Positions 1-64,000 of a stretch of DNA of 64,000 nt are shown here, piece by piece (the stretch's first letter is position 1; the number at the start of each line of letters is the position of its first letter). This DNA comes from Mycobacterium sp. 155 (GTDB lineage: Bacteria; Actinomycetota; Actinomycetes; Mycobacteriales; Mycobacteriaceae). The stretch lies in contig NZ_KB892705.1 in NCBI RefSeq assembly GCF_000373905.1, positions 2,623,020-2,687,019 of the forward strand, written 5' to 3'. The translations under genes were made by a program, and so were the position numbers. The notes under the pieces are model-generated. The model was not told where the DNA came from. It saw nothing but the letters and a program-made list of their open reading frames with translations, and did not search any database.

Positions 1-844
1 CGAGCAGCCGGCGGACCGAGTCGGCTCCACGGCGCGGGTTGGTGATGAGCCACGAATGGCAGGCGCCACGCACCCGGTACAACGTCGCGTTCGCGTCATT
101 CGCGACCTCGCAAGCGCTTTCGAACGGCACGATGGCATCGCTTTCGCCATGGAGCACCATTGTCGGAATATGCCGTTCTCGCATGACCCGCAGCAGCGGA
201 GTGCATTCCCTCGACTGCAGGATCGCTCGTGCCGCACCGGTGAATCCCGTCGGGGGCAGGAATCGGCCCATCGCGACAGCGCTCAACATGCGTAGGTATC
301 TGCTTGCGGACGCGAGCTGCATTCGAAACGGGTCCCGGTACATGTCACTCACCGCTGCGAAGATGGCGCGCAATATCTGACGGGGCGAATGCGCCACGGT
401 GGCCACGGCGGCGTCGAACGACGTGCCCGCGGCGGCGTCGAACAGGATGGCCGCTATCACCCGCTCGGGTGCGGTGGCGGCAAGGTGGATTGTCATTCGC
501 CCACCCATCGAATGTCCCGCGAAGACAGCCCGATTGATCCCGAGCGCATCCAGGCTTCGAATCACGAGATCGGCTCGGTCGCTGAGTTCCCCTGCGTCAC
601 AAGGTAGATCGTGCGTGTCGCCGTGGCCGGCAGTGTCGACGGCCACGACCAGGAACCCCAGGCCGGCGACTCGGCTGAGCAGGCGTACGTATGCGCGACG
701 ACTCAGTCCCAAACCGTGCAGAAAGACCAACGGAACACCTCGGCCACCGATGGAGACACCGACCTGATGCCCGTCGTCGAGCCGGATGACATGGTGGGAC
801 AGCCGAACCCTGGCTCCTGCTCGACCGGATGTCGCCGCTTTCAT
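1..844 (-). CDS. Alpha/beta hydrolase, partial at window edge
   Basis: Reading the minus strand from the ATG at 844 gives an open frame to the left window edge with no stop, so the C-terminus is missing. The start is supported by AGGAG about nine bases upstream. The protein shows the alpha/beta-hydrolase pattern: an oxyanion HG motif (FLHGLG near residue 45), a nucleophile elbow GHSMGG (about residue 110), an acid position in a late HGESDAIVP segment and a likely catalytic His in GACHSW near the visible end. Substrate cannot be told; such proteins are usually esterases, epoxide hydrolases or haloperoxidase-like. A perfect SigF-type promoter sits 30 bp upstream, so stress expression is likely. 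No signal peptide is seen. Confidence 0.85.
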   Translation of the reverse strand, partial: MKAATSGRAGARVRLSHHVIRLDDGHQVGVSIGGRGVPLVFLHGLGLSRRAYVRLLSRVAGLGFLVVAVDTAGHGDTHDLPCDAGELSDRADLVIRSLDALGINRAVFAGHSMGGRMTIHLAATAPERVIAAILFDAAAGTSFDAAVATVAHSPRQILRAIFAAVSDMYRDPFRMQLASASRYLRMLSAVAMGRFLPPTGFTGAARAILQSRECTPLLRVMRERHIPTMVLHGESDAIVPFESACEVANDANATLYRVRGACHSWLITNPRRGADSVRRLL

Positions 845-873
845 CGGGCATCGCTCCTCTTTTGGCGATCTGG

Positions 874-898
874 ATACCCCCGCCGGCGTCAGCCAAAC
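874..898 (-). promoter_or_regulatory. SigF-type promoter for the alpha/beta hydrolase
   Basis: On the minus strand GTTT is followed by exactly 15 bases and then GGGTAT, an exact match to the consensus known for mycobacterial SigF. The -10 lies 29 bases before the ATG at 844, leaving room for the visible ribosome binding site. Inference from sequence only. Confidence 0.75.
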
Positions 899-1122
899 TC
901 CGCCCGGACGATGCGGCAGGCCGACCAAGGACTTCCTGAATCGGATGGGCGCTCTGTCCATGGACGGGACAGCCGACCGACTGCCATTGCACGACAACAG
1001 AATTCACCATCTCGGCGGCCACTTCGACTCAGGCGGCACAGGGCCGGGCCGGCCGTCACCACTCTACGGTGACCAAATTGCAACCTTTTTCCGTGACGGC
1101 ACGCCGCGCCGATGACTCCGAT

Positions 1123-1407
1123 ATGCGCTCCGACGGGTCGACACTGGGCCGCATGCCAGTCGAAGAAACGATGTGGGACGTACGCATAACACGCGACATC
1201 GAGACCTATGATCTGGAGCGGCTGCGCGCCGCATTCGCCGACGTCATCGCCAAGCAGCTCGCACCGGGCAAGCGCCTGCTGCGGGTCGTTACATGGTGCC
1301 AGGACGGCGGGTCACTGTTTCGTACGCGGTCCTCTCAGATGAAAAGCCGTACCGGCCAGGCCATGCGCCGCTACGCCGTCGCCTACGAGGTCGTGTACAC
1401 CGCCTGA
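1123..1407 (+). CDS. Hypothetical protein
   Basis: I do not recognise this protein. The open frame runs from 1069; ATG codons at 1123 and 1153 are both possible starts and none has a clear ribosome binding site, so the start is uncertain. The part from about residue 12 ([18 protein letters not shown]) has the amphipathic, Leu/Arg-rich composition of a real small protein and the frame keeps GC-rich third positions. It contains one Cys and no membrane segment. It lies between the divergent SigF-controlled hydrolase and sseA and ends about 50 bp before sseA. It could be a spurious frame. Confidence 0.4.
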
Positions 1408-1462
1408 CAGCGGACTCCTACCGCCGAACAGCGCTTTCCCGCTCAGCGGTACGCTCGTGGTC

Positions 1463-2359
1463 GTGCCGCTGCCTGCAGATCCCAGCCCCACACTGACCGA
1501 ATACGCCCATCCCGAACGCCTGGTCACTGCCGACTGGCTGGCCAGCAACCTCGGCAGGCCCGGACTGTCCATCGTCGAGTCCAATGAGGACGTGCTGCTC
1601 TACGACACCGGCCACATCCCCGGCGCGGTGAAGATCGACTGGCACACCGACCTCAACGATCCTCATGTCCGCGACTACATCACCGGCGAGCAGTTCGCCG
1701 AGTTGATGGATCGTAAGGGCATCGCCCGGGACGACACCGTGGTGATTTACGGCGACAAGAGCAACTGGTGGGCCGCCTACGCGCTATGGGTGTTCACGTT
1801 GTTCGGCCACCCCGATGTGCGGTTGCTCGACGGTGGCCGCGACCTGTGGGTGTCCAACGGCCGCGACACGACCCTTGACGTGCCGTCCCGGCAGACCTCG
1901 GGTTACCCCGTCGTCGAGCGCGACGACGCCCCGATCCGGGCATACAAACAGGACGTCCTCGACATCCTCGGCAAGCAGCCGCTGATCGATGTGCGATCGC
2001 CACAGGAGTACACCGGCGAGCGCACGCACATGCCCGACTATCCCGAAGAGGGTGCGCTGCGAGGCGGCCATATCCCGACCGCGCGCTCCATCCCGTGGGC
2101 CAAGGCAGCCAAGGACAGTGGCGAGTTCCGCAGCCGTGCCGAACTCGAGGAGCTGTACGGCTTCCTCAAACCTGACGACACGACGGTCGTCTACTGCCGT
2201 ATCGGTGAACGCTCCAGCCACACCTGGTTCGTGCTGACGCATCTGCTCGGGCTGCCCGGTGTCCGCAACTACGACGGCTCGTGGACCGAATGGGGCAACG
2301 CGGTGCGCGTGCCGGTCGCGGTCGGCCCTGATGCAGGTGAAGTCCCGGGAGCCTCATGA
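1463..2359 (+). CDS. sseA: Thiosulfate/3-mercaptopyruvate sulfurtransferase (tandem rhodanese)
   Basis: A two-domain rhodanese of about 298 residues that moves sulfane sulfur to a thiophilic acceptor. The N-terminal inactive rhodanese domain contains [17 protein letters not shown]; the C-terminal catalytic domain has [13 protein letters not shown], whose Cys is the persulfide-forming residue. It matches my memory of M. tuberculosis SseA (Rv3283) along its length. I take GTG 1463 as the start because the relative begins [14 protein letters not shown] 1457 is in frame just upstream. The stop overlaps the start of the SufE-like gene by four bases (ATGA), so the two are translationally coupled and probably act together. 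Confidence 0.95.
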
Positions 2360-2769
2360 GCTCCATGCCGGCGGCTCTGGCGGAGGTGGTTTCGGACTTC
2401 CAGGAAGTGTCCGGCCAGGACAAGCTCCAGCTCCTGCTGGAGTTCGCCAACGAATTGCCGGCGCTGCCGCCCGAGCTCGTAGAGGCGGCCATGGAGCCTG
2501 TGCCGGAGTGCCAGTCGCCGTTGTTCCTCGACGTCGACGCCTCCGACCCTGATCACGTCCGGTTGTATTTCAGCGCGCCCGCCGAAGCTCCCACGACGCG
2601 GGGCTTCGCCGCGATCCTGGCTACCGGGCTTGACGGCCAGTCCGCCGCCGCCATCCTCGCGGTCCCCGACGATTTCTACACCGACCTTGGGCTGGCCGCG
2701 TTGATCAGTCCGCTGAGGTTACGTGGGATGTCAGCCATGCTGGCCCGGATCAAACGGCGCTTGCGCTGA
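2356..2769 (+). CDS. SufE-family sulfur acceptor protein
   Basis: A 137-residue SufE-fold protein, equivalent to Rv3284 by position. SufE proteins take persulfide sulfur from a donor enzyme and pass it on for Fe-S cluster or other sulfur chemistry. The conserved catalytic Cys appears at C52 in VPECQSPLF, and the [12 protein letters not shown] stretch is typical of the family. It overlaps sseA by four bases, suggesting that the rhodanese is its sulfur donor, which is an inference. A 148-bp gap separates it from accA3. Confidence 0.92.
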
Positions 2770-2808
2770 GCCGGCACTGCACCCCAGGTCACCGCAACCT
2801 GTGAAAAC

Positions 2809-2895
2809 TTACTTTCAAGTAACCGGCACCGCCTCACCGAGCGTTAGGGAGCGCCGCATAAACTTCCCGCGATACATTCTTAAAGACGATTCTTA
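2809..2895 (+). promoter_or_regulatory. Candidate control region upstream of accA3
   Basis: Within the gap before accA3 there is an inverted repeat TTACTT-TC-AAGTAA (2809-2822) and a direct repeat ATTCTTA at 2876 and 2889, 13 bases apart. These are visible; their function as an operator or promoter is inferred from position only. Confidence 0.3.
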
Positions 2896-2896
2896 G

Positions 2897-4714
<1,818 letters not shown>

Positions 4715-4798
4715 ATCTTTCGCACCGAGTGGCCACCTATGGCGCGGATTCCGGTGAATCCTGTGTCATAAGTGGCCATTTGGCATCTTGGGGGACAT

Positions 4799-5131
4799 GT
4801 GGAACCTGTTGAAATCAACAACGGCCAGTGGTACTTGCGCGGACTGCGTGCCGATGACCGCGTCGACGACCGGCCCGCGCTCGCCGATCTGGGCGAAACG
4901 GACCTGGACTACGTGCACGACGCCGAGGACGGCTGGGCCGATGACACCCGCTACACGTGGGCGGTGTGCGAGCCCACGACCGGCGAACTGCTCGCCGAGG
5001 TCGTACTCGACCCCGTCACCGGGTTCATGAGCAGCCGGGGCCGTCCCGGGTTCGAGGATGCCGCCGCGATGTCGGAGGACACCGTGAGGCGGTATGCGGA
5101 GGCGGCACTGGGCTTGGAAGTGCACACGTGA
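4799..5131 (+). CDS. Small hypothetical protein, GNAT-like
   Basis: An acidic protein of about 110 residues. The pattern YLRGLRADDRVDDRPALADLGETDLDYV followed by a strand pair (YTWAVCEPTTGELLAEVVLD) resembles the N-terminal half of GNAT acetyltransferases, but the acetyl-CoA loop is not present, so catalysis is doubtful. GTG 4799 (MEPVEINNG) with a GGGGGA just upstream is the preferred start; GTG 4772 is in frame. It lies between accA3 and the convergent sigF. The family assignment is tentative. Confidence 0.65.
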   Translation: MEPVEINNGQWYLRGLRADDRVDDRPALADLGETDLDYVHDAEDGWADDTRYTWAVCEPTTGELLAEVVLDPVTGFMSSRGRPGFEDAAAMSEDTVRRYAEAALGLEVHT

Positions 5132-5199
5132 CTTTCACGCCAGCAACGACTTTCGGCGTACCCAGGACGGCTCGGGGCTTTACCTCATGGGCCGCACGA

Positions 5200-5952
5200 T
5201 CACTGCAACTGGTCCCGCAGCCGCGCTAGCGATTTCGCAAGCAGACGCGAGACGTGCATCTGCGAGACACCGACCCGTTCGGCGATCTGCGTCTGAGTCT
5301 GTGATTCGAAGAACCGCAGAAGCAGCACCGTGCGTTCCCGCTCGGGCAACGCCGCCAACAACGGGCGCAACGTCTCGCGATTCTCGATGCGTTCGAGGGC
5401 GGTGTCGACGTCGCCGAGGGAATCCACGATGGCGGGAGTCTCCTCGTCTCCGCCACCACCGCTGTCGATGGACAGTGTGTTGTAGGAGCTGCCCGCCACC
5501 AGACCTTCGACGACTTCGTTGCGGTCGACACCGAGTTCTTCGGCGAGTTCGGACGCGGTGGGCGCGCGGCCTAACCGTTGAGAGAGTTCAGATGTCGCCG
5601 TTCCCAAGCGCAGGTGTAGTTCCTTGAGCCGCCGCGGTACCTTGACCGACCAGCTGTTGTCGCGGAAGTGCCGCCGTACCTCACCCATGATCGTTGGCAC
5701 GGCGAATGATACGAAGTCCGAGCCAGTCTCGACATCGAACCGGTTGACGGCGTTGACCAACCCCACCCTCGCGACTTGCACGAGGTCTTCGCGGGCTTCT
5801 CCGCGCCCGTCGAAGCGACGAGCGATGTGGTCCGCCAGCGGTAGGCACCTGGTGACTATCTTTTCGCGTTGGTCGGCGTAAGCCTGCGTGTGTTCGTCCA
5901 GTCCGCCGAGCACACGGAACATGTCAAGGACGTCCGCGTATTCCGATGTCAC
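5200..5952 (-). CDS. sigF: RNA polymerase sigma factor SigF (group III stress sigma)
   Basis: A 250-residue SigB/SigF-type sigma factor. Region 2 is seen in LADHIARRFDGRGEAREDLVQVARVGLVNAVNRFD, region 3 around SWSVKVPRRLKELHLRL, and the region 4 helix-turn-helix in TQTQIAERVGVSQMHVSRLLAKSLARLR. In mycobacteria SigF directs stationary-phase, oxidative and envelope stress genes and recognises GTTT-N15/16-GGGTAY. It starts with a GTG that overlaps the rsbW stop (GTGA), coupling it to its anti-sigma factor. The many SigF-like boxes over the next 23 kb suggest that it controls its own neighbourhood. Confidence 0.96.
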   Translation of the reverse strand: MTSEYADVLDMFRVLGGLDEHTQAYADQREKIVTRCLPLADHIARRFDGRGEAREDLVQVARVGLVNAVNRFDVETGSDFVSFAVPTIMGEVRRHFRDNSWSVKVPRRLKELHLRLGTATSELSQRLGRAPTASELAEELGVDRNEVVEGLVAGSSYNTLSIDSGGGGDEETPAIVDSLGDVDTALERIENRETLRPLLAALPERERTVLLLRFFESQTQTQIAERVGVSQMHVSRLLAKSLARLRDQLQ

Positions 5953-6371
5953 TGCGAAAGGCTCGCTCGCCTCGCTATCAGCGATATGCCGAATACCGCG
6001 CCGGTGTCGGCGTCCTGACCATCGGTGAAGGTCTGCACTTCGTGCGCCAATGACGTCAGGACGTGCCAGCTGAAGCTTCCGGGCTCGACCACGTTCTCGC
6101 CCCTGCAGGTCGTCGATGCGGTGATGACCACTTCGTCGTTGCGCGGATCAACGACGACGACGAGCGTCGAATCCGGCATCGAGGATCGAATCAACGCGGT
6201 GCACGCCTCGTCCACCGCCAGCCGTAGGTCGGCGACCATGTCGAAATCAAGATCCTCGAAAGTGGCTGCAGCACCGACCAACGTTCTGAGAACGGCAAGG
6301 TTCTCTACTCTGGCCGCGACTCGCAACTCGACAGACCGCACGCCTGCGTCAGGTGCGTTGTCTTGGGCCAT
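5949..6371 (-). CDS. rsbW: Anti-sigma F factor RsbW (UsfX)
   Basis: A 140-residue GHKL-fold anti-sigma factor that holds SigF inactive. The N-box appears as LRLAVDEACTALI and a degenerate G-box region follows near DADTGAVFGISLIARRAS. The start at 6371 is chosen because GGAGG lies four bases upstream and the sequence before it in the same frame looks non-coding. It overlaps sigF, as in M. tuberculosis Rv3287c-Rv3286c. Release of SigF would need anti-anti-sigma STAS proteins; one candidate is encoded at 23305 in this window. Confidence 0.94.
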   Translation of the reverse strand: MAQDNAPDAGVRSVELRVAARVENLAVLRTLVGAAATFEDLDFDMVADLRLAVDEACTALIRSSMPDSTLVVVVDPRNDEVVITASTTCRGENVVEPGSFSWHVLTSLAHEVQTFTDGQDADTGAVFGISLIARRASLSQ

Positions 6372-6399
6372 GTGACCTCCAGGCATTGTCTCGCCCACC

Positions 6400-6405
6400 A
6401 TACCC
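6400..6405 (-). promoter_or_regulatory. SigF-like -10 element before rsbW-sigF
   Basis: GGGTAT lies on the minus strand 28 bases before the rsbW ATG, the same distance seen for other SigF-like promoters here. No good GTTT -35 is found at 15-17 bases, so autoregulation from this site is only possible. Confidence 0.3.
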
Positions 6406-6462
6406 CCGGCCACCGGTTTCACCGTTGACATACGGGCTCCGGGAATCAGTCCAGACGACACG

Positions 6463-6879
6463 TCATCGCTTGCGCGTTTCCCGGCGATTCTCTTTTTCGA
6501 TTGCTTCCACAAGTTCTTTTTTGTCCATCGTCGAGCGTCCTCGGATATCCAGCCGGCGCGCGACCTCCAGCAGGTGCTTCTTGCTGGCACTCGCGTTGAC
6601 TCCTTCCGCTGACGCGCCTTTCGCATTGGGCCCGCCGCTACGGGCCCGCGCATCGGATGGCCCCTTGTGATCCTTGGCCTCCCAATGGTCGCCGACCTTC
6701 TCGTAACTGCGCTTGAGCGCCGAGTACGCCACCCGGTGCGCACGTTGACCCTCGCCATAGGATTCCACTGCCGAGTCGTGCGCTTTTGCGAATGTCCGCT
6801 GCGCCTTGGCATCCGATTTCTTCAACGTGCTCGGCAGCTCACTCTGCTTGGCCTTACCCTGCCTCGTGGTCTTCGGCAA
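6463..6879 (-). CDS. ChaB-like protein with Rho-N/SAP-like C-terminus
   Basis: A basic 138-residue protein. The N-terminal half (SELPSTLKKSDAKAQRTFAKAHDSAVESYGEG... AYSALKRSYEKVGDHW) is the ChaB fold; the C-terminal 40 residues (SKKHLLEVARRLDIRGRSTMDKKELVEAIEKE) look like a Rho-N/SAP helix-extended-loop-helix, suggesting nucleic-acid binding. I choose TTG 6879 because GGAGGAG lies eight bases upstream and the ChaB domain begins there; the frame is open further, to 7044, with poor codon bias. ChaB genes beside rsbW-sigF are known in fast-growing mycobacteria, often co-transcribed with sigF. Confidence 0.85.
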   Translation of the reverse strand: MPKTTRQGKAKQSELPSTLKKSDAKAQRTFAKAHDSAVESYGEGQRAHRVAYSALKRSYEKVGDHWEAKDHKGPSDARARSGGPNAKGASAEGVNASASKKHLLEVARRLDIRGRSTMDKKELVEAIEKENRRETRKR

Positions 6880-7169
6880 CGTCCCGGCTCCTCCCGGCTG
6901 CTGTGGCGGATACGACGGATCGACCGCACGTTCGGGTAATTCCTCATGTCTAGTGCCCACATACCGAACAATCCAAACATCGCCTCGGACCGCTTCCCGG
7001 CCAGCAAAAGGGTTGTCATATGTCCACCCCTCCGCGTTTCGCATCCAATTATGTTGTCGGACAATGATTTATTCCATTTCGAAATCAGGGCCACGGGCCA
7101 CACCGCATCCCGTCACGGACGTGGATGCCAGCTGACTCCTCCACGAAAACCGTTCACTAACAAGGTCGT
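6880..7169. other. Intergenic stretch between chaB-like gene and LLM oxidoreductase
   Basis: 290 bp with no convincing gene. Short open frames on the minus strand (ATG 7044; ATG about 7020 with GGAGGGG upstream) show no mycobacterial third-position bias. No GTTT/GGGTAY pair was found. It probably holds the promoter of the chaB-rsbW-sigF unit. Confidence 0.4.
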
Positions 7170-8156
7170 TCAGTCGAGTTCTGCGCGCAGCGCGGCCAGC
7201 AGCGGTTTGGCCGCCTCGTTCAAGAACTGCTCCTGGCTATCGCCGCCGATCTGAACCAACGCAATGTCGGTGAAGCCGGCATTGCGATATTCGTCGACCG
7301 ATTCGACGATCCGGTCGAGGTCAGGCCCGCACGCTATGGCCGACGCAACGTCCTGCGGCCTGACGAACTGCGTCGCGGCAGCGAACCCCGCGGGTGTCGG
7401 CAGGTCCGCGTTGACCGACCAGCCTCCGGCGAACCACCGGAATTGCTCGTGAGCCCTTCTGACGGCTTCATTCCGGTCGGGATCCCAGCACACCGGAACC
7501 TGCCCGATCACCCGGCCTTCGGGCAACACGCCGGTGGCTTGCCGCCGGTCTCGCCAGTCGTCGACAATGGCGCGGTCGGGAGCCACGTCGATCAGATGGT
7601 CGGCGAGCAGCGCAAGTTTCTCGACAGCTTTCTCACCGGTCATGGATACGCCGATGGTCACCGGTTCGCCGGGGACATCCCAGATCCGCGCAGAGTCCAC
7701 TTCGAAGTACTCGCCCCGGAAATCGATCAGGTCGCCGCCGAGGAGTTCCCTGATGATCTTGATCGCCTCACCCAACATGTCGAGCCGGCGCTCGACCGTG
7801 GGCCAGCGCTGCCCGACGACGTGCTCATTGAGGTTCTCACCGCTCCCCAGGCCCAGAGTGAACCGGCCATCGGCGAGGATCTGTACGGTGGCCGCCTGCT
7901 GGGCGACCACCGCCGGGTGATACCTCATCGTCGGACACGTCACGTAGGAATACAGGTGCACCGAATTCGTCGCGTGCGCAACGGCACCGAGCACTGGCCA
8001 AGCGTTCGGCGCATGCCCCTGCCCTGCCAGCCAAGGCGAGTAATGATCGCTGCACACTTCGAAGTCGAACCCCACCTGCTCCGCACCGACCGCATATTCG
8101 ACGAGGTCGCGAGGGCCGCTCTGTTCGGTCATCAGCGTGTATCCGAATCGCGTCAT
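7170..8156 (-). CDS. LLM-class F420-dependent oxidoreductase
   Basis: A 328-residue luciferase-like TIM-barrel flavoprotein of the F420-dependent G6PD/hydride-transferase type. Visible features are the N-terminal MTRFGYTLMTEQ strand, CSDHYSPWLAGQGHAPNAWPVLGA, and the LADGRFTLGLGSGENLNEHVVG motif that binds the cofactor phosphate. The substrate is unknown. The ATG at 8156 is selected because a SigF-like promoter ends nine bases upstream, which would make the mRNA nearly leaderless; upstream in-frame starts (8177, 8249) would overlap or precede that promoter. Probably part of the stress island. Confidence 0.92.
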   Translation of the reverse strand: MTRFGYTLMTEQSGPRDLVEYAVGAEQVGFDFEVCSDHYSPWLAGQGHAPNAWPVLGAVAHATNSVHLYSYVTCPTMRYHPAVVAQQAATVQILADGRFTLGLGSGENLNEHVVGQRWPTVERRLDMLGEAIKIIRELLGGDLIDFRGEYFEVDSARIWDVPGEPVTIGVSMTGEKAVEKLALLADHLIDVAPDRAIVDDWRDRRQATGVLPEGRVIGQVPVCWDPDRNEAVRRAHEQFRWFAGGWSVNADLPTPAGFAAATQFVRPQDVASAIACGPDLDRIVESVDEYRNAGFTDIALVQIGGDSQEQFLNEAAKPLLAALRAELD

Positions 8157-8165
8157 GTCGACCGA

Positions 8166-8190
8166 GTACCCGTGCATGCCGCGATGAAAC
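8166..8190 (-). promoter_or_regulatory. SigF-type promoter, leaderless, for LLM oxidoreductase
   Basis: Minus-strand GTTT, 15 bases, GGGTAC, then nine bases to the ATG at 8156. Matches the SigF consensus; the short distance leaves no room for a Shine-Dalgarno site. Confidence 0.7.
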
Positions 8191-8407
8191 TGGGTACCCA
8201 CCCGCCATGACCGAATCACACAGGAACTCGCCAGGTTGAACAACGGCACCGCGGCCTACGGCTTTCCGATTCCCCTTGCCGCATTGACGCTTCTGAACCA
8301 CCGATTTCGCGGTACTCGCCCTGACGTTCCGTTCGTGATCCGGCGCCGCAGCCACCCGTCCGGCCGGCATCCGGCTGGTGACCTTGTTAGCTTGTGCCGC
8401 GACGTGG

Positions 8408-8716
8408 TCAGCTGCTGGGACGTTGCCTCATCACACTCGGATGGTCGGCGTACCAACGCTGTTCGATGTGCCTGATCCTGATGTGTTCGAACGCCAACCA
8501 CAGGGATCCGACGAGGAATCCCGCTGCGGACAAAGCGCCCACAGTGAAACCGACCTCGGTATGGCCCGTCGCGAAGGCGGACAAACAGGCGACGAACAAC
8601 ACCAGCGCCAGACCGATCACGACCAGCGCGGGCATGATCACGTTGTCCTTCATCGACTCACCGGCATGCGGCCGAGTTGTTCTGGAGTGATCCACCGGAT
8701 CTTTCGGACCTTTCAT
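8408..8716 (-). CDS. UsfY-like small membrane protein (copy 1)
   Basis: A 102-residue protein with the UsfY signature DPVDHSRTTRPHAGE near the N-terminus, then two hydrophobic segments (PALVVIGLALVLFVACLSAF and VGFTVGALSAAGFLVGSLWLAF) and a conserved basic tail EHIRIRHIEQRWYADHP. In M. tuberculosis usfY lies next to the anti-sigma gene; here the homolog is displaced about 2 kb and a second copy lies at 26421. The start at 8716 has AAGGAGCAGCC upstream. The role is unknown; induction with the SigF response is the usual association. Confidence 0.88.
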   Translation of the reverse strand: MKGPKDPVDHSRTTRPHAGESMKDNVIMPALVVIGLALVLFVACLSAFATGHTEVGFTVGALSAAGFLVGSLWLAFEHIRIRHIEQRWYADHPSVMRQRPSS

Positions 8717-8846
8717 GGCTGCTCCTTCCCGCCATATTCTGCTGGCCCTGCTCCCCCCTATTGCGGGGCTGTATCTACGGTAGAACGATTTCGCCGGGCC
8801 GACGACAATTCCGTCAACCCGGCGTCCTCGACGCTTACCGCGCAGG

Positions 8847-9002
8847 TCAATACCAGACGCGTCGGCCGCCGACCGGTCGCCCGATCGAGCCGAGCAGCCA
8901 GAAGATGGCACCTGCCACCAACAGGATCACCCCGACGACCCACAGCAGATAGACGTTGAACACCAGACCGAGAATGAGCAGTATCGCTCCGAAGACGATC
9001 AT
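8847..9002 (-). CDS. Tiny two-helix membrane protein (DUF6131-like)
   Basis: A 51-residue protein composed of two hydrophobic helices (MIVFGAILLILGLVFNVYLLWVV and GVILLVAGAIFWLLGSIG) with a short basic tail GRPVGGRRVWY. This GxxLLxxG pattern and tail are typical of the DUF6131 family of small actinobacterial membrane proteins. GAGGTCCCG before the ATG gives a ribosome binding site. Function unknown. It sits in a run of small membrane protein genes beside the first usfY-like gene. Confidence 0.82.
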   Translation of the reverse strand: MIVFGAILLILGLVFNVYLLWVVGVILLVAGAIFWLLGSIGRPVGGRRVWY

Positions 9003-9036
9003 CGGGACCTCGTTTCCATAGGTGTGCGGCTGGATG

Positions 9037-9246
9037 TCACTGGCTTGGTTGCGGTAGTCGGCACTGGTTCACCTTCGGGTTCACACCCGCATAGTTGAGC
9101 GGACCCGCCACGACTGTGAGCGCGATGTTGCCCGCTGCGACACAGCTGGTCGAACCCGTCCGGAAGTAGTCGCGCTGCCAAGCCGCGAATACCCCGATCA
9201 GCAACCAGATCAGGACAATTACTCCAAGTGAGCCACCAAACCTCAT
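9037..9246 (-). CDS. Small single-span membrane/exported protein
   Basis: A 69-residue protein: RFGGSLGVIVLIWLLIGVFAAWQRDYF is one membrane anchor or uncleaved signal, followed by a short outside segment with two cysteines (SCVAAGN... NQCRLPQ), possibly one disulfide. The ATG at 9246 is preferred because a SigF-like promoter ends nine bases upstream. Function unknown. Confidence 0.75.
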   Translation of the reverse strand: MRFGGSLGVIVLIWLLIGVFAAWQRDYFRTGSTSCVAAGNIALTVVAGPLNYAGVNPKVNQCRLPQPSQ

Positions 9247-9255
9247 GCCGGCGGG

Positions 9256-9281
9256 ATAACCCTTTCGAACCACTTCGAAAC
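9256..9281 (-). promoter_or_regulatory. SigF-like promoter, leaderless
   Basis: Minus-strand GTTT, 16 bases, GGTTAT, then nine bases to ATG 9246. The -10 differs from GGGTAT at one base. Same nine-base geometry as four other genes in this window. Confidence 0.5.
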
Positions 9282-9388
9282 GTCACGCCACCGCCCGGTT
9301 GCACTGTCCGTCGCGCGGAGTAATCCTCGAATTGACTACCGCGCAACGTCAACGCGCCGATTCACGTGATCGAGGAGGACTTCCGGCG

Positions 9389-10798
9389 ATGCTCGAGAGC
9401 AATCGCGCAAGATGGACACATCGACCCACCGTCGCTGCGTCTGAGCCGGCCGGTGCGGGTCGCAGGCGTGGGTGGCGCGGCATGCCGGGCTTGATCGTTG
9501 TCGGCGGTGCGGCGATCATCCTCACTGCGTGGTACGGCCTCGGTCACAGCACCCCCCAAGCCGCTTCAGCGGAGGTTGTTGCGGCCGCGGTCACGGTCAT
9601 CACCGTCGGGCACGGAATGTTGCTCGGCCGCCCGATCACCCGACTGCACGGCACGCTGGCACTGGCGGCGGTGCTGCTGGCCGTCGTTGCGGATGACATC
9701 GGCGAGGTAGGCGGCTTCGCGGTGTTCATCCTCGCGGCCGGAGTTCTGCTGATGCTCCCATGCCGATCACGGGCCGAGCCCGACGCATTGCCCCAAGTGC
9801 ACCGGTTGGTGGACCAGACCCACGACGACCCATTGGCGCCATTTGCGATGGCCGCCAACAAAAGCTATGTCTTCAGCACCGATAACAGTGCGGGCGTGGC
9901 CTACCGGGCGCTGGGTGGACTGGCGGTAGTCAGCGGCGATCCGATCGGCGACGAGAACCGCTACCCCGAAGTGGTCGGCCGGTTCGCGGCGCTCTGCCGG
10001 TCCCGTGGCTGGCGGATCGTGGTCCTGGCGGCATCGGAATCCCGCATAGCACTGTGGTTGAACGCCGGCGGGGTCGGCAGTCTCAAAGCGATCCCCATCG
10101 GGCGCGATGTCGTCATCGACGTCAGCGAATTCAGTCTTTCGGGTCGGAAAAAACGCAATCTGCGCCAGGCCGTGCAGCGCACTCACAACGCGGGAGTCAC
10201 CACCGAAATCATCGCCGAACAGGACCTCGACGCCGACCTACGGGCCGAACTCGCCGATGTCGTGCGAGCGTCCGGCAGAGGTACGGCCGGAGAACGTGGA
10301 TTCGCGATGATGTTGGGCGACACCCTATCCGGACGCTACCCCGACGTGTGGCTGATCATCGCCCGTGATCGCTTGGGGCGGGCACAGGCGTTTCATCGTT
10401 ACGCCACAGCCGCGGCAACAGACCTGAGCCTGGAGCTGCCCTGGCGACGCAAGGGCGCTCCCAATGGAATCGACGAACGCCTTACCGTCGATATGATCGA
10501 ATGGGCTCAACGCGCCGGAATTCAACGGGTTTCGCTCGCCTTCGCGCCGTTTCCCGAGCTCTTCGCCAAGGACCCGACGGCCGGGATCGCCGTTCACGCC
10601 GGTTACCTGCTTGCCCATGTCGGTGACCGGCTCATCAAATTGGAGTCGATCTACCGGTACCTGCGAAAATTCGATGCCCTGAAAGAACGCCGGTACGTAC
10701 TCTTCCCGCCCACTCACCTGCTGTCGACCCTGTTCATTCTCTTGCGCCTGGAATTCGGCCACCGCCCAGACTGCGGTCCGTTGAAGACCGATCCGTGA
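9389..10798 (+). CDS. DUF2156 protein (lysyl-phosphatidylglycerol synthase-like C-terminal domain)
   Basis: A 469-residue protein. The first 140 residues hold about four hydrophobic segments (LIVVGGAAIILTAWYGL, VVAAAVTVITVGHGMLL, LALAAVLLAVVADDIG, FAVFILAAGVLLMLPC). The cytosolic remainder is a DUF2156 GNAT-like domain (ANKSYVFSTDNSAGVAYRALGGLAVVSGDPIGD ... SGRKKRNLRQAVQR ... FHRYATAAATDLSLELPWRRKGAPNGIDE), the fold used by aminoacyl-tRNA-dependent phosphatidylglycerol aminoacyl transferases. A role in modifying membrane lipids is an inference. The ATG at 9389 has AGGAGG ten bases upstream, which decides the start over the frame open from 9299. Confidence 0.9.
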   Translation: MLESNRARWTHRPTVAASEPAGAGRRRGWRGMPGLIVVGGAAIILTAWYGLGHSTPQAASAEVVAAAVTVITVGHGMLLGRPITRLHGTLALAAVLLAVVADDIGEVGGFAVFILAAGVLLMLPCRSRAEPDALPQVHRLVDQTHDDPLAPFAMAANKSYVFSTDNSAGVAYRALGGLAVVSGDPIGDENRYPEVVGRFAALCRSRGWRIVVLAASESRIALWLNAGGVGSLKAIPIGRDVVIDVSEFSLSGRKKRNLRQAVQRTHNAGVTTEIIAEQDLDADLRAELADVVRASGRGTAGERGFAMMLGDTLSGRYPDVWLIIARDRLGRAQAFHRYATAAATDLSLELPWRRKGAPNGIDERLTVDMIEWAQRAGIQRVSLAFAPFPELFAKDPTAGIAVHAGYLLAHVGDRLIKLESIYRYLRKFDALKERRYVLFPPTHLLSTLFILLRLEFGHRPDCGPLKTDP

Positions 10799-10803
10799 TT
10801 CGG

Positions 10804-10829
10804 GTTTCGTGCTCGCGCAACCGGGATAT
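10804..10829 (+). promoter_or_regulatory. SigF-like promoter, leaderless
   Basis: GTTT, 16 bases, GGATAT, then nine bases to the ATG at 10839. One mismatch in the -10. Confidence 0.45.
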
Positions 10830-10838
10830 CCCGAAGAC

Positions 10839-11207
10839 ATGATGAAGCTCAACCTAGGAACCAGGATCAAGCGCGACGTCGCACCGCTCGTGTTCGCGGG
10901 AGCCGTCGCATCGGCGATCGCCGCCGCACCGTTCGCAACAGCACAGGTCCCCGGCCAGGTGGCGAGTGTGCAGCCGGGCACCATCGCAACCGTCCCGCTC
11001 GACCCGGGCGGTGGCGGCTGCATCAACGGCCAATGTGGGTCTGGCGGAACCGATAACGGGCCTGGCGGCGGACCCGGCGGTAGTGGCTGCGTGCCCGGAC
11101 CGAACGGCCCGATCTGCGGGTCCGGCGGCGTCAACGGTGGCCCCGGCGGGGTTCCCGGTGGCGGCGGCTGCGTACCCGGCATGGGCTGTGGCTCCGGTCA
11201 CGGCTGA
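10839..11207 (+). CDS. Secreted Gly/Cys-rich protein
   Basis: A 122-residue protein with a clear Sec signal peptide (basic start KLNLGTRIKRDV, hydrophobic core APLVFAGAVASAIAAAPFA, cleavage near ATAQ). The mature part is largely Gly, Pro, Ser and Asn with three imperfect repeats, each holding a cysteine pair: GGCINGQCG, GCVPGPNGPICG and GCVPGMGCG. No known domain is recognised. Spaced Cys pairs suggest extracellular disulfides or metal binding; this is inference. ATGs at 10839 and 10842 are both possible. It converges on a hemophore-family gene. Confidence 0.8.
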   Translation: MMKLNLGTRIKRDVAPLVFAGAVASAIAAAPFATAQVPGQVASVQPGTIATVPLDPGGGGCINGQCGSGGTDNGPGGGPGGSGCVPGPNGPICGSGGVNGGPGGVPGGGGCVPGMGCGSGHG

Positions 11208-11276
11208 CACACGCGACACGGCGGTATGAGGCGGCCGGGCATCCTGTCGATCCGTCGGTACATGCCGGAGACGATG

Positions 11277-11305
11277 CCGGCCCGCTGGCGCAACCGGCGG
11301 GCCGG
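11277..11305. terminator. Hairpin between convergent genes
   Basis: A 9-bp perfect stem CCGGCCCGC/GCGGGCCGG with an 11-base loop lies between the stops of the Gly/Cys-rich and hemophore genes. There is no T-run, as is common for mycobacterial terminators. Confidence 0.5.
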
Positions 11306-11316
11306 AACATCGCCAC

Positions 11317-11718
11317 TTAGCCGGCCATGAACTGCTCGTAGGCCGACGCCAGGTCCGGCAACAACACCGCGACGTTGCACTGGCGCTGCGCGTCGCCGAT
11401 CGGAGCCAGGATGTTGCGCAGGTCGTAGTACTCACCCGGGTTTGCCGTGAAGTAACCCCTCAGGTCGGCTGCGGCCTGGTCTCGAGGCTTCCCATAAGCG
11501 GCGGTCACCGCGTTGTCGGCCCCGGGGTGTGCGGCGAGGTACTGGTGAGCCGCACCCGTCACGGAACTGACCGTGCCCGCCAGAGTTTGGGCGCTGCATT
11601 GATCAGGGGCCGCGGAAGCGGCCGGGATTGCGATCGTGGCCGCGCAAACCCCGCCGAACAAAAACCCCGCACCAATACTGGCGAAACCTCGGCGTGCGGC
11701 TCTGCTGCTTAATTTCAT
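11317..11718 (-). CDS. Hemophore-related secreted protein (Rv0203/Rv1174c family)
   Basis: A 133-residue secreted protein. The signal peptide is KLSSRAARRGFASIGAGFLFGG... ending near ASAAPDQC. The mature part follows the hemophore-family pattern: an early Cys, TLAGTVSSVTGAAHQYLAAHPGADNAVTAAYG, DLRGYFTANPGEYYDLRNILAPI, then DAQRQC near the end; the two cysteines presumably pair. Family members bind heme outside the cell or are small helical exported proteins of unknown role. Start at ATG 11718 (11724 also possible). Confidence 0.85.
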   Translation of the reverse strand: MKLSSRAARRGFASIGAGFLFGGVCAATIAIPAASAAPDQCSAQTLAGTVSSVTGAAHQYLAAHPGADNAVTAAYGKPRDQAAADLRGYFTANPGEYYDLRNILAPIGDAQRQCNVAVLLPDLASAYEQFMAG

Positions 11719-12201
11719 GATCATTTCTTTCTTCGACTGTGAATTGTCGTCTTTTTCCCCAACCTCGAAAACCACGGTAGCGCAGCGCGAAAGTGCCGCC
11801 GCGGTAACCGGTTTGCACTATGTGCACCCGTAGCGACGGCTAGCCAGCTCGCAATGAGCGAACAATCGGACAGCGTTACACCGATTGACCGTGATATTGA
11901 CCGCAATGAGTGCCGAATTCGGCGTAAATCCGAATCGAATCACAGAAATATCGCCCTATTCTTAATCAATCGTGACCTTGAGGGCCCCGGAAAAGCGGAC
12001 CGGGGATCCGCACGATTCGCGGACCGGCGGAGCGGTCGTTCGTTATTTGGATGCCGGTTTTCGTTTGGCGACTCGTCGACGCGGCGATCGAGCCGAGCCG
12101 GCTCGCCGTGACCAGGAGCTTCGTGAGCGTCGGTACTCTGGAGAACCGAGGTCGGTTCAGAACGATGCCGTTGGTCGTTGTGTGCTGTCCAGGGGTGAGT
12201 G
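11719..12201. other. Long, relatively AT-rich spacer
   Basis: About 480 bp with no convincing gene; open frames here lack codon bias. The 11830-11960 part is clearly less GC-rich than its surroundings. It holds a direct repeat ATTGACCG at 11884 and 11896 (12 bases apart), which could be an activator site for the AraC gene downstream. Nothing else is seen. Confidence 0.4.
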
Positions 12202-13230
12202 ATGTCTGCCGTTCTGCTTGACACCGAAGATATCGGTGTCGCCGAGGCCACCTTGAGCGCCGTCTTCTCCAAACTCCGGATTCTGGTGCCGCATCCGGAG
12301 ACCCCCGCACCAATGCGTCTGGAACGCTCGTCGGTTGGCGCCATCGGCGTCGACACTGCCGAGTACGGCTGCAGCTTCGGCTATCAGATGGATCCACCCA
12401 CACAGATACTGGTGTGCCACGTGATCAGCGGCGGCGTCGAACAGCGATCGCCGAATTCAGAAGGCGTGCGGTACCGACCCGGCGAGGTCACCGCGTTCCT
12501 ACCAAGTGCGGCACCACGATTCGACGGACGAGTCCTGCGCGGCCGCTATCACCATCTCGTCGTCGACCCGGGCGTCCTGACCAGTGTCGCGGGTATCGGG
12601 AATCCGGTGCATCTCACGGGAGCCGTCCCGGTCTCGGCTGCCGCCAGCCACCAATTGGCCACCCTCGTCGATTACGTGGGCGGCAGCGCCGCCAATGGGC
12701 AACCGCAAAGCAGTCCTTTGCTGGCCCGAATGCTGGAGCAACACGTTGCGGCCGTACTGCTGGCGACCCTGCCGCACGATGCAGTCCTCGAACCGACTTC
12801 ACAGGACCGTCGCGACAGCAGCCCGGTTCTGTTGCGGCGGGCCATCGCCTTCATCGAGGACAACGCCCACACCGATATTTCGCTGGCCGACATCGCCGCC
12901 GCGGTCTACGTGACGCCCAGGGCACTGCAATACATGTTTCGCAGGCATCGCGACTGCCCGCCCATGTCGTACCTGCGGCGCGTCCGCCTGCACCACGCTC
13001 ACCTCGAGCTGCTCGTGGGCGCCGACGCGACATCGGTCGGTGAAATCGCCCGCCGCTGGGGCTTCGCGCACGCCGGTCGATTTGCCGCGTATCACCGTGA
13101 ACACTACGGGTGCTCGCCGCAGGAACTTCTCAGGGACTACGGAGCCCCGGCCGGCAAACCGCGCCTAGCCACCCGCGCTCACCCCAGCAGTGATGCCGCC
13201 AACCGCAAGTCGGTCACCAACCCGTCGTAG
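12202..13230 (+). CDS. AraC-family transcriptional regulator
   Basis: A 342-residue regulator. The N-terminal part (to about residue 200) resembles the AraC-binding-like cupin region of the NphR/FeaR group; the C-terminal 110 residues form the double helix-turn-helix (AIAFIEDNAHTDISLADIAAAVYVTPRALQYMFRRHRDCPPMSYLRRVRLHHAHLELL... SVGEIARRWGFAHAGRFAAYHREHYG). The target is unknown. The ATG follows a GTG directly; GGGGTGAG is a weak ribosome site. Its 3' end overlaps the convergent udgX gene by 52 bp. Confidence 0.92.
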   Translation: MSAVLLDTEDIGVAEATLSAVFSKLRILVPHPETPAPMRLERSSVGAIGVDTAEYGCSFGYQMDPPTQILVCHVISGGVEQRSPNSEGVRYRPGEVTAFLPSAAPRFDGRVLRGRYHHLVVDPGVLTSVAGIGNPVHLTGAVPVSAAASHQLATLVDYVGGSAANGQPQSSPLLARMLEQHVAAVLLATLPHDAVLEPTSQDRRDSSPVLLRRAIAFIEDNAHTDISLADIAAAVYVTPRALQYMFRRHRDCPPMSYLRRVRLHHAHLELLVGADATSVGEIARRWGFAHAGRFAAYHREHYGCSPQELLRDYGAPAGKPRLATRAHPSSDAANRKSVTNPS

Positions 13231-13838
13231 GCGTCGGCGCGCATATCGCGCGGCGCACGCAAGACCGCTGAGGGATGGATACTCACCACCACATCCGGGT
13301 ACAGGTGGTCGGCGGGCAGCGCAGAGGTGGGCATCCGCAACACTTCACCGCGGTGGACGGACAGACGAAAGTCGTTTCCCATCAGTGACTTTGCCGCCGT
13401 TGCGCCGAGCAACACCAGGACATCGGGCTGCACCACACCCAGTTCGGCGAACAACCATGGCCGACACGCGACAACCTCGGTACGGCTGGGGGTCTTGTGA
13501 ATGCGTCGCTTCTGGCCGGCCGCCCGGGTGAACTTGAAATGCTTGACGGCGTTGGTCAGATAGACCTGATCCCTGACAACCTCTGCGGCGCGCAAGGCAT
13601 CGTCGAGCAGCCGCCCGGCCGGGCCGACAAACGGCTGCCCGTCGCGGTCCTCACGGTCACCAGGCTGCTCACCGACCAGCATCATCGCGGCCGTAGCTGG
13701 CCCGGCGCCGAAGACGGCCTGCGTGGCGTCACGGAACAAGTCGCACCCGCGACACCCCTGCACGGCATCCGCGAGTCCGGTGAGCGCCGTGGTCTCAGGG
13801 ATGTAGGGTTCTGCACCCTCAACGTGGCGGGCAGTCAT
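13179..13838 (-). CDS. udgX: UdgX-type uracil-DNA binding glycosylase
   Basis: A 219-residue family-4-like uracil-DNA glycosylase of the UdgX type, known from M. smegmatis to form a covalent complex with DNA at uracil sites. Seen here: CRGC (C29, C32) and C125 for the Fe-S cluster, with H100 in NAVKHFKF where many family-4 enzymes have a Cys; GEQPGDREDRDGQPFVGPAG in the active site; and the diagnostic KRRIH loop (110-114), whose His is the covalent nucleophile in the M. smegmatis enzyme; and SIHPSAVLR near the end. It starts four bases after the AI-2E exporter stop, with GGGGAG upstream, so it is translationally coupled to it. Confidence 0.93.
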   Translation of the reverse strand: MTARHVEGAEPYIPETTALTGLADAVQGCRGCDLFRDATQAVFGAGPATAAMMLVGEQPGDREDRDGQPFVGPAGRLLDDALRAAEVVRDQVYLTNAVKHFKFTRAAGQKRRIHKTPSRTEVVACRPWLFAELGVVQPDVLVLLGATAAKSLMGNDFRLSVHRGEVLRMPTSALPADHLYPDVVVSIHPSAVLRAPRDMRADAYDGLVTDLRLAASLLG

Positions 13839-13842
13839 CGAT

Positions 13843-14976
13843 TCACTCCCCCGCTTTTCGGTGCACAGGGCGGGTATCCACGTCGTCGTCCACGGCACTG
13901 TCGCGAGGGGGCGTCCGTTCGCTCATCAACACCCGCACAGCGCTGTTCAGAAACGCGATGGTCGGCACCGCGATCAGCGCCCCCACCACGCCGGCCAAAA
14001 CCCCGCCGGCAGCGATACCGAGGACGATCGCCAGTGGATGGATGGACACCGCCCGCCCCATCACCAACGGCTGCAAGACGTGCGCCTCGATCTGCATGAC
14101 GGCCACGATGACCCCGAGCGTGATGAGCGCATACAGCAGTCCTTTGGCCAGCAGTGCCACCACGATGGCCAGAAAGCCGGATACCAGCGCCCCGATCAAC
14201 GGGACGAACGCGCCGAGGAACACCACCGACGCCAACGGCAACGCCAACGGAACCCCCATGATGGCGAGAGCGGTGCCGATGCCGGCCGCATCGACGAAAG
14301 CGACCAGCGAGGTCGCCCGGATGTAGCCAATCAACGAATGGAATCCGGCATTGCCCGCCTTGCGAATCCGCTCGCGCACACCCAACGGCACGATCAGGGT
14401 GCTGAATCGCCAGATGTTGCGGCCGTCGAGAAGGAAGAAGATCACGGTAAAAAGCCCTAGGAGCGCGCCGGTGACGATCTCCGACAGCGTCCCTGCGGTG
14501 GACAGTGCTCCGGTCGTCAATTGTTCCTGATGGTTGCGCAGGGACTGAATCGCTGTGTCACCGATGTGGTTGACCTGATCGCGGCTCAAGTGCGCGGGCC
14601 CCTTGATCAGCCAGTCACGTGTCGAGTCGATGCTGTGCGTGACCTGTTCGACCAGACCTGGGACGCCATCGATGAACTGGGTGATGACGAAGGCCAGTAT
14701 TCCGCTCAGGACAGCCAGTCCCGCCACCATCACGAGCGCGACAGCTACTCCCCGTGGTGCGCCGATACGGTCGAGCAGGTCTACCGCGGGCAGTAGCAAC
14801 GCCGTGACCAGAAGTGCAAGTGCCACCGGCACGACCACCACCCCGAGACGGCGCAGTATCTCCAGCAGGGTCGCGATAGCGATGACGATCACCAGCAGCC
14901 GCCAAGCCCACGCCGCGGCTTGGCGCACAACAGGCGTCACCGCCGCGCCATCCGAGCGCAACTCCCACGACGCCAT
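13843..14976 (-). CDS. AI-2E family transporter (YdiK/PerM-like)
   Basis: A 377-residue membrane protein with about eight predicted helices, including paired N-terminal helices ([35 protein letters not shown]), a charged region around [23 protein letters not shown], and C-terminal helices with [24 protein letters not shown] and the family motif [29 protein letters not shown]. Members are putative small-molecule or sodium exporters; substrate unknown. ATG 14976 is the likely start, though the frame is open to 15090. Directly followed by udgX. Confidence 0.9.
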
Positions 14977-15104
14977 GACGGTGGGATTGCCGCGAGCGCA
15001 CCCCGCGAAACCGATCCGCGCAAAGCCGGGCAAAGCCGGGGCAATCCGGTTTGGCCGAGCACCGTGGCGGGCAGTCTCCGGTGATGGCACGCGAAGATGA
15101 AAAC

Positions 15105-15407
15105 ATGCTCAGCCAGCAGGAAAGCCTGGACTCCGACGAAGTCCGCAACGACGACGGAGACCAGACGGTAGATCCGCCCGAAGAATGGATCGAACCGAAA
15201 GAAAGCGAATCGCTAGGCGAACGGCTGTCCGAAGAGAACCCGGACGTCACACCCGAGGACGTACCGGCCGACACCGGAGACGATTCGACCGTCCGCGGAT
15301 CCGAATCCGAGCCGGACCCGCTCACACTCACCGAACAGGCCCGCACGAAAGGCCAGATCGACGGAACTCCCGAGGACGGTGACTCGTTCTACGACGTCGT
15401 CGAATAA
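15105..15407 (+). CDS. DUF5709-like acidic protein
   Basis: A 100-residue very acidic, probably disordered protein ([31 protein letters not shown]... [18 protein letters not shown]). The order of motifs (LDSDEV, EPPE-type [18 protein letters not shown], closing DSFYDVVE) fits DUF5709, a family of small actinobacterial proteins of unknown role that often appear with stress genes. ATG 15105 is preferred; ATG 15084 is in frame. Confidence 0.78.
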
Positions 15408-15450
15408 TGGCGCAGAGCCTGGCCGCGTGCTGTGCCCGGCGTGCCGAAGT

Positions 15451-17814
15451 TCAATCTCGTGGACTTTCCCAACGGCAAGGTTCGCGCCCCGGAGGTTGGT
15501 GTGGGCGTGGTAGCAACGGAGTTCGTTTCCGCAGCGGGACAGAGATCGGCGACTCCGTCGTCAGCTCGAGATCACGGTCGCCGTGGCGTACCCGCAGGCG
15601 TCCGGAAGACCCGTCGCGCAAGGTGTACGTCGCGGCCTCGTGCGTAATGTCCACGGTGACCCGGTAGTCGTGCCAACGCAGCCGGAACTTCAAACGCGTG
15701 ATGTCTTCGGGCAGTTGCGGATCCAGCGCGAGAATGCTTTCGCTTTCGCGTAGTCCGCCGAAACCCGCGAGCAGAGCGATCCAGGTGCCGGCGAGTGACG
15801 CCACGTGCAGTCCGTCCCGCGTGTTGTGTTCCAGGTCGCGCAGGTCCATGAGCGCCGCTTCGGCGACGTAGTCGTGGGCCAGTTCCAGATGTCCGACCTC
15901 GGCGCACAGTACCGCCTGGGTACACGCCGACAACGACGAATCACGGGCGGTCCGCGGCTCATAGTAATCGACGTTGCGGGCCTTCTGCTCGTCGGTGAAG
16001 CAGTGTCCCAGCCAGTGCATCGCCAACACCAGGTCCGCTTGTTTGATCACCTGCGACGGGTAGAGCCGCACATAGGGCTGACTGAGCAACAGCGGGTAGG
16101 TGGTGTCGTCGGTGAACCGCCATTCGCGCAGCCTCGTGAACCCTTCGCACTGTTGATGGACATCCAGTTCCCTGTCGTAGGGCACATGCACGGTGTTCGC
16201 GGCCTCTCGCCAGGCCACCATCTCATCGGCGGTAACCTCCAGCCCCGCAGCCAGATCGGGATGGCGCTCGCAGGCGGCCACAGCGATGCTTAAGTTTTCG
16301 GCGGCCATGAGATTGGTGAACAGATTGTCGCGCGCCACCGCGGTGTATTCGTCAGGACCGGTGACCCCGTCGATATGCCACACGCCGTGGCGATCGTAGT
16401 GTCCCAGCGAGCACCAGAGCCGCGCCGTCTCGACCAGAACCGGCAGTCCGCATTCCGCCTCAAGCGTCTCGTCTCCGGTCACGATGCGGTATCGCTCGAA
16501 AGCCATTGCTATGTCCGCGTTTATATGCCAGGCCGCAGTACCGGCCGGCCAGTATGCCGAGCATTCCTGTCCAGCGATGGTGCGCCACGGAAACGTGGCG
16601 CCGTTCAACTCCAGTTGTGCGGCCCGTTCCCGCGCGAGATCGAGGGTCGAGGCCCGCCACCGCAGCGCATCGGCAGCCGCCGACGGCCAGGTGTAGGTCA
16701 ACACCGGCAACACGTAGCCCTCGGTGTCCCAGAACGCGTGGCCGTCATAGCCGGGGCCGGTCAAGCCTTTCGAGGGAATCGCTCGTCGCTCGGCCCGGGC
16801 ACCGGCCTGCAACACGTGAAAAAGACCGAACCGCACGGCTTGCTGGCAACGCGCATCCCCCTCGACTTCCACGTCAGCGTTGTCCCAGAACTCGTCGAGG
16901 TACTCCCGCTGCGAATCGAGTAGTCCCTGCCATCCGGTGTAGCGGGCACCGGCCATCGCGCCGGCAACCTGATCACGCAGGGCCGGCCGCGACCGCAGGC
17001 TGGACCAGCCGTAGGCGAGCAGTTTGACGATGCGCAGGCGTTGGCCCGGCCGCAATCCGCAGATCACCGTCGTACGAGCCAGATCCGCGCTCGTCTCGGT
17101 CGAGACCTCGACCCTGCCGGGCACATCGACCAGATGATCCATCGCGGCTGCCATGGTCAGTTTGCTCGATCGGGTGCGGTGCATCAAGAGCGCCTGCTGA
17201 CCGTGTCCCTCATGAGCCACCGACGTCAAGGGATGGCTCAGAATCGCCGCGGCACGCGGATCCGGTGAGGTGCTGGGCTGGTCCTCGTTCGCTACCAGTT
17301 CGGATTGCACTGTGATTCGGGCGAATTCACCGACCGGCTGGATGATGAACTCGATCGCTGCGACGCTGCGGTGGCACAGGGACACCAGTCGGGTCCACTG
17401 CAGTAACACCTGCTTGCCTGCCGGCGAACACCAGCGGGCTCGCCTCGTCAACGTGCCGGCACGGAAGTCCAGCGTCCGTTCGTGCTCGATCAATTCGCCG
17501 TAGCGGACGTCGAACGGTTCATCGTCGACCAGCAGCCGTAACACCTTTCCGTTGGTCACGTTGATCAGGGACTGGCCGTCTTCCGGATAGCCATAGCCGG
17601 CCTCCGCATAAGGCAACGGACGCAACTCGAAGAACGAATTCAGATACGTGCCGGGCAGTCCATGTGGCTCGCCCTCGTCAAGATTTCCACGAAACCCGAT
17701 GTGTCCATTGGACAACGCGAATACCGATTCGGTCTGGGCGATGAGGTTCAACTGGAGCTCGGTCTCGCGCACCCGCCAGGGCTCGACCGGAAAAGCACCA
17801 TCGTTGATCATCAT
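15451..17814 (-). CDS. GH65 family disaccharide phosphorylase/hydrolase
   Basis: A 787-residue glycoside hydrolase family 65 enzyme: N-terminal beta-sandwich ([35 protein letters not shown]), linker helices, an (alpha/alpha)6 barrel with the substrate-binding [18 protein letters not shown], and the general acid E489 in [10 protein letters not shown], then the [26 protein letters not shown] phosphate-binding stretch. Members phosphorolyse maltose, trehalose or kojibiose to beta-glucose 1-phosphate plus glucose. It overlaps by four bases the beta-phosphoglucomutase gene that would consume the product. Similar to Rv3401. Confidence 0.94.
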
Positions 17815-18608
17815 GCGGCCAGCAGTTCGGCGAGGTCACCGACCACCTTGTCGGCGCCGTTGTTCCACAACGCTGCGGCCGATCCGGTCCGGTCGACGCC
17901 GACCACGCAACCGAAATGTCCGGCCCGACCGGCCTGTACGCCGGCGACCGCGTCCTCGAAGACCGCCGCGTGAGCCGGCGCGACGTCGAGCAGGTGCGCG
18001 GCATAAAGATACGGGTCCGGTGCCGGTTTTCCCTTGAGATGGTGTTCGCCGACCACGATGCCGTCGACCCGGCATGCGACGAACTTGTCGAGGCCCGTGA
18101 TGTCGAGTACGTCGCGGGTGTTCATGCTCGACGACACGACGGCGACCGCGACACCGGCGCGGCTCACGGCCTCAAGATAGCGGCGGGAGCCCTCGAACAC
18201 CGTGACGCCGTCGCGATGCAGCAATTGCTGGAAAAGTTCGTTTTTCCGGATGGCCAACCCGTGCACGGTGTCGGCGCGGGCGTCGTCCTCCGGATTCCCC
18301 TCGGGAAGGTCGATGTGTCGGCTGGACAGGAAATCGCGCACGCCGTCTTCACGGGTGCGGCCGTCGACGTAGCGGCGGTAATCGTCATCGCTGAACCCGG
18401 GTCCGTCGCCACGCCGGCGCAGGTATTCGTCGAACGTCGACTTCCACGCTCGCTCATGCACACTCGCGGTGTCGGTGAGGACACCGTCCAGGTCAAACAG
18501 GCAGGCCCGCACCTGAGTGGGCAGGCCCGGCGCCTTGGCCTTGGGTGCCAGGTCGGCCCCCAGGTCGGCGTTGTCCCCATCGCGTTCTTCTGTGTGGTCT
18601 TCAGCCAT
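17811..18608 (-). CDS. Beta-phosphoglucomutase-family HAD hydrolase
   Basis: A 265-residue HAD protein. Motif I is [10 protein letters not shown] with D39 as nucleophile and D41 as acid/base; motif II VVSSSMN; the substrate Lys region [13 protein letters not shown]; motif [14 protein letters not shown]. This arrangement, fused or coupled to GH65 enzymes, marks beta-phosphoglucomutase, which converts beta-glucose 1-phosphate to glucose 6-phosphate. Similar to Rv3400. First gene of a two-gene operon with the GH65 gene; a SigF-like -10 lies nine bases before the ATG, so it may be leaderless. Confidence 0.93.
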
Positions 18609-18617
18609 ACCTGTCGA

Positions 18618-18623
18618 TTACCC
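18618..18623 (-). promoter_or_regulatory. SigF-like -10, leaderless, for HAD-GH65 operon
   Basis: GGGTAA on the minus strand is followed by nine bases and then the ATG at 18608, the same geometry as four neighbours. The -35 is poor (CGGT 16 bases upstream), so the call rests mainly on position. Confidence 0.35.
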
Positions 18624-18652
18624 GTTCACCGGTCACGTCACCGCATGAACTC

Positions 18653-18862
18653 ATGAGCGATCTGCAAACCGAGCCGCGGGCCGGGAAGATACATCGGGAA
18701 CCGTACCGGGATACGCGAGAGGTGTTGGGCTGGGAACGTATTCGTAAAGAGACTGCCGACAACGAACTACACCGCCGCATTTCTGCTGCTGGCCGAACGG
18801 CTCGGGCTGACGGTGTGACGGCGCCTACGGCGCCGGCGGCTGTAACCCACCCGTCCGCATGA
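18653..18862 (+). CDS. Possible small ORF, unrecognised
   Basis: A 69-codon frame (MSDLQTEPRAGKIHREPYRD...) between the HAD gene and the DUF6328 gene, running into the 3' end of the latter. There is no ribosome binding site and the last third looks like shadow sequence. It may be a decayed gene or chance. Confidence 0.2.
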   Translation: MSDLQTEPRAGKIHREPYRDTREVLGWERIRKETADNELHRRISAAGRTARADGVTAPTAPAAVTHPSA

Positions 18863-19340
18863 ACAACGGCACCGCCAGCCAGAACAGCGCGAACATAGAC
18901 AATGCGATAGCACCCGCGATCAACGCCACGATGGCGCCGGCGACCGCATCGAACACGATGACCGTTACGCCCACGAGTGCCGCCCCGAGCAGGATCAGTC
19001 CCGAATAGGCACACCGGTGCGCCGCCGGCACCAGCACTGTCAGCCGGTGGCGGCGGAACAAAAGCCGGTGCATCCCGACCGGTGCGATCAACAGCACAGT
19101 GGCAGCAACCGACGCACCGACTGTGGCGAGATAGACCAATCGCATCTCAGCGGTGAGAATATTGAATCGTTGCTGAAACGGCAACGTCAGCAAAAACCCC
19201 GTCAGCAGTTGGACACCGGTTTGGGTGACCCGCAGTTCCTGCAGCAGACTCGACCAATTACGGTCTAGTCGTTCGGTTTCGGTCTCCCGACGCTGCCGAG
19301 TATCCCAGCGCTGATCCCGTTCCGGATGTTCGATGTCCAT
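18825..19340 (-). CDS. DUF6328 family membrane protein
   Basis: A 171-residue protein: a charged N-terminus (DIEHPERDQRWDTRQRRETETERLDRN), then WSSLLQELRVTQTGVQLLTGFLLTLPFQQRF, which is the DUF6328 signature, and four hydrophobic segments. The function is unknown; the family is common in actinobacteria and is often seen among stress-linked genes. A SigF-like promoter lies about 80 bp upstream, overlapping a divergent one. Confidence 0.88.
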   Translation of the reverse strand: MDIEHPERDQRWDTRQRRETETERLDRNWSSLLQELRVTQTGVQLLTGFLLTLPFQQRFNILTAEMRLVYLATVGASVAATVLLIAPVGMHRLLFRRHRLTVLVPAAHRCAYSGLILLGAALVGVTVIVFDAVAGAIVALIAGAIALSMFALFWLAVPLFMRTGGLQPPAP

Positions 19341-19419
19341 GATCTCACCGGGGGTTGCCCGCGGTCGTGAGCCTCGTCGTCACGCCGCCTCCCTCATGTC
19401 TTCAGCTCTGTATCGTCGA

Positions 19420-19444
19420 GTACCCGCATGTCGCGGGGAATAAC
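19420..19444 (-). promoter_or_regulatory. SigF-like promoter for the DUF6328 gene
   Basis: Minus-strand GTTA, 15 bases, GGGTAC. One mismatch in the -35. It overlaps the divergent promoter at 19437-19463. Confidence 0.5.
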
Positions 19445-19463
19445 CACCGGAAACGCTGGGTAA
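19437..19463 (+). promoter_or_regulatory. SigF-like promoter, leaderless, for small protein at 19473
   Basis: GGAAT, 16 bases, GGGTAA, then nine bases to the ATG at 19473. Fits the GGWWT-N16-GGGTAY form described for fast-growing mycobacteria except the last base. Confidence 0.5.
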
Positions 19464-19472
19464 TCCACCTGT

Positions 19473-19682
19473 ATGACGGCTGACTGCACGGTTGAGACGA
19501 TCCTTCCCAGCGAGGTCGCCGAGGGCGACGTCATAAGAGATCCAGCGGCGAACCGCTGGTTCACCGTGAACGAAATTCAGGTGGCCTCCGGAGCGGGCAG
19601 TGGGGTGTTCAGCTTCTATGACAAGGGCCCGGACGACGCGATCACCTTTTCGGGCGACGAACCGGTGACGCGCAGGAAGTGA
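19473..19682 (+). CDS. Small hypothetical protein
   Basis: A 69-residue acidic protein (TADCTVETILPSEVAEGDVIRDPAANRWFTVNEIQ... SFYDKGPDDAITFSGDEPVTRRK). The alternating strand pattern suggests a small all-beta fold, reminiscent of SH3-like or KOW-like barrels, but I recognise no family. Good codon bias. Probably expressed from a leaderless SigF-like promoter. Confidence 0.72.
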   Translation: MTADCTVETILPSEVAEGDVIRDPAANRWFTVNEIQVASGAGSGVFSFYDKGPDDAITFSGDEPVTRRK

Positions 19683-19777
19683 TCATCTCGAGTTTGATGG
19701 CACGGTCGCGGCCGCAACCGCAGCTGCGGCGGTCAAAGCGAAACTAACACGGGCAAAACATGATTCGATCAATAGCC

Positions 19778-19802
19778 GTTTCGGTTCCACCACCTGGGGT
19801 AT
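19778..19802 (+). promoter_or_regulatory. SigF-type promoter for the frameshifted hydrolase
   Basis: GTTT, 15 bases, GGGTAT: an exact SigF consensus. The ATG at 19830 follows 27 bases later with AGGAG between. Confidence 0.72.
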
Positions 19803-19829
19803 CCCAGTCAGGGACAGGAGTTGATCGCC

Positions 19830-20865
19830 ATGAGAAAAGCCCGACGCGATGCCGGCGCCTGCAACCGTAGCCCTGTCAAGGGCACGCGACATCACCATCG
19901 CCACCGGAGCCCACAGTCGTTGGCATTGGCGGCCGGATGCCGCGTCATCGTCAAGAACGCCGTCCGGATGTGGGCACTGCAACCCGATCTGCGCTGGCCG
20001 TTCGACACGATCGATCGCCTCGCAGGGTTCGCGCCGCTACCGGCAGCTGTGTCCGTCGAGCGGATCGGTCTACCCTCGTGTCCCGCCGAGTTGATCTGCG
20101 CGGCAGGTATATCGGCGCGCCGCGCGGTGCTGTACCTGCACGGTGGGGCGTTCCTGACCTGTGGGCTCAACACCCACCGCCCCCCTTGTGACACGGTTGT
20201 CGCGCGCCGCGGACGCCGAAGTTCTCAACATCGGATATCGCATGCTGCCCAACTACGGTCCGTCAGCAGCGGTCGCCGATGCCCTCGACGGGCTCCGGTG
20301 GCTCCTGCGCCGCGGCTATCAGGACCGCGACATCGTACTGGCGGGCGATTCCGCCGGTGGTTATCTCGCGCTTGCCACCACGCTGGAACTGCTGCGGCGT
20401 GGTCACGCCCCAGCGGGCGTGACCACGATTTCGCCGTTGACCGATCTGAACCCGGAAAGCAAACTTACCCAACCTAATTCGAATCGATGCTCGATGTTCA
20501 CCGCGCACGCCATGTCGGCATTCGCCCGCTACCTCGCGACTCAGCACCGCAGCGCATTCAACCGGCACATCATCTCTCCCGTCGATGCGGAGCTGACGGA
20601 CATGCCGCCGGTCTCGATCCATGTGAGTACCGACGAGTTGCTGTTGTCCGACGCCGAGCTGATGTACCAGCGCATGAACGATGCCGGAGCGACGTGCGAT
20701 CTACACCTGTGGGACGGACAAATCCACGATTTTCCGCTGGCAGCTGACATCCTGCCAGAGGGACGGCGGGCCATCCGCTACATCGGTGAGTTCATCAGGC
20801 AGGTCACCCCGGTCTCAGACGAGGATGCCGTCGCCCGCGACTACGCCAGAGCTGCCTCTCTCTGA
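19830..20865 (+). pseudogene. Alpha/beta-hydrolase-3 (HSL-type) esterase, frameshifted
   Basis: Two overlapping frames together make one hormone-sensitive-lipase-type esterase. The first carries the oxyanion motif YLHGGAFLTCGLNTHR; the second continues LVTRLSRAADAEVLNIGYRMLP, the nucleophile elbow GDSAGGYLAL and the late DELLLSDAELMYQRM and IHDFPLAA acid/His regions. The shift falls in a run of six C at 20180-20185; five C would restore the frame. The N-terminal stretch 19849-19920 also reads more naturally in a third frame, hinting at a second indel. The SigF promoter and ribosome site are intact, so inactivation is recent or a sequencing error. Confidence 0.8.
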
Positions 20866-20898
20866 CGGGCCCACGCTTTGACCCAAGGCATCTGCGGT

Positions 20899-20923
20899 GT
20901 TTGCGTGTGGGGACCTCGGGTAC
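20899..20923 (+). promoter_or_regulatory. SigF-type promoter for katE
   Basis: GTTT, 15 bases, GGGTAC, with the GTG start of the catalase 36 bases downstream and GAGAGGA between. Exact match to GTTT-N15-GGGTAY. Confidence 0.72.
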
Positions 20924-20959
20924 CCACGGGCCAAGCGTCCCCGCAATGAGAGGAATACG

Positions 20960-23068
20960 GTGAACAACACCCCGAACCCGAAGCAGCAGCAACTCGACAA
21001 TGCGCGCGTGGACAGTGCCACGGCGTACTTGACGACCCAACAGGGTGTGCGCGTCGACCATACCGACGACGCGCTCACCGCCGGTGAGCGCGGCCCAACT
21101 CTCCTGGAGGATTTCCACGCCAGGGAGAAGGTGACCCACTTCGATCACGAGCGGATTCCCGAACGCGTGGTACACGCCAGAGGTGCAGGCGCCTATGGCT
21201 ATTTCGAGCCCTATGACGATGGGCTGGCAGACTTCACCGCGGCAAAGTTCTTGACCACCCCCGGCCTTCGGACGCCCGTCTTCGTCCGGTTCTCCACGGT
21301 CGCCGGCTCCCGCGGCTCAGCGGACACCGTCCGCGATGTGCGTGGCTTCGCCACGAAGTTCTATACCGGACAAGGCAACTACGACCTTGTCGGCAACAAC
21401 TTCCCGGTCTTCTTCATCCAGGACGGCATCAAGTTCCCCGACTTCGTCCACGCCGTCAAACCCGAGCCGCACAACGAGATCCCGCAAGCAGCATCGGCAC
21501 ACAACACCCTGTGGGACTTCGTCTCGCTGCAACCGGAAACGCTGCACGCCATCATGTGGCTGATGTCCGATCGCGCGCTGCCCCGCAGCTACCGCATGAT
21601 GCAGGGGTTCGGCGTGCACACGTTCCGGCTCGTAAATGCATCGGGCCAAGGCATTTTCGTCAAATTCCATTGGAAGCCGCTACTCGGGGTGCATTCGCTC
21701 ATCTGGGACGAATGCCAGCAGATCGCCGGAAAGGACCCCGACTTCAACCGCCGCGACCTGTGGGAGGCGATCGAATCCGGCCACTATCCGGAGTGGGAGC
21801 TCGGGGTACAGCTCATCGCCGAGGCCGACGAGTTCGCATTTCCGTTCGACCTGCTCGACGCGACCAAGATCGTCCCTGAGGAACGTGTCCCGGTGCTCCC
21901 GGTGGGACGGATGGTGCTCGACCGCAACCCGGACAACTTCTTCGCCGAGACCGAGCAGGTGGCGTTCCACACCGCCAACGTCGTGCCGGGCATCGATTTC
22001 ACGAACGATCCGTTGCTGCAGTTCCGCAACTTCTCCTACCTCGACACTCAGCTCATTCGGTTGGGCGGCCCCAACTTCGCCCAGCTGCCCGTCAACCGCC
22101 CCGTCGCCGACGTTCGCAACAACCAGCGCGACGGCTATGGTCAGCAGACGATCGCGCAGGGACCGTCGAGCTACTACAAGAACACCCTCGGCGGTGGGTG
22201 TCCCGCTATTGCCGACGACGACGTCTTCCGTCATTACACCGAACGCGTCGACGGGCACAAGATCCGCCAACGTGCGGAGAGCTTCAAAGACTATTTCGGC
22301 CAGCCACGGATGTTCTGGGACAGCATGTCTCCGGTAGAGGCCGAGCATATTGTCGCCGCGTTCGCCTTCGAGCTGGGAAAAGTCGGACCCGCCACCGGAA
22401 TTCGCCCACGAGTCATCGAACAGCTCAACATGGTCGACCACGACCTCGCAGAACGGGTGGCCACAAAGCTCGGGCTTACGGCGCCCGCCGCAGTTCCCGT
22501 CGAGGACCGGCAGCCGCCGTCCCCTGCCCTATCTCAGCTCACGGCCGCACCCCACACGATCGACACGCGACGCATCGCCGTCCTGGTGGCCGGCGGAGTC
22601 GATGCGCGTGGGACCGAGCGGGCAACGGCGGCGCTGCACCGACTCGGCGCCACAGTGGACATGATCAGCACGGTGGGCGGCGGCGTCGTGCGGGGCGACA
22701 CCGGCGACGAACTCGTCGTGGATCTGGGCATCAATACCACCTCTTCAGCTCTGTACGACGCGGTACTGGTGCCCGGCGGAGCCGAATCAGTCGGGCAGCT
22801 CACAGAAGACGGATCGATGGTCCATTTCGTGAGCGAGGCATATAAGCACCTGAAGCCCATCGCGGCATTCGGCGCAGGCATCGATGTGCTGCAGGCCGCC
22901 GGCATCAGAACCCGGCTGGAGAATGGCTCCGCTGACGTCGCAGATACCGGCGTGGTCACGTCGAGCAGCGGCGCTGACGACCTCGACGACACTTTCATCG
23001 GAGCTTTCGTCGGAGCTATCGAACGACATCGGATATGGGACCGGGCGACCGACACAATTCCCGCCTGA
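20960..23068 (+). CDS. katE: Large-subunit monofunctional catalase (HPII type)
   Basis: A 702-residue clade-2 catalase that breaks down hydrogen peroxide. Visible: the distal His segment [63 protein letters not shown], and the heme-ligand Tyr in [18 protein letters not shown]. The extra C-terminal 150 residues ([23 protein letters not shown]... [13 protein letters not shown]... [17 protein letters not shown]) are the flavodoxin/GATase1-like domain of large catalases. The GTG start has GAGAGGA upstream. It has its own SigF promoter, which fits oxidative stress control. Confidence 0.96.
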
Positions 23069-23304
23069 CAATCCGTCGTAAGTCTTCGATCGACACCGCG
23101 GCAGCCGCCCGGCCATGAGAGATCCCTTAAGACGATTGTCCCTACCGCCCAAGCAACGTAGAGTCATATTCAGGTTGAGTTCACAGCCGCACACGCGCGT
23201 CGGCGCGCAGGGCTATGCAAGACTCCCTGTGCCCATTGCTTTGAAAAACCAGAGCTCGTTTGCGTGCCATACAAGAATCGACTATTTCGATTGATGGAGG
23301 CAAC
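23069..23304. other. Intergenic region katE to STAS gene
   Basis: 236 bp with no gene and no SigF-type pair found. A GTTT at about 23267 has no matching -10. Confidence 0.4.
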
Positions 23305-23763
23305 GTGTCTGTTGTCAACGTGCCGCTTACTGCCGGAAAGCAGTACAGCCTCCGCGGTGATCAAGCCGCAGGCTTCAGCACTCACTGGGTTGGGTCGGGT
23401 ACTGCAGTGGTGACCGTGTACGGCGAACTCGACGCCGCCAACGCGCGCCAATTCGCCGAGTACACGGTGGGCCATATCAGCCATAGCAAAGAGCTCATCC
23501 TCGATCTCATGGCCGTCGGGTTTTTCTCGGTTTCCTGCTTCCCGGCGCTGCACAACCTGAACATGCGCTGCGGACGCGAAGGTGTCGGCTGGGTACTGAT
23601 ACCCAGCACCGCCGTTGCCCGAGTGCTCCGGGTTTGCGACCTCGGTGGGCAGCTGCCCACCGAGGCGACCGTCGCAACGGCATTGTCGGCGCTACGAGGC
23701 AGGCGGACCATCGGTTCGAACACCGCCGCGGAAGCTCCAGCAGATGCCTTCTTTGCCGTGTGA
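23305..23763 (+). CDS. STAS-domain protein (anti-anti-sigma-like)
   Basis: A 152-residue protein with one STAS domain: WVGSGTAVVTVYGELDAANARQFAEYTVGHI (strand-helix), ELILDLMAVGFFSVSCFPALHNLN, and a C-terminal helix. In RsbV-like proteins a Ser at the start of this second helix is phosphorylated by RsbW-type kinases; S75 or S77 could fill that place. The GTG start is set by GGAGG four bases upstream. Lying in the SigF island, it is a candidate partner of RsbW, an inference from context. Confidence 0.85.
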   Translation: MSVVNVPLTAGKQYSLRGDQAAGFSTHWVGSGTAVVTVYGELDAANARQFAEYTVGHISHSKELILDLMAVGFFSVSCFPALHNLNMRCGREGVGWVLIPSTAVARVLRVCDLGGQLPTEATVATALSALRGRRTIGSNTAAEAPADAFFAV

Positions 23764-23841
23764 CGAGCCGGCGCTCGGTCGGCTCGTGCTCGAATACGCC
23801 TCCACCGCAGCGGAATCTGCGGCCGCGGCCTTCGCCAGCCG

Positions 23842-24489
23842 TCACCTGTCGTTCTGCGGGTCCGCGGCGTCAGATGACCGGATGAACACCAGGAGGCGCT
23901 GGGACGGATCGTCGAGCATCAGCACTATCTGATCGATCTCGATGTCACCGTCGCGCGGATCCCGGAACGGGATCTTGAGCTGTTCGCGCGGCTGCGCCAC
24001 GGTGAACCGGTGCCAGCGCGCCCGGAACGCCGCGTTGCGCTCCACGAGCTCCTGCATCGGGTCGACGTGCGCGCCGTCGGCGAGCGCATCGGTCGCGGTG
24101 GAGCGCAGCACCCCGACTACCACGTCCTGCATGGCACCGAGGTCGCGGAACCGGCTCTGGAAAAGAGCGTTGTCGAACAGTAGATCCGCGTAGGTACGCC
24201 GCTGCGCCGGTATCTCGGCGAAGTCGACGAACATCCGTATGGCGGCGTCGTTCCAGGCCAGGATCGAGGTCCGCGGACCGACCACCAGAGCAGGCAGGTC
24301 ACCGAACCTGACCAGCAGGCGGCGGATCTGTTCGGGAACCCCTGATCCCGTCGAGGCCGCTGTCATACGCAACCTGGGTCCCGCCAGGAGCTGCCGCGCG
24401 TACCGAGCCTGGTCTTCATCGAGCAGCAGCGCCGTGATCAGCTGGTCGAGCACCTCCCTGCTCGGTGGTACCCGGCCCTGCTCGATGAC
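23842..24489 (-). pseudogene. XRE/MmyB-type regulator, 5'-truncated
   Basis: The frame encodes the C-terminal MmyB-like ligand-binding domain (LVVGPRTSILAWNDAAIRMFVDFAEIPAQRRTYADLLFDNALFQSRFRDL... FRARWHRFTVAQPREQLKIPFRDP) preceded by only the tail of the XRE helix-turn-helix (IEQGRVPPSREVLDQLITALLLDEDQARYARQLL). The first roughly 60 residues of DNA-binding domain are absent; the frame runs straight into an unrelated gene fragment at about 24490. Translation from GTG 24453 would give a protein with no HTH. Called a deletion remnant. Confidence 0.8.
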
Positions 24490-24933
24490 TGGGGTGCCGG
24501 GACCGCTGGTGGACTACCCGTTCGACACCACCCGCAACGCCGTGCACGTGGTGTTCAACGGGATCCTCACTCGGTACCCGAACGTCAAGATCATCCTGTC
24601 TCACGCCGGCGGCTTCGTGCCCTATGCGGCACTGCGCTTCTGCCTGCTGCAGCCGGCGCTGCAGCCCAAGGGGCCGACCGCGGACGAACTGCTAGCGCAG
24701 TTCAAGCTCTTCTACTGGGACACCGCGCTTTCCTCCGGCAAGTACACGTTCGCCACCCTCAGCGAGTTCGCAGACCCCGAGCGCATCCTGTTCGGCAGCG
24801 ACTACCCATATGCCTCGCCCGCTGTGTCGGCTGAGTTCACCCGGATCCTCGACGAGGAGACCGGCCTCACCGCCGAGCAGGCCACCGCGATCAACTCCGG
24901 CAACGCAAGAAGCTTTTCCCCCGCTTCCAGTGA
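24490..24933 (+). pseudogene. Amidohydrolase (PF04909 type), C-terminal fragment
   Basis: The frame begins abruptly with GVPGPLVDYPFDTTRNAVHVVFNGILTRYPNVKIILSHAGGFVPYAALRF and includes LFYWDTALSS... DPERILFGSDYPYASPAV, the second half of a metal-dependent amidohydrolase (ACMSD-like). There is no start codon context and the N-terminal metal-binding half is missing. Near the end (24905-24922) extra bases in GCAAGAAGC and a C-run shift the frame away from the expected terminus at the TGA 24931. It abuts head-to-head with the truncated regulator. Confidence 0.82.
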
Positions 24934-24971
24934 GCGGGCGCCGCATCTCGTTGTCTTCGGCGACCAATCCT

Positions 24972-26207
24972 TCATTGGACAGCGCTCCGAGCGGTGACAC
25001 CAGACATTGTCGGTGGTACGTAGACCGCAGGGCCTATTCGGTCGTAGACCCGCAGGGTGTCGGCGGCGATCCGGTCCCACGAGTAACGTGATCGCGCCCG
25101 GTCCCGGCCCGCAGCGCCGAGACTGCGACGCAGGAAGTCGTCGCGCAGCAGGCTAAAGATCGTGTCGGCCAACAGATCCGCTCGCTTCGGCGGGACAAGC
25201 CGGCCCGTAACATCGTGCACAACCGTATCGAGCATTCCACCGACAGCCGAGGCGACGACCGGGACACCACACGCCATCGCTTCCAGCGCCACGATACCGA
25301 AAGGCTCGTACCACGGCGTGCACGCGACGATATCGGCCGACCGCAACACGGCCGGCATGTCGGCGTGGGCCACCGATCCGCGAAGCTTGACCCGACTGGC
25401 GACACCGAGCTCTCGAGCCAATGCCCGCAACCTGCGTGCCTCGGGGTCGGCTTTGAGCCCGGCCCGGTCGGGACCGCCCACGATCACCAGTTCCGTGTCG
25501 GGAAGACTGGGCAACGCCCGGATCACGAGGTCAAAACCCTTGCGCGGCACAAATCTACCGACGCTGACGATGCGATGCGGCGCGCCACGGCGTGACTTCG
25601 GCCCTTGGGGGGTGAACAGTTCCAGATCCACGCCGCAGGGCACCACCGAGGTCCTGGACCGCGACCGGCCCACTCGCATGAGCTCGAACACCTCATCCGT
25701 GCACGTCGCTGTCACCCAGGTCGCTCCACGCGCCACCATGGCCTCGAGCTTGAGCCGTTCAGGTGGGCTGGTGTCCAGCGCGCCCTGATTCCTGCGCTTG
25801 ACCACTCCGAGAGCGTGGAATGTCTGCACCGCAGGAAGATTCAAATGCCGGGCAGCCAACTGGCTGGCGACTCCCGACATCCAGAAATGTGCGTGCACGA
25901 CGTCTGGCCGGTCGACCGCCCAGGCGCGGTCGAGAAATCTTGCGAATTCGCCCATGTATTGCAGTAATTCGTCCTTGGGAACGTGTTCTGCCGGACCGGC
26001 AGGGACGTGTACGACGGTGTACCTGTGCGGTGTTGTCATTCGTTCCGGCAGGTTCGGGTCGTCTCGTCGGGTGTAGACGACCACCTGATGACCTTGTCGA
26101 CTCAAGGCCGCGGAAAGCCCGGCCACGTGGACGTTCTGGCCGCCGGCATCGGCTCCTCCGAGTGCCGCCAGCGGACTGGCGTGCTCGGAGACCATTGCGA
26201 TTTTCAT
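24972..26207 (-). CDS. GT4-family glycosyltransferase
   Basis: A 411-residue GT-B enzyme of the MshA/sucrose-synthase-like GT4 group. The N-domain has HASPLAALGGADAGGQNVHVAGLSAALSRQGHQVVVYTRRDD, the DVVHAHFWMSGVA acceptor region; the C-domain has VSVGRFVPRKGFDLVIRAL and the nucleotide-sugar E-x7-E motif EPFGIVALEAMACGVPVVAS. The acceptor is unknown. The ATG is fixed by GAGGAGG five bases upstream. Codon use is ordinary for the genome. Confidence 0.93.
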   Translation of the reverse strand: MKIAMVSEHASPLAALGGADAGGQNVHVAGLSAALSRQGHQVVVYTRRDDPNLPERMTTPHRYTVVHVPAGPAEHVPKDELLQYMGEFARFLDRAWAVDRPDVVHAHFWMSGVASQLAARHLNLPAVQTFHALGVVKRRNQGALDTSPPERLKLEAMVARGATWVTATCTDEVFELMRVGRSRSRTSVVPCGVDLELFTPQGPKSRRGAPHRIVSVGRFVPRKGFDLVIRALPSLPDTELVIVGGPDRAGLKADPEARRLRALARELGVASRVKLRGSVAHADMPAVLRSADIVACTPWYEPFGIVALEAMACGVPVVASAVGGMLDTVVHDVTGRLVPPKRADLLADTIFSLLRDDFLRRSLGAAGRDRARSRYSWDRIAADTLRVYDRIGPAVYVPPTMSGVTARSAVQ

Positions 26208-26420
26208 TCAATCCTCCTCAGGGAACTCACCGGCAGCACTCGGCGATGACGCGGTGTCCTGATCCCTGAGTGTGTCTGTCGAAATTTATTCTGCGCCTGG
26301 CCAACTGCGGCCAAGCAAGCCTCTGCCGTCCACATCCTTGGCGTCGTTGACCGGTAACAGATAGCGGTGCGGGCGGAAATACCCGGTCAACCAACTCTTA
26401 ATCGCGCGAAAGGCTTTGGC
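26208..26420. other. Intergenic region
   Basis: 213 bp between the glycosyltransferase start and the second usfY-like stop. No gene or SigF box was recognised. Confidence 0.4.
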
Positions 26421-26732
26421 CTAGCCACTCTCCGGTCCATCGCCCGCACCGAGGCGGTGGGCATTCCATTGACGTTCGTTGCGGCGCACCCGCCGATGCT
26501 CGAGGCCGAACCACGATCCGCTGGCCACGAACAAGACGGCGGTGATCACAGCCAACCACGTGCCGATATCGCCGTGCGAGGTTCCGAATGCCGCCAGGCA
26601 CGCGAAGAATGACACCACGGCCACAAAAAGCAAGACCAATGCCGGCATGTTGGCCGTGTCTTTCATCGTCTCGCCGGCGTGCGGTCGGGTCGTACGGGCA
26701 TGATCCACAGGGTCCTTGGCGGTGTCCCCCAT
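26421..26732 (-). CDS. UsfY-like small membrane protein (copy 2)
   Basis: A 103-residue paralog of the protein at 8408. It begins MGDTAKDPVDHARTTRPHAGET, close to my memory of M. tuberculosis UsfY, has two hydrophobic segments (MPALVLLFVAVVSFFACLAAF, WLAVITAVLFVASGSWFGLEH) and a basic tail HRRVRRNERQWNAHR. AGAGGAG lies upstream of the ATG. No clear SigF box is seen in the 150 bp upstream, which overlap the divergent iron-enzyme promoter region. Function unknown. Confidence 0.87.
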   Translation of the reverse strand: MGDTAKDPVDHARTTRPHAGETMKDTANMPALVLLFVAVVSFFACLAAFGTSHGDIGTWLAVITAVLFVASGSWFGLEHRRVRRNERQWNAHRLGAGDGPESG

Positions 26733-26887
26733 CACTGCTCCTCTCGCTCGTCGGTCGGCGGATGCCGATCCGCCGACCATCCACGCTGGCGTTTTCCCGG
26801 GATCCGGCAGGTTCAAACGCAGCACTGTCCGATTTGCCCTTTTCTGCCATCGGGTAGCCCTTCCTGCGAGCAGTAGCCGCCATAGAT

Positions 26888-26913
26888 GTTTTGCAGTGAC
26901 TCGGGCCGGGAAT
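26888..26913 (+). promoter_or_regulatory. SigF-like promoter for iron-containing redox enzyme
   Basis: GTTT, 16 bases, GGGAAT; the -10 differs from GGGTAT at one base. The ATG at 26926 follows 12 bases later, so the leader is very short. Confidence 0.5.
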
Positions 26914-26925
26914 ACCCCCGCCGAT

Positions 26926-27945
26926 ATGACCACTTTCCCGATTTGCGCGCAGCCCAAGCTGCCCGACGCCCGCGGACCTGTTTCAGCCGTGGTCATCGAA
27001 TTACTTAACCTTTGCGCTCCCCACACCCACCTCGAGCCGGTCGAAGCACGATTGCGCGACTCCGACCCGTTGGGTATTGACCTGCAACTGGCGTTATACG
27101 TGTGTTACGAACTGCACTACCGAGGTTTCGCCGAGGCCGACCCGGACTGGGAATGGAACGCCGGTCTGCTGCACCTTCGTTCACGATTGGAACGCGCGTT
27201 CCTCGCGGCGCTTCGTCGCGAGGTCGGCACGGTGGAACCGGAGGCAACCCCGGAAACTGAGATGGGCCGATTGTCTACCGAACCGGCCGATGGCACCGGC
27301 CCCAGCTACCATCTACGCGATCACGGCACGTGGCAGCAGATGCGCGAGTACTTCGCGCACCGGTCGGTGTACCACCTGAAGGAGGGCGACCCGCACGCCT
27401 GGTTGATTCCCAGACTCGCCGGGCAGGCGAAGGCCTCGTTCGTCGCCATCGAGTTCGACGAGTTCGGTGCCGGCTCGGGAAGCCAAGTGCATCAACAGTT
27501 GTTCGCTGACCTGATGCTGGCCGCCGGACTCGACAACAGCTATCTCGGGTATATCGGTGCCGTACCCGCGGAATCCTTGCTCACGGTCAATCTGATGTCG
27601 CTGTTCGGACTGCACCGTCGCCTTCGCGGCGCAGCGGTAGGACATTTCGCAGCGACGGAGATCACCTCCTCTCCTGGCTCACAGCGGATGGTCGCCGCGC
27701 TGCAGCGGATGTCGGCGCCGACGGCATGCGTCAAGTTCTACCGCGAGCATGTCGAGGCGGATGCGGTCCACGAACAGGTGGTCCGGACCGAGGTGATCAA
27801 CAGTCTGCTGTCTGCCGAGCCCGCTTTGGCCGCTGACGTGGTGTTCGGTATCCGCGCCTGGGAAGTCGTGGAAAACCGACTCGCCGACTGGATGATGAAA
27901 TGCTGGAAATCCGAGCGCAGCTCGTTACTTCGCCCGCTTGACTGA
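26926..27945 (+). CDS. Iron-containing redox enzyme (heme-oxygenase-like diiron fold)
   Basis: A 339-residue helical protein of the heme-oxygenase-like iron-containing redox enzyme group. The metal-site helices are visible in FVAIEFDEFGAGSGSQVHQQLFADLMLAAGL (Glu, Glu, His ligands) and in KFYREHVEADAVHEQVVRTEVINSLL (His, His, Glu), typical of diiron oxygenases/oxidases of this fold. The substrate is not predictable. ATG 26926 follows the SigF-like promoter closely. Its 3' end overlaps the convergent CDGSH gene by 21 bp. Confidence 0.88.
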   Translation: MTTFPICAQPKLPDARGPVSAVVIELLNLCAPHTHLEPVEARLRDSDPLGIDLQLALYVCYELHYRGFAEADPDWEWNAGLLHLRSRLERAFLAALRREVGTVEPEATPETEMGRLSTEPADGTGPSYHLRDHGTWQQMREYFAHRSVYHLKEGDPHAWLIPRLAGQAKASFVAIEFDEFGAGSGSQVHQQLFADLMLAAGLDNSYLGYIGAVPAESLLTVNLMSLFGLHRRLRGAAVGHFAATEITSSPGSQRMVAALQRMSAPTACVKFYREHVEADAVHEQVVRTEVINSLLSAEPALAADVVFGIRAWEVVENRLADWMMKCWKSERSSLLRPLD

Positions 27946-28128
27946 TCGTCTGACCTTGCGGTGGCTGGTATCGCACAGTGGATAGTTCTTCGACCGGCGA
28001 CAGGCGCAGACGGCCACCATGAACCGTGATGATTCGACAATGCGCCCATCCGGCGTCTCGATCCGCACCGGTCCCTCGATCAATATCGGTCCACCCGCCA
28101 CCATCCGAACAACTCGGCACTCACTCAT
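27925..28128 (-). CDS. CDGSH-type iron-sulfur protein
   Basis: A 67-residue protein with the mitoNEET-type [2Fe-2S] motif C-x-C-x2-S-x3-P-x-C-D-x2-H in CACRRSKNYPLCDTSH; the three Cys and the His are the cluster ligands. The N-terminal half (VVAGGPILIEGPVRIETPDG-like strands) is the beta-cap. Such proteins handle iron or electrons. Its ATG overlaps the methyltransferase stop by four bases (ATGA), so it is the second gene of that operon. Confidence 0.92.
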   Translation of the reverse strand: MSECRVVRMVAGGPILIEGPVRIETPDGRIVESSRFMVAVCACRRSKNYPLCDTSHRKVRRSVKRAK

Positions 28129-28793
28129 CGCTTGTCCGCCCTGATGACCACCAACAGCTCATGCCGGCGCCCCGGACTGAGCCGGCCCGACGCTTCCAGG
28201 CCGGCAGCGTGTGCCGACAACACCGGTCCGAATGGAATCATCTGTACAGCAATTATTTTCGTGTTCAGACCTGAATCGTGAAGTAATGCCACCGACTCAT
28301 CGATACCCGAGAACTCCGACTGGACAAGCAGCAGCATTCCACCGTCGGTCAGCATGCGAGGCGCCTCCGCGCACAGCGGATCGAGAACGAGGCGACCGTC
28401 CGCACCACCGTTCCAGGCGGACATCGGACCGGACCACGGCGGGATCGAACTGACGTCGACGTCGACGCCAGAGGGGACGTAGGGCGGATTGCACACCACG
28501 ATGTCGAACGGTTCGCATTCCAACGCCTGCGTCCAGGAGCCGAGCTTGACGTGGACATCCACGCCGGCAGCCAAGGCATTCCTGCGGGTGCATCGGACGG
28601 CGTTGGGGCAGATGTCAAATGCCGTAACGGAAGTCGCTCCCAGTTGAGCGGCCGCGACGGCGACGACTCCACTTCCGGTACCGAGATCCGCCACGCGCCG
28701 GCGCTGCAGCGGACCGCTGCGGGCCAGCACGTCGAGCAGCAGCTGGGAATCCTGCTGCGGCGGATACACACCGTCGATGGCGAAGGCTGTCAT
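28125..28793 (-). CDS. NPPY-motif SAM-dependent methyltransferase (HemK-like)
   Basis: A 222-residue class I methyltransferase. Motif I is VADLGTGSGVVAVAAA, motif II around VTAFDICPNAVRCTRRNA, and motif IV is VVCNPPYVPSG, the NPPY signature of N-methyltransferases acting on glutamine, adenine or guanine (HemK/PrmC, RlmG groups). It lacks the N-terminal helical domain of PrmC, so the release-factor role is uncertain; the target is unknown. AAAGGA lies before the ATG at 28793. A SigF-type promoter lies 29 bases upstream; the CDGSH gene overlaps its end. Confidence 0.88.
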   Translation of the reverse strand: MTAFAIDGVYPPQQDSQLLLDVLARSGPLQRRRVADLGTGSGVVAVAAAQLGATSVTAFDICPNAVRCTRRNALAAGVDVHVKLGSWTQALECEPFDIVVCNPPYVPSGVDVDVSSIPPWSGPMSAWNGGADGRLVLDPLCAEAPRMLTDGGMLLLVQSEFSGIDESVALLHDSGLNTKIIAVQMIPFGPVLSAHAAGLEASGRLSPGRRHELLVVIRADKR

Positions 28794-28822
28794 CTCATTC
28801 CTTTCGCGGGGCACTATCTCCG

Positions 28823-28848
28823 GTACCCGCGCAGGACAGGGCACAAAC
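28823..28848 (-). promoter_or_regulatory. SigF-type promoter for methyltransferase-CDGSH operon
   Basis: Minus-strand GGTTT with the GTTT followed by 16 bases and GGGTAC; the -10 is 29 bases before the ATG at 28793. Confidence 0.65.
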
Positions 28849-28918
28849 CCGGAAGTCTCAGATTGCCCTTCCGGTAACAGGTTTGGTCGCAGTTCTCACG
28901 ATGGGACCGCGGAGCCGG

Positions 28919-28943
28919 GTTTGACGACGAGAGCATCGGGAAT
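28919..28943 (+). promoter_or_regulatory. SigF-like promoter for the CsbD gene
   Basis: GTTT, 15 bases, GGGAAT (one mismatch), 62 bases before the csbD-type ATG. Confidence 0.45.
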
Positions 28944-29005
28944 ACGGGGCGGACACGCAACGGTGCGTGTAGTGACTAATCCACTCCAGTAGCGGAAAGG
29001 TAAGT

Positions 29006-29248
29006 ATGACCGAGAAGAACTCAGGTCCCAAGGAAGCAGTCAAAGGCGTCGTGGAAGACGCCAAGGGCAAGGCAAAGGAAGCCATCGGCACGGTAACCGG
29101 GCGCGAAGACCTGGTTCGTGAGGGTAAGGCCCAGCAGGACAAGGCCGATGCTCAACAGGATGCCGCCAAGAAAGAGGCAGAGGCCGAGGCCGCACGCGCA
29201 GGCGCCAAAGCAGCCGAAGCGCGTGAACGGGCCCATCAGCGACCCTAA
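29006..29248 (+). CDS. CsbD family stress protein
   Basis: An 80-residue, highly charged, Ala/Lys/Glu-rich protein. The first half carries the CsbD pattern KGVVEDAKGKAKEAIGTVTGREDLVREGKAQQDKA; the rest (QQDAAKKEAEAEAARAGAKAAEARERAHQ) is a likely extended helix. CsbD proteins are general-stress proteins of unknown biochemistry, under SigB in Bacillus; SigF control here would be parallel. AAAGG precedes the ATG. A strong hairpin follows the stop. Confidence 0.92.
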   Translation: MTEKNSGPKEAVKGVVEDAKGKAKEAIGTVTGREDLVREGKAQQDKADAQQDAAKKEAEAEAARAGAKAAEARERAHQRP

Positions 29249-29254
29249 ATGCGA

Positions 29255-29287
29255 CGATGGCCCAGCCGGCTACCGGCTGGGCCATCG
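29255..29287. terminator. Strong hairpin terminator after csbD-type gene
   Basis: A 15-bp perfect stem (left arm 29255-29269, right arm 29273-29287) with a 3-base loop starts seven bases after the CsbD stop. No T-run follows, which is usual in mycobacteria. Confidence 0.8.
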
Positions 29288-29463
29288 CCTTTGGAGCAAG
29301 CCACAATTGACGCCAGACAGCGGTTATCCCAGCCTGGTCGGCATCGATACGGCCACGTCAGAAGCGTCCGCGCACGTGTCGCCGAGGGGACTTCCCCACA
29401 GCACAGCGGGTTAAACCTCTCGAACCTCGTCAACTGTCGGTGCCGCCGTCTAGCGTTCGTTGC

Positions 29464-30015
29464 GTGACACGGCTGAGTTTCAAGCTCTATCTGACAGTAG
29501 GCGCGGCTTGCGGCGCCGCACTGCACCTATATGGCAGCAGCGCGGCGGTCAGTCTCGGAGCCGGAGTATGTGTGGCGGTCGCACTCCTGATAGCGCCCCG
29601 CTTCCTGCTCGGGACCCTGGCCGGAATCACTACCCCCGGTTCGCACGAGGACAAGACTACGGAGATGACTGGACTGGAGTTCGAGGACTACGTGGCGCGC
29701 ATCGCCCGGTCCTGCGGTGTTCCGGTCATCATGACACCCCTCAGCGGGGACTGGGGTGTAGACCTGATCGTCGGGCGCCGGCCCAATCGGCTTGCCGTTC
29801 AATGCAAGCGGCAATCCCGCCCAGTCGGCGCGGGCGCCGTCCAGGAAGTGGTCGCCGGCGCACCGATGCAGGACTGCGCCAAGACCATGGTGGTAACCAA
29901 CCACGAGTTCACGCCTGCCGCACGCAAACTCGCCGAGTTACACGGCTGCGAGCTTGTCGGGGGCGCGGATCTCCCCCGGTTGAAGTCAGTGATCCGGCGG
30001 GCCGTCGCGCAATAG
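29464..30015 (+). CDS. Mrr-type restriction endonuclease-like protein with membrane anchor
   Basis: A 183-residue protein. The first 55 residues contain two hydrophobic segments (FKLYLTVGAACGAALHLYG and AVSLGAGVCVAVALLIAPRFLLGTLAG); the rest is an Mrr-cat PD-(D/E)xK nuclease domain: MTGLEFEDYVARIARSCG, GDWGVDLIVGRRPNRLAVQCKRQ (catalytic D and QxK), then VVAGAPMQDCAKTMVVTNHEFTPAARKLA. Similar domains in methyl-directed Mrr nucleases cut modified DNA; with a membrane anchor the role is open. The GTG start at 29464 is chosen by the domain layout. No methylase gene is adjacent. Confidence 0.85.
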   Translation: MTRLSFKLYLTVGAACGAALHLYGSSAAVSLGAGVCVAVALLIAPRFLLGTLAGITTPGSHEDKTTEMTGLEFEDYVARIARSCGVPVIMTPLSGDWGVDLIVGRRPNRLAVQCKRQSRPVGAGAVQEVVAGAPMQDCAKTMVVTNHEFTPAARKLAELHGCELVGGADLPRLKSVIRRAVAQ

Positions 30016-30052
30016 CCTTCCGGTATCAGTCGATGAGTTCCTCGCAATACAC

Positions 30053-31444
30053 CTAACGAATCGCGGCGCGCACGGCGTCAACGGCAGCGTCGATTTCACT
30101 ACGAGATACCGTCAACGCCGGCCGGAACCGGACGCTGTGAGTACCGCTGGGCAGCATGACGACGTGCTGATCCCACAGTCGACGGATCAGCGCATCACGC
30201 TCGGCGGGAGTCGGCAAGCTGAAAGCACACATCAGTCCACGCCCCCGGGGATCGAGCACCAGCCCCGGGAATTCATGTGCCAGCTGCTGCAACCTGGCTA
30301 GCAGGTACCGACCGGTCGACGCCGCATTGTCCAGCAACTTGTCGCCCTCGAGGACTTCCAGGATGCGCCGCGACCGGACCATGTCGACCAAGTTGCCGCC
30401 CCACGTGGAGTTGATCCGGGAGCTGACGGTGAACACGTTGTCGGCAACCTCATCGATCCTCGTTATATATTGCTCCTCGCGTGCGCCGGTTATATATTGC
30501 TCCTCGCGTGCGCCGGTTATATACCGCTCCTCGCGTGCGAGGCCACCCGCCATGACGCCACACACCTGCGTCTTTTTGCCAAATGCCACCACATCGGGCG
30601 TCACGCCCAATTGCTGGTAGGCCCAGGCAGTTCCGGTGATACCGCACCCGGTCTGCACTTCGTCGAAGACCAGCAGCGCGTCGAACTCGTCGCACAGGTC
30701 CCGCATCGCGGCGAAGAACTGCGGCCGGAAGTGCCGGTCACCGCCCTCGCCCTGGATCGGCTCGGCCAGGAAACAGGCGATATCGTGCGGATCGGCCTCG
30801 AAAGCCGCCCTGGCCTGACGCAACGATTCGGCTTCCAACTCGGCCATGTCGGCACCCGGCCTGATATAGGGAGCGTCGATACGCGGCCAGTCGAACTTCG
30901 GGAAGCGAGCCACCTTGTTGGGGTCGGTGTTGGTCAGCGACAGTGTGTAACCGCTGCGGCCGTGGAAGGCCCCACGCAGATGTAAGACCTTGGTACCCAA
31001 GGCCGGATCGATCCCCCGTGCTTCGTTGTGCCGGCTCTTCCAGTCGAACGCCACCTTGAGGGCGTTCTCGACGGCAAGTGCGCCGCCGTCGACGAAGAAC
31101 AGATGCGGCAATGCGGGATCACCGAGAACTCTGCGGAACGTGTCGATGAAGCGTGCCATCGGGACGCTGTAGATGTCGGAGTTGCTCGGCTTGTTCATCG
31201 CGGCTTGCAGCAGCTCCGCACGGAACGTCGGATCGTCGGCCAGAGCCGGATGGTTCATCCCCAGCGCCGACGACGCGAAGAACGTGAACATGTCCAGATA
31301 CCGCTCACCGGTGGCGGCGTCCACCAGATACGAGCCTGCCGAACGGTCCAGGTCGAGCACAAAGTCGTAGCCGTCAGTCAGGATGCTGCGAGCCAGCACC
31401 TCGCGCACGCGGCCGGGAGTGATGGGTGTCAACACAGCGGTCAT
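30053..31444 (-). CDS. lat: L-lysine epsilon-aminotransferase with in-frame repeat insert
   Basis: A 463-residue class III PLP aminotransferase that converts lysine and 2-oxoglutarate to alpha-aminoadipate semialdehyde (piperideine-6-carboxylate). The PLP Lys is in DVVAFGKKTQVCG (about 290); DEVQTGCG holds the PLP Asp, and NSTWGGNLVDMVR closes the site. It equals Rv3290c except for an insert: after VMAGG come three 9-residue repeats (AREERYITG, AREEQYITG, AREEQYIT, residues 303-328) before IDEVADNVF, absent from the M. tuberculosis protein as I recall it. The insert lies about ten residues past the catalytic Lys, so its effect on activity is uncertain. Confidence 0.95.
   Translation of the reverse strand: MTAVLTPITPGRVREVLARSILTDGYDFVLDLDRSAGSYLVDAATGERYLDMFTFFASSALGMNHPALADDPTFRAELLQAAMNKPSNSDIYSVPMARFIDTFRRVLGDPALPHLFFVDGGALAVENALKVAFDWKSRHNEARGIDPALGTKVLHLRGAFHGRSGYTLSLTNTDPNKVARFPKFDWPRIDAPYIRPGADMAELEAESLRQARAAFEADPHDIACFLAEPIQGEGGDRHFRPQFFAAMRDLCDEFDALLVFDEVQTGCGITGTAWAYQQLGVTPDVVAFGKKTQVCGVMAGGLAREERYITGAREEQYITGAREEQYITRIDEVADNVFTVSSRINSTWGGNLVDMVRSRRILEVLEGDKLLDNAASTGRYLLARLQQLAHEFPGLVLDPRGRGLMCAFSLPTPAERDALIRRLWDQHVVMLPSGTHSVRFRPALTVSRSEIDAAVDAVRAAIR
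30461..30538 (-). repeat. 27-bp tandem repeat (2.9 copies) inside lat
   Basis: Three consecutive 27-bp units, in frame, each starting GCACGCGAGGAG and ending in an AT-rich TATATAACC linker, unusual in this GC-rich DNA. The 19-nt core GGCGCACGCGAGGAGCAAT recurs exactly in pcd at 33170-33223. The outermost unit also contains a palindrome CCTCGCACGCGAGG (30529-30542). Confidence 0.9.
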
Positions 31445-31496
31445 GACACCAGCTTATCGTGATTTTTACGTCTATGCTTATTGCAAACCGTAATAG

Positions 31497-31961
31497 TTAT
31501 GGAATGAAGTTCCTTCCGGTGTAAAATGTCTGCAAGATAACGGTGCTGCGGGTGCGTACGTTGGCCGCGGTCCTGATGCGTTGCAGCAAGTCCTCCAGCG
31601 CCCGCGCTGACGCGACCCGCACCTGCAGGACGTAACTCTCGTCACCGGCCACCGAATGACACGATTCGATTTCGGGGATGTTCTCCAACCGGGCAGGCGC
31701 ATCATCGGGTTGAGACGGATCGAGAGGAGTGATGGCCACGAACGCCGACAGCATGTTGCCCAACGCCTCGGGATTGAGCCGCGCCGAGTATCCGGTCACC
31801 ACGCCACGCGCTTCCAGTCGGCGCACCCGAGCTTGTACCGCCGACACCGACAACCCCGCCACCGCGGCCAGGTGTGCCAGTGTGGCCCGGCCGTCGCCCA
31901 CGAGTTCACGTACCAAGACCCGGTCGATGCCGTCCAGCGGTTGTTCGTCCGGTTCACCCAT
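31497..31961 (-). CDS. lrpA: Lrp/AsnC-family regulator
   Basis: A 154-residue feast/famine regulator equivalent to Rv3291c. The N-terminal HTH is DRVLVRELVGDGRATLAHLAAVAGLSVSAVQARVRRLEARGVVTGYSARL; the C-terminal RAM domain (LSAFVAITPL... IESCHSVAGDESYVLQVRVASARALEDLLQRIR) binds amino acids and oligomerises. In M. tuberculosis LrpA regulates lat, which lies just downstream in the same direction; pcd starts 59 bp away on the other strand, so both are probable targets. Confidence 0.94.
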   Translation of the reverse strand: MGEPDEQPLDGIDRVLVRELVGDGRATLAHLAAVAGLSVSAVQARVRRLEARGVVTGYSARLNPEALGNMLSAFVAITPLDPSQPDDAPARLENIPEIESCHSVAGDESYVLQVRVASARALEDLLQRIRTAANVRTRSTVILQTFYTGRNFIP

Positions 31962-32020
31962 GGCCCGAACTGTAACCCCTTGACCCCGCTCTCATTCCGG
32001 GCAGATCAGAAAGGCGCACG

Positions 32021-33625
32021 ATGACCACGACCGAACGGACTCAGTTGCCCACCGCCGATGACCTGCGCCGTCAAGTGCGGCAAGCCTTCGAGGCCGTCGG
32101 TGCGACGGTCACGCTCGGCCCTCCCGGCGCGCACCTAGCCGGCGTGCCGGCAAGTACGCCCATCACCGGGGACGTGCTGTTCACCATCGCCGAAGACACT
32201 CCCGAACAGGTGGATGCCGCCATAGCCGAAGCCGCACAGGCATTTTCGACCTGGCGCACCACCCCCGCGCCGGTGCGGGGCGCCCTCGTCGGCCGGCTGG
32301 GTGAGTTGCTCGTAGAGCACAACGACGCGTTGGCGACACTGGTCACGATCGAGGCCGGGAAGATCGTCTCGGAGGCCTTGGGCGAGGTGCAGGAGATGAT
32401 CGACGTCTGCCAGTTCGCCGTCGGGCTGTCCCGGCAGCTCTACGGCCGTACCATTGCCTCCGAACGTCCGGGCCATCGACTCATGGAAACCTGGCACCCA
32501 CTGGGTGTGGTCGGTGTCATCACCGCCTTCAATTTCCCCGTCGCGGTGTGGGCATGGAACACCGCGGTTGCGCTCGTGTGTGGTGACACCGTGGTGTGGA
32601 AACCGTCTGAGCTGACACCGCTGACCGCCATCGCCTGTCAGGCTCTGATCGAGCGGGCCGCCGCAGATGTCGGAGCCCCGGCGTCGGTGAGCCGACTGCT
32701 GCTCGGCGGCCGTGAGCTCGGAGAGCGGCTGGTCGACGACCCGCGCGTGGCGCTGGTGAGTGCGACCGGCTCGGTACGGATGGGTCGGGAGGTCGGGCCG
32801 CGGGTGGCGGCCCGGTTCGGCAAGGTCCTACTCGAGCTCGGTGGCAACAATGGGGCGGTGGTCGCTCCGTCGGCCGACCTCGACCTGGCAGTGCGCGCGA
32901 TAGTCTTCTCCGCCGCAGGTACCGCGGGGCAGCGCTGCACCACGCTTCGCCGGCTGATCGTGCACTCGAGCGTCGCGGACGAGCTGGTGACGCGGATCGT
33001 CGCGGCATATCGCAGCCTGCCCGTCGGCGCCCCGGGAAGTGACGGCACGCTCGTCGGGCCGCTCATTCACGCGCGCGCCTACCGCGACATGGTGGGAGCG
33101 CTGGACCAGGCCCGAGCCGACGGTGGTGAGGTGTTCGGCGGCGAGCGCCATAACCTCGGTGACTTGGGCGGACGCGAGGAGCAATCAGGCGGGGGCGCAC
33201 GCGAGGAGCAATCAGGAGAGGGCGCGTTTTACGTGGCGCCCGCGGTGGTACGAATGCCCGCCCAGACGGCCGTGGTACACACCGAGACATTCGCGCCGAT
33301 CCTCTACGTGCTGACCTACGATTCGCTCGACGAGGCCATTGCACTGAACAATGCGGTGCCGCAGGGCCTTTCATCGGCCATCTTCACCACCGATGTGCGC
33401 GAGGCAGAGCGTTTCCTTGCTGCCGACGGCTCCGACTGCGGTATCGCCAACGTCAACATCGGGACGTCCGGCGCCGAGATCGGCGGGGCGTTCGGCGGCG
33501 AGAAGCAGACCGGCGGTGGCCGAGAGTCCGGATCGGACGCCTGGAAAGCTTATATGCGCCGCGCCACCAACACCGTCAACTACTCGTCTGAGCTGCCGCT
33601 GGCCCAGGGCGTGCATTTCGGCTGA
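32021..33625 (+). CDS. pcd: Piperideine-6-carboxylate dehydrogenase with in-frame repeat insert
   Basis: A 534-residue aldehyde dehydrogenase of the ALDH7/Pcd type that oxidises alpha-aminoadipate semialdehyde, the product of Lat, to alpha-aminoadipate. Visible: the NAD site ITAFNFPVAVWAWN and KPSELTPLTA, catalytic E272 in LLELGGNNGAV, catalytic C306 in GQRCTTLRR. Residues 384-402 (GREEQSGGG, AREEQSGEG) form two 9-residue repeats where relatives have a short loop before YVAPAVV. Equivalent to Rv3293. AAAGG precedes the ATG. The repeat shares its DNA core with that in lat. Confidence 0.95.
   Translation: MTTTERTQLPTADDLRRQVRQAFEAVGATVTLGPPGAHLAGVPASTPITGDVLFTIAEDTPEQVDAAIAEAAQAFSTWRTTPAPVRGALVGRLGELLVEHNDALATLVTIEAGKIVSEALGEVQEMIDVCQFAVGLSRQLYGRTIASERPGHRLMETWHPLGVVGVITAFNFPVAVWAWNTAVALVCGDTVVWKPSELTPLTAIACQALIERAAADVGAPASVSRLLLGGRELGERLVDDPRVALVSATGSVRMGREVGPRVAARFGKVLLELGGNNGAVVAPSADLDLAVRAIVFSAAGTAGQRCTTLRRLIVHSSVADELVTRIVAAYRSLPVGAPGSDGTLVGPLIHARAYRDMVGALDQARADGGEVFGGERHNLGDLGGREEQSGGGAREEQSGEGAFYVAPAVVRMPAQTAVVHTETFAPILYVLTYDSLDEAIALNNAVPQGLSSAIFTTDVREAERFLAADGSDCGIANVNIGTSGAEIGGAFGGEKQTGGGRESGSDAWKAYMRRATNTVNYSSELPLAQGVHFG
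33170..33223 (+). repeat. 27-bp tandem repeat (2 copies) inside pcd
   Basis: Two 27-bp units encoding GREEQSGGG and AREEQSGEG. The core GGCGCACGCGAGGAGCAAT equals that of the lat repeat, with the same unit length and reading frame (AREEQ), but a GC-rich linker. The repeats lie in the coding sense of both genes, so they have opposite orientation on the chromosome. Confidence 0.9.
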
Positions 33626-33696
33626 CCAGGCCCCGGCGGCGAATGCGGTGGCGGCCTCATCATCCGTTTCGGCAGAAAGTCCGGTAAGCAGATGGG

Positions 33697-34506
33697 ATGC
33701 AGATCGAAGACCGGGTAGCGATAGTGACCGGTGCCGGCTCGGGTATCGGCCGGGCCGTGGCGCGGGTGTTGAGTGCGGCGGGTACCCGGGTGGTTGTCGG
33801 CGATATCGACGAAACGGGTGCCGCAGAAACCGCGGCGCTCGTTCGCGATTCCGGCGGCTCCGCGGTGGCCACTCGCGCCGACGCCGCGGCAACCGCGGAC
33901 ATCGAGAGTCTCGTCGCGCTGGCCGAAGCCGAGTTCGGGCCGGTCGACATCTATGTCGCCAACGCCGGGATCATGGGCGTGCCCGGCCTGGGCACCGATG
34001 CGGACTGGGATGTCATCCTCGACGTCAACCTGCGAGCGCATATCAGAGCGGCGAACATCGTTGTCCCCCGGTGGCTCTCGCGCGTCGAAGGATATTTCGT
34101 CTCGGTCTCCTCGGCGGCCGGGTTGCTGTCGCAGATCGGCGCGGCCGGGTACACCGTCACCAAGCACGCAGCGGTCGGGTTCGCCGAGTGGCTGGCCATC
34201 ACCTACGGCGACGCCGGTGTCGGGGTGAGTTGTGTGTGCCCGCTTGGGGTTGATACGCCGTTACTCGATGCGGTGCGCGCGGCGGCCGACCCCGACACCC
34301 ACGCCAGCGCCGAAGCCGTGGTGCGGTCCGGCGCAGTGATCACCGCCGAGCAGGTGGCTACGGCCACCGTCGACGCCATCCGCGCCGATCAGTTCCTGGT
34401 GTTACCGCACCCTGAAGTGCTCGACATGTACCGCCGCAAAGGCAGCGACTACGACCAGTGGATCTCGGGAATGCGCCGCTACCAGAGGACACTTCGCGGT
34501 ATCTAA
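33697..34506 (+). CDS. Short-chain dehydrogenase/reductase
   Basis: A 269-residue classical SDR. The cofactor loop is TGAGSGIGRAVARV, with an acidic D after beta2 (VVVGDIDE) favouring NAD(H); NAG appears as VANAGIMG; catalytic Ser in VSVSSAAGLL and YTVTKHA gives the Tyr-x3-Lys. The substrate is unknown. It follows pcd by 71 bp on the same strand and may be co-transcribed. Confidence 0.93.
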   Translation: MQIEDRVAIVTGAGSGIGRAVARVLSAAGTRVVVGDIDETGAAETAALVRDSGGSAVATRADAAATADIESLVALAEAEFGPVDIYVANAGIMGVPGLGTDADWDVILDVNLRAHIRAANIVVPRWLSRVEGYFVSVSSAAGLLSQIGAAGYTVTKHAAVGFAEWLAITYGDAGVGVSCVCPLGVDTPLLDAVRAAADPDTHASAEAVVRSGAVITAEQVATATVDAIRADQFLVLPHPEVLDMYRRKGSDYDQWISGMRRYQRTLRGI

Positions 34507-34565
34507 ACGCCTGAACGGTCAGGCTCTGCGTGGGTAGCTCAGTACATGGGCAGCCCGGCGGGCAG

Positions 34566-36002
34566 TCACCCACCCGTGGTCTGGCCGCGCGGCGCGCGGC
34601 GGGCGACCGGTGGGACATATTCTCCCAGCAGGGTGCGGTGCCACCAGATCCGTTCGTGCCTGAGTTCATGCCAACTGCTGAAGCGGTAGCGGTAGACCCG
34701 GGCCCGCACGTAGTACGGGGGCGATTCGGGAAAAGGATTGCGCCGCAACAGACGAATGGTGCCGGGGTCGTTGTCGAGCAACAGCCGCAGGAAAGCAGGC
34801 AACCAGTCCTGCCCATACGCCGGGGATATCGCGACGAACCACATCAACCAGTCCAGGCGCAGGTGGTACGGGGCGATCTGCGGCGGCCGACGGTGCACAT
34901 CGCCTGGCTTCCCCTTGAACTCGTACTCCTGCCAGACCGTGTGCTCGGTCAGTCGGGTGTCTGCAGTGCCTTCGATGACCACCTCATCGCGAGTGCGGCC
35001 GACCACACCGAACGCTCCGTAGGTGTTCACCAGGTGGTACCTATTGAAAGACGCGTTCATTCGCTGTCGGCGTGATAGCAGATTGCGCACCGGCCAGTAA
35101 CTCAGGACGACCACCGCCGCCGTGAAGGCGATGACCACGGCGACGAACCAGTGCGGTGGATCAGGTAGGGCGGGCGATGCGACCCCGACGAACGAATCCG
35201 GGATCACACTGCACGCCAACAGGATCGTCACCCAATTGAGCCAGGCGAAATTCCCGGATATCACCAGCCACAGCTGTGTCCCCACCACGATGACGGCGGC
35301 CACACCCGCCACCGGCTGCGGGGTGAACAACAGGAACGGCACCACCAACTGCGCGACGTGGTTACCCGCCACCTCGACCCGGTGCAACGGTTTGGGAAGG
35401 TGATGGAAGTACCAGCTCAGCGGGCCCGGAATCGGCTGCGTCTCATGGTGGTAGTACAGGCAGGTCAGATTGCGCCAGCACCGATCACCGCGGATCTTGA
35501 TCAGGCCGGCACCGAACTCGACCCGGAACACCAGCCACCGTGCGAGCCACAGCGTCAGCATCGGAGGCGCGATGTCGTCATTGCCCAGGAATGCCACGAG
35601 AAACCCGGTTTCGAGCAGCAGCGACTCCCAACCGAACGAGTACCACGCCTGGCCGACGTTCACGATCGACAGGTAGAGCACCCAGATGAGCAACCACACC
35701 ACCATGGCCGCCCACAACGGCGCCATATCGCCCACACCCACGACCAGCGCTGCCGACAGGAGCGCACCGGCCCAGCATGTCACCGCGAAAAGCCGGTCCG
35801 AATAATGGAATTGGAAGATGCTGGGCGCTCGACGGAACGGTGTCCGAGCCAGATACCGAGGCACCGGCAGCATCCCCCGCTCACCGATGAGCGCGCGGAA
35901 CTGCCGAGCGGCCGCTATGAATGCGATCAGATAGATCGCCGCGGTCCCCCGCTGCAACACCTGTCTGGCCAACCAGTATTCGGGTGCGGTGAACCATTCC
36001 AT
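34566..36002 (-). CDS. Lipase maturation factor family membrane protein
   Basis: A 478-residue LMF1-like protein (former DUF1222) with about eight membrane helices (for example AAIYLIAFIAAARQF, LFAVTCWAGALLSAALVVGVG, VVPFLLFTPQPVAGVAAVIVVG) and conserved LETGFLVAFLG, RVEFGAGLIKIRGD.CWRNLTCLYYHHETQPIPGPLSWYFHHLP, and the C-terminal YEFKGKPGDVHRRPPQIAPYHLRLDWLMWF. In vertebrates LMF1 helps lipases fold in the ER; the bacterial role is unknown. No lipase gene is adjacent. Confidence 0.92.
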   Translation of the reverse strand: MEWFTAPEYWLARQVLQRGTAAIYLIAFIAAARQFRALIGERGMLPVPRYLARTPFRRAPSIFQFHYSDRLFAVTCWAGALLSAALVVGVGDMAPLWAAMVVWLLIWVLYLSIVNVGQAWYSFGWESLLLETGFLVAFLGNDDIAPPMLTLWLARWLVFRVEFGAGLIKIRGDRCWRNLTCLYYHHETQPIPGPLSWYFHHLPKPLHRVEVAGNHVAQLVVPFLLFTPQPVAGVAAVIVVGTQLWLVISGNFAWLNWVTILLACSVIPDSFVGVASPALPDPPHWFVAVVIAFTAAVVVLSYWPVRNLLSRRQRMNASFNRYHLVNTYGAFGVVGRTRDEVVIEGTADTRLTEHTVWQEYEFKGKPGDVHRRPPQIAPYHLRLDWLMWFVAISPAYGQDWLPAFLRLLLDNDPGTIRLLRRNPFPESPPYYVRARVYRYRFSSWHELRHERIWWHRTLLGEYVPPVARRAPRGQTTGG

Positions 36003-36071
36003 GTGAGGGCCTGTCGAGGAGCTCTCTCCATGCTAGGCACCCACCCGTCGCGGCGGCAATGGTTGCGCCTG

Positions 36072-37436
36072 TCAGCGCTGCCGCAGCTCCAGCCGGAAGT
36101 CACGCGGCATTATCGTGAGCCGTTCCTGGATCTGCAGCCGATAGTCCGGGTCAGCGATCAGATCGTAGCGCCGCAGCAGCACGCCGAGCATTAGCACCGC
36201 CTCGTGCAATGCGAACTGCCTTCCGATGCACGATCTTTCACCGGTGCCGAACGGCTTGTACAGGCCTGCAGGCCGCGTGCGGACCCGCTCCGGAAGGAAC
36301 CGGTCTGGATCGAACCGGTCCGGATCTGGCCCCCACCGAGGATCGCGGTGCAGGGTCATCGTCAGCGCAAGCGCCCAGTCGCCCTTACGCATCGGGTGGA
36401 TGCCGGCCAGCACAGTGTCCACCCGGGCGGCCCGGTAGTAGCCCGGAACAGTAGGCTGCAGCCGCAGCGACTCGTCGAGAACGCGTCGCACATACCGTAG
36501 TTTCGCGACCTTCTCGAACTCGGGCCGCGGCTCGTCGCCCCACACCTGGTCGACCTCGGCGCGGGCCCGAGCGCATTCCTCGGGATGTTGCGACAGGAAG
36601 TACAGTGCGAACGACAGTGCACCCGAAGTGGTTTCGTGCCCGGCCACGAGGAAGTTGATCAACTGGTAGCGGATATTGGCGGCATCGAGATCCGACTCCA
36701 GCATGATCGCCAGCAGGTCGTCGTGACCCGATGAGGCGCTGGCGCGGCGCTTGGCGACGATGTCGTCGGCCAGGGCGTGCAAGTACGCCGCGTCGCGCCA
36801 GACCCGGCGCTCGTAACGCCTGGCGACGAACCCGGGAAGGAATGTCTTCCGCAACACCCCGAGCCGGTCGGAACCCCGCAGCGCGGACACCATGTGCTCG
36901 ACGAACGGGTGGGTCTGTTCTGAGTCGAAACAGCCAAATGAGTAGCCGGCCGCGCACCGGCCGATGGTCTCCAAGGTCACCCGGGTGGTGTCGGCCGAGA
37001 CGTCCAGCGGATCCCGGCTGTCCCAGCGATCGGTGAGTTCACCTGCGACGTCGAGCATGACCCCGTGGTAGCGGCGCATGGCGGCCTGACTGAACGCCGG
37101 CATCAGAAGTTGATGCGCCTTGAGCCAGTTCGGTTCGTCGTTGTACGCGGTGAACAGACCGTCACCGGCGATGATGCGCAGCGCCTCGATATCGGGGCCG
37201 ACGTGCTTGGCGAACCGGGTCTCGTCATTGAGGTCCATGACGGCGCCGGCCCCTGCTGCGATGATGTATTGCGCACCGAGGAAACGGAATTCGAGAACCG
37301 GCCCGAGTTTGGCCAGCTCCGCCGCGGACTGCGACGGTGCATCGGCATCCAGACCGCGCACGTCACCGAGGATCGGGACGCGCCGCGGCGGGTGGGGCAG
37401 TTTCGGGTACGCACGCCGGTGGTCCAAGGCGGTCAT
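36072..37436 (-). CDS. Cytochrome P450, CYP102-like heme domain without reductase
   Basis: A 454-residue P450. I-helix AGHETTSGAL, ExxR in ESLRLQP, heme loop FGTGERSCIGRQ with ligand C403. The N-terminal region (GDGLFTAYNDEPNWLKAHQLLMPAFSQAAMRRYHG) strongly resembles the heme domain of P450 BM3 (CYP102), a fatty-acid hydroxylase, but the flavodoxin-reductase half is absent and no reductase is adjacent. ATG 37436 is chosen by that alignment; the frame is open to 37697. A TetR gene is divergent, 83 bp away, as BM3R1 is at CYP102A1. Confidence 0.93.
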   Translation of the reverse strand: MTALDHRRAYPKLPHPPRRVPILGDVRGLDADAPSQSAAELAKLGPVLEFRFLGAQYIIAAGAGAVMDLNDETRFAKHVGPDIEALRIIAGDGLFTAYNDEPNWLKAHQLLMPAFSQAAMRRYHGVMLDVAGELTDRWDSRDPLDVSADTTRVTLETIGRCAAGYSFGCFDSEQTHPFVEHMVSALRGSDRLGVLRKTFLPGFVARRYERRVWRDAAYLHALADDIVAKRRASASSGHDDLLAIMLESDLDAANIRYQLINFLVAGHETTSGALSFALYFLSQHPEECARARAEVDQVWGDEPRPEFEKVAKLRYVRRVLDESLRLQPTVPGYYRAARVDTVLAGIHPMRKGDWALALTMTLHRDPRWGPDPDRFDPDRFLPERVRTRPAGLYKPFGTGERSCIGRQFALHEAVLMLGVLLRRYDLIADPDYRLQIQERLTIMPRDFRLELRQR

Positions 37437-37519
37437 GCGTCCAGCCTCCGCCACTGTTATACATGCGTCAAGTAGTACGCCTGGAGCTTCTGACCGGTCG
37501 CCGAAGTTAAGCTGACCGG

Positions 37520-38173
37520 GTGGGTGCCGAGACGAGACGACGGCTCTCCCCCGCCGACCGCCGTAGTGAGCTGTTGGCGTTGGGAGCCGAGGTGTTCGGT
37601 CAGCTGCCCTACGACGAGGTCCGCATCGACGAGATCGCTGAGCGTGCCGGGGTGTCCCGCGCTTTGATGTACCACTACTTCCCGGACAAACGGGCATTCT
37701 TCGCCGCCGTGGTGCGGGCCGAGGGCGAGCGCCTGTTCGCCGCCACCAACACCCCGCCCGAACCCGGTCAGAGCCTGTTCGGCCAACTGCGTGCCGGCGT
37801 CATGGCGTACCTGCAGTACGACGAGGAGCATCCGCACGGTGCCTGGGCGGCCTACCTGGGCATGGGACGCGCCGACCCGGTGCTACGCGGTATCGACGAC
37901 GTCGACAACGACCGGCAGGCTGACCGGATCATGAGTCGTATCGGCGAGGCGGCGGCCCAACCGTTGGACGTCAAACTGGAGCGGGATGTGCGGGCCATCA
38001 TCTACGGCTGGCTGGCGTTCACGCTCGAGATGTGCCGTCAGCGCCTCGCCGACCCGTCGATCGACGCCGGACTCGTCGCCGATACCTGTGCCCATGCCCT
38101 GCTCGACGCGGTGGAACGGGTACCCGGCCTGCCCGCCGAGTTGGCGTCCGCAGCCTCTTCCGAATACCGCTGA
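37520..38173 (+). CDS. TetR-family regulator
   Basis: A 217-residue TetR regulator with an N-terminal HTH (RRSELLALGAEVFGQLPYDEVRIDEIAERAGVSRALMYHYFPDKRAFFAAVV) and a helical ligand domain. GTG start. Position equals Rv3295, just before lhr, but here it is also divergent from the P450 gene, which it probably represses. The 83-bp gap contains an 8-bp palindrome GACCGGTC near 37490. Confidence 0.92.
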   Translation: MGAETRRRLSPADRRSELLALGAEVFGQLPYDEVRIDEIAERAGVSRALMYHYFPDKRAFFAAVVRAEGERLFAATNTPPEPGQSLFGQLRAGVMAYLQYDEEHPHGAWAAYLGMGRADPVLRGIDDVDNDRQADRIMSRIGEAAAQPLDVKLERDVRAIIYGWLAFTLEMCRQRLADPSIDAGLVADTCAHALLDAVERVPGLPAELASAASSEYR

Positions 38174-38209
38174 CGGCTATTTGTCGGTGCCGCGCGGCAG
38201 GATGAGTGA

Positions 38210-41200
38210 ATGGCCCCACCCGACCCGCTGACCCGGTTCAGCCCCCTGACCCGGGAGTGGTTTGCGACGGCGTTCCCGGCGCCGACGGCCGCGCAGGCGC
38301 AGGCCTGGCTTGCCATCGCCGAGGGCAACAACACCCTGGTCATCGCACCGACGGGATCGGGCAAGACGCTGGCGGCCTTTTTGTGGGCGATCGACCGGCT
38401 GGCCTTCGAGCAACAGGCCGGCACCACGGGCACCGGTACTCGGGTGCTCTACGTGTCCCCGCTCAAGGCGTTGGCCGTCGACGTCGAGCGCAACCTGCGC
38501 ACGCCGCTGACCGGGATCACCCGCGTCGCCGAACGCCAGGGCCTGCCCGCGCCGTCGATCAGCGTCGGCCTGCGTTCCGGGGACACCCCGCCCAACCAGC
38601 GCCGCGCCCTGATCGCCAAACCGCCCGACATCCTGATCACCACCCCCGAATCGCTGTTTCTGATGCTCACCTCGGCGGCCCGGGAGACGCTGGCCACCGT
38701 GCAGACCGTCATCGTCGATGAGGTGCATGCCGTGGCCGCCACCAAACGCGGTGCGCACCTGGCACTTTCACTGGAACGGCTGGACCAGTTGTTGGACAAG
38801 CCCGCCCAGCGGATCGGGCTCTCGGCGACCGTGCGGCCACCGGAAGAAGTGGCGCGATTCCTGTCCGGTGCGGCCCCGATCACTATCGTCGCTCCCCCGG
38901 CCAGCAAGACCTTCGACCTGACGGTGCAGGTCCCGGTGCCGGATATGGCCCATCTGGACAACAACAGCATCTGGCCCGATGTCGAGGAGCGCATCGTCGA
39001 CCTCATCGAGGCGCACCGCTCCTCGATCGTGTTCGCCAACTCCCGGCGCCTGGCCGAACGGCTCACCTCCAGGCTCAACGAGATCCACGCCGAACGCGCT
39101 GGCATCGAACTGACACTCGACCGCAACCCGCAGGTCGGTGGCGGTGCTCCGGCGCAACTGATGGCCAGCGGTCAGGCCAATGGCGCACCTGCACTGCTGG
39201 CCCGGGCCCACCACGGATCGGTGAGCAAGGAGCAGCGCGCTCAGGTCGAAGACGACCTCAAGAGCGGGCGGCTGCACGCCGTGGTCGCGACCTCCAGCCT
39301 GGAGCTCGGTATCGACATGGGCGCGGTGGATCTGGTGATCCAGGTGGAGGCGCCGCCGTCGGTGGCCAGCGGCCTGCAGCGCATCGGCCGCGCCGGCCAC
39401 CAGGTCGGCGAGATCTCCCAAGGAGTGCTGTTCCCGAAACACCGCACCGACCTGATCGGCTGTGCGGTGACGGTCCAGCGGATGCTGGCCGGTGAGATCG
39501 AAACCATGCGCGTCCCGGCCAACCCGCTCGATGTGCTGGCCCAGCACACCGTCGCAGCAGCCGCGCTCGAACCGCTCGACGCCGAGGGCTGGTTCGACGC
39601 GGTACGGCGCAGCGCGCCGTTCGCCACGCTGCCGCGCAGCGCGTTCGAAGCGACGCTGGACCTGCTGTCAGGCAAGTATCCGTCCACCGAGTTCGCCGAG
39701 CTACGGCCCCGGCTGATCTACGACCGCGACACCGGCACACTGACGGCACGTCCCGGCGCCCAGCGGTTGGCGGTGACCAGCGGCGGGGCCATCCCGGATC
39801 GCGGACTGTTCACCGTATACCTGGCCACCGATTCCGAAAAGCCGTCCCGGGTAGGCGAACTCGATGAAACGATGGTCTATGAATCGCGTCCCGGCGACGT
39901 CATCTCGCTCGGCGCCACCAGTTGGCGCATCACCGAGATCACCCACGACCGCGTGCTGGTCATCCCGGCGCCGGGCCAGCCCGCTCGGCTGCCCTTCTGG
40001 CAGGGCGACAGCGTGGGCCGCCCGGTAGAACTGGGCGCGGCGGTCGGTGCGTTTACCGGCGAACTCACCGCACTCGATCGAGGATCGTTCGACGAACGTT
40101 GCCAGACAATGGGTTTCGACGGCTATGCAACGGACAATTTGTATCAGCTGCTGCGCGACCAGAGGGAGGCCACCGGTATCGTCCCCAGCGACACCTCGCT
40201 GGTGGTCGAGCGGTTCCGCGACGAGCTGGGCGACTGGCGGGTGATCCTGCACTCGCCGTACGGGTTGCGGGTACACGGTCCGCTGGCGCTGGCGGTCGGT
40301 CGCCGGCTGAGCGACCGATACGGCATCGACGAGAAGCCGACGGCGTCGGACGACGGCATCATCGTGCGGTTACCCGACGGAGGCGAAAACCCGCCCGGTG
40401 CCGATCTTTTCGTCTTCGATGCCGATGAGATCGATTCGATTGTCACCGCCGAGGTGGGCGGGTCAGCACTGTTCGCTTCCCGGTTCCGGGAATGTGCCGC
40501 ACGGGCCCTGCTGCTGCCGAGACGCCACCCCGGGAAACGGTCGCCGCTGTGGCATCAGCGCCAGCGCGCCGCCCAACTCCTCGACATCGCGCGCAAGTAC
40601 CCCGATTTCCCGATCGTGCTCGAGGCGGTCCGGGAATGTCTGCAGGACGTCTACGACGTGCCGGCGCTGACCGAGCTCATGCGCAAGGTGGCCCAGCGCC
40701 GGCTTCGGGTAGTCGATGTGGAGACCGCTACGCCGTCGCCGTTCGCCGCTTCTCTGCTGTTCGGCTACGTCGGCGCGTTCATGTACGAAGGTGACAGTCC
40801 GCTGGCCGAACGCCGCGCTGCCGCTTTGGCACTGGACACCGTGCTGCTTTCCGAGCTGCTGGGTCGGGTCGAACTGCGGGAACTGCTCGACCCTGCGGTG
40901 ATCGCCTCGACCGCCGCTCAGCTACAGCATCTGGCCCCGGATCGGGCCGCACGCGATGCCGAGGGGGTCGCCGACCTGCTGCGGCTGCTCGGCCCGCTCA
41001 CCGAGGCCGAGATCGCCCAACGCTGCACCGCCGAGGTCATCGGCGGTTGGCTCGACGGTCTGCATGCCGCCAAACGGGCACTGCCGGTGAGCTTCGCCGG
41101 TCAGGCTTGGTGGGTGGCTGTCGAGGACATCGGTCTGCTTCGCGATGGTGTCGGAGTGCCAGTTCCGATCGGTGTGCCCGCCGCGTTCACCGAATCGGTG

Positions 41201-42733
41201 GCCGATCCGCTCGGTGACCTGCTGGGGCGGTATGCCCGCACCCGCGGCCCGTTCACGACTGCCGACGCCGCCGCCCGGTTTGGCCTCGGCCTGCGGGTCA
41301 CCGCCGACGTACTGGGCCGGATGGCGGTCGACGGCCGCATGGTGCGCGGCGAGTTCGTCGCCGACCTGACCGGTGATCAGTGGTGCGACGCCGAGGTGCT
41401 GAAAATCCTGCGCCGCCGGTCGCTGGCGGCGCTGCGGGCCCAGGTGGAGCCGGTGTCCACCGCGGCCTACGCGCGGTTCCTGCCGGCCTGGCAGCACGTC
41501 GGATCCTCGCACAGCACCGGTGTCGACGGGTTGGCCGCGGTGATCGATCAACTCGCCGGGGTGCCAATACCCGCCTCGGCCGTGGAGTCGCTCGTGTTCG
41601 GCCAACGCGTGCGCGACTACCAGCCCGCCATGCTCGACGAGCTGCTGGCCTCCGGTGAGGTCATATGGTCGGGCGTCGGGCAGATCGGTGGTGGTGACGG
41701 GTGGATCGCGTTCCACCAGGCCGAGACTGTGCCGTTGACGCTGCCCGTGCCCGCCGAGATCGAGTTCACCGATACCCACCGCGCAATCATGGAGACCCTG
41801 GGTGGCGGCGGCGCCTACTTCTTTAGACAGCTGGCCGAAGGAGTGCTCGCAGATGAGCTGAAACCGGCTCTGTGGGAACTTATTTGGGCCGGGTGGGTCA
41901 CCGGCGACACGTTTGCGCCGGTGCGCGCGGTCTTGGCGGGGCTGTCGGGCCCACGACGCGGTGGCACCCCCGCGCACCGGCAGCGGCAACGCCCGCCGCG
42001 GCTGAGCCGCTACAGCGTGGCCCGCCCACAGGCCCGGCCCGCCGATCCGACCGTGTCCGGGCGATGGTCGGCCTTGCCCGGCGCAGAACCCGATTCGACG
42101 GTGCGGGCACATTTCCAGGCCGAACTGCTCCTGAATCGGCATGGCGTGCTCACCAAGGGCGCGGTCAACGCCGAGGGTGTGCCAGGCGGCTTCGCCACCC
42201 TCTACAAGGTGCTGAGCGCTTTCGAGGAAGCCGGGCGGTGCCAGCGCGGATACTTTGTCGAATCGCTGGGTGGTGCGCAGTTCGCCGCGGCCACAACCGT
42301 CGACCGGTTGCGGTCCTACCTGGACAGCGTCGACCCCCAGCGTCCGGAGTACCACGCGGTGGTGCTCGCCGCGACGGACCCGGCGAATCCCTACGGGGCG
42401 GCGCTCGGCTGGCCAGATGACCGCGAATCCGGCCACCGGCCCGGCCGCAAGGCCGGTGCACTGGTGGCATTGGTGGACGGACAGCTCGTGTGGTTCCTGG
42501 AGCGCGGCGGGAAATCACTGCTCAGTTTCGGCGCCGACGCCGACGCGCAGCGGGCCGCCGCAGCGGCACTGGCCGATCTGGTCAGTTCGGGCCGGGTGCC
42601 GTCGTTGCTGGTAGAGCGCATCAACGGCACCGCGGTGCTCGATCCGGACATCGACGAGGAACGCAGCGTGGTGCAGGACGCGCTGACGGGAGCGGGTTTC
42701 GCCAGGACACCGCGCGGCCTGCGGCTGCGCTAG
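38210..42733 (+). CDS. lhr: Lhr-type ATP-dependent DNA helicase
   Basis: A 1507-residue superfamily 2 helicase. Walker A VIAPTGSGKTLAAFLW (about 50), DEVH box (VIVDEVHAVA), motif III LSATVRPPEEVARFL, motif IV region IVFANSRRLAERLTSRL, motif V VATSSLELGIDMG and VI QRIGRAGHQ. The Lhr core (winged helix plus Lhr-specific domain) ends near residue 860 and the long C-terminal domain follows. Mycobacterial Lhr is a 3'-5' translocase induced by DNA damage. Equivalent to Rv3296; followed by nei with 31 bp between, consistent with a repair operon. Confidence 0.97.
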   Translation: MAPPDPLTRFSPLTREWFATAFPAPTAAQAQAWLAIAEGNNTLVIAPTGSGKTLAAFLWAIDRLAFEQQAGTTGTGTRVLYVSPLKALAVDVERNLRTPLTGITRVAERQGLPAPSISVGLRSGDTPPNQRRALIAKPPDILITTPESLFLMLTSAARETLATVQTVIVDEVHAVAATKRGAHLALSLERLDQLLDKPAQRIGLSATVRPPEEVARFLSGAAPITIVAPPASKTFDLTVQVPVPDMAHLDNNSIWPDVEERIVDLIEAHRSSIVFANSRRLAERLTSRLNEIHAERAGIELTLDRNPQVGGGAPAQLMASGQANGAPALLARAHHGSVSKEQRAQVEDDLKSGRLHAVVATSSLELGIDMGAVDLVIQVEAPPSVASGLQRIGRAGHQVGEISQGVLFPKHRTDLIGCAVTVQRMLAGEIETMRVPANPLDVLAQHTVAAAALEPLDAEGWFDAVRRSAPFATLPRSAFEATLDLLSGKYPSTEFAELRPRLIYDRDTGTLTARPGAQRLAVTSGGAIPDRGLFTVYLATDSEKPSRVGELDETMVYESRPGDVISLGATSWRITEITHDRVLVIPAPGQPARLPFWQGDSVGRPVELGAAVGAFTGELTALDRGSFDERCQTMGFDGYATDNLYQLLRDQREATGIVPSDTSLVVERFRDELGDWRVILHSPYGLRVHGPLALAVGRRLSDRYGIDEKPTASDDGIIVRLPDGGENPPGADLFVFDADEIDSIVTAEVGGSALFASRFRECAARALLLPRRHPGKRSPLWHQRQRAAQLLDIARKYPDFPIVLEAVRECLQDVYDVPALTELMRKVAQRRLRVVDVETATPSPFAASLLFGYVGAFMYEGDSPLAERRAAALALDTVLLSELLGRVELRELLDPAVIASTAAQLQHLAPDRAARDAEGVADLLRLLGPLTEAEIAQRCTAEVIGGWLDGLHAAKRALPVSFAGQAWWVAVEDIGLLRDGVGVPVPIGVPAAFTESVADPLGDLLGRYARTRGPFTTADAAARFGLGLRVTADVLGRMAVDGRMVRGEFVADLTGDQWCDAEVLKILRRRSLAALRAQVEPVSTAAYARFLPAWQHVGSSHSTGVDGLAAVIDQLAGVPIPASAVESLVFGQRVRDYQPAMLDELLASGEVIWSGVGQIGGGDGWIAFHQAETVPLTLPVPAEIEFTDTHRAIMETLGGGGAYFFRQLAEGVLADELKPALWELIWAGWVTGDTFAPVRAVLAGLSGPRRGGTPAHRQRQRPPRLSRYSVARPQARPADPTVSGRWSALPGAEPDSTVRAHFQAELLLNRHGVLTKGAVNAEGVPGGFATLYKVLSAFEEAGRCQRGYFVESLGGAQFAAATTVDRLRSYLDSVDPQRPEYHAVVLAATDPANPYGAALGWPDDRESGHRPGRKAGALVALVDGQLVWFLERGGKSLLSFGADADAQRAAAAALADLVSSGRVPSLLVERINGTAVLDPDIDEERSVVQDALTGAGFARTPRGLRLR

Positions 42734-42764
42734 GCAGTTCGATACTCGAGCGGTTCAATAGGGT

Positions 42765-43520
42765 ATGCCCGAAGGTGACACCGTTTTCCACAACGCCGCG
42801 GTACTGCGCAGCGCACTGGACGGAAAGACGTTGACCCGCTGCGATATCCGAGTACCGCGCTATGCCGCGGTGGACCTCACCGGCGACGTCGTCGATGAAG
42901 TGCTCAGCCGTGGCAAGCATCTGTTCATCCGGGTCGGCGCCGCCAGCATCCACTCACATCTGAAGATGGAGGGCAGCTGGAAGATCGGGTGGACCGGCGG
43001 TGGTGCACCGCACCGGATCCGAATCGTCCTGGAAACCAATGACAGCAGAGCCACCGGCATCGATCTCGGCGTGCTGGAAGTACTGGACCGCGACTGCGAC
43101 ATGGACTCCGTCGCACACCTCGGACCCGACCTTTTGGGCTCCGACTGGGAACCCCGCACCGCAGCGGCCAATCTGGCCGCCGCCCCGGACCGGCCGCTGG
43201 CGCAGGCCTTGCTCGATCAACGGGTGATGGCAGGCGTCGGCAACGTCTATTGCAATGAACTGTGTTTCGTTTTCGGACATCGCCCCACCACGCCGGTCGG
43301 CACCCTGAACAATCCGCTGCGGGTCGTACAGCGAGCCCGGGACATGCTGTGGCTCAACCGGTCCCGCTGGAATCGGACCACCACCGGCGATACCAGGAAC
43401 GGACACCAACTGTGGGTGTACGGCCGGGCTGGTGCACCGTGCCGGCGCTGCGGCACCCTCATCGAGACCGACAGCGAGGGCGATCGCGTGACGTATTGGT
43501 GCCCGAACTGTCAGGTGTGA
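42765..43520 (+). CDS. nei: Endonuclease VIII-like DNA glycosylase (Nei)
   Basis: A 251-residue Fpg/Nei glycosylase-lyase for oxidised pyrimidines. After Met removal the catalytic PEGDT start gives Pro1 and Glu2; the beta-sandwich Lys is in SRGKHLFIR; the H2TH region is [17 protein letters not shown]; the zinc finger near the end is CRRCGTLI...YWCPNC. Equivalent to Rv3297 and adjacent to lhr as in M. tuberculosis. Confidence 0.96.
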
Positions 43521-43641
43521 CAACACGCTGAGTGGTCACTTGACCGCACAGGCCGCCATGGTGCGATACACAGTGGATCTTCAGCTACAGCGAAGCCCAA
43601 ATCCACTCCGAGGTTCGCCACCGGAGGATGAGAATCGGGTC

Positions 43642-45996
43642 ATGGCGATACAGAGCGGCTGGGCCGGGGTGCCCGAGTCGGTCGGCTATGTGTTCAAGCG
43701 ACTGTTCTTGGGCAAGCCACTGGTCAGTGAGCAGCTGAGTTCGGAGAAGTTGTCAAATTCGGTTGCCCTGGGGGTGTTGTCGCCCGACGCCATCTCGTCG
43801 AGCGCCTACGGCACCGAAGAGATCTTGATCGAGCTGATGCCGTTCGCCGGGCTGGCCGCTTTCACACTCTTGTTGCCCATCACCGGGGTGATTCTGGTGA
43901 TCCTGGTTCTGGTGGCGGCCTCGTATCGCCAGGTGGTAATGGCCTACACGCGCGCCGGTGGCTCGTATGTGGTTGCACGCGAGAACTTTGGTCCGCGGAT
44001 CGCGCAGATCGCCGCGGCCGCCCTGTTGATCGACTATGTGGTGACCGTTGCGGTGCAGGCGGCCGCGGGCACGGTCGCGGTGGCGTCGGCGCTGCGCCTG
44101 CTCGGGCCCTACAGCCTCGAGATCACGGTCGGCGTCGTCATCGTCATGTGCTACGCGAACCTGCGCGGGCTGCGCGAAGCCGGCCGACCGTTCGCCATTC
44201 CGACCTACTTCTTCATCACCATGATGACGTTGATGATCGTGGTCGGCGTTGCCCGCGCACTCTTCGGTGATCTGCCGACCTACGATCCGCAGCACATGAC
44301 GGGCCTGGTCGAGATCCATCAAGCCGACGGCCTCGTGATGGGGGCATCGATTCTGGTGCTGCTGCGGGCATTCGCCAACGGTGGATCGTCGCTGACCGGA
44401 GTCGAGGCGATCTCCAACACCGTGGGCTTTTTCCGAAAGCCGCAGGGCGCCAACGCACGCAAGGTGCTCACGGTCATGGCCTGCATACTCGCCTTCCTCG
44501 TCGGCGGAGTGTCTTACCTCGCCTACGCCACGCATTCGGCGCCGTACGCGGCAGGGTATCCGTCGGTGTTGTCCGAGGAGGCGCGCGCCGTTTTCGGTGC
44601 CGGGCCTATCGGTAATACCCTCTATGCTCTGCTCCAGATCGCGACTGCGGCGATCCTGTTCACTGGCGCGAACACTAGCTTCAATGGGTTCCCGGCGCTG
44701 GCCAGCTTCGTTGCCGAGGACCGCTTCCTACCGCGGCAGCTGACCAAGCGGGGACATCGCCTGGTGTTCTCCAACGGGATCATCGTGCTTACCGCGTTGT
44801 CCGTCGTACTGCTCGTTGCCACCGGCGGGTCTGTCAACGCCCTGGTGCCGTTCTACGCGATCGGTGTGTTCACCGGGTTCGCCATGGCCGGTTACGGAAT
44901 GACGAAACACCATCTGACACACCAAGAGCGAGGCTGGCGGCACAAGCTCGCAATCAACCTGTCGGCGGCCGTGGTGTCGACGGTCGTCGTCGGGATCTTC
45001 GCAGTGGCAAAGTTCACCGAGGGAGCTTGGCTCGTCGTAGTGGTCTTCCCGCTTCTCGTGTGGGTGCTGATGCGGCTCAACCGCGAATACCGGGCCGAGG
45101 CCGCGATTCTGGAAAAACTCCACGCCGATCGGTCGGAGGTGACGAAGTACGCCCGACACATCGTGTTGGTGTTGGTCAACGCCGTCGACCTCGCGGTGAT
45201 CGAGGCGTTGCGGTACGGGCGCGGATTGCGTGCCGACCAGTTGACCGCGGTGCACATCATGATCGACGCCGAGCACGCCGAGCAAGTGCGGAAGCGTTGG
45301 GACTACTACGGATTCGACATCCCCTTGCGGGTGGTGGATTGCCCCGACCGTCGCCTGACCCGCACCGCTGTGGAGTTGGTGGCCACCGCCCGGGCCCAGT
45401 ACCACAACGCCAACGTTACCGTCCTGTTGCCTAGGCGAAGCTACGCTCCACTGCTGGGACGCTTGCTGCACGACCGGACCGCCGACAGGATCGCCCGTGC
45501 CATCAGCCACGTCCCCGACGCGGCGGCCACCATCGTGCCCTACGACGTGCAGTCACGTATCCGGCAGGCGTTCCCCGATCTGTTCGAGGAACGCATCACC
45601 CGCGGAATCGAAAGGGTTCAAGCCCGCGTCACCCAGGCTGACCAAAAACGCGCCGACGCCTACGAGCATCCGGAGCCGCCACCGATGGCGGTCGCGGTCG
45701 ACGGCCTGATCCCCGGACATCGCGCGATGGTCGAAGGACGCGTGAACGAGGTCGATGACTTCCAGAAGCAGGGCAAGCGGGTCCGCATCGTCGTCATCGG
45801 CGACGACACCGGCGAACTGCGGATCACCCTCGGGCCCGGTCACAGCGGCGACGACATCGAACCCGGCCAACTGATTCAGGTCACCGGCAAGGCCCGACGA
45901 TCCGGCAACGAGCCGATCTTCATGACAGACCCGTCCTACCGCATCGTGCAGACGACCGACGGTCGCGCACTTCCCGACGGTCATTCGGCCTCGTGA
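43642..45996 (+). CDS. APC-superfamily permease with C-terminal OB-fold
   Basis: A 784-residue membrane protein. About twelve helices occupy residues 25-500 (ALGVLSPDAISSSAYGTEEILI, VILVILVLVAASYRQVVMAYTRAGGSYVVARENFG..., typical of APC permeases of the KUP/amino-acid kind). A cytosolic part follows (ILEKLHADRSEVTKYARHIVLVLVNAVD... LRADQLTAVHIMIDAEHAEQVRKRW), resembling a USP-like domain, and the last 85 residues (HRAMVEGRVNEVDDFQKQGKRVRIVVIGDDTGELRITLGPGH... QVTGKARRSGNEP) look like an OB-fold. Start ATG 43642; the frame is open to 43540. Substrate unknown. Confidence 0.88.
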   Translation: MAIQSGWAGVPESVGYVFKRLFLGKPLVSEQLSSEKLSNSVALGVLSPDAISSSAYGTEEILIELMPFAGLAAFTLLLPITGVILVILVLVAASYRQVVMAYTRAGGSYVVARENFGPRIAQIAAAALLIDYVVTVAVQAAAGTVAVASALRLLGPYSLEITVGVVIVMCYANLRGLREAGRPFAIPTYFFITMMTLMIVVGVARALFGDLPTYDPQHMTGLVEIHQADGLVMGASILVLLRAFANGGSSLTGVEAISNTVGFFRKPQGANARKVLTVMACILAFLVGGVSYLAYATHSAPYAAGYPSVLSEEARAVFGAGPIGNTLYALLQIATAAILFTGANTSFNGFPALASFVAEDRFLPRQLTKRGHRLVFSNGIIVLTALSVVLLVATGGSVNALVPFYAIGVFTGFAMAGYGMTKHHLTHQERGWRHKLAINLSAAVVSTVVVGIFAVAKFTEGAWLVVVVFPLLVWVLMRLNREYRAEAAILEKLHADRSEVTKYARHIVLVLVNAVDLAVIEALRYGRGLRADQLTAVHIMIDAEHAEQVRKRWDYYGFDIPLRVVDCPDRRLTRTAVELVATARAQYHNANVTVLLPRRSYAPLLGRLLHDRTADRIARAISHVPDAAATIVPYDVQSRIRQAFPDLFEERITRGIERVQARVTQADQKRADAYEHPEPPPMAVAVDGLIPGHRAMVEGRVNEVDDFQKQGKRVRIVVIGDDTGELRITLGPGHSGDDIEPGQLIQVTGKARRSGNEPIFMTDPSYRIVQTTDGRALPDGHSAS

Positions 45997-46135
45997 CCGT
46001 CACTCAGCACTGTGGCCAGTGTTGGTGCCGCGGCGATGCTTGACATGCATTGCAGTTGCTCAACGTCAGACGATCCAATCATTGCTTGACACAGGCGCTT
46101 CCGCCGTGAGATCGATCTGAGGAAGGCAGAAATTG

Positions 46136-46240
46136 CTGGCACCCCGAAGACCTCTCCCACCCGCTCGGGGACGACGGCGGGACGACTCAGCCGACGATCC
46201 GTAGATGGATTGTGATGTCATGATCAACGCCGTCACCGCC
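46136..46240 (+). repeat. Left direct repeat: remnant of REP13E12 3' end and GNAT start
   Basis: Bases 46136-46162 are identical (27 bp) to 47713-47739, the 3' end of the DUF222/HNH gene. Bases 46201-46238 match 47827-47864 at nearly every position, including the start of the GNAT gene (ATGATCAACGCC). The spacer is 49 bp shorter in this copy. So the DUF222 gene is flanked by direct repeats made of its own 3' end plus the next gene's start. Confidence 0.8.
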
Positions 46241-46325
46241 GTCGCGCCACTGCTACCGCGTCCACAGTCGACAAAATCGAGCACCAATTGTGTTGCGCGG
46301 CTGCCCCTGTGGATGAACGAGGGGT

Positions 46326-46334
46326 TGTGGATAA
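46326..46334 (+). promoter_or_regulatory. DnaA-box-like TGTGGATAA upstream of DUF222 gene
   Basis: A perfect 9-mer complementary to TTATCCACA lies 38 bases before the DUF222 ATG; a near copy (TGTGGATGA) lies about 20 bases upstream. Meaning unknown. Confidence 0.3.
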
Positions 46335-46372
46335 CTGGTTTATGGGTCGGGGTGCGGCGGTAGAATTCGAAC

Positions 46373-47830
46373 ATGCTTGCGAATACCGTCGTGGACCGGG
46401 AAACGGTGCTGGCGGTGTTCGACGAGTACGACACGGTCTGCGAGAAACTGGCCGCGTTGACCTTCGCGGCGATGACCCTGCCCGAACTGCTGGAGCTGCA
46501 ATCCCGCCGCGAGATCCACGCCCGCCGCGCCCCCGCCGTGGATCATCGGCTACTCGCCGAAGCCCAAACCCGGACCACCGCCCGCGAGATCGGCGCCAAA
46601 AACTGGGCCGAGGTGTTGGCGATCCGGTTGCGGATCAGCCGCACCGACGCCACACGCCGCATCGCCGATGCCGCCCTCCTCGGACCACGCACCGCCACCA
46701 CCGGTGAACCGTTGCCACCGGTCCTGCCGGCCACCGCCGCAGCCCAGGCCACCGGCCAGATCAACACCGGCCACGTCGCGGTCATCACCACGTTTTTCGA
46801 CACATGCCCGGTGCCGCTGGACGCACCAACCCACGCCCAGATCGACGATGACTTGGCCGCCATCGCCTGCGGTAACTCCCCGGAAATCCTGAAACGCTGT
46901 ACCCAACGCATCACGTTTCTGCTCCACCAGGACGGCCCCGAACCCCCCGAATCCGTCCAGGAACGTCGCCGCGGCATCCAGATCTCCCCACAAGGACTCG
47001 ACGGGTTGAGCAAGATGCACGGGTATCTCGACGCCGAAACCGCGGCCACCTTCGCAGCGATCCTGGCCAAGTTGGGTGCCCCCGGTATGTGCAACCGTGC
47101 CGATGACACTCCGTGTGTCGACGGCACCCCCAGCACGCAGGCCATCGCCACCGACACCCGCAGTACTGCGCAACGCACCCACGACGCCTTCCTGGCGATG
47201 GGCCGCGCACTGCTGGCCTCAGGGACACTAGGACAACACAACGGATTACCGGTATCGGTGGTCATCTGCACCACGGTGGGGGAACTGGAATCCCTTTCCG
47301 GGGTCGCCACCACCAGCAGCGGCACCCGACTATCCATCCCGCAGGTCATCGCCATGGCCGCCCACGCCCGGCACTACCTGGCGGTGTTCGCCAACCACAA
47401 AGAAATACCCCTGTATCTGGGCCGCAGTAAACGCATCGCCTCGCCCGGGCAACGCCTCGTGCTGCACGCCCGCGATCGTGGCTGCACCAAACCGGGCTGC
47501 GCGAACCCACCGGACCGCTGCCAGGGCCATCACGGCCAACGGGACTACGCCCAAGGCGGCCGGACCGACATCACCGACCTGGCCCTGGCCTGCCCCGCAG
47601 ACAATCGCCTCGTCAACAAGCACGGCTGGACCACCCACATCCGCACCGACGGCCGCGTCGAATGGATCCCACCCCTACTGCTCGACACCGGCCAAGACCG
47701 CCTCAACCACTACTGGCACCCCGAAGACCTCTCCCACCCAAACAAAGAAGCAGACAATGCCGATGGCGCGGAAACCCGGGGCCACCAAGTCGACCGAGAC
47801 AGGCGACACCAACCGATCGATGACCCGTAG
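46373..47830 (+). CDS. DUF222/HNH endonuclease protein (REP13E12 family)
   Basis: A 485-residue 13E12-family protein. The N-terminal DUF222 domain (VDRETVLAVFDEYDTVCEKLAAL... EIGAKNWAEVLAIRLRISRTDATRRIADA) is followed by the HNH region CTKPGCANPPDRCQGHHGQRDYAQGGRTDITDLALACPADNRLVNKHGW, with Cys/His metal and catalytic His residues. These genes are repeated across mycobacterial genomes and behave as a REP family; in M. tuberculosis one copy is the phiRv1 attachment locus. Flanking direct repeats support movement or recombination. Confidence 0.92.
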   Translation: MLANTVVDRETVLAVFDEYDTVCEKLAALTFAAMTLPELLELQSRREIHARRAPAVDHRLLAEAQTRTTAREIGAKNWAEVLAIRLRISRTDATRRIADAALLGPRTATTGEPLPPVLPATAAAQATGQINTGHVAVITTFFDTCPVPLDAPTHAQIDDDLAAIACGNSPEILKRCTQRITFLLHQDGPEPPESVQERRRGIQISPQGLDGLSKMHGYLDAETAATFAAILAKLGAPGMCNRADDTPCVDGTPSTQAIATDTRSTAQRTHDAFLAMGRALLASGTLGQHNGLPVSVVICTTVGELESLSGVATTSSGTRLSIPQVIAMAAHARHYLAVFANHKEIPLYLGRSKRIASPGQRLVLHARDRGCTKPGCANPPDRCQGHHGQRDYAQGGRTDITDLALACPADNRLVNKHGWTTHIRTDGRVEWIPPLLLDTGQDRLNHYWHPEDLSHPNKEADNADGAETRGHQVDRDRRHQPIDDP

Positions 47831-47864
47831 CTAGATTGTGACGTCATGATCAACGCCATCACCG
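47713..47864 (+). repeat. Right direct repeat of the REP13E12 locus
   Basis: Counterpart of 46136-46240: the 27-bp identical block at 47713-47739 and the near-identical block 47827-47864 around the GNAT start, separated by a longer spacer. Confidence 0.78.
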
Positions 47865-48364
47865 TCCGTACGGTCACTTCCGCGGACCTGGACGCGATCG
47901 GCTCCATCTACGCCCACCACGTCCAGACCGGGGTAGCCACTTTCGAGCTGACCGCACCGGACCGGGCCGAATGGGACCGTCGGCTGCGCGCTGTCCGCGA
48001 GCGCGAATTACCTTTTGTTGTTGCGATATTCGACGACACCGTCATCGGCTATGCTTACTGCGCGCCGTGGAAGACCCGGCCCGCCTACCGCCACACGGTC
48101 GAAGACTCGATCTACTTGGCGCCCGAAGCCACCGGTCGCGGTGTCGGCGGCATGTTGATGACGGCGCTGCTCGACGGCTGCGTCGCGGCGGGGATCCGGG
48201 AGGTCATCTCGGTGATCGTCGACACCGACGAGGCGGCGGCCTCAATTGCTCTGCATCGCAAACATGGTTTCGTCGACGCCGGCCGGCTGCGTGCCGTCGG
48301 TTTCAAACACGGTCGACTACTCGACACCGTGCTGCTGCAGTGCAGTCTGCGTGAAACACCATGA
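47846..48364 (+). CDS. GNAT N-acetyltransferase, phosphinothricin-acetyltransferase-like
   Basis: A 172-residue GNAT of the Pat/Bar-YwnH group. It shows TVTSADLDAIGSIYAHHVQTGVATFE, YAYCAPWKTRPAYRHTVEDSIYLAPEATGRGVGGMLMTALLDGC (acetyl-CoA loop RGVGG) and ALHRKHGFVDAGRLRAVGFKHGRLLDTVLLQ, all typical of that group, which acetylates small amines such as methionine sulfoximine. It begins 15 bp after the DUF222 stop; its first bases are duplicated upstream of the DUF222 gene, so the REP element probably inserted just before it. Confidence 0.93.
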   Translation: MINAITVRTVTSADLDAIGSIYAHHVQTGVATFELTAPDRAEWDRRLRAVRERELPFVVAIFDDTVIGYAYCAPWKTRPAYRHTVEDSIYLAPEATGRGVGGMLMTALLDGCVAAGIREVISVIVDTDEAAASIALHRKHGFVDAGRLRAVGFKHGRLLDTVLLQCSLRETP

Positions 48365-48410
48365 AGGCGAAGCCAGTACCCCGGCTCCGCCCGCATGGCA
48401 GTGAGGGACC

Positions 48411-49610
48411 TCAGGGCACCAGCACCAGTTCGCGCTCAGCTTCCGCCGAATCCTCGATGGCCCCTGGCTCGATCACCACGTCGACCACCGACTCGGCGAC
48501 CTCGGGTTCGATGTCCTTACCGCGGCCGCCCCACGGGAACGCCAACCGGACGATCTTGCGGACGACGGTGCCGAATTGCTTGTGCAGCGGGCCTGTGTTG
48601 TAGGGCAGGCCGTAGCGTTCGCAGATCTCGCGGACCTCGACGGAGATCTCGGCGTGCCGGTGGGCCGGGATGTCGGGGAACAGGTGGTGCTCGATCTGGA
48701 AGGACAGGTTGCCGCTGAGGATGTGGAACAGCTTGCCGCCGGTCAGGTTTGCCGAACCGAGCAGCTGCCGGAAATACCACTGCCCGCGAGACTCGTTCTG
48801 AGTTTCCTCGATGGAGAACTCCTGGGTGCCTTCCGGGAAGTGCCCGCAGAAGATGATCATGTAGGACCACACGTTGCGCATGAGGTTCGCGGTCATGTTG
48901 CCGGTGAATACAAACGGCGCGAACGGTCCGGCCAGTAGCGGGAAAGCCACGTAATCCTTGAGTGTCTGGCGCTTGGTCTTCGCCCAGATGCCGCGCAGCA
49001 CATCCTTCTTGTCGGCGATGCTGATCTCGCCGGACCGGATGCGCTCGGTTTCCAGTTCGTGCAATGCCACGCCGTACTGGAAGAACACCATCAGCAGAAA
49101 GGCGTAGACCGGGTTGCCCAGGTAGTACGGCGACCACTTCTGATCTTCGCTCATCCGCAGGATGCCGTAGCCGATGTCGCGGTCCATGTCGACGATGTTG
49201 GTGTAGGTGTGGTGCATGTAGTTGTGCGAGTGCCGCCATTGATCGGCCGGGCACGCGGTATCCCACTCAAATGCCTTGCTGGAGATGGCCGGATCGCCCA
49301 TCCAGTCGTACTGGCCGTGCATGACGTTGTGGCCGATTTCCATGTTGTCGAGGATCTTCGCGATGCCCAGCATGGCGGTACCGGCCAACCAGAACGGCGG
49401 GAAGATCGAGGCGAACAACAGTGCGCGGCCGCCGACTTCGAGCTTGCGCTGGGTTTTGATGATGTTGCGGATGTAGGTGGCGTCACGCTCACCGAGATCG
49501 GCGATCACGCGCTCGCGGATGGCATCGAGTTCGGCCCCGAACGCGTCGGCTTGCTCGGGAGTGAGGCTGTAGATCTTCTTTTCGGGGCGACGGGAAATGT
49601 TGTCCGACAT
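48411..49610 (-). CDS. desA3: Membrane acyl-CoA desaturase (DesA3 type)
   Basis: A 399-residue membrane fatty acid desaturase that introduces a delta-9 double bond into stearoyl-CoA. The three His boxes are visible: HNVMHG (H94, H98), HSHNYMHH (H127-H134) and QIEHHLFP. Membrane segments precede and follow them. AAAGGA before the ATG at 49610 sets the start. The upstream gene, 16 bp away, encodes the electron-transfer partner, as Rv3230c partners DesA3 (Rv3229c) in M. tuberculosis. Confidence 0.95.
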   Translation of the reverse strand: MSDNISRRPEKKIYSLTPEQADAFGAELDAIRERVIADLGERDATYIRNIIKTQRKLEVGGRALLFASIFPPFWLAGTAMLGIAKILDNMEIGHNVMHGQYDWMGDPAISSKAFEWDTACPADQWRHSHNYMHHTYTNIVDMDRDIGYGILRMSEDQKWSPYYLGNPVYAFLLMVFFQYGVALHELETERIRSGEISIADKKDVLRGIWAKTKRQTLKDYVAFPLLAGPFAPFVFTGNMTANLMRNVWSYMIIFCGHFPEGTQEFSIEETQNESRGQWYFRQLLGSANLTGGKLFHILSGNLSFQIEHHLFPDIPAHRHAEISVEVREICERYGLPYNTGPLHKQFGTVVRKIVRLAFPWGGRGKDIEPEVAESVVDVVIEPGAIEDSAEAERELVLVP

Positions 49611-49626
49611 GACTGTTCCTTTCGGG

Positions 49627-50700
49627 TCAGAGATCGATAGCGATGTCACCGACGGGGGCGGTGACGCAGATCTGGATGTCTTCGGAGTCGGCGCTGGACA
49701 CCGCGCCGGTAATGAGGTTGCGCACGGCGCCACGGGTCTTGAATCGGGTGCAGCTGTGGCAGATTCCCATCCGGCAACCGCTTTCCGGTGTCAGGCCCGC
49801 AGCCTCGGCCTGCGCCAGCAGCGGTTGACCGTCGTCTGTCACCGTGATGTTGCTGTTGGTGAAGGTGACGGCACCGCCGGTCGCTTCGGCGGAAACCGTG
49901 AACGTCGGCGGCACGAAGCTCTCAGATTGCGCATCCGGGCATAGCTCGCGGACAGCGTCGACAAGCGCGGCCGGTCCGCAAACGTAGACGGCGTCGGGCG
50001 CAGTCCTCGGGAATGCGGCGGCCAGATGCGCGGATCCGAAATGACCGTCGAGGTCGGCGCCGTCGGCGGTCCGGGTGTAGCCGTGCAGCACCCGGACACC
50101 GCGCATCGCCGCGAGCTCAGACCGGTAGCAGGCCTCATCGGCCGTGCGCGCGTAATGGACGAAGGCCACCTCACCGGTGAAGCCCTCGGCGTGCAGGGTG
50201 CGCAGCATCGACAGCACCGGGGTGATGCCGCTGCCGCCGGAGACGAAGAGGATGCGGCGGGGCCGTAAGGCCGGCATCACGAAGTCGCCGCCGACGGAGT
50301 CCAGCCCCAGCACCATGCCCGGGTAGGCGTGGTCGCATAGGTACGTGGACACTAGGCCACCGTCGTGGCGGCCGATGGTCAGCTCGATCGAGCCGGCACG
50401 CTCGGCGCTGGCGGGCGAATAGCACCGCGTGCGACGCCGCCCGTTGATCTCGACTGACAGGTTGATGTGCTGACCGGCCCGGAATCCGGTGAACGCGTCA
50501 TTCGGTTCCAGGGTCAGCGTCACGCTGCGCGACGTCTGGCGCCGCACCGCGATCACCTTGGCGCGGGCATCGCCGCGTGTCCAAGTCGGTTCGACCAGCT
50601 CGGTGTAGCGATCCACACCGTGCGGCCCGGTAAGCAGGTTCACGAGCGACGAGCTGGATACCCTCCGGCGAACTCCCGCTGTCAAAGTTTGAGTGAACAT
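49627..50700 (-). CDS. FAD/NAD(P)H ferredoxin-type reductase for the desaturase
   Basis: A 357-residue one-component reductase: FAD domain with RCYSPAS (the RxYS motif), NAD(P) domain with FVSGGSGITPVLSML and YVCGPAAL, and a C-terminal plant-type [2Fe-2S] domain with SGCRMGICHSC and the fourth Cys in IQICVTAP. It passes electrons from NADPH to DesA3 (Rv3230c role). It is the first gene of the desaturase operon; a palindrome covers its start codon, and a TetR gene is divergent. Confidence 0.94.
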   Translation of the reverse strand: MFTQTLTAGVRRRVSSSSLVNLLTGPHGVDRYTELVEPTWTRGDARAKVIAVRRQTSRSVTLTLEPNDAFTGFRAGQHINLSVEINGRRRTRCYSPASAERAGSIELTIGRHDGGLVSTYLCDHAYPGMVLGLDSVGGDFVMPALRPRRILFVSGGSGITPVLSMLRTLHAEGFTGEVAFVHYARTADEACYRSELAAMRGVRVLHGYTRTADGADLDGHFGSAHLAAAFPRTAPDAVYVCGPAALVDAVRELCPDAQSESFVPPTFTVSAEATGGAVTFTNSNITVTDDGQPLLAQAEAAGLTPESGCRMGICHSCTRFKTRGAVRNLITGAVSSADSEDIQICVTAPVGDIAIDL

Positions 50701-50708
50701 ATGTACAC
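50693..50708. promoter_or_regulatory. Near-palindrome at the reductase start, candidate TetR operator
   Basis: GTGAACATATGTACAC, with one mismatch between arms, is centred just upstream of the reductase start codon. It shares the GTGAAC half-site with 50764-50777. Confidence 0.4.
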
Positions 50709-50763
50709 GGTACCGCCGGTAACACAGGCGTTGTCAACGCTAAAATTACTGGTTGTGTTACGC

Positions 50764-50777
50764 TTCACATCAGTGAA
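50764..50777. promoter_or_regulatory. Inverted repeat TTCAC-ATCA-GTGAA, candidate TetR operator
   Basis: A perfect 5-bp inverted repeat overlapping the proposed GTG start of the TetR gene, so binding here could regulate both divergent units. Confidence 0.4.
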
Positions 50778-51456
50778 CAATCGTACGCCTAATTCACGAA
50801 CACGACGCGCGGAATCGTCTCGACCGTCACGTTCGCGGGACATGCTGTCCAGGGACGAACGCAAACAGGCCACCCGTCGGGCCATCATCGCCGCGGCACT
50901 CAAGCTGCTGAAGGATCAGAGCTTCAGCTCGCTGAGCCTGCGTGAGGTGACCCGCGAGGCAGGCATCGTGCCCGCTGCGTTCTATCGGCATTTCGATTCG
51001 ATGGACGCACTCGGCCTCGTGCTCATCGACGAGTCGTTCCGCTCTTTGCGCGACATGCTGCGCGGCGCCCGTGCGGGCAAGCTCGATCCGCACCACTTCA
51101 TCGAGTCATCGGCGGAAATCCTCATCGGCAGCGTCAACGAACGCCGTGAGCACTGGCGGTTCATCGCCCGCGAACGCAACAGCGGCGTCTCGGTGTTGCG
51201 CTACGCCATCCGCACCGAGATCCGGTTGATCACTTCAGAACTCGCAATCGACCTGGCCCGCTACCCTGGCCTAGCGGACTGGAGCAGCGAAGATCTCAAC
51301 ATCCTGGCCAATCTGTTCGTCAATGCGATGATCTCGATCGCCGAGGCCCTGGACGACGCAGCGGACGCCCAATCTGTCGATGCGATCCACCGCACCGCGA
51401 TCAAACAACTGCGCATGATCGCAGTCGGCGTTCAAGGTTGGCGCAGCGAGAGTTAG
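50773..51456 (+). CDS. TetR-family regulator of the desaturase operon
   Basis: A 227-residue TetR protein. A basic, Ser/Arg-rich leader (NNRTPNSRTRRAESSRPSRSRD) precedes the HTH ERKQATRRAIIAAALKLLKDQSFSSLSLREVTREAGIVPAAFYRHFDSMDALGLVLID, then a helical ligand domain. It resembles the DesT/FasR-like regulators of unsaturated fatty acid genes. GTG 50773 is preferred, though ATG 50842 would still include the HTH. It is divergent from the reductase-desA3 operon, which it likely represses in response to acyl-CoA. Confidence 0.9.
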   Translation: MNNRTPNSRTRRAESSRPSRSRDMLSRDERKQATRRAIIAAALKLLKDQSFSSLSLREVTREAGIVPAAFYRHFDSMDALGLVLIDESFRSLRDMLRGARAGKLDPHHFIESSAEILIGSVNERREHWRFIARERNSGVSVLRYAIRTEIRLITSELAIDLARYPGLADWSSEDLNILANLFVNAMISIAEALDDAADAQSVDAIHRTAIKQLRMIAVGVQGWRSES

Positions 51457-51618
51457 CCGAGAATCACACCGCCCATGCCACATCGGACACCGTTGGTGCT
51501 GTAACAAACGACGCCGTGCCGTCGATTCACCATCGACAGTCGAGTCGCGGCGGGGGCCGGCACGACACAGCAGTGTTGCTGGGCTCGAGTACTGACCGTA
51601 GATCTGTGGGGGACGATC

Positions 51619-53499
51619 ATGACCGCCGGCGCACGGGCGTGGTATCGCGGCGCTGGGCCGGCAGGGCTCATGGTGACAGTTCTTGTGCTGTGGATCGGCA
51701 TCATCGTGGTCGCCGCGCCCGCCCACGCGGTCGATAGCTGGCAGCATCAACAGTCGCCCCTGTCCACACCGTGGACGCAATTGGTCGATGCGGCACACGC
51801 GCTCCCCGACTACCCACGCCCGCAGATGGCCCGCAAACACTGGCGGAACCTCAACGGCGGCTGGGACTATGCGGGCTGGTCGGCGCCAAACCCCCCAGCA
51901 CCGAACGATTATCACGAGCGGATCCTGGTGCCCTATCCCACGGAGTCCGCGCTGTCCGGTATTCAGCGTCACGACGACCAGATGTGGTATCACAAGACAC
52001 TGAAAATCCCGCGCACCTGGTGGGGCCGCCGGGTGTTGTTGCACTTCGGTGCCGTCGACCAGGTCGCCACCGTCTGGGTGAACAACCGTCAGGTCGGCTA
52101 TCACGAGGGCGGCTACACCAGTTTCACCGTCGACATCACCGATGCCCTGCAATGGCCCGGCCCGCAAAACCTGGCCGTGCGGGTCGAGGACCGCAATGAG
52201 AACAGCCCGTACGCGGTCGGCAAGCAACGCAACCGGCCGCACGGACTCACTTACACCGGTGCATCGGGCATCTGGCAGACCGTGTGGATGGAGCCGGTGC
52301 GTGCGACGCACATCGGCAAACTGGACATCACGCCGGATCTGACCAGTTTTGCCGTCACCCCCATCATCACCGGGCCGGACCCCGGGCGCGTCGTGGTGTC
52401 CGTCGCCACGCGCAACGGCCGCGAGGTTGCCCGCGCATCCGGCAAGCCCGGGGACACGGTTCGGGTCCGGGTACCCGCCCCGCATCTGTGGACGCCCGAC
52501 GATCCCTACCTGTACGACCTCAAGGTCTGGCTGATCGACCGGTCCGGGAAGATGGTCGACGAGATTTCCAGCTACGGCGGGCTACGCACTATCGGCCTCG
52601 TGCGCGACGCGCAGGGCCGCCCGCGCATCGCCCTGAACAACCAGATCACCTTCCTGCAAGGCGTTCTGGATCAGGGGTACTGGCCCGACGGGATCTACAC
52701 CGCGCCCACCGACGACGCCCTGAGATCGGACCTCGAACAGATAAAGAAGCTGGGGCTGAACACCGTTCGCAAACACGCCAAAGTGGAGCCGGCCCGGTGG
52801 TACTACTGGGCCGACAAACTGGGCTTGATGGTGTTGCAGGACATGCCATCTCTGGGCGTGCCGATCGGCGGCCCGTGGGGCCCTGACCCCGATCCGCCTC
52901 CCGAAGCGAAAGGGCAATTCGAGAAGGAACTGTCGCGGATCGTGGACCAGCTGCGCAGCGTCACCTCGATCGTCGGCTGGGTGCCGTTCAACGAGGGCTG
53001 GGGAGAATACGACACCGCGCGAATCGCCAACCACGTCAAGGCCCAGGATCCGACCAGACTGGTCGACGCCGAGAGCGGGGTCAACTGCTGTAAATCGCGC
53101 CCCGACAGTGGTGCCGGCGACATCTACGACGACCACACCTATGTCGGACCGGGCGCTACCGCCGTGCACGACGGCCGAGCGGCCATGATCGGCGAGTACG
53201 GCGGCCTCGGGCTGGTACTCCCCGACAATCGGTGGCCGGGTCCGCCTGAGGCCTACGAAATGACCAGCGACCAAGCACAATTGACCAGGCGCTATCTTGA
53301 CATCGGCCGGGATCTCGAACGGCAGGTTCATGTGGGTGGCCTGTCCGGCGCGATCTACACGCAGACAACCGATGTCGAGAACGAGGTGAACGGCTATCTG
53401 AGCTACGACCGTCGGCTGGTGAAGGTCGACGTCCGCGCCGTCGCCGCTCAGAACCGTGCGGTGATCGCCGCGGGTGGCACCGGGCCCGGCCGTAACTGA
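51619..53499 (+). CDS. Secreted GH2-family beta-glycosidase
   Basis: A 626-residue glycoside hydrolase family 2 protein with an N-terminal signal sequence (hydrophobic LMVTVLVLWIGIIVVAAPAHA, cleavage near AHA-VD). In order: sugar-binding jelly roll (KHWRNLNGGWDYAG... VLLHFGAVDQVATVWVNNRQVGYHEGGYTSF), an immunoglobulin-like domain, and the TIM barrel with acid/base E459 in VPFNEGWGEYD and nucleophile E526 in MIGEYGG. The substrate may be a beta-galactoside, glucuronide or similar; it cannot be told. The signal could also act as a membrane anchor. Confidence 0.93.
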   Translation: MTAGARAWYRGAGPAGLMVTVLVLWIGIIVVAAPAHAVDSWQHQQSPLSTPWTQLVDAAHALPDYPRPQMARKHWRNLNGGWDYAGWSAPNPPAPNDYHERILVPYPTESALSGIQRHDDQMWYHKTLKIPRTWWGRRVLLHFGAVDQVATVWVNNRQVGYHEGGYTSFTVDITDALQWPGPQNLAVRVEDRNENSPYAVGKQRNRPHGLTYTGASGIWQTVWMEPVRATHIGKLDITPDLTSFAVTPIITGPDPGRVVVSVATRNGREVARASGKPGDTVRVRVPAPHLWTPDDPYLYDLKVWLIDRSGKMVDEISSYGGLRTIGLVRDAQGRPRIALNNQITFLQGVLDQGYWPDGIYTAPTDDALRSDLEQIKKLGLNTVRKHAKVEPARWYYWADKLGLMVLQDMPSLGVPIGGPWGPDPDPPPEAKGQFEKELSRIVDQLRSVTSIVGWVPFNEGWGEYDTARIANHVKAQDPTRLVDAESGVNCCKSRPDSGAGDIYDDHTYVGPGATAVHDGRAAMIGEYGGLGLVLPDNRWPGPPEAYEMTSDQAQLTRRYLDIGRDLERQVHVGGLSGAIYTQTTDVENEVNGYLSYDRRLVKVDVRAVAAQNRAVIAAGGTGPGRN

Positions 53500-53506
53500 C
53501 CTGCCG

Positions 53507-54358
53507 TCACAAGGTGCGGCCGCTGATGAACTCACGGGGACGGCCTGTCACCGGGTCGTCGAACTCGAGGCGGTACGCGAGCAGCTGCAGTGGCGCGCTG
53601 AAGTCGTCGGACGCCACGTCGATCACGTTGGGGTACAACGGATCACCGAGGATCGGCACACCGAGGGAAGCCATGTGCACGCGCAGTTGATGCGTGCGCC
53701 CGGTGTGCGGAGTCAGCCGGTAGAGACCGCCGCCGAGCGCCTCCGCGAAGGTCTCGGCGTTAGGTTCACCGGGCTCTTCGAAAGCCTGTAAACGCCCGCG
53801 CTGCTTGATGATCCGGCTGCGCAGCATAACGGGCAGGCAGATGTTCGGCGTTCCGTGCGCGCGTGCCAGATACGTCTTGTGCACCGCGCCCTGGGCGAAC
53901 AGCGTCTGGTAACGACCGCGGAGTTCGCGGCGAGCGGTGAACAGCAACACGCCGGCGGTCAGACGGTCCAGCCGGTGTGCCGGGCTCAACTCCGGCAAGT
54001 TCAACTCCCGACGCAATCGCACCAGAGCGGTCTGCGCGACGTGTCCACCACGGGGCATGGTGGCCAGAAAGTGCGGTTTGTCGACGACGACGACATCGTC
54101 GTCGCGATACAGCACCGGAATGTCGAACGGCACCACTGTCTCGTCGGGCAGGTCACGGTAGAAGTACACGTGCGCACCGGCGGGCAGCACCGTCGTCGCG
54201 TCGACCACCGCGCCGTCGGGCCGAACTACTTCTCCGGCAAGCACTTTCGCCCCGATACCGAACCGCGTCTGCAGTTCTTCGAGCACATTGCCGCCCCACA
54301 ACCGCAACCGTGCCGGGCCGAGGCCCTCGCGGACCGGCAGCGGCGCCGGCTTTCTCAA
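53507..54358 (-). CDS. RluA-family pseudouridine synthase
   Basis: A 283-residue pseudouridine synthase equivalent to Rv3300c. The catalytic Asp is in [43 protein letters not shown] (here [11 protein letters not shown]) is the second family motif. The RNA target is unknown. It starts with TTG at 54358, overlapping the glpD2 stop by four bases (TTGA), supported by matching relatives that begin at this point; the same frame is open further upstream but is antisense-like there. It converges on the GH2 gene with a 7-bp gap. Confidence 0.9.
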   Translation of the reverse strand: [283 protein letters not shown]

Positions 54359-56100
54359 TTGAGTGGCACGGGCTCGAGGATCTCGGCGCGAGCCTCGGGT
54401 GCGGCCTGACGCAGCGCATCGGCGGACTCGTCGTCGGGCTGGGCCTGCGACAGCACCTCGGCCTCGACCCGCGCCACATACGTGGCGACCTCGCGGTCGA
54501 CGTCTTCGGCGCTCCAACCCAGCACCGGCGCAATGACTTCGGCGACCTCACGGGCACATGCCACCCCGCGGTGCGGGTACTCGATTGAGACCCGCATGCG
54601 GCGGGCCAGAATGTCCTCCAGATGCAGAGCACCCTCCGCCGCAGCGGCGTACCAGGCTTCCACCTTCAGGTACACGGGCGCCTCGGAGATCGGCTCCAGC
54701 AGCTCAGGTCGACCATCTGCCATCTTGAGCACCTCACCGATCAGCGAGCCGTACCGGTCGAGCAGGTGGCGCACCCGGTACGGATGCAGACCGTAGTGCG
54801 CGCCGACATGTTCGGTCTGGTTGATCAGCGCAAAATATCCGTCGGCACCCATCAGTGGCACTTTCTCGGTGATCGACGGCGCCACCCGGGTGGGGATGAA
54901 CTCGGCCGCCGCGTCGATCGCGTCCTCGGCCATGACGCGGTAGGTGGTGTACTTGCCGCCGGCAATCGCGACGAGCCCCGGAGCCGGCACAGCGACGGCG
55001 TGCTCGCGGGAGAGCTTGGAGGTCTCCTCACTCTCCCCGGCCAGCAGCGGACGCAGCCCGGCGTACACGCCGTCGATGTCGTCATGGGTGAGGGGCGTGG
55101 CCAACACAGTGTTGACGTGGCTCAGGATGTAGTCGATGTCCGCTTTGGTGGCGGCCGGATGGGCCAGGTCGAGATTCCAGTCGGTGTCGGTGGTGCCGAT
55201 GATCCAGTGCGTGCCCCACGGGATGACGAACAGCACCGACTTCTCGGTGCGCAGGATGATCGCCACCTCGCTCACAATGCGGTCGCGCGGCACCACGATG
55301 TGCACACCTTTGGAGGCACGGACCCGGAACCGGCCGCGTTGTTTGGACAGCGCCTGGATCTCGTCGGTCCAGACACCCGTGGCGTTGACCACCACATGGC
55401 CGCGGACCTCGGTGACGGCGCCGTTCTCCGAGTCGCGCACCACCACACCGGTGACCCGGTCGCCCTCGCGCAACAGCGCGACCGCCTGCGTCGACGTGCG
55501 TACCACCGCACCGTAGTGCGCCGCCGTCCGCGCCACCATCATCGTGTGCCTGGCGTCGTCGACGACGGTGTCGTAATAACGGATTCCGCCGATCAGCGAG
55601 CTGCGCTTGAGCCCGGGGGCCAGTCGAAGGGCCCCGGCCTTGGTCAGATGTTTCTGCGCCGGAACGGATTTCGCACCACCCAGCTGGTCGTAGAGGAAGA
55701 TTCCGGCCGCCACGTAGGGACGCTCCCACCACCGGTTGGTCAGCGGGAACAGAAACGGCAGCGGCTTGACCAGATGCGGAGCCAGGGTGGTCAGGCTCAG
55801 TTCGCGCTCGTGGAGGGCTTCGCGCACCAGGCCGAATTCCAGCTGCTCCAGGTACCGCAGACCGCCGTGGAACATCTTCGAGCTGCGGCTCGACGTGCCC
55901 GACGCAAAGTCCCGGGCTTCGACCAGAGCGACCTTCAGGCCGCGCGTCGCGGCATCCAAGGCCGCGCCCGCCCCGACCACACCTCCGCCGATGACGACGA
56001 CATCGAACTGCTCGCTGTTCAATTGCTGCCAGGCTCGCGCGCGTTGTTCGGGTCCGAGGAAGGTTTGCCCGTCGCCCGGTGCTGAGATCGGGTCTGTCAC
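54355..56100 (-). CDS. glpD2: Aerobic glycerol-3-phosphate dehydrogenase
   Basis: A 581-residue FAD enzyme oxidising glycerol 3-phosphate to dihydroxyacetone phosphate at the membrane. The FAD loop is FDVVVIGGGVVGAGAALDAATRGLKVALVEARD; SSRSSKMFHGGLRYLEQ is a family signature; GTTDTDWN and AGLRPLLAG are substrate-site regions. GTG 56100 is chosen by similarity to Rv3302c; the frame is open to 56130. It is coupled to the pseudouridine synthase by a 4-bp overlap. Confidence 0.95.
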   Translation of the reverse strand: MTDPISAPGDGQTFLGPEQRARAWQQLNSEQFDVVVIGGGVVGAGAALDAATRGLKVALVEARDFASGTSSRSSKMFHGGLRYLEQLEFGLVREALHERELSLTTLAPHLVKPLPFLFPLTNRWWERPYVAAGIFLYDQLGGAKSVPAQKHLTKAGALRLAPGLKRSSLIGGIRYYDTVVDDARHTMMVARTAAHYGAVVRTSTQAVALLREGDRVTGVVVRDSENGAVTEVRGHVVVNATGVWTDEIQALSKQRGRFRVRASKGVHIVVPRDRIVSEVAIILRTEKSVLFVIPWGTHWIIGTTDTDWNLDLAHPAATKADIDYILSHVNTVLATPLTHDDIDGVYAGLRPLLAGESEETSKLSREHAVAVPAPGLVAIAGGKYTTYRVMAEDAIDAAAEFIPTRVAPSITEKVPLMGADGYFALINQTEHVGAHYGLHPYRVRHLLDRYGSLIGEVLKMADGRPELLEPISEAPVYLKVEAWYAAAAEGALHLEDILARRMRVSIEYPHRGVACAREVAEVIAPVLGWSAEDVDREVATYVARVEAEVLSQAQPDDESADALRQAAPEARAEILEPVPLN

Positions 56101-56163
56101 GGTGCCTAGGCTACGTGGCCCGGTCGGCATTTGCTCGCCACCACGGTTCGGCGCGGCCCTAGT

Positions 56164-57570
56164 TCAGTCCAGGTCGTCATGTCTCATCAGCTGTCGCGCG
56201 GCCTCGGTGATCGAACCGGACAGTGACGGATACACCGAGAACGTCTGGGCCAGCTCGGCGACCGGGATGCCGTTCTGTACGGCCAGCGCTATCGGCAGGA
56301 TCAGTTCCGAGGCAATCGGCGCGACCACCACACCGCCGATCACCACGCCGGTCGCGGGGCGGCAGAAGATCTTGACGAAGCCGTGCTGCAGGCTGGACAT
56401 CTTGGCTCGGGCGTTGGTGTTCAGCGGCAGGGTCAAGGTGCGGGCCGGCACCGAACCGTCGTCGATCTTGGCCTGTGGAACCCCCACCGCAGCGATCTCC
56501 GGCCGGGTGAACACCGCGGCGGCGACCGTGCGCAGCCGGATCGGCGCGACCGCCTCGCCCAGTGCGTGGTACATCGCGATGCGGCCCTGCATGGCCGCCA
56601 CCGAGGCCAGTGGCAGCAGGCCGGTGCAGTCCCCGGCCGCGTAGATACCCGGCACCGTGGTTCGTGACACCCGATCGACGGTGAGGTACTTACCCGGGCC
56701 CAGTTCGATGCCGACACGGTCCAAGCCGAGCCCACTGGTGTTGGGCACGGAACCGACCGTCATCAGCGCGTGACTGCCCTCGACAGTGCGCCCGTCGGCC
56801 ATGGTCACCCGGACGCCGATGGCGGTGCGGGTAACGGATTCGGCCCGGGCGTTCTTGACCAGAGTGACCCCACGCTCGGAAAACACGTCCTCGAGCACAG
56901 CCGCCGCGTCGGAGTCCTCGTGCGGCAGGATCTGGTCGCGGCTGGCCACCACGGTCACCGTGACACCGAGTTCGGTGTAGGCGTTGACGAACTCGGCGCC
57001 CGTGACGCCGGAACCGACCACGATGAGGTGCTCGGGCAGGGTTTGCAGGTCGTAGAGCTGACGCCAGTTGAGAATGCGTTCGCCGTCCGGCACGGCACTC
57101 GGCAACACGCGTGGGCTCGCACCCGTCGCGATCAACACCACGTCGGCGATCAACTGACTGACAGTGCCGTCGGCACCGGTGACCCTGATGCGGTGCTGGG
57201 CCATGCCCGGACTGTCGTCAATCAACTCCCCGCGGCCCTCGACTACATCGATGCCCTCGCTGCGCAGCCGCTGGGCAATGTCGACAGACTGCGCCGCCGC
57301 CAGCGTCTTGACCCGCGCATTGATCTTCGTCAAGGACGTCTTGGCCTGCTCAAGATCCAGCGAGTAGCCGAGGTCGGGCGCGTGACGCAGCTCGGTCCGC
57401 ACGCCGGTCGACGCGATGAACGTCTTCGACGGCACGCAGTCCCACAGCACGCAGGCGCCCCCGATGCCGTCGCTGTCGACCACAGTGACATGCGGGCCGC
57501 GCGCAGCTGCGACCAGAGCCGCCTCATAGCCGGCGGGGCCACCTCCGATGATCACGATGCGGGTTGCCAC
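56164..57570 (-). CDS. lpdA: Flavoprotein disulfide reductase family, NAD(P)H quinone reductase LpdA
   Basis: A 468-residue protein of the pyridine nucleotide-disulfide reductase family, equivalent to Rv3303c. FAD loop VIIGGGPAGYEAALVAAARG; GGACVLWDCVPSKTF carries the two Cys region; NAD loop VVGSGVTGAEFVNAYTELG; YAAGDCTGLLPLASVAAMQGR binds FAD; the C-terminal interface domain follows. The M. tuberculosis protein lacks classic lipoamide dehydrogenase activity because the C-terminal His-Glu pair is missing, and works as a quinone reductase; I likewise see no HPT-E motif here. Confidence 0.94.
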   Translation of the reverse strand: MATRIVIIGGGPAGYEAALVAAARGPHVTVVDSDGIGGACVLWDCVPSKTFIASTGVRTELRHAPDLGYSLDLEQAKTSLTKINARVKTLAAAQSVDIAQRLRSEGIDVVEGRGELIDDSPGMAQHRIRVTGADGTVSQLIADVVLIATGASPRVLPSAVPDGERILNWRQLYDLQTLPEHLIVVGSGVTGAEFVNAYTELGVTVTVVASRDQILPHEDSDAAAVLEDVFSERGVTLVKNARAESVTRTAIGVRVTMADGRTVEGSHALMTVGSVPNTSGLGLDRVGIELGPGKYLTVDRVSRTTVPGIYAAGDCTGLLPLASVAAMQGRIAMYHALGEAVAPIRLRTVAAAVFTRPEIAAVGVPQAKIDDGSVPARTLTLPLNTNARAKMSSLQHGFVKIFCRPATGVVIGGVVVAPIASELILPIALAVQNGIPVAELAQTFSVYPSLSGSITEAARQLMRHDDLD

Positions 57571-57611
57571 CGGACCAACCTAACGAACTTCGCGCATTAA
57601 GCTGTCTTACC

Positions 57612-58079
57612 GTGCCGCTGTACGCCGCCTACGGGTCCAACATGCATCCAGAGCAGATGCTCGAACGGGCTCCGCACTCCCCCATGGCGGGAACAGGGTG
57701 GTTGCACGGCTGGCGATTGACCTTCGGCGGTGAGGACATCGGCTGGGAGGGTGCGCTGGCCACCGTCGTCGAGGATCCGCTGTCGAAGGTGTTCGTGGTC
57801 CTCTACGACATGACCCCCGCCGACGAGCTGTCGCTGGACCGGTGGGAGGGATCGGAGCTCGGCTTCCACAAGAAGATCCGGTGCCGCGTGGACCGGCTGT
57901 CGTCGGACACCACCACCGACCCCACCCTGGCCTGGCTATACGTGGTCGACGCGTGGGAAGGCGGGCTGCCCTCGGCGCGCTACCTCGGCGTGATGGCCGA
58001 CGCCGCAGAGATCGCCGGCGCGCCGCCCGACTACGTGCACAACCTGCGCACCCGGCCGGCCCGCAACATCGGTCCGTAG
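57612..58079 (+). CDS. Gamma-glutamylcyclotransferase family protein
   Basis: A 155-residue GGCT-fold protein equivalent to Rv3304. The start GTG gives VPLYAAYGSNMHPEQMLERAPHSP, the YGSN substrate loop, and the catalytic Glu lies in SLDRWEGSELG. Related proteins release 5-oxoproline from gamma-glutamyl compounds; the real substrate is unknown. It is divergent from lpdA. Confidence 0.93.
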   Translation: MPLYAAYGSNMHPEQMLERAPHSPMAGTGWLHGWRLTFGGEDIGWEGALATVVEDPLSKVFVVLYDMTPADELSLDRWEGSELGFHKKIRCRVDRLSSDTTTDPTLAWLYVVDAWEGGLPSARYLGVMADAAEIAGAPPDYVHNLRTRPARNIGP

Positions 58080-58089
58080 CTGGTTCCCT

Positions 58090-58155
58090 TGCACCGCAAG
58101 CGTGCGCGTCTGTTGCTCGACACGCCGCATTTCGTCAGCACTCTGAGCACCCTCA
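58090..58155 (+). repeat. Left arm of long inverted repeat around DUF559 gene
   Basis: This arm, reverse-complemented, matches 59143-59207 over about 65 bp with roughly ten mismatches; blocks such as GACGAAATGCGGCGTG are identical. Its inner end contains the DUF559 stop codon. Confidence 0.8.
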
Positions 58156-59040
58156 GGCCGCACGAGCGTGACTCAACTGCGCGTTGATCCGAGCCACCAT
58201 CTCCCCTTGCCGGTGATGCACGTCCTCGCCAACGATCGCGATGACGATCCAGCGGACGCCCATCAGCGCTGCGGTGCGCCTCCGGTCATCACGCAGCGCA
58301 TCTGGATTGCCATGCCAATCCAGGCTGTCGTATTCGACCGCGACCCGCTGCTGCGGCCACGCGAAGTCGAGCCTTCTCAACTGACCGTTGCCGTCGATGA
58401 TCTCGTACTGCAGTTCAGGTGTGGGCAGGCCACCGTCGAGCATCACGAGCCGCGCCTCACTCTCCATCGGTGACTCAGCACGCCCGTCGGCCAGTGCGAT
58501 CAGATTCCGGACATTGACGATCCCCCGCCGGCCGGCCTGATCGAGGGCTGCTCGCCAGAGGTCGGCACGGATGCAAGTGCCGCTGCGCAGTGCAGCGTCC
58601 AGGGTCGCGAGTGCCCGCGGGCGCCGCAATGTCCGCGCCACCTCGATGGCGGTCCATGCAGGAGCAGTGGTGTACCTGTTATCGACGAAAGTCAATGGCC
58701 CGCCGTCGCGTCGGTGCACTACCAGTCCGTCGGCCGATCGCAGTTGACCGCCTGGTGGGTTGAGGACATGCAGGTCTGGAGGGCCTTCAGTGTCGAAGCC
58801 GTGTATCGCTGCCGCAGTGCCGAGGCAAACCGCCACCTTGCGGCCACTGGACAGATCGAGCCCACGCAGCCGCAGATCGTCCGTCGGCTCACCAAGACAG
58901 TAGATACCCTGCCAAATCCGTTCCAGCACACCGGTATCGACGGCTTTGTCGAAGGCGTGTCGGGTGAGCAGGCTCAGGATCTGACCACTGGTGGCGACGC
59001 CGCGCTGGGTCGTGAAAAGCTCGGCGAGTTTTGGGTCCAT
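58153..59040 (-). CDS. AbiEi-like antitoxin-domain / DUF559 endonuclease-fold protein
   Basis: A 295-residue protein. The N-terminal 50 residues (ELFTTQRGVATSGQILSLLTRHAFDKAVDTGVLERIWQGIYCLG) are the winged-helix AbiEi-type domain; the middle is like AbiEi C-terminal segments; the C-terminal 100 residues show a Vsr/DUF559 PD-(D/E)xK pattern: E in ESEARLVMLDGGL, D in RRLDFAWPQQRVAVEYDS and a basic helix RDDRRRTAAL. It may be a nuclease or a DNA-binding regulator. ATG 59040 is chosen by domain start. It is exactly bounded by inverted repeats, suggesting a mobile or recombining unit. Confidence 0.88.
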   Translation of the reverse strand: MDPKLAELFTTQRGVATSGQILSLLTRHAFDKAVDTGVLERIWQGIYCLGEPTDDLRLRGLDLSSGRKVAVCLGTAAAIHGFDTEGPPDLHVLNPPGGQLRSADGLVVHRRDGGPLTFVDNRYTTAPAWTAIEVARTLRRPRALATLDAALRSGTCIRADLWRAALDQAGRRGIVNVRNLIALADGRAESPMESEARLVMLDGGLPTPELQYEIIDGNGQLRRLDFAWPQQRVAVEYDSLDWHGNPDALRDDRRRTAALMGVRWIVIAIVGEDVHHRQGEMVARINAQLSHARAA

Positions 59041-59111
59041 GTCGCCGAGCGTCGACGGAGACGCAGCCTTTCGGAAGGTGGGGGTGCCCAAATTGTGGAT
59101 GAGTGACGTTC

Positions 59112-59120
59112 TGTGGATAA
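59112..59120 (-). promoter_or_regulatory. DnaA-box-like TTATCCACA upstream of DUF559 gene
   Basis: A perfect TTATCCACA on the coding strand, 71 bases before the ATG. The same 9-mer lies upstream of the DUF222/HNH gene. Function unknown. Confidence 0.3.
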
Positions 59121-59142
59121 CTTCGCACCGATCAGGTCCCGC

Positions 59143-59207
59143 GAAGGTGCGCAAACTGTCGACGAAATGCGGCGTGGCGGGCAGCAGACCCGCACGCTCG
59201 CGGTGCA
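59143..59207 (-). repeat. Right arm of long inverted repeat around DUF559 gene
   Basis: Partner of 58090-58155; lies about 100 bp before the DUF559 start. Confidence 0.8.
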
Positions 59208-59247
59208 GGTTGGCAGGTCAGCAGGTTGGCAGGACTACAGGTCAGCA
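59205..59247 (+). repeat. 16-bp direct repeat at the amiA1 3' end
   Basis: GCAGGTTGGCAGGTCA at 59205 recurs partly at 59221 (GCAGGTTGGCAGG) and as CAGGTCAGCAGG at 59238. The last copy supplies the amiA1 stop codon (TCA on the plus strand). Confidence 0.7.
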
Positions 59248-60417
59248 GGACGACGCGGCGACGATGTTGACGAACGTGCGCACGCCAACACCGAGCGCAC
59301 GCTCATCGAGGTCGAAGGTTGGCTGGTGCAGATCAAGCTGGGGCCCTTGGCCGCTCCACACCCCGAGCCGCGCCATTGCGCCGGGCACTTCCTCCAAATA
59401 CCAGGAGAAATCCTCGCCGCCGCCGGACTGGTGGGTGTCGGCGAGCACATCAGGGCCGACGGCCTCGATCGCGTGCGTGAGGATGCGGGTGGCGACCTCT
59501 TCGTTGACCACCGGTGGTACGCCGCGCCGGTAGTTGAGGGTGTGCTCGATGTTCAGAGGTGCCAGTAACAATGAAACAACCTCTTGGACAATCGATTCCA
59601 GCGTCAGCCAGGTCTCACGACTCGCGGTGCGGATGGTGCCGGCCAAGGTGCCGATCTGCGGAATAGCATTGGCGGCGACACCGGCGTTGACCGCACCCCA
59701 CACCATCACGGTGTTGTGCCGCGGATCGATCCGCCGCGACAACACCCCGGGCAATCCTGTGATGAGTGTGCCCAGCCCGTACACCAGATCACCGGTCAGG
59801 TGCGGTCGCGATGTGTGGCCACCCGGCGAGTGAAGAGTGATCTCGATCGAATCCGCCGCCGACGTGATCGGCCCCGGCTTGGTGGCCACTCGGCCGACAG
59901 CCAGCCGTGGATCACAGTGCAACGCGTAGATCCGCGACACTCCGTTGAGCACCCCCGCGGAGACGGCGTCGATCGCCCCACCGGGCATCAGCTCCTCCGC
60001 GGCTTGGAAGACCAGCCGGACCCCGACCGGAAGTTCCGGCGCCGACACCAGTGCCATCGCGGTGCCCAGCAGCACCGCGGTGTGAGCATCGTGTCCACAG
60101 GCGTGCGCGACGTTCGGCACGGTCGACGCGTACGGCGCCCCCGTCCGATCGGCCATCGGCAGCGCGTCCATGTCGGCCCGCAGCGCGACCCGCAGACCGT
60201 CCTCCGGACCGAAGTCACAGGTCAGGCCGGTTCCACCGGGCAGAACCTTCGGGTTGAGCCCGGCCTCGGCGAGGTGGTTGGCGACGAAGTCAGTGGTGGC
60301 GAACTCCTGACGGCCCAATTCCGGGTGAGCATGCAAGTACCTGCGCCAGGACACCAGCTCGTCGTAATGGGCAGCCAGCCAGCTGTCGGCGATCCCAGCA
60401 AGGTCCACCGCAGTCAT
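59242..60417 (-). CDS. amiA1: M20-family amidohydrolase
   Basis: A 391-residue M20D-type metallopeptidase/aminoacylase equivalent to Rv3305c. Metal-site motifs: RADMDALPM, HACGHDAHTA, AAEELMPGGA, and a late HQSGGGEDFSWYL. Members hydrolyse N-acyl amino acids or similar amides; the substrate is unknown. Its start overlaps the amiB1 stop by four bases. The C-terminus ends in a short repeat and may be slightly altered. Confidence 0.93.
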   Translation of the reverse strand: MTAVDLAGIADSWLAAHYDELVSWRRYLHAHPELGRQEFATTDFVANHLAEAGLNPKVLPGGTGLTCDFGPEDGLRVALRADMDALPMADRTGAPYASTVPNVAHACGHDAHTAVLLGTAMALVSAPELPVGVRLVFQAAEELMPGGAIDAVSAGVLNGVSRIYALHCDPRLAVGRVATKPGPITSAADSIEITLHSPGGHTSRPHLTGDLVYGLGTLITGLPGVLSRRIDPRHNTVMVWGAVNAGVAANAIPQIGTLAGTIRTASRETWLTLESIVQEVVSLLLAPLNIEHTLNYRRGVPPVVNEEVATRILTHAIEAVGPDVLADTHQSGGGEDFSWYLEEVPGAMARLGVWSGQGPQLDLHQPTFDLDERALGVGVRTFVNIVAASSC

Positions 60418-61601
60418 GATGCCGCCCGCCTCTCTTGCGCCTGCAACACTCGGTCCCGCTCAACGGGAGTCTCCGCGAGCCGAACAACGGTGCGGGCCAA
60501 CATGATTGCCCCTTCCACCACGGCCCGGTCAGCACTCGGTCCCGCCGCCGCGGCGGCGAACGCGGGCTGATGGATGGCGGCGCCGCCGGAGTCGATGCCG
60601 ATGACCGGATGAATGCCCGGCATCACCTGGGTGATGTTGCCCATGTCGGTACTGCCCATCGGCACACTGGCTTCCACACTCTCCGGGAGCGGTTCCCGCC
60701 CGAAGCTCACCATCTCGGCCCGGACGGTCTCGGAAAGCCAGGGGTCGGGCAATAGCTCGGCATAGGCCGGTGCGGTCTCAGTGACCTGATGCGTGCACCC
60801 CGTCGCGACAGCCCCCGCCGAGAAACACCCGGCCATCCGGCCCTCCAGCTCGTGCAGGGCCGTCATGTCGGTTGCCCGCATGGTGTAGCGCAGCTCCGCG
60901 CGGCCCGGAATCACGTTCGTGGCCTGGCCACCGAGAGTCACGATGCCGTGCACCATCTGCCCCGGTAGCAGCTGCTGACGCAGCAACCCGATGGCCACCT
61001 GGGTGACAGTGACCGCGTCACCGGCATTCACACCCATGTACGGCGCCACCGCGGCGTGCGATTCCCGGCCCATGTAGTCGACCGTCACCTCCGACAGCGC
61101 CAGCGAGCGGGCCGCGGCGATATCCACCGAACCGGGATGCAGCATCACCGTGGCGGCGATGTCGTCGAACGTTCCGGCGTTGAGCATCAACACCTTTCCG
61201 CCGCCGAGCTCCTCGGCCGGAGTACCCAGCAGCACCACCGTGAGCCCGAGTTCGTCGGCCACCTCGGCCAGCGCCAGCGCGGTGCCGACGGCCGAGGCCG
61301 CGATGATGTTGTGTCCGCACGCATGCCCGATCCCCGGCAGGGCGTCGTACTCAGCACAGATACCGACCACGAGCGGGCCACTTCCGTACGACGCCCGGAA
61401 CGCGGTCTCCAGCCCAGCGGGCGCGGCCGTCATCTCGAAGCCGTACTCGGCCACCAAAGCCTGCGCCTTGGCGCAGCTGCGGAACTCGGCGAAAGCCAGC
61501 TCAGGCTCGGCGTGGATGGAGTGGGACAGCTCGACAAGGTCCCCACGGCGCCGGTAGACGGCGTCTTCCACGCTCAGCGAGGCAGCGGCGGTGGACATCA
61601 T
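60414..61601 (-). CDS. amiB1: M20-family amidohydrolase (AbgB-like)
   Basis: A 395-residue M20 amidohydrolase equivalent to Rv3306c. Motifs: [21 protein letters not shown] (metal ligands), [11 protein letters not shown] with the catalytic Glu, HPGS, and PMGSTDMGN. The p-aminobenzoyl-glutamate hydrolase-like group has this pattern. Two adjacent ATGs (61601, 61598) are possible. First gene of the amiB1-amiA1 operon; divergent from deoD with a 44-bp gap. Confidence 0.93.
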
Positions 61602-61645
61602 CGCAGTATCGCATTGCCTGTTTGCGCCGGTTAAGCTCGGCCACC

Positions 61646-62440
61646 GTGACCGATCCGGACACCGCAAGCTACGCGTCCGCAGAAGCCATCGCCGAGCGCA
61701 CCGGCGTCGACCACCACGACGTCGCCGTGGTGCTGGGCTCAGGCTGGGCGCCCGCGATCGCCGAACTCGGCGACCCGGTCGCCGTCGTGCCGATGGCCGA
61801 GCTACCCGGATTCACCCCGCCGAGCGCCATCGGACACGGCGGACAGGTGCTGTCGGTCCGCATCGGCGCCCACCGAGTCCTGGTGCTGGTCGGCCGTATC
61901 CACGCCTATGAGGGACACGATCTGCGGCACGTCGTGCACCCGGTGCGCACGTCCGTCGCGACCGGGGTGCACACCGTGGTGCTGACCAATGCCGCCGGTG
62001 GCCTGCGGGCCGACTACCAGGTCGGTCAACCCGTGCTGATCAGTGACCATCTCAACCTCACCGCACGGTCACCGCTGGTCGGGGCGCAGTTCGTCGACCT
62101 GGTCGACGCCTACTCGCCGCGCCTGCGTGATATCGCCCGTGAGATCGACCCGACGCTGACCGACGGCATCTACGCGGGCCTGCCCGGACCGCACTACGAG
62201 ACCCCGGCCGAGATCCGGATGCTGCGCACGCTCGGCGCCGATCTGGTTGGCATGTCGACCGTGCACGAGACAATCGCGGCCAGGGCCGCTGGAGCCCAGG
62301 TTCTGGGCGTATCGCTGGTGACCAACCTGGCTGCGGGGATGACGGGCCAGCCGCTCAGCCACGAAGAAGTGCTGGAGGCAGGCCGTCAGTGCGCAACCCG
62401 AATGGGCTCCCTGCTGGCCGGAGTGATCGCGCGTCTCTGA
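61646..62440 (+). CDS. deoD: Purine nucleoside phosphorylase
   Basis: A 264-residue trimeric-type PNP equivalent to Rv3307, cleaving inosine and guanosine with phosphate in purine salvage. Visible: phosphate site [28 protein letters not shown], base pocket [33 protein letters not shown] and VTNLAAGM. The GTG at 61646 matches the relative's start. Its 3' end overlaps the convergent AbrB-type gene by 55 bp. Confidence 0.95.
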
Positions 62441-63486
62441 CCGCTGACCTTGGCAAGCGCCCGGGCCATCAGTGGCGCCGCAAACAGCATGAGCAGCATG
62501 CGCACCACCTGGACCGCGATGATGAAGGTCACGTTCGACCCCGTTTCCACGGCGGTCGCCAGCACGGCGTACACGCCGCCCGGACTTGTTGCGAGGTAAC
62601 CCTCCAACTGGGTGATGCCGGTGACTTTCGCGAGCACGGCGCCGAGGCAGGCGGTGCCCGCGCCCAACGCCACGATCAGCACGAGCGCCAGCGGCAAGGC
62701 TCGGCCTATCGCGCGCATCGAAGCCAGGGTGAAGGACAGCCCGGCCTGCCACCCGATCAGCATGTAGGCCGTCTGCACCAGCACCATCGGCACGGTCAGA
62801 CCGAATGACAAACCGGTGAGTTGCAGCACGATCGTCAGCGCGAGGGGCCCAAGCAGCCCTGCACCGGGCAACCGGACCAGCCGGCCCGCGGTGGCGCCCA
62901 CCACGACCAGCGCCGCCAGCATGACGAGGCTCAGAGGCCAAGGGGCCGGATCGGTTTGGGTCGGCGACACACCCGGATGCGACCTGTCGGCGTGGTAGAC
63001 CACGGTGACCATGACCGGAATCGTCGCGGTCACCAGCGCGACCCGCAGATACTGCACCACCGCTACCACGCGCTCGTCGCCGCCGAGTTCGCGGGCGATA
63101 GCCACGAGCCCGGATGCCCCACCGGCCACCAGCGCCAGCGAACCCGTCAGCGGGCTGATATCGCGATGCAAGCCGAGCAGCGCTCCGGCGACGACACTGA
63201 GTAATAGCGTGCCCACCGCGACCGTCAATACGATCAGCCAGTCGGGCCTCAGCGCGTCAACAGCCTCCGGCCGAACCATGGTGCCGATGTAAACGCCGAG
63301 CACACCCTGTGCTGCCAATCCGCCATGTCGAGGCAACCGTGCAGGGGCCCAGGAGGCCAGCGCCAGCGCGATACCGACCACCAGCGCAGCGAACAGTCCG
63401 GCGGACGGGATACCGATACCGGCGAGCGCAACGGTGGTGGCCACCGTCAGCGCCACCAGAACGACCCAGCGCAACAATGGCCGCAT
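62386..63486 (-). CDS. AbrB-family membrane protein (PF05145 type)
   Basis: A 366-residue membrane protein with about ten helices in two similar halves, each with a Gly-rich repeat ([16 protein letters not shown] / [46 protein letters not shown] / [23 protein letters not shown]). This duplicated pattern is that of the AbrB/putative ammonia monooxygenase permease family; substrate unknown. A MarR gene is divergent across a 104-bp AT-richer gap. Confidence 0.9.
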
Positions 63487-63573
63487 CCACCCTCCATGTC
63501 AGATAATCCCAAGTACTAGCTGATTAAATCACAGCTACAACCCGCTTATGTACTGATGCGGTGTGAGATTTAC

Positions 63574-63587
63574 CAAGGTATAACTTG
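63574..63587. promoter_or_regulatory. Short inverted repeat CAAG-GTATAA-CTTG, candidate MarR operator
   Basis: Four-base arms around GTATAA, three bases before the MarR ATG in the divergent gap with the AbrB-type permease. Suggestive only. Confidence 0.3.
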
Positions 63588-63590
63588 CTT

Positions 63591-64000
63591 ATGGTTGGAA
63601 TAACGTCCACGGCCCCCGGGGTACCCACACAGGACAGCACCGCCACCGAGCTGCGGGAATCGATGATGGCGGTCGCACGACAGATGCGCCGGCACCGTCC
63701 CGACCACGGTCTGACGCTCAGCCAGCTCCAGCTACTCGGCGAGATCGGTCGCGCCGGGACCACCACGCCCGCCGAGCTCGGTGCGCGGCTGCAGGTGCGG
63801 GTGCAGTCACTGACCGACGGCATCAACGAACTGATGAACCGCCAATTGATCACCCGGCGTCCCGACCCCCACGACCGGCGCCGCCAACTCATCGAGCTCA
63901 CCGCACAGGGTGGTGAGCTACTACAGATCGACCGGGCCGAACGCGATGCCTGGTTGCACGCCGCGATGCACGACAACCTCACCGAACTCGAGTTGGGGCT
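63591..64000 (+). CDS. MarR-family regulator, partial at window edge
   Basis: The first 136 residues of a MarR winged-helix regulator; the frame is open at the right edge. Helix 1 and the wing are seen: TATELRESMMAVARQMRRHRPDHGLTLSQLQLLGEIGRAGTTTPAELGARLQVRVQSLTDGINELMNRQLITRRPDPHDRRRQLIELTAQG, including the conserved DxRR wing. It is divergent from the AbrB-type permease gene and probably regulates it and itself. Confidence 0.9.
   Translation, partial: MVGITSTAPGVPTQDSTATELRESMMAVARQMRRHRPDHGLTLSQLQLLGEIGRAGTTTPAELGARLQVRVQSLTDGINELMNRQLITRRPDPHDRRRQLIELTAQGGELLQIDRAERDAWLHAAMHDNLTELELG

What the first reader, a model, noticed from the sequence alone, without database searches (positions are those of the whole stretch)
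30461..33223. Same 27-bp in-frame repeat family inserted in both lat and pcd
Seen directly: lat carries three and pcd two tandem 27-bp units, in phase with the reading frame, encoding AREEQ-YITG and AREEQ-SGxG. The 19-nt core GGCGCACGCGAGGAGCAAT is identical. The genes lie on opposite strands, so the repeat is inverted on the chromosome but always in coding sense and frame. Lat makes and Pcd consumes the same unstable intermediate (piperideine-6-carboxylate). Possibilities: a small selfish repeat tolerated in loops, like Rickettsia palindromic elements, with gene conversion between neighbours; or a shared peptide that brings the two enzymes together. The AT-rich linker in lat argues for foreign origin.
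Basis: partly seen in the sequence, partly recalled or inferred. Interest (0 to 1): 0.85.

Follow-up and report, generated by a model that had tools for sequence, protein, structure and literature searches.

The report
Tiny ribosome-site repeat spreading through mycobacteria
The short repeat in these two genes is one of dozens of copies of a tiny 26-28-base DNA repeat scattered through environmental mycobacterial genomes, found inside genes in frame and just before gene starts, where it may bring its own ribosome-binding site.

Summary
In detail: lat carries three and pcd two in-frame 27-bp units of one family. The interpretation mostly does not. The core GCGSACGYGAGGAGC occurs 99 times in this genome (reversed-pattern control 0) and 147 times in a relative about 94% identical over lat-pcd. 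It is a nucleotide-level repeat: it lies in all three frames (22/12/7 of 41), sense, antisense and between genes, so it is no Lat-Pcd docking peptide. Inside ORFs the unit spacing is a multiple of 3 in 71 of 71 intervals, between genes in 56 of 99 (partly circular, since a frameshift would end the ORF). Between genes, 28 of 87 arrays end just before a plausible start codon (15 other windows: 1-8). The core contains the Shine-Dalgarno-like GAGGAG, and in eight arrays 26-bp units chain into 9-codon ORFs overlapping the next start by 4 nt, as described for MIRUs, though the unit is much smaller (sequences not compared). Occupied sites repeat adjacent target sequence to a variable extent. Best reading: a MIRU-like miniature mobile minisatellite. 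How it moves is unknown.

The parts
30053..31444 (-). lat, L-lysine 6-aminotransferase (463 aa), host gene of the first array
   Evidence: 2cin, E 5.5e-223
30514..30540 (-). lat unit 1 (most diverged core, TCGCACGCGAGGAGC + tail ggtatataaccg)
30487..30513 (-). lat unit 2 (GCGCACGCGAGGAGC + aatatataaccg)
30460..30486 (-). lat unit 3 (GCGCACGCGAGGAGC + aatatataacga)
32021..33625 (+). pcd, piperideine-6-carboxylate / aminoadipate-semialdehyde dehydrogenase (534 aa), host gene of the second array
   Evidence: 6rtr, E 1.2e-218
33168..33194 (+). pcd unit 1 (GCGGACGCGAGGAGC + aatcaggcgggg)
33195..33221 (+). pcd unit 2 (GCGCACGCGAGGAGC + aatcaggagagg)
61668..61690 (-). unoccupied site (GATGGCTTCTGCGGACGCGTAGC) that carries two units in relative G103 and units in four other relatives; empty in most of 30 rows, but emptiness here could be a secondary loss

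Best explanation
The units in lat and pcd are two of 67 arrays or solo units found in this genome of a dispersed 26-28-bp mycobacterial repeat. SHOWN: each unit is a near-invariant 15-nt core (GCGSACGYGAGGAGC) plus a tail of about 12 nt that is A-rich at first and then locus-specific. Matched arrays of two related genomes sit at the same sites, often with different numbers of recognisable units. Empty sites exist, and at occupied ones the unit end repeats the sequence just 5' of the array to a variable extent. INFERRED: a duplicative process adds one unit of about 27 bp at a GC-rich site, copying the core from elsewhere and part of the target; the unit then multiplies and is homogenised by slippage or unequal exchange. 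Copies are kept where they do least harm: (1) inside ORFs as multiples of 3, encoding short hydrophilic insets (DARS-, REEQ- or RTRG-type, by frame); (2) at translation starts, where GAGGAG could act as a Shine-Dalgarno site and 26-bp units can form 9-codon ORFs ending in a 4-nt overlap with the next start; (3) in unconstrained intergenic DNA. The Lat and Pcd peptides are by-products, not a docking module.
For: 99 exact cores against 0 for the reversed pattern; 67 against 1 for the 19-mer at up to 3 mismatches. Patchy by species: at least 5 copies in 6 of the 59 other same-genus genomes; 147 in G103. Periods 27/26/28/24 = 166/49/21/6 of 245 intervals (cores 22-34 nt apart only). Multiples of 3: sense 61 of 61, antisense 10 of 10, intergenic 56 of 99, arrays across a gene edge 35 of 61. 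Frames 22/12/7. Start enrichment 28 of 87 against 1-8 in 15 other windows; 15 of 25 26-bp intervals at starts form 9-codon ORFs with a -4 overlap. Recognisable unit number differs in 22 of 33 matched arrays of G000 and G103. Empty/occupied comparisons: lat, pcd, window 61.68 kb and L294. Graded 5'-flank/unit-end similarity, z 11.6 at position 1, near background by 9-12. Hosts include genes with Era-like, GuaB-like and AftA domains, which should have to stay functional (essentiality recalled).
Against: No mobilising enzyme was found. The repeated target stretch is variable, unlike a classical transposase. The unit stays near 27 nt even between genes, which selection on frame does not explain. 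The multiple-of-3 result inside ORFs is partly circular: an out-of-frame array would end the ORF and be classed as edge or intergenic. A check on flank coding frames gives 33 of 33 intervals in multiples of 3 where both flanks share one open frame, but 44 arrays have same-strand coding flanks in different frames, and gene junctions and broken genes cannot be told apart there (seven of these 44 show no stop). At two mismatches the core is less specific (230 matches against 96 reversed), so some solo units may be chance. Sense orientation is favoured (62:18), cause unknown. The lat site changes state at least 4 times on a tree: recurrent gain and precise loss are not separated. Initiation from GAGGAG is inferred from sequence only; 10 of 25 26-bp intervals at starts do not form the -4 chain. 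Gene calls come from my own codon-usage scorer.
Confidence: 0.7

Rival explanations
1. Shared peptide tag: AREEQ units in Lat and Pcd were selected to bring the two enzymes of the piperideine-6-carboxylate step together.
For: Both inserts are in the same frame and encode AREEQ. A +9/+18/+27/+36-aa insert at the same residue of Lat recurs in 28 of 105 parsed homologues of the best 120.
Against: The same repeat is read in two other frames, antisense and between genes. Pcd is occupied in 2 of 27 aligned genomes. REEQ- or REEH-type insets also occur in an Era-like GTPase and a sarcosine-oxidase-like protein.
Confidence: 0.03
2. Pure minisatellite: chance core-like sequences expanded locally by replication slippage, with no mobility; the common core reflects a slippage-prone or selected motif.
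For: Arrays differ by whole units between relatives and their units agree with each other. Some empty sites already contain part of the core (GCGCACGC or GCGGACGC).
Against: GAGGAGC is absent at the empty sites and present with the first unit. Sites lacking most of the core also carry units (lat, pcd). A 15-nt core common to more than 60 loci is hard to get from slippage alone.
Confidence: 0.13
3. Functional DNA site: the core is a binding site for a chromosome-organising or recombination protein and is distributed by selection.
For: Near-invariant core with a variable tail; dispersed around the whole chromosome.
Against: Copy number runs from 0 to 147 between species of one genus. No consistent strand bias by replichore if the contig starts at the origin, 8+/19- and 17+/23- (the overall minus-strand excess is unexplained). 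In the closest relative 22 of 33 matched arrays differ in unit number.
Confidence: 0.08
4. Member of the REP/RAYT or MITE class, moved by a transposase acting on hairpin or inverted-repeat ends.
For: Dispersed, short, with no enzyme of its own, patchy.
Against: No fold above shuffles (mean z -0.01, 25 sampled arrays, mononucleotide shuffles). Y1_Tnp (PF01797) is found in 1 of 11 copy-rich genomes against 5 of 14 others. No fixed target duplication. Other transposase families were not searched.
Confidence: 0.06

Closest known systems
MIRU (mycobacterial interspersed repetitive units)
   Same: Short direct repeats in mycobacteria, tandem and dispersed; thought mobile; placed at start codons so that an ORF in the repeat is coupled to the next gene with -4 nt spacing (passage of PMC12548453).
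   Different: MIRUs are given as 40-100 bp at 41 sites in M. tuberculosis H37Rv (passage of PMC2734929); this unit is 26-28 bp and often lies inside ORFs. The papers differ on MIRU range: 'many mycobacteria' (PMC12548453 passage) against only M. leprae and the M. tuberculosis complex (PMC4213456 passage). The MIRU sequence itself was not compared here, so a distant relation is open.
Rickettsia palindromic elements (RPE)
   Same: Short repeats inserted in frame in many unrelated genes (passage of PMC10969869).
   Different: RPEs are about 150 bp and each encodes a conserved peptide (same passage); palindromic by name. This one is 27 bp, shows no fold above shuffles, is tandem, and is read in three frames.
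REP/REPIN elements with RAYT transposases
   Same: Dispersed chromosomal repeats of 20-40 bp (abstract of PMC3733652 as listed).
   Different: No hairpin, intragenic as well as extragenic, Y1_Tnp absent from 10 of 11 copy-rich genomes.

Membership tests
MIRU | Unit length 40-100 bp | tested here: not met
   26-28 bp in 236 of 245 intervals (which joined only cores 22-34 nt apart); MIRU length from PMC2734929 passage
MIRU | Inserted at start codons with an internal ORF overlapping the next start by 4 nt | tested here: inconclusive
   Met by a subset only: 15 of 25 26-bp intervals at starts, in 8 arrays; many arrays lie elsewhere
MIRU | Sequence similarity to the MIRU consensus | not tested
   No MIRU sequence was available from the passages seen; GAGGAG in MIRU is recalled only
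Rickettsia palindromic element | Palindromic or strongly folded | tested here: not met
   Mean fold z -0.01 over 25 sampled arrays
Rickettsia palindromic element | In-frame insertion in unrelated genes | tested here: met
   61 of 61 sense genic intervals are multiples of 3 (partly circular); diverse hosts among 10 proteins scanned
Rickettsia palindromic element | One conserved encoded peptide | tested here: not met
   Frames 22/12/7
REP/RAYT | Associated Y1-type (RAYT) transposase in the genome | tested here: not met
   PF01797 absent in 10 of 11 copy-rich genomes, this one included
Transposon/MITE | Fixed-length target-site duplication | tested here: not met
   Graded similarity fading over 9-12 nt in 137 arrays
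Known RNA family (Rfam 15) | Match above a gathering score | tested here: not met
   None in window 29800-34000; other loci not scanned

The most novel reading that the evidence does not exclude
A new class of mobile element whose cargo is essentially a ribosome-binding site. A dedicated, perhaps template-copying process joins about 12 nt (GAGGAGCAnnnn) to a copy of about 15 nt of the target, making a unit of about 27 nt. Because the module supplies its own Shine-Dalgarno site, it can land on start codons harmlessly, and because its length is near 27 it can land in ORFs. In four clean first insertions (L338, L303, L305, L307) the new part is 12 nt and the repeated part 15 nt, 14 or 15 of 15 identical.
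Probability: 0.25. Interest if true: 0.88.

Novelty: new variant of a known kind. Interest (0 to 1): 0.66.

Why it matters
If right, environmental mycobacteria carry a far smaller analogue of MIRUs that is also common inside enzymes, including proteins with the domains of Era, GuaB and AftA. It gives dozens of natural before/after pairs for two open questions: how very short repeats with no evident transposase spread, and how proteins and start sites absorb repeated insertions. The arrays differ in unit number between close relatives, so they could serve as typing markers, and as a natural test of whether a repeated Shine-Dalgarno-like site tunes expression. It also shows that a striking shared peptide in two pathway neighbours can be a by-product of DNA-level spread.

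Tried and rejected
Lat-Pcd shared-peptide and neighbour gene-conversion ideas: rejected. Copy number as a clade property: not tested, no genus tree was made. RAYT/Y1 transposase link: not supported; no other transposase family was searched. Virus origin: no exact tandem match in IMG/VR, which is no test of diverged phages; the phage and plasmid collections were not searched. RNA family: none in 29800-34000. A structure model of Lat was too poor to place the inset (mean pLDDT 50.9) and is not used. A first tree was wrong because half of the loci were on the other strand; it was redone with all rows turned one way. A simple fixed target-site duplication is not supported by the graded profile; the z-scores of the 3'-side control in that call were unusable and only its fractions are quoted. 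Literature (10 searches) gave no description of this repeat in their listings of the open-licence library; that is not proof that none is in print. Papers seen: passages only of PMC12548453, PMC2734929, PMC4213456, PMC4128351, PMC10969869 and PMC2635572; PMC2229807 searched for four terms without hits; all others only in search listings.

Exact repeats of the same flank were dropped before counting. Two of the 80 are Streptomyces; their arrays are inside the counts (5 of 177) and may be; they were dropped (91 to 87; 177 to 172). My note gave 18 of about 25 coupled units and 24 occupied Lat homologues; recounting the outputs gives 15 of 25 and 28 of 105. In one search, 35 of 68 G000 arrays found no G103 counterpart in the stretches fetched, so 22 of 33 covers only matched ones, and 'units' there are cores with up to 2 mismatches, so decayed units count as absent. 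One search listed only part of its hits; the missing reverse-strand places were recovered in part, so 67 may be an undercount, while some one-mismatch solo units may be chance. Some of the most distant rows of the L294 comparison (L356-L362, about 68-72% identical) may be paralogues.
Full report
OBSERVATION. The window is G000:C1:2623020-2687019 of a 4.61-Mb, two-contig genome that is mycobacterial by its relatives. lat (30053-31444, -) holds three 27-bp units and pcd (32021-33625, +) two. The 19-nt core is found four times in the window with up to 3 mismatches (three exact, one with one mismatch) against 0.07 expected. Both proteins align to solved relatives, Lat to Lat 2cin (the inset falls between chain residues 310 and 312) and Pcd to 6rtr. 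That the Lat inset lies about ten residues after the PLP lysine is recalled, not tested.

GENOME-WIDE FAMILY. The 19-mer at up to three mismatches has 67 matches in the genome against 1 for the reversed pattern. The core GCGSACGYGAGGAGC has 99 exact matches against 0; at up to two mismatches specificity drops (230 against 96). I fetched 60 stretches and with the window found 67 arrays or solo units at up to one mismatch. In one search, 21 of 60 same-genus genomes (this one included) have at least one exact core, but only 6 of the 59 others have five or more (22, 11, 41, 23, 6, 10); 7 of 40 same-order genomes of other genera have 1-3, about the level of the reversed control. A relative, G103 (94% identical over lat-pcd), has 147. 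IMG/VR gave none.

ANATOMY. In 137 distinct tandem arrays (cores 22-34 nt apart) the period is 27 in 166, 26 in 49, 28 in 21, 24 in 6 and other in 3 of 245 intervals. In one 27-bp unit from each of 99 arrays the core positions are nearly invariant apart from S at 4 and Y at 8, and the 12-nt tail starts A-rich (72, 58, 58, 48, 46% A) and is then locus-specific. Adjacent tails in one array are 0.74 identical, tails of different arrays 0.34. There is no special fold (mean z -0.01 over 25 sampled arrays) and no Rfam family in 29800-34000.

CONTEXT. With a codon-usage ORF scorer trained on this genome, 177 arrays or solo units from G000 (67), G103 (29) and external loci (81) fall as: inside a gene in sense 41, in sense near a gene end 21, antisense inside a gene 18, intergenic 72, overlapping a gene edge 25. 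Unit spacing is a multiple of 3 in 61 of 61 sense and 10 of 10 antisense intervals inside genes, in 56 of 99 intergenic ones and in 35 of 61 across gene edges. This fits a filter on frame, but is partly circular, because an out-of-frame array would end the ORF. A check that uses the coding frame of the two flanks instead (172 arrays, Streptomyces dropped) finds 40 arrays with one open frame on both sides (33 sense, 7 antisense), all 33 intervals multiples of 3; 5 with the frame kept but a stop inside; 44 with same-strand flanks in different frames (38 sense, 6 antisense; 37 with a stop inside, 7 open), where gene junctions and broken genes cannot be told apart; 13 with flanks on different strands; 70 unclear. 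The core begins in codon position 1, 2 or 3 in 22, 12 and 7 of the 41 internal sense cases (offsets 0, 1, 2 as printed), giving DARS-, REEQ- or RTRG-type peptides. Ten of the 23 internal host entries of this genome were scanned: they include proteins with domains of GuaB, Era (GTPase plus KH), AftA, CydB, M17 aminopeptidase, sarcosine oxidase alpha, HlyIII, an AMP-binding enzyme and an NRPS; one had no Pfam match. A common peptide function is therefore implausible, and the Lat/Pcd coincidence needs no explanation: 5 gaps below 3 kb against 2.9 expected (P = 0.17).

START SITES. Of 87 mycobacterial intergenic or start-edge arrays, 28 have a plausible coding start within about 13 nt after the last core; 15 other 14-nt windows around them give 1-8. 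The core's GAGGAG then lies near Shine-Dalgarno distance, often as GAGGAGCaaaATG. Among start arrays the spacing is 26 in 25, 27 in 27 and 28 in 4 intervals; in the others 26 is 17 of 92. In eight arrays (15 of the 25 26-bp intervals) each unit holds a start codon opening a 9-codon ORF whose stop overlaps the next unit's start by 4 nt. Ten of the 25 do not (five of these are one array, L052). This is the arrangement described for MIRUs, which 'insert themselves at start codons' with -4 nt spacing (PMC12548453, passage only).

INSERTION AND TURNOVER. In lat, 9 of 27 aligned genomes are occupied (one of them degenerate, L242), with 1 to 4 units, the rest empty at the same junction. In pcd only this genome and G103 are occupied, one has a fragment and 24 are without (3 of 30 rows did not pass the filter in each case). 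Of the best 120 Lat homologues, 105 could be parsed: 28 carry +9 (22), +18 (3), +27 (1) or +36 (2) residues at the same point and 77 do not. Two sites empty in this genome and occupied in G103 were compared in 30 rows each: window 61.68 kb (occupied in 5 of 30, remnant-like in one more) and L294 (occupied in 4 of 30, remnant-like in one more; some distant rows may be paralogues). Both are empty in most rows, so empty is the likely ancestral state, though this genome's own empty state at 61.68 kb could be a loss. The cleanest pair is L338 against empty L334: 12 new nt (GAGGAGCAAAAA) plus a 15-nt repeat of the preceding target (14 of 15 identical), sum 27. L303, L305 and L307 at the other site have the same 12 + 15 form (15, 14 and 14 of 15). 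Across 137 arrays the 5' flank resembles the unit end strongly next to the core (0.77 against 0.37 expected) and falls to near background by about 9-12 nt; 3' of the array mainly the first base resembles the core start (0.66 against 0.30), with little beyond. This argues against a fixed target-site duplication and for copying with a variable junction. On a tree of the lat-pcd region the lat site changes state at least 4-5 times; recurrent insertion and precise loss cannot be separated. Of 33 matched arrays in G000 and G103, 22 differ in the number of recognisable units; 35 more found no counterpart in the stretches fetched.

MECHANISM. Shown: dispersal, three-frame and two-strand placement, start-site enrichment, unit turnover, repetition of target sequence to a variable extent. 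Inferred: that frame is selected; that the core is copied from another locus by template switching or repair at GC-rich sites; that arrays grow by slippage; that GAGGAG initiates translation. Unexplained: why the unit is close to 27 nt even where no frame must be kept, and why sense exceeds antisense inside genes (62 to 18).

COMPARISON. It works like a MIRU at start sites but is not filed as one: MIRUs are described as 40-100 bp (PMC2734929 passage) and the sequences were not compared. On MIRU range the passages differ: 'many mycobacteria' (PMC12548453) against M. leprae and the M. tuberculosis complex only (PMC4213456). It behaves like RPEs inside ORFs but shows no fold and has no single peptide (PMC10969869 passage). 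A RAYT-type transposase domain is absent from 10 of 11 copy-rich genomes and present in 5 of 14 others.

VERDICT. A real, well supported miniature repeat family, apparently undescribed as far as 10 searches of an open-licence library show: a new variant of a known kind.

Noticed in passing
window 61668-61690 (-): An unoccupied site of the same repeat family, occupied in G103 and four other relatives.
   Followed up: yes
window 39592-39643: Another tandem repeat of period 27 with a different-looking unit (1.9 copies, 80% match).
   Followed up: no
window 31497-31961 (-): 154-aa ORF between lat and pcd that looks like an Lrp/AsnC-type regulator (by eye, no family search).
   Followed up: no
L353 and L336/L338/L343: The same site of a homologous gene carries units in G181 as well as in G103, G149 and G253, suggesting insertion hot spots or repeated precise loss.
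   Followed up: partly
L219 (G393): lat site empty inside a clade whose other members are occupied, as if a whole array had been lost precisely.
   Followed up: partly
L199: Three solo units within about 1 kb, two in one predicted 360-aa ORF and one in a neighbouring ORF on the other strand.
   Followed up: no
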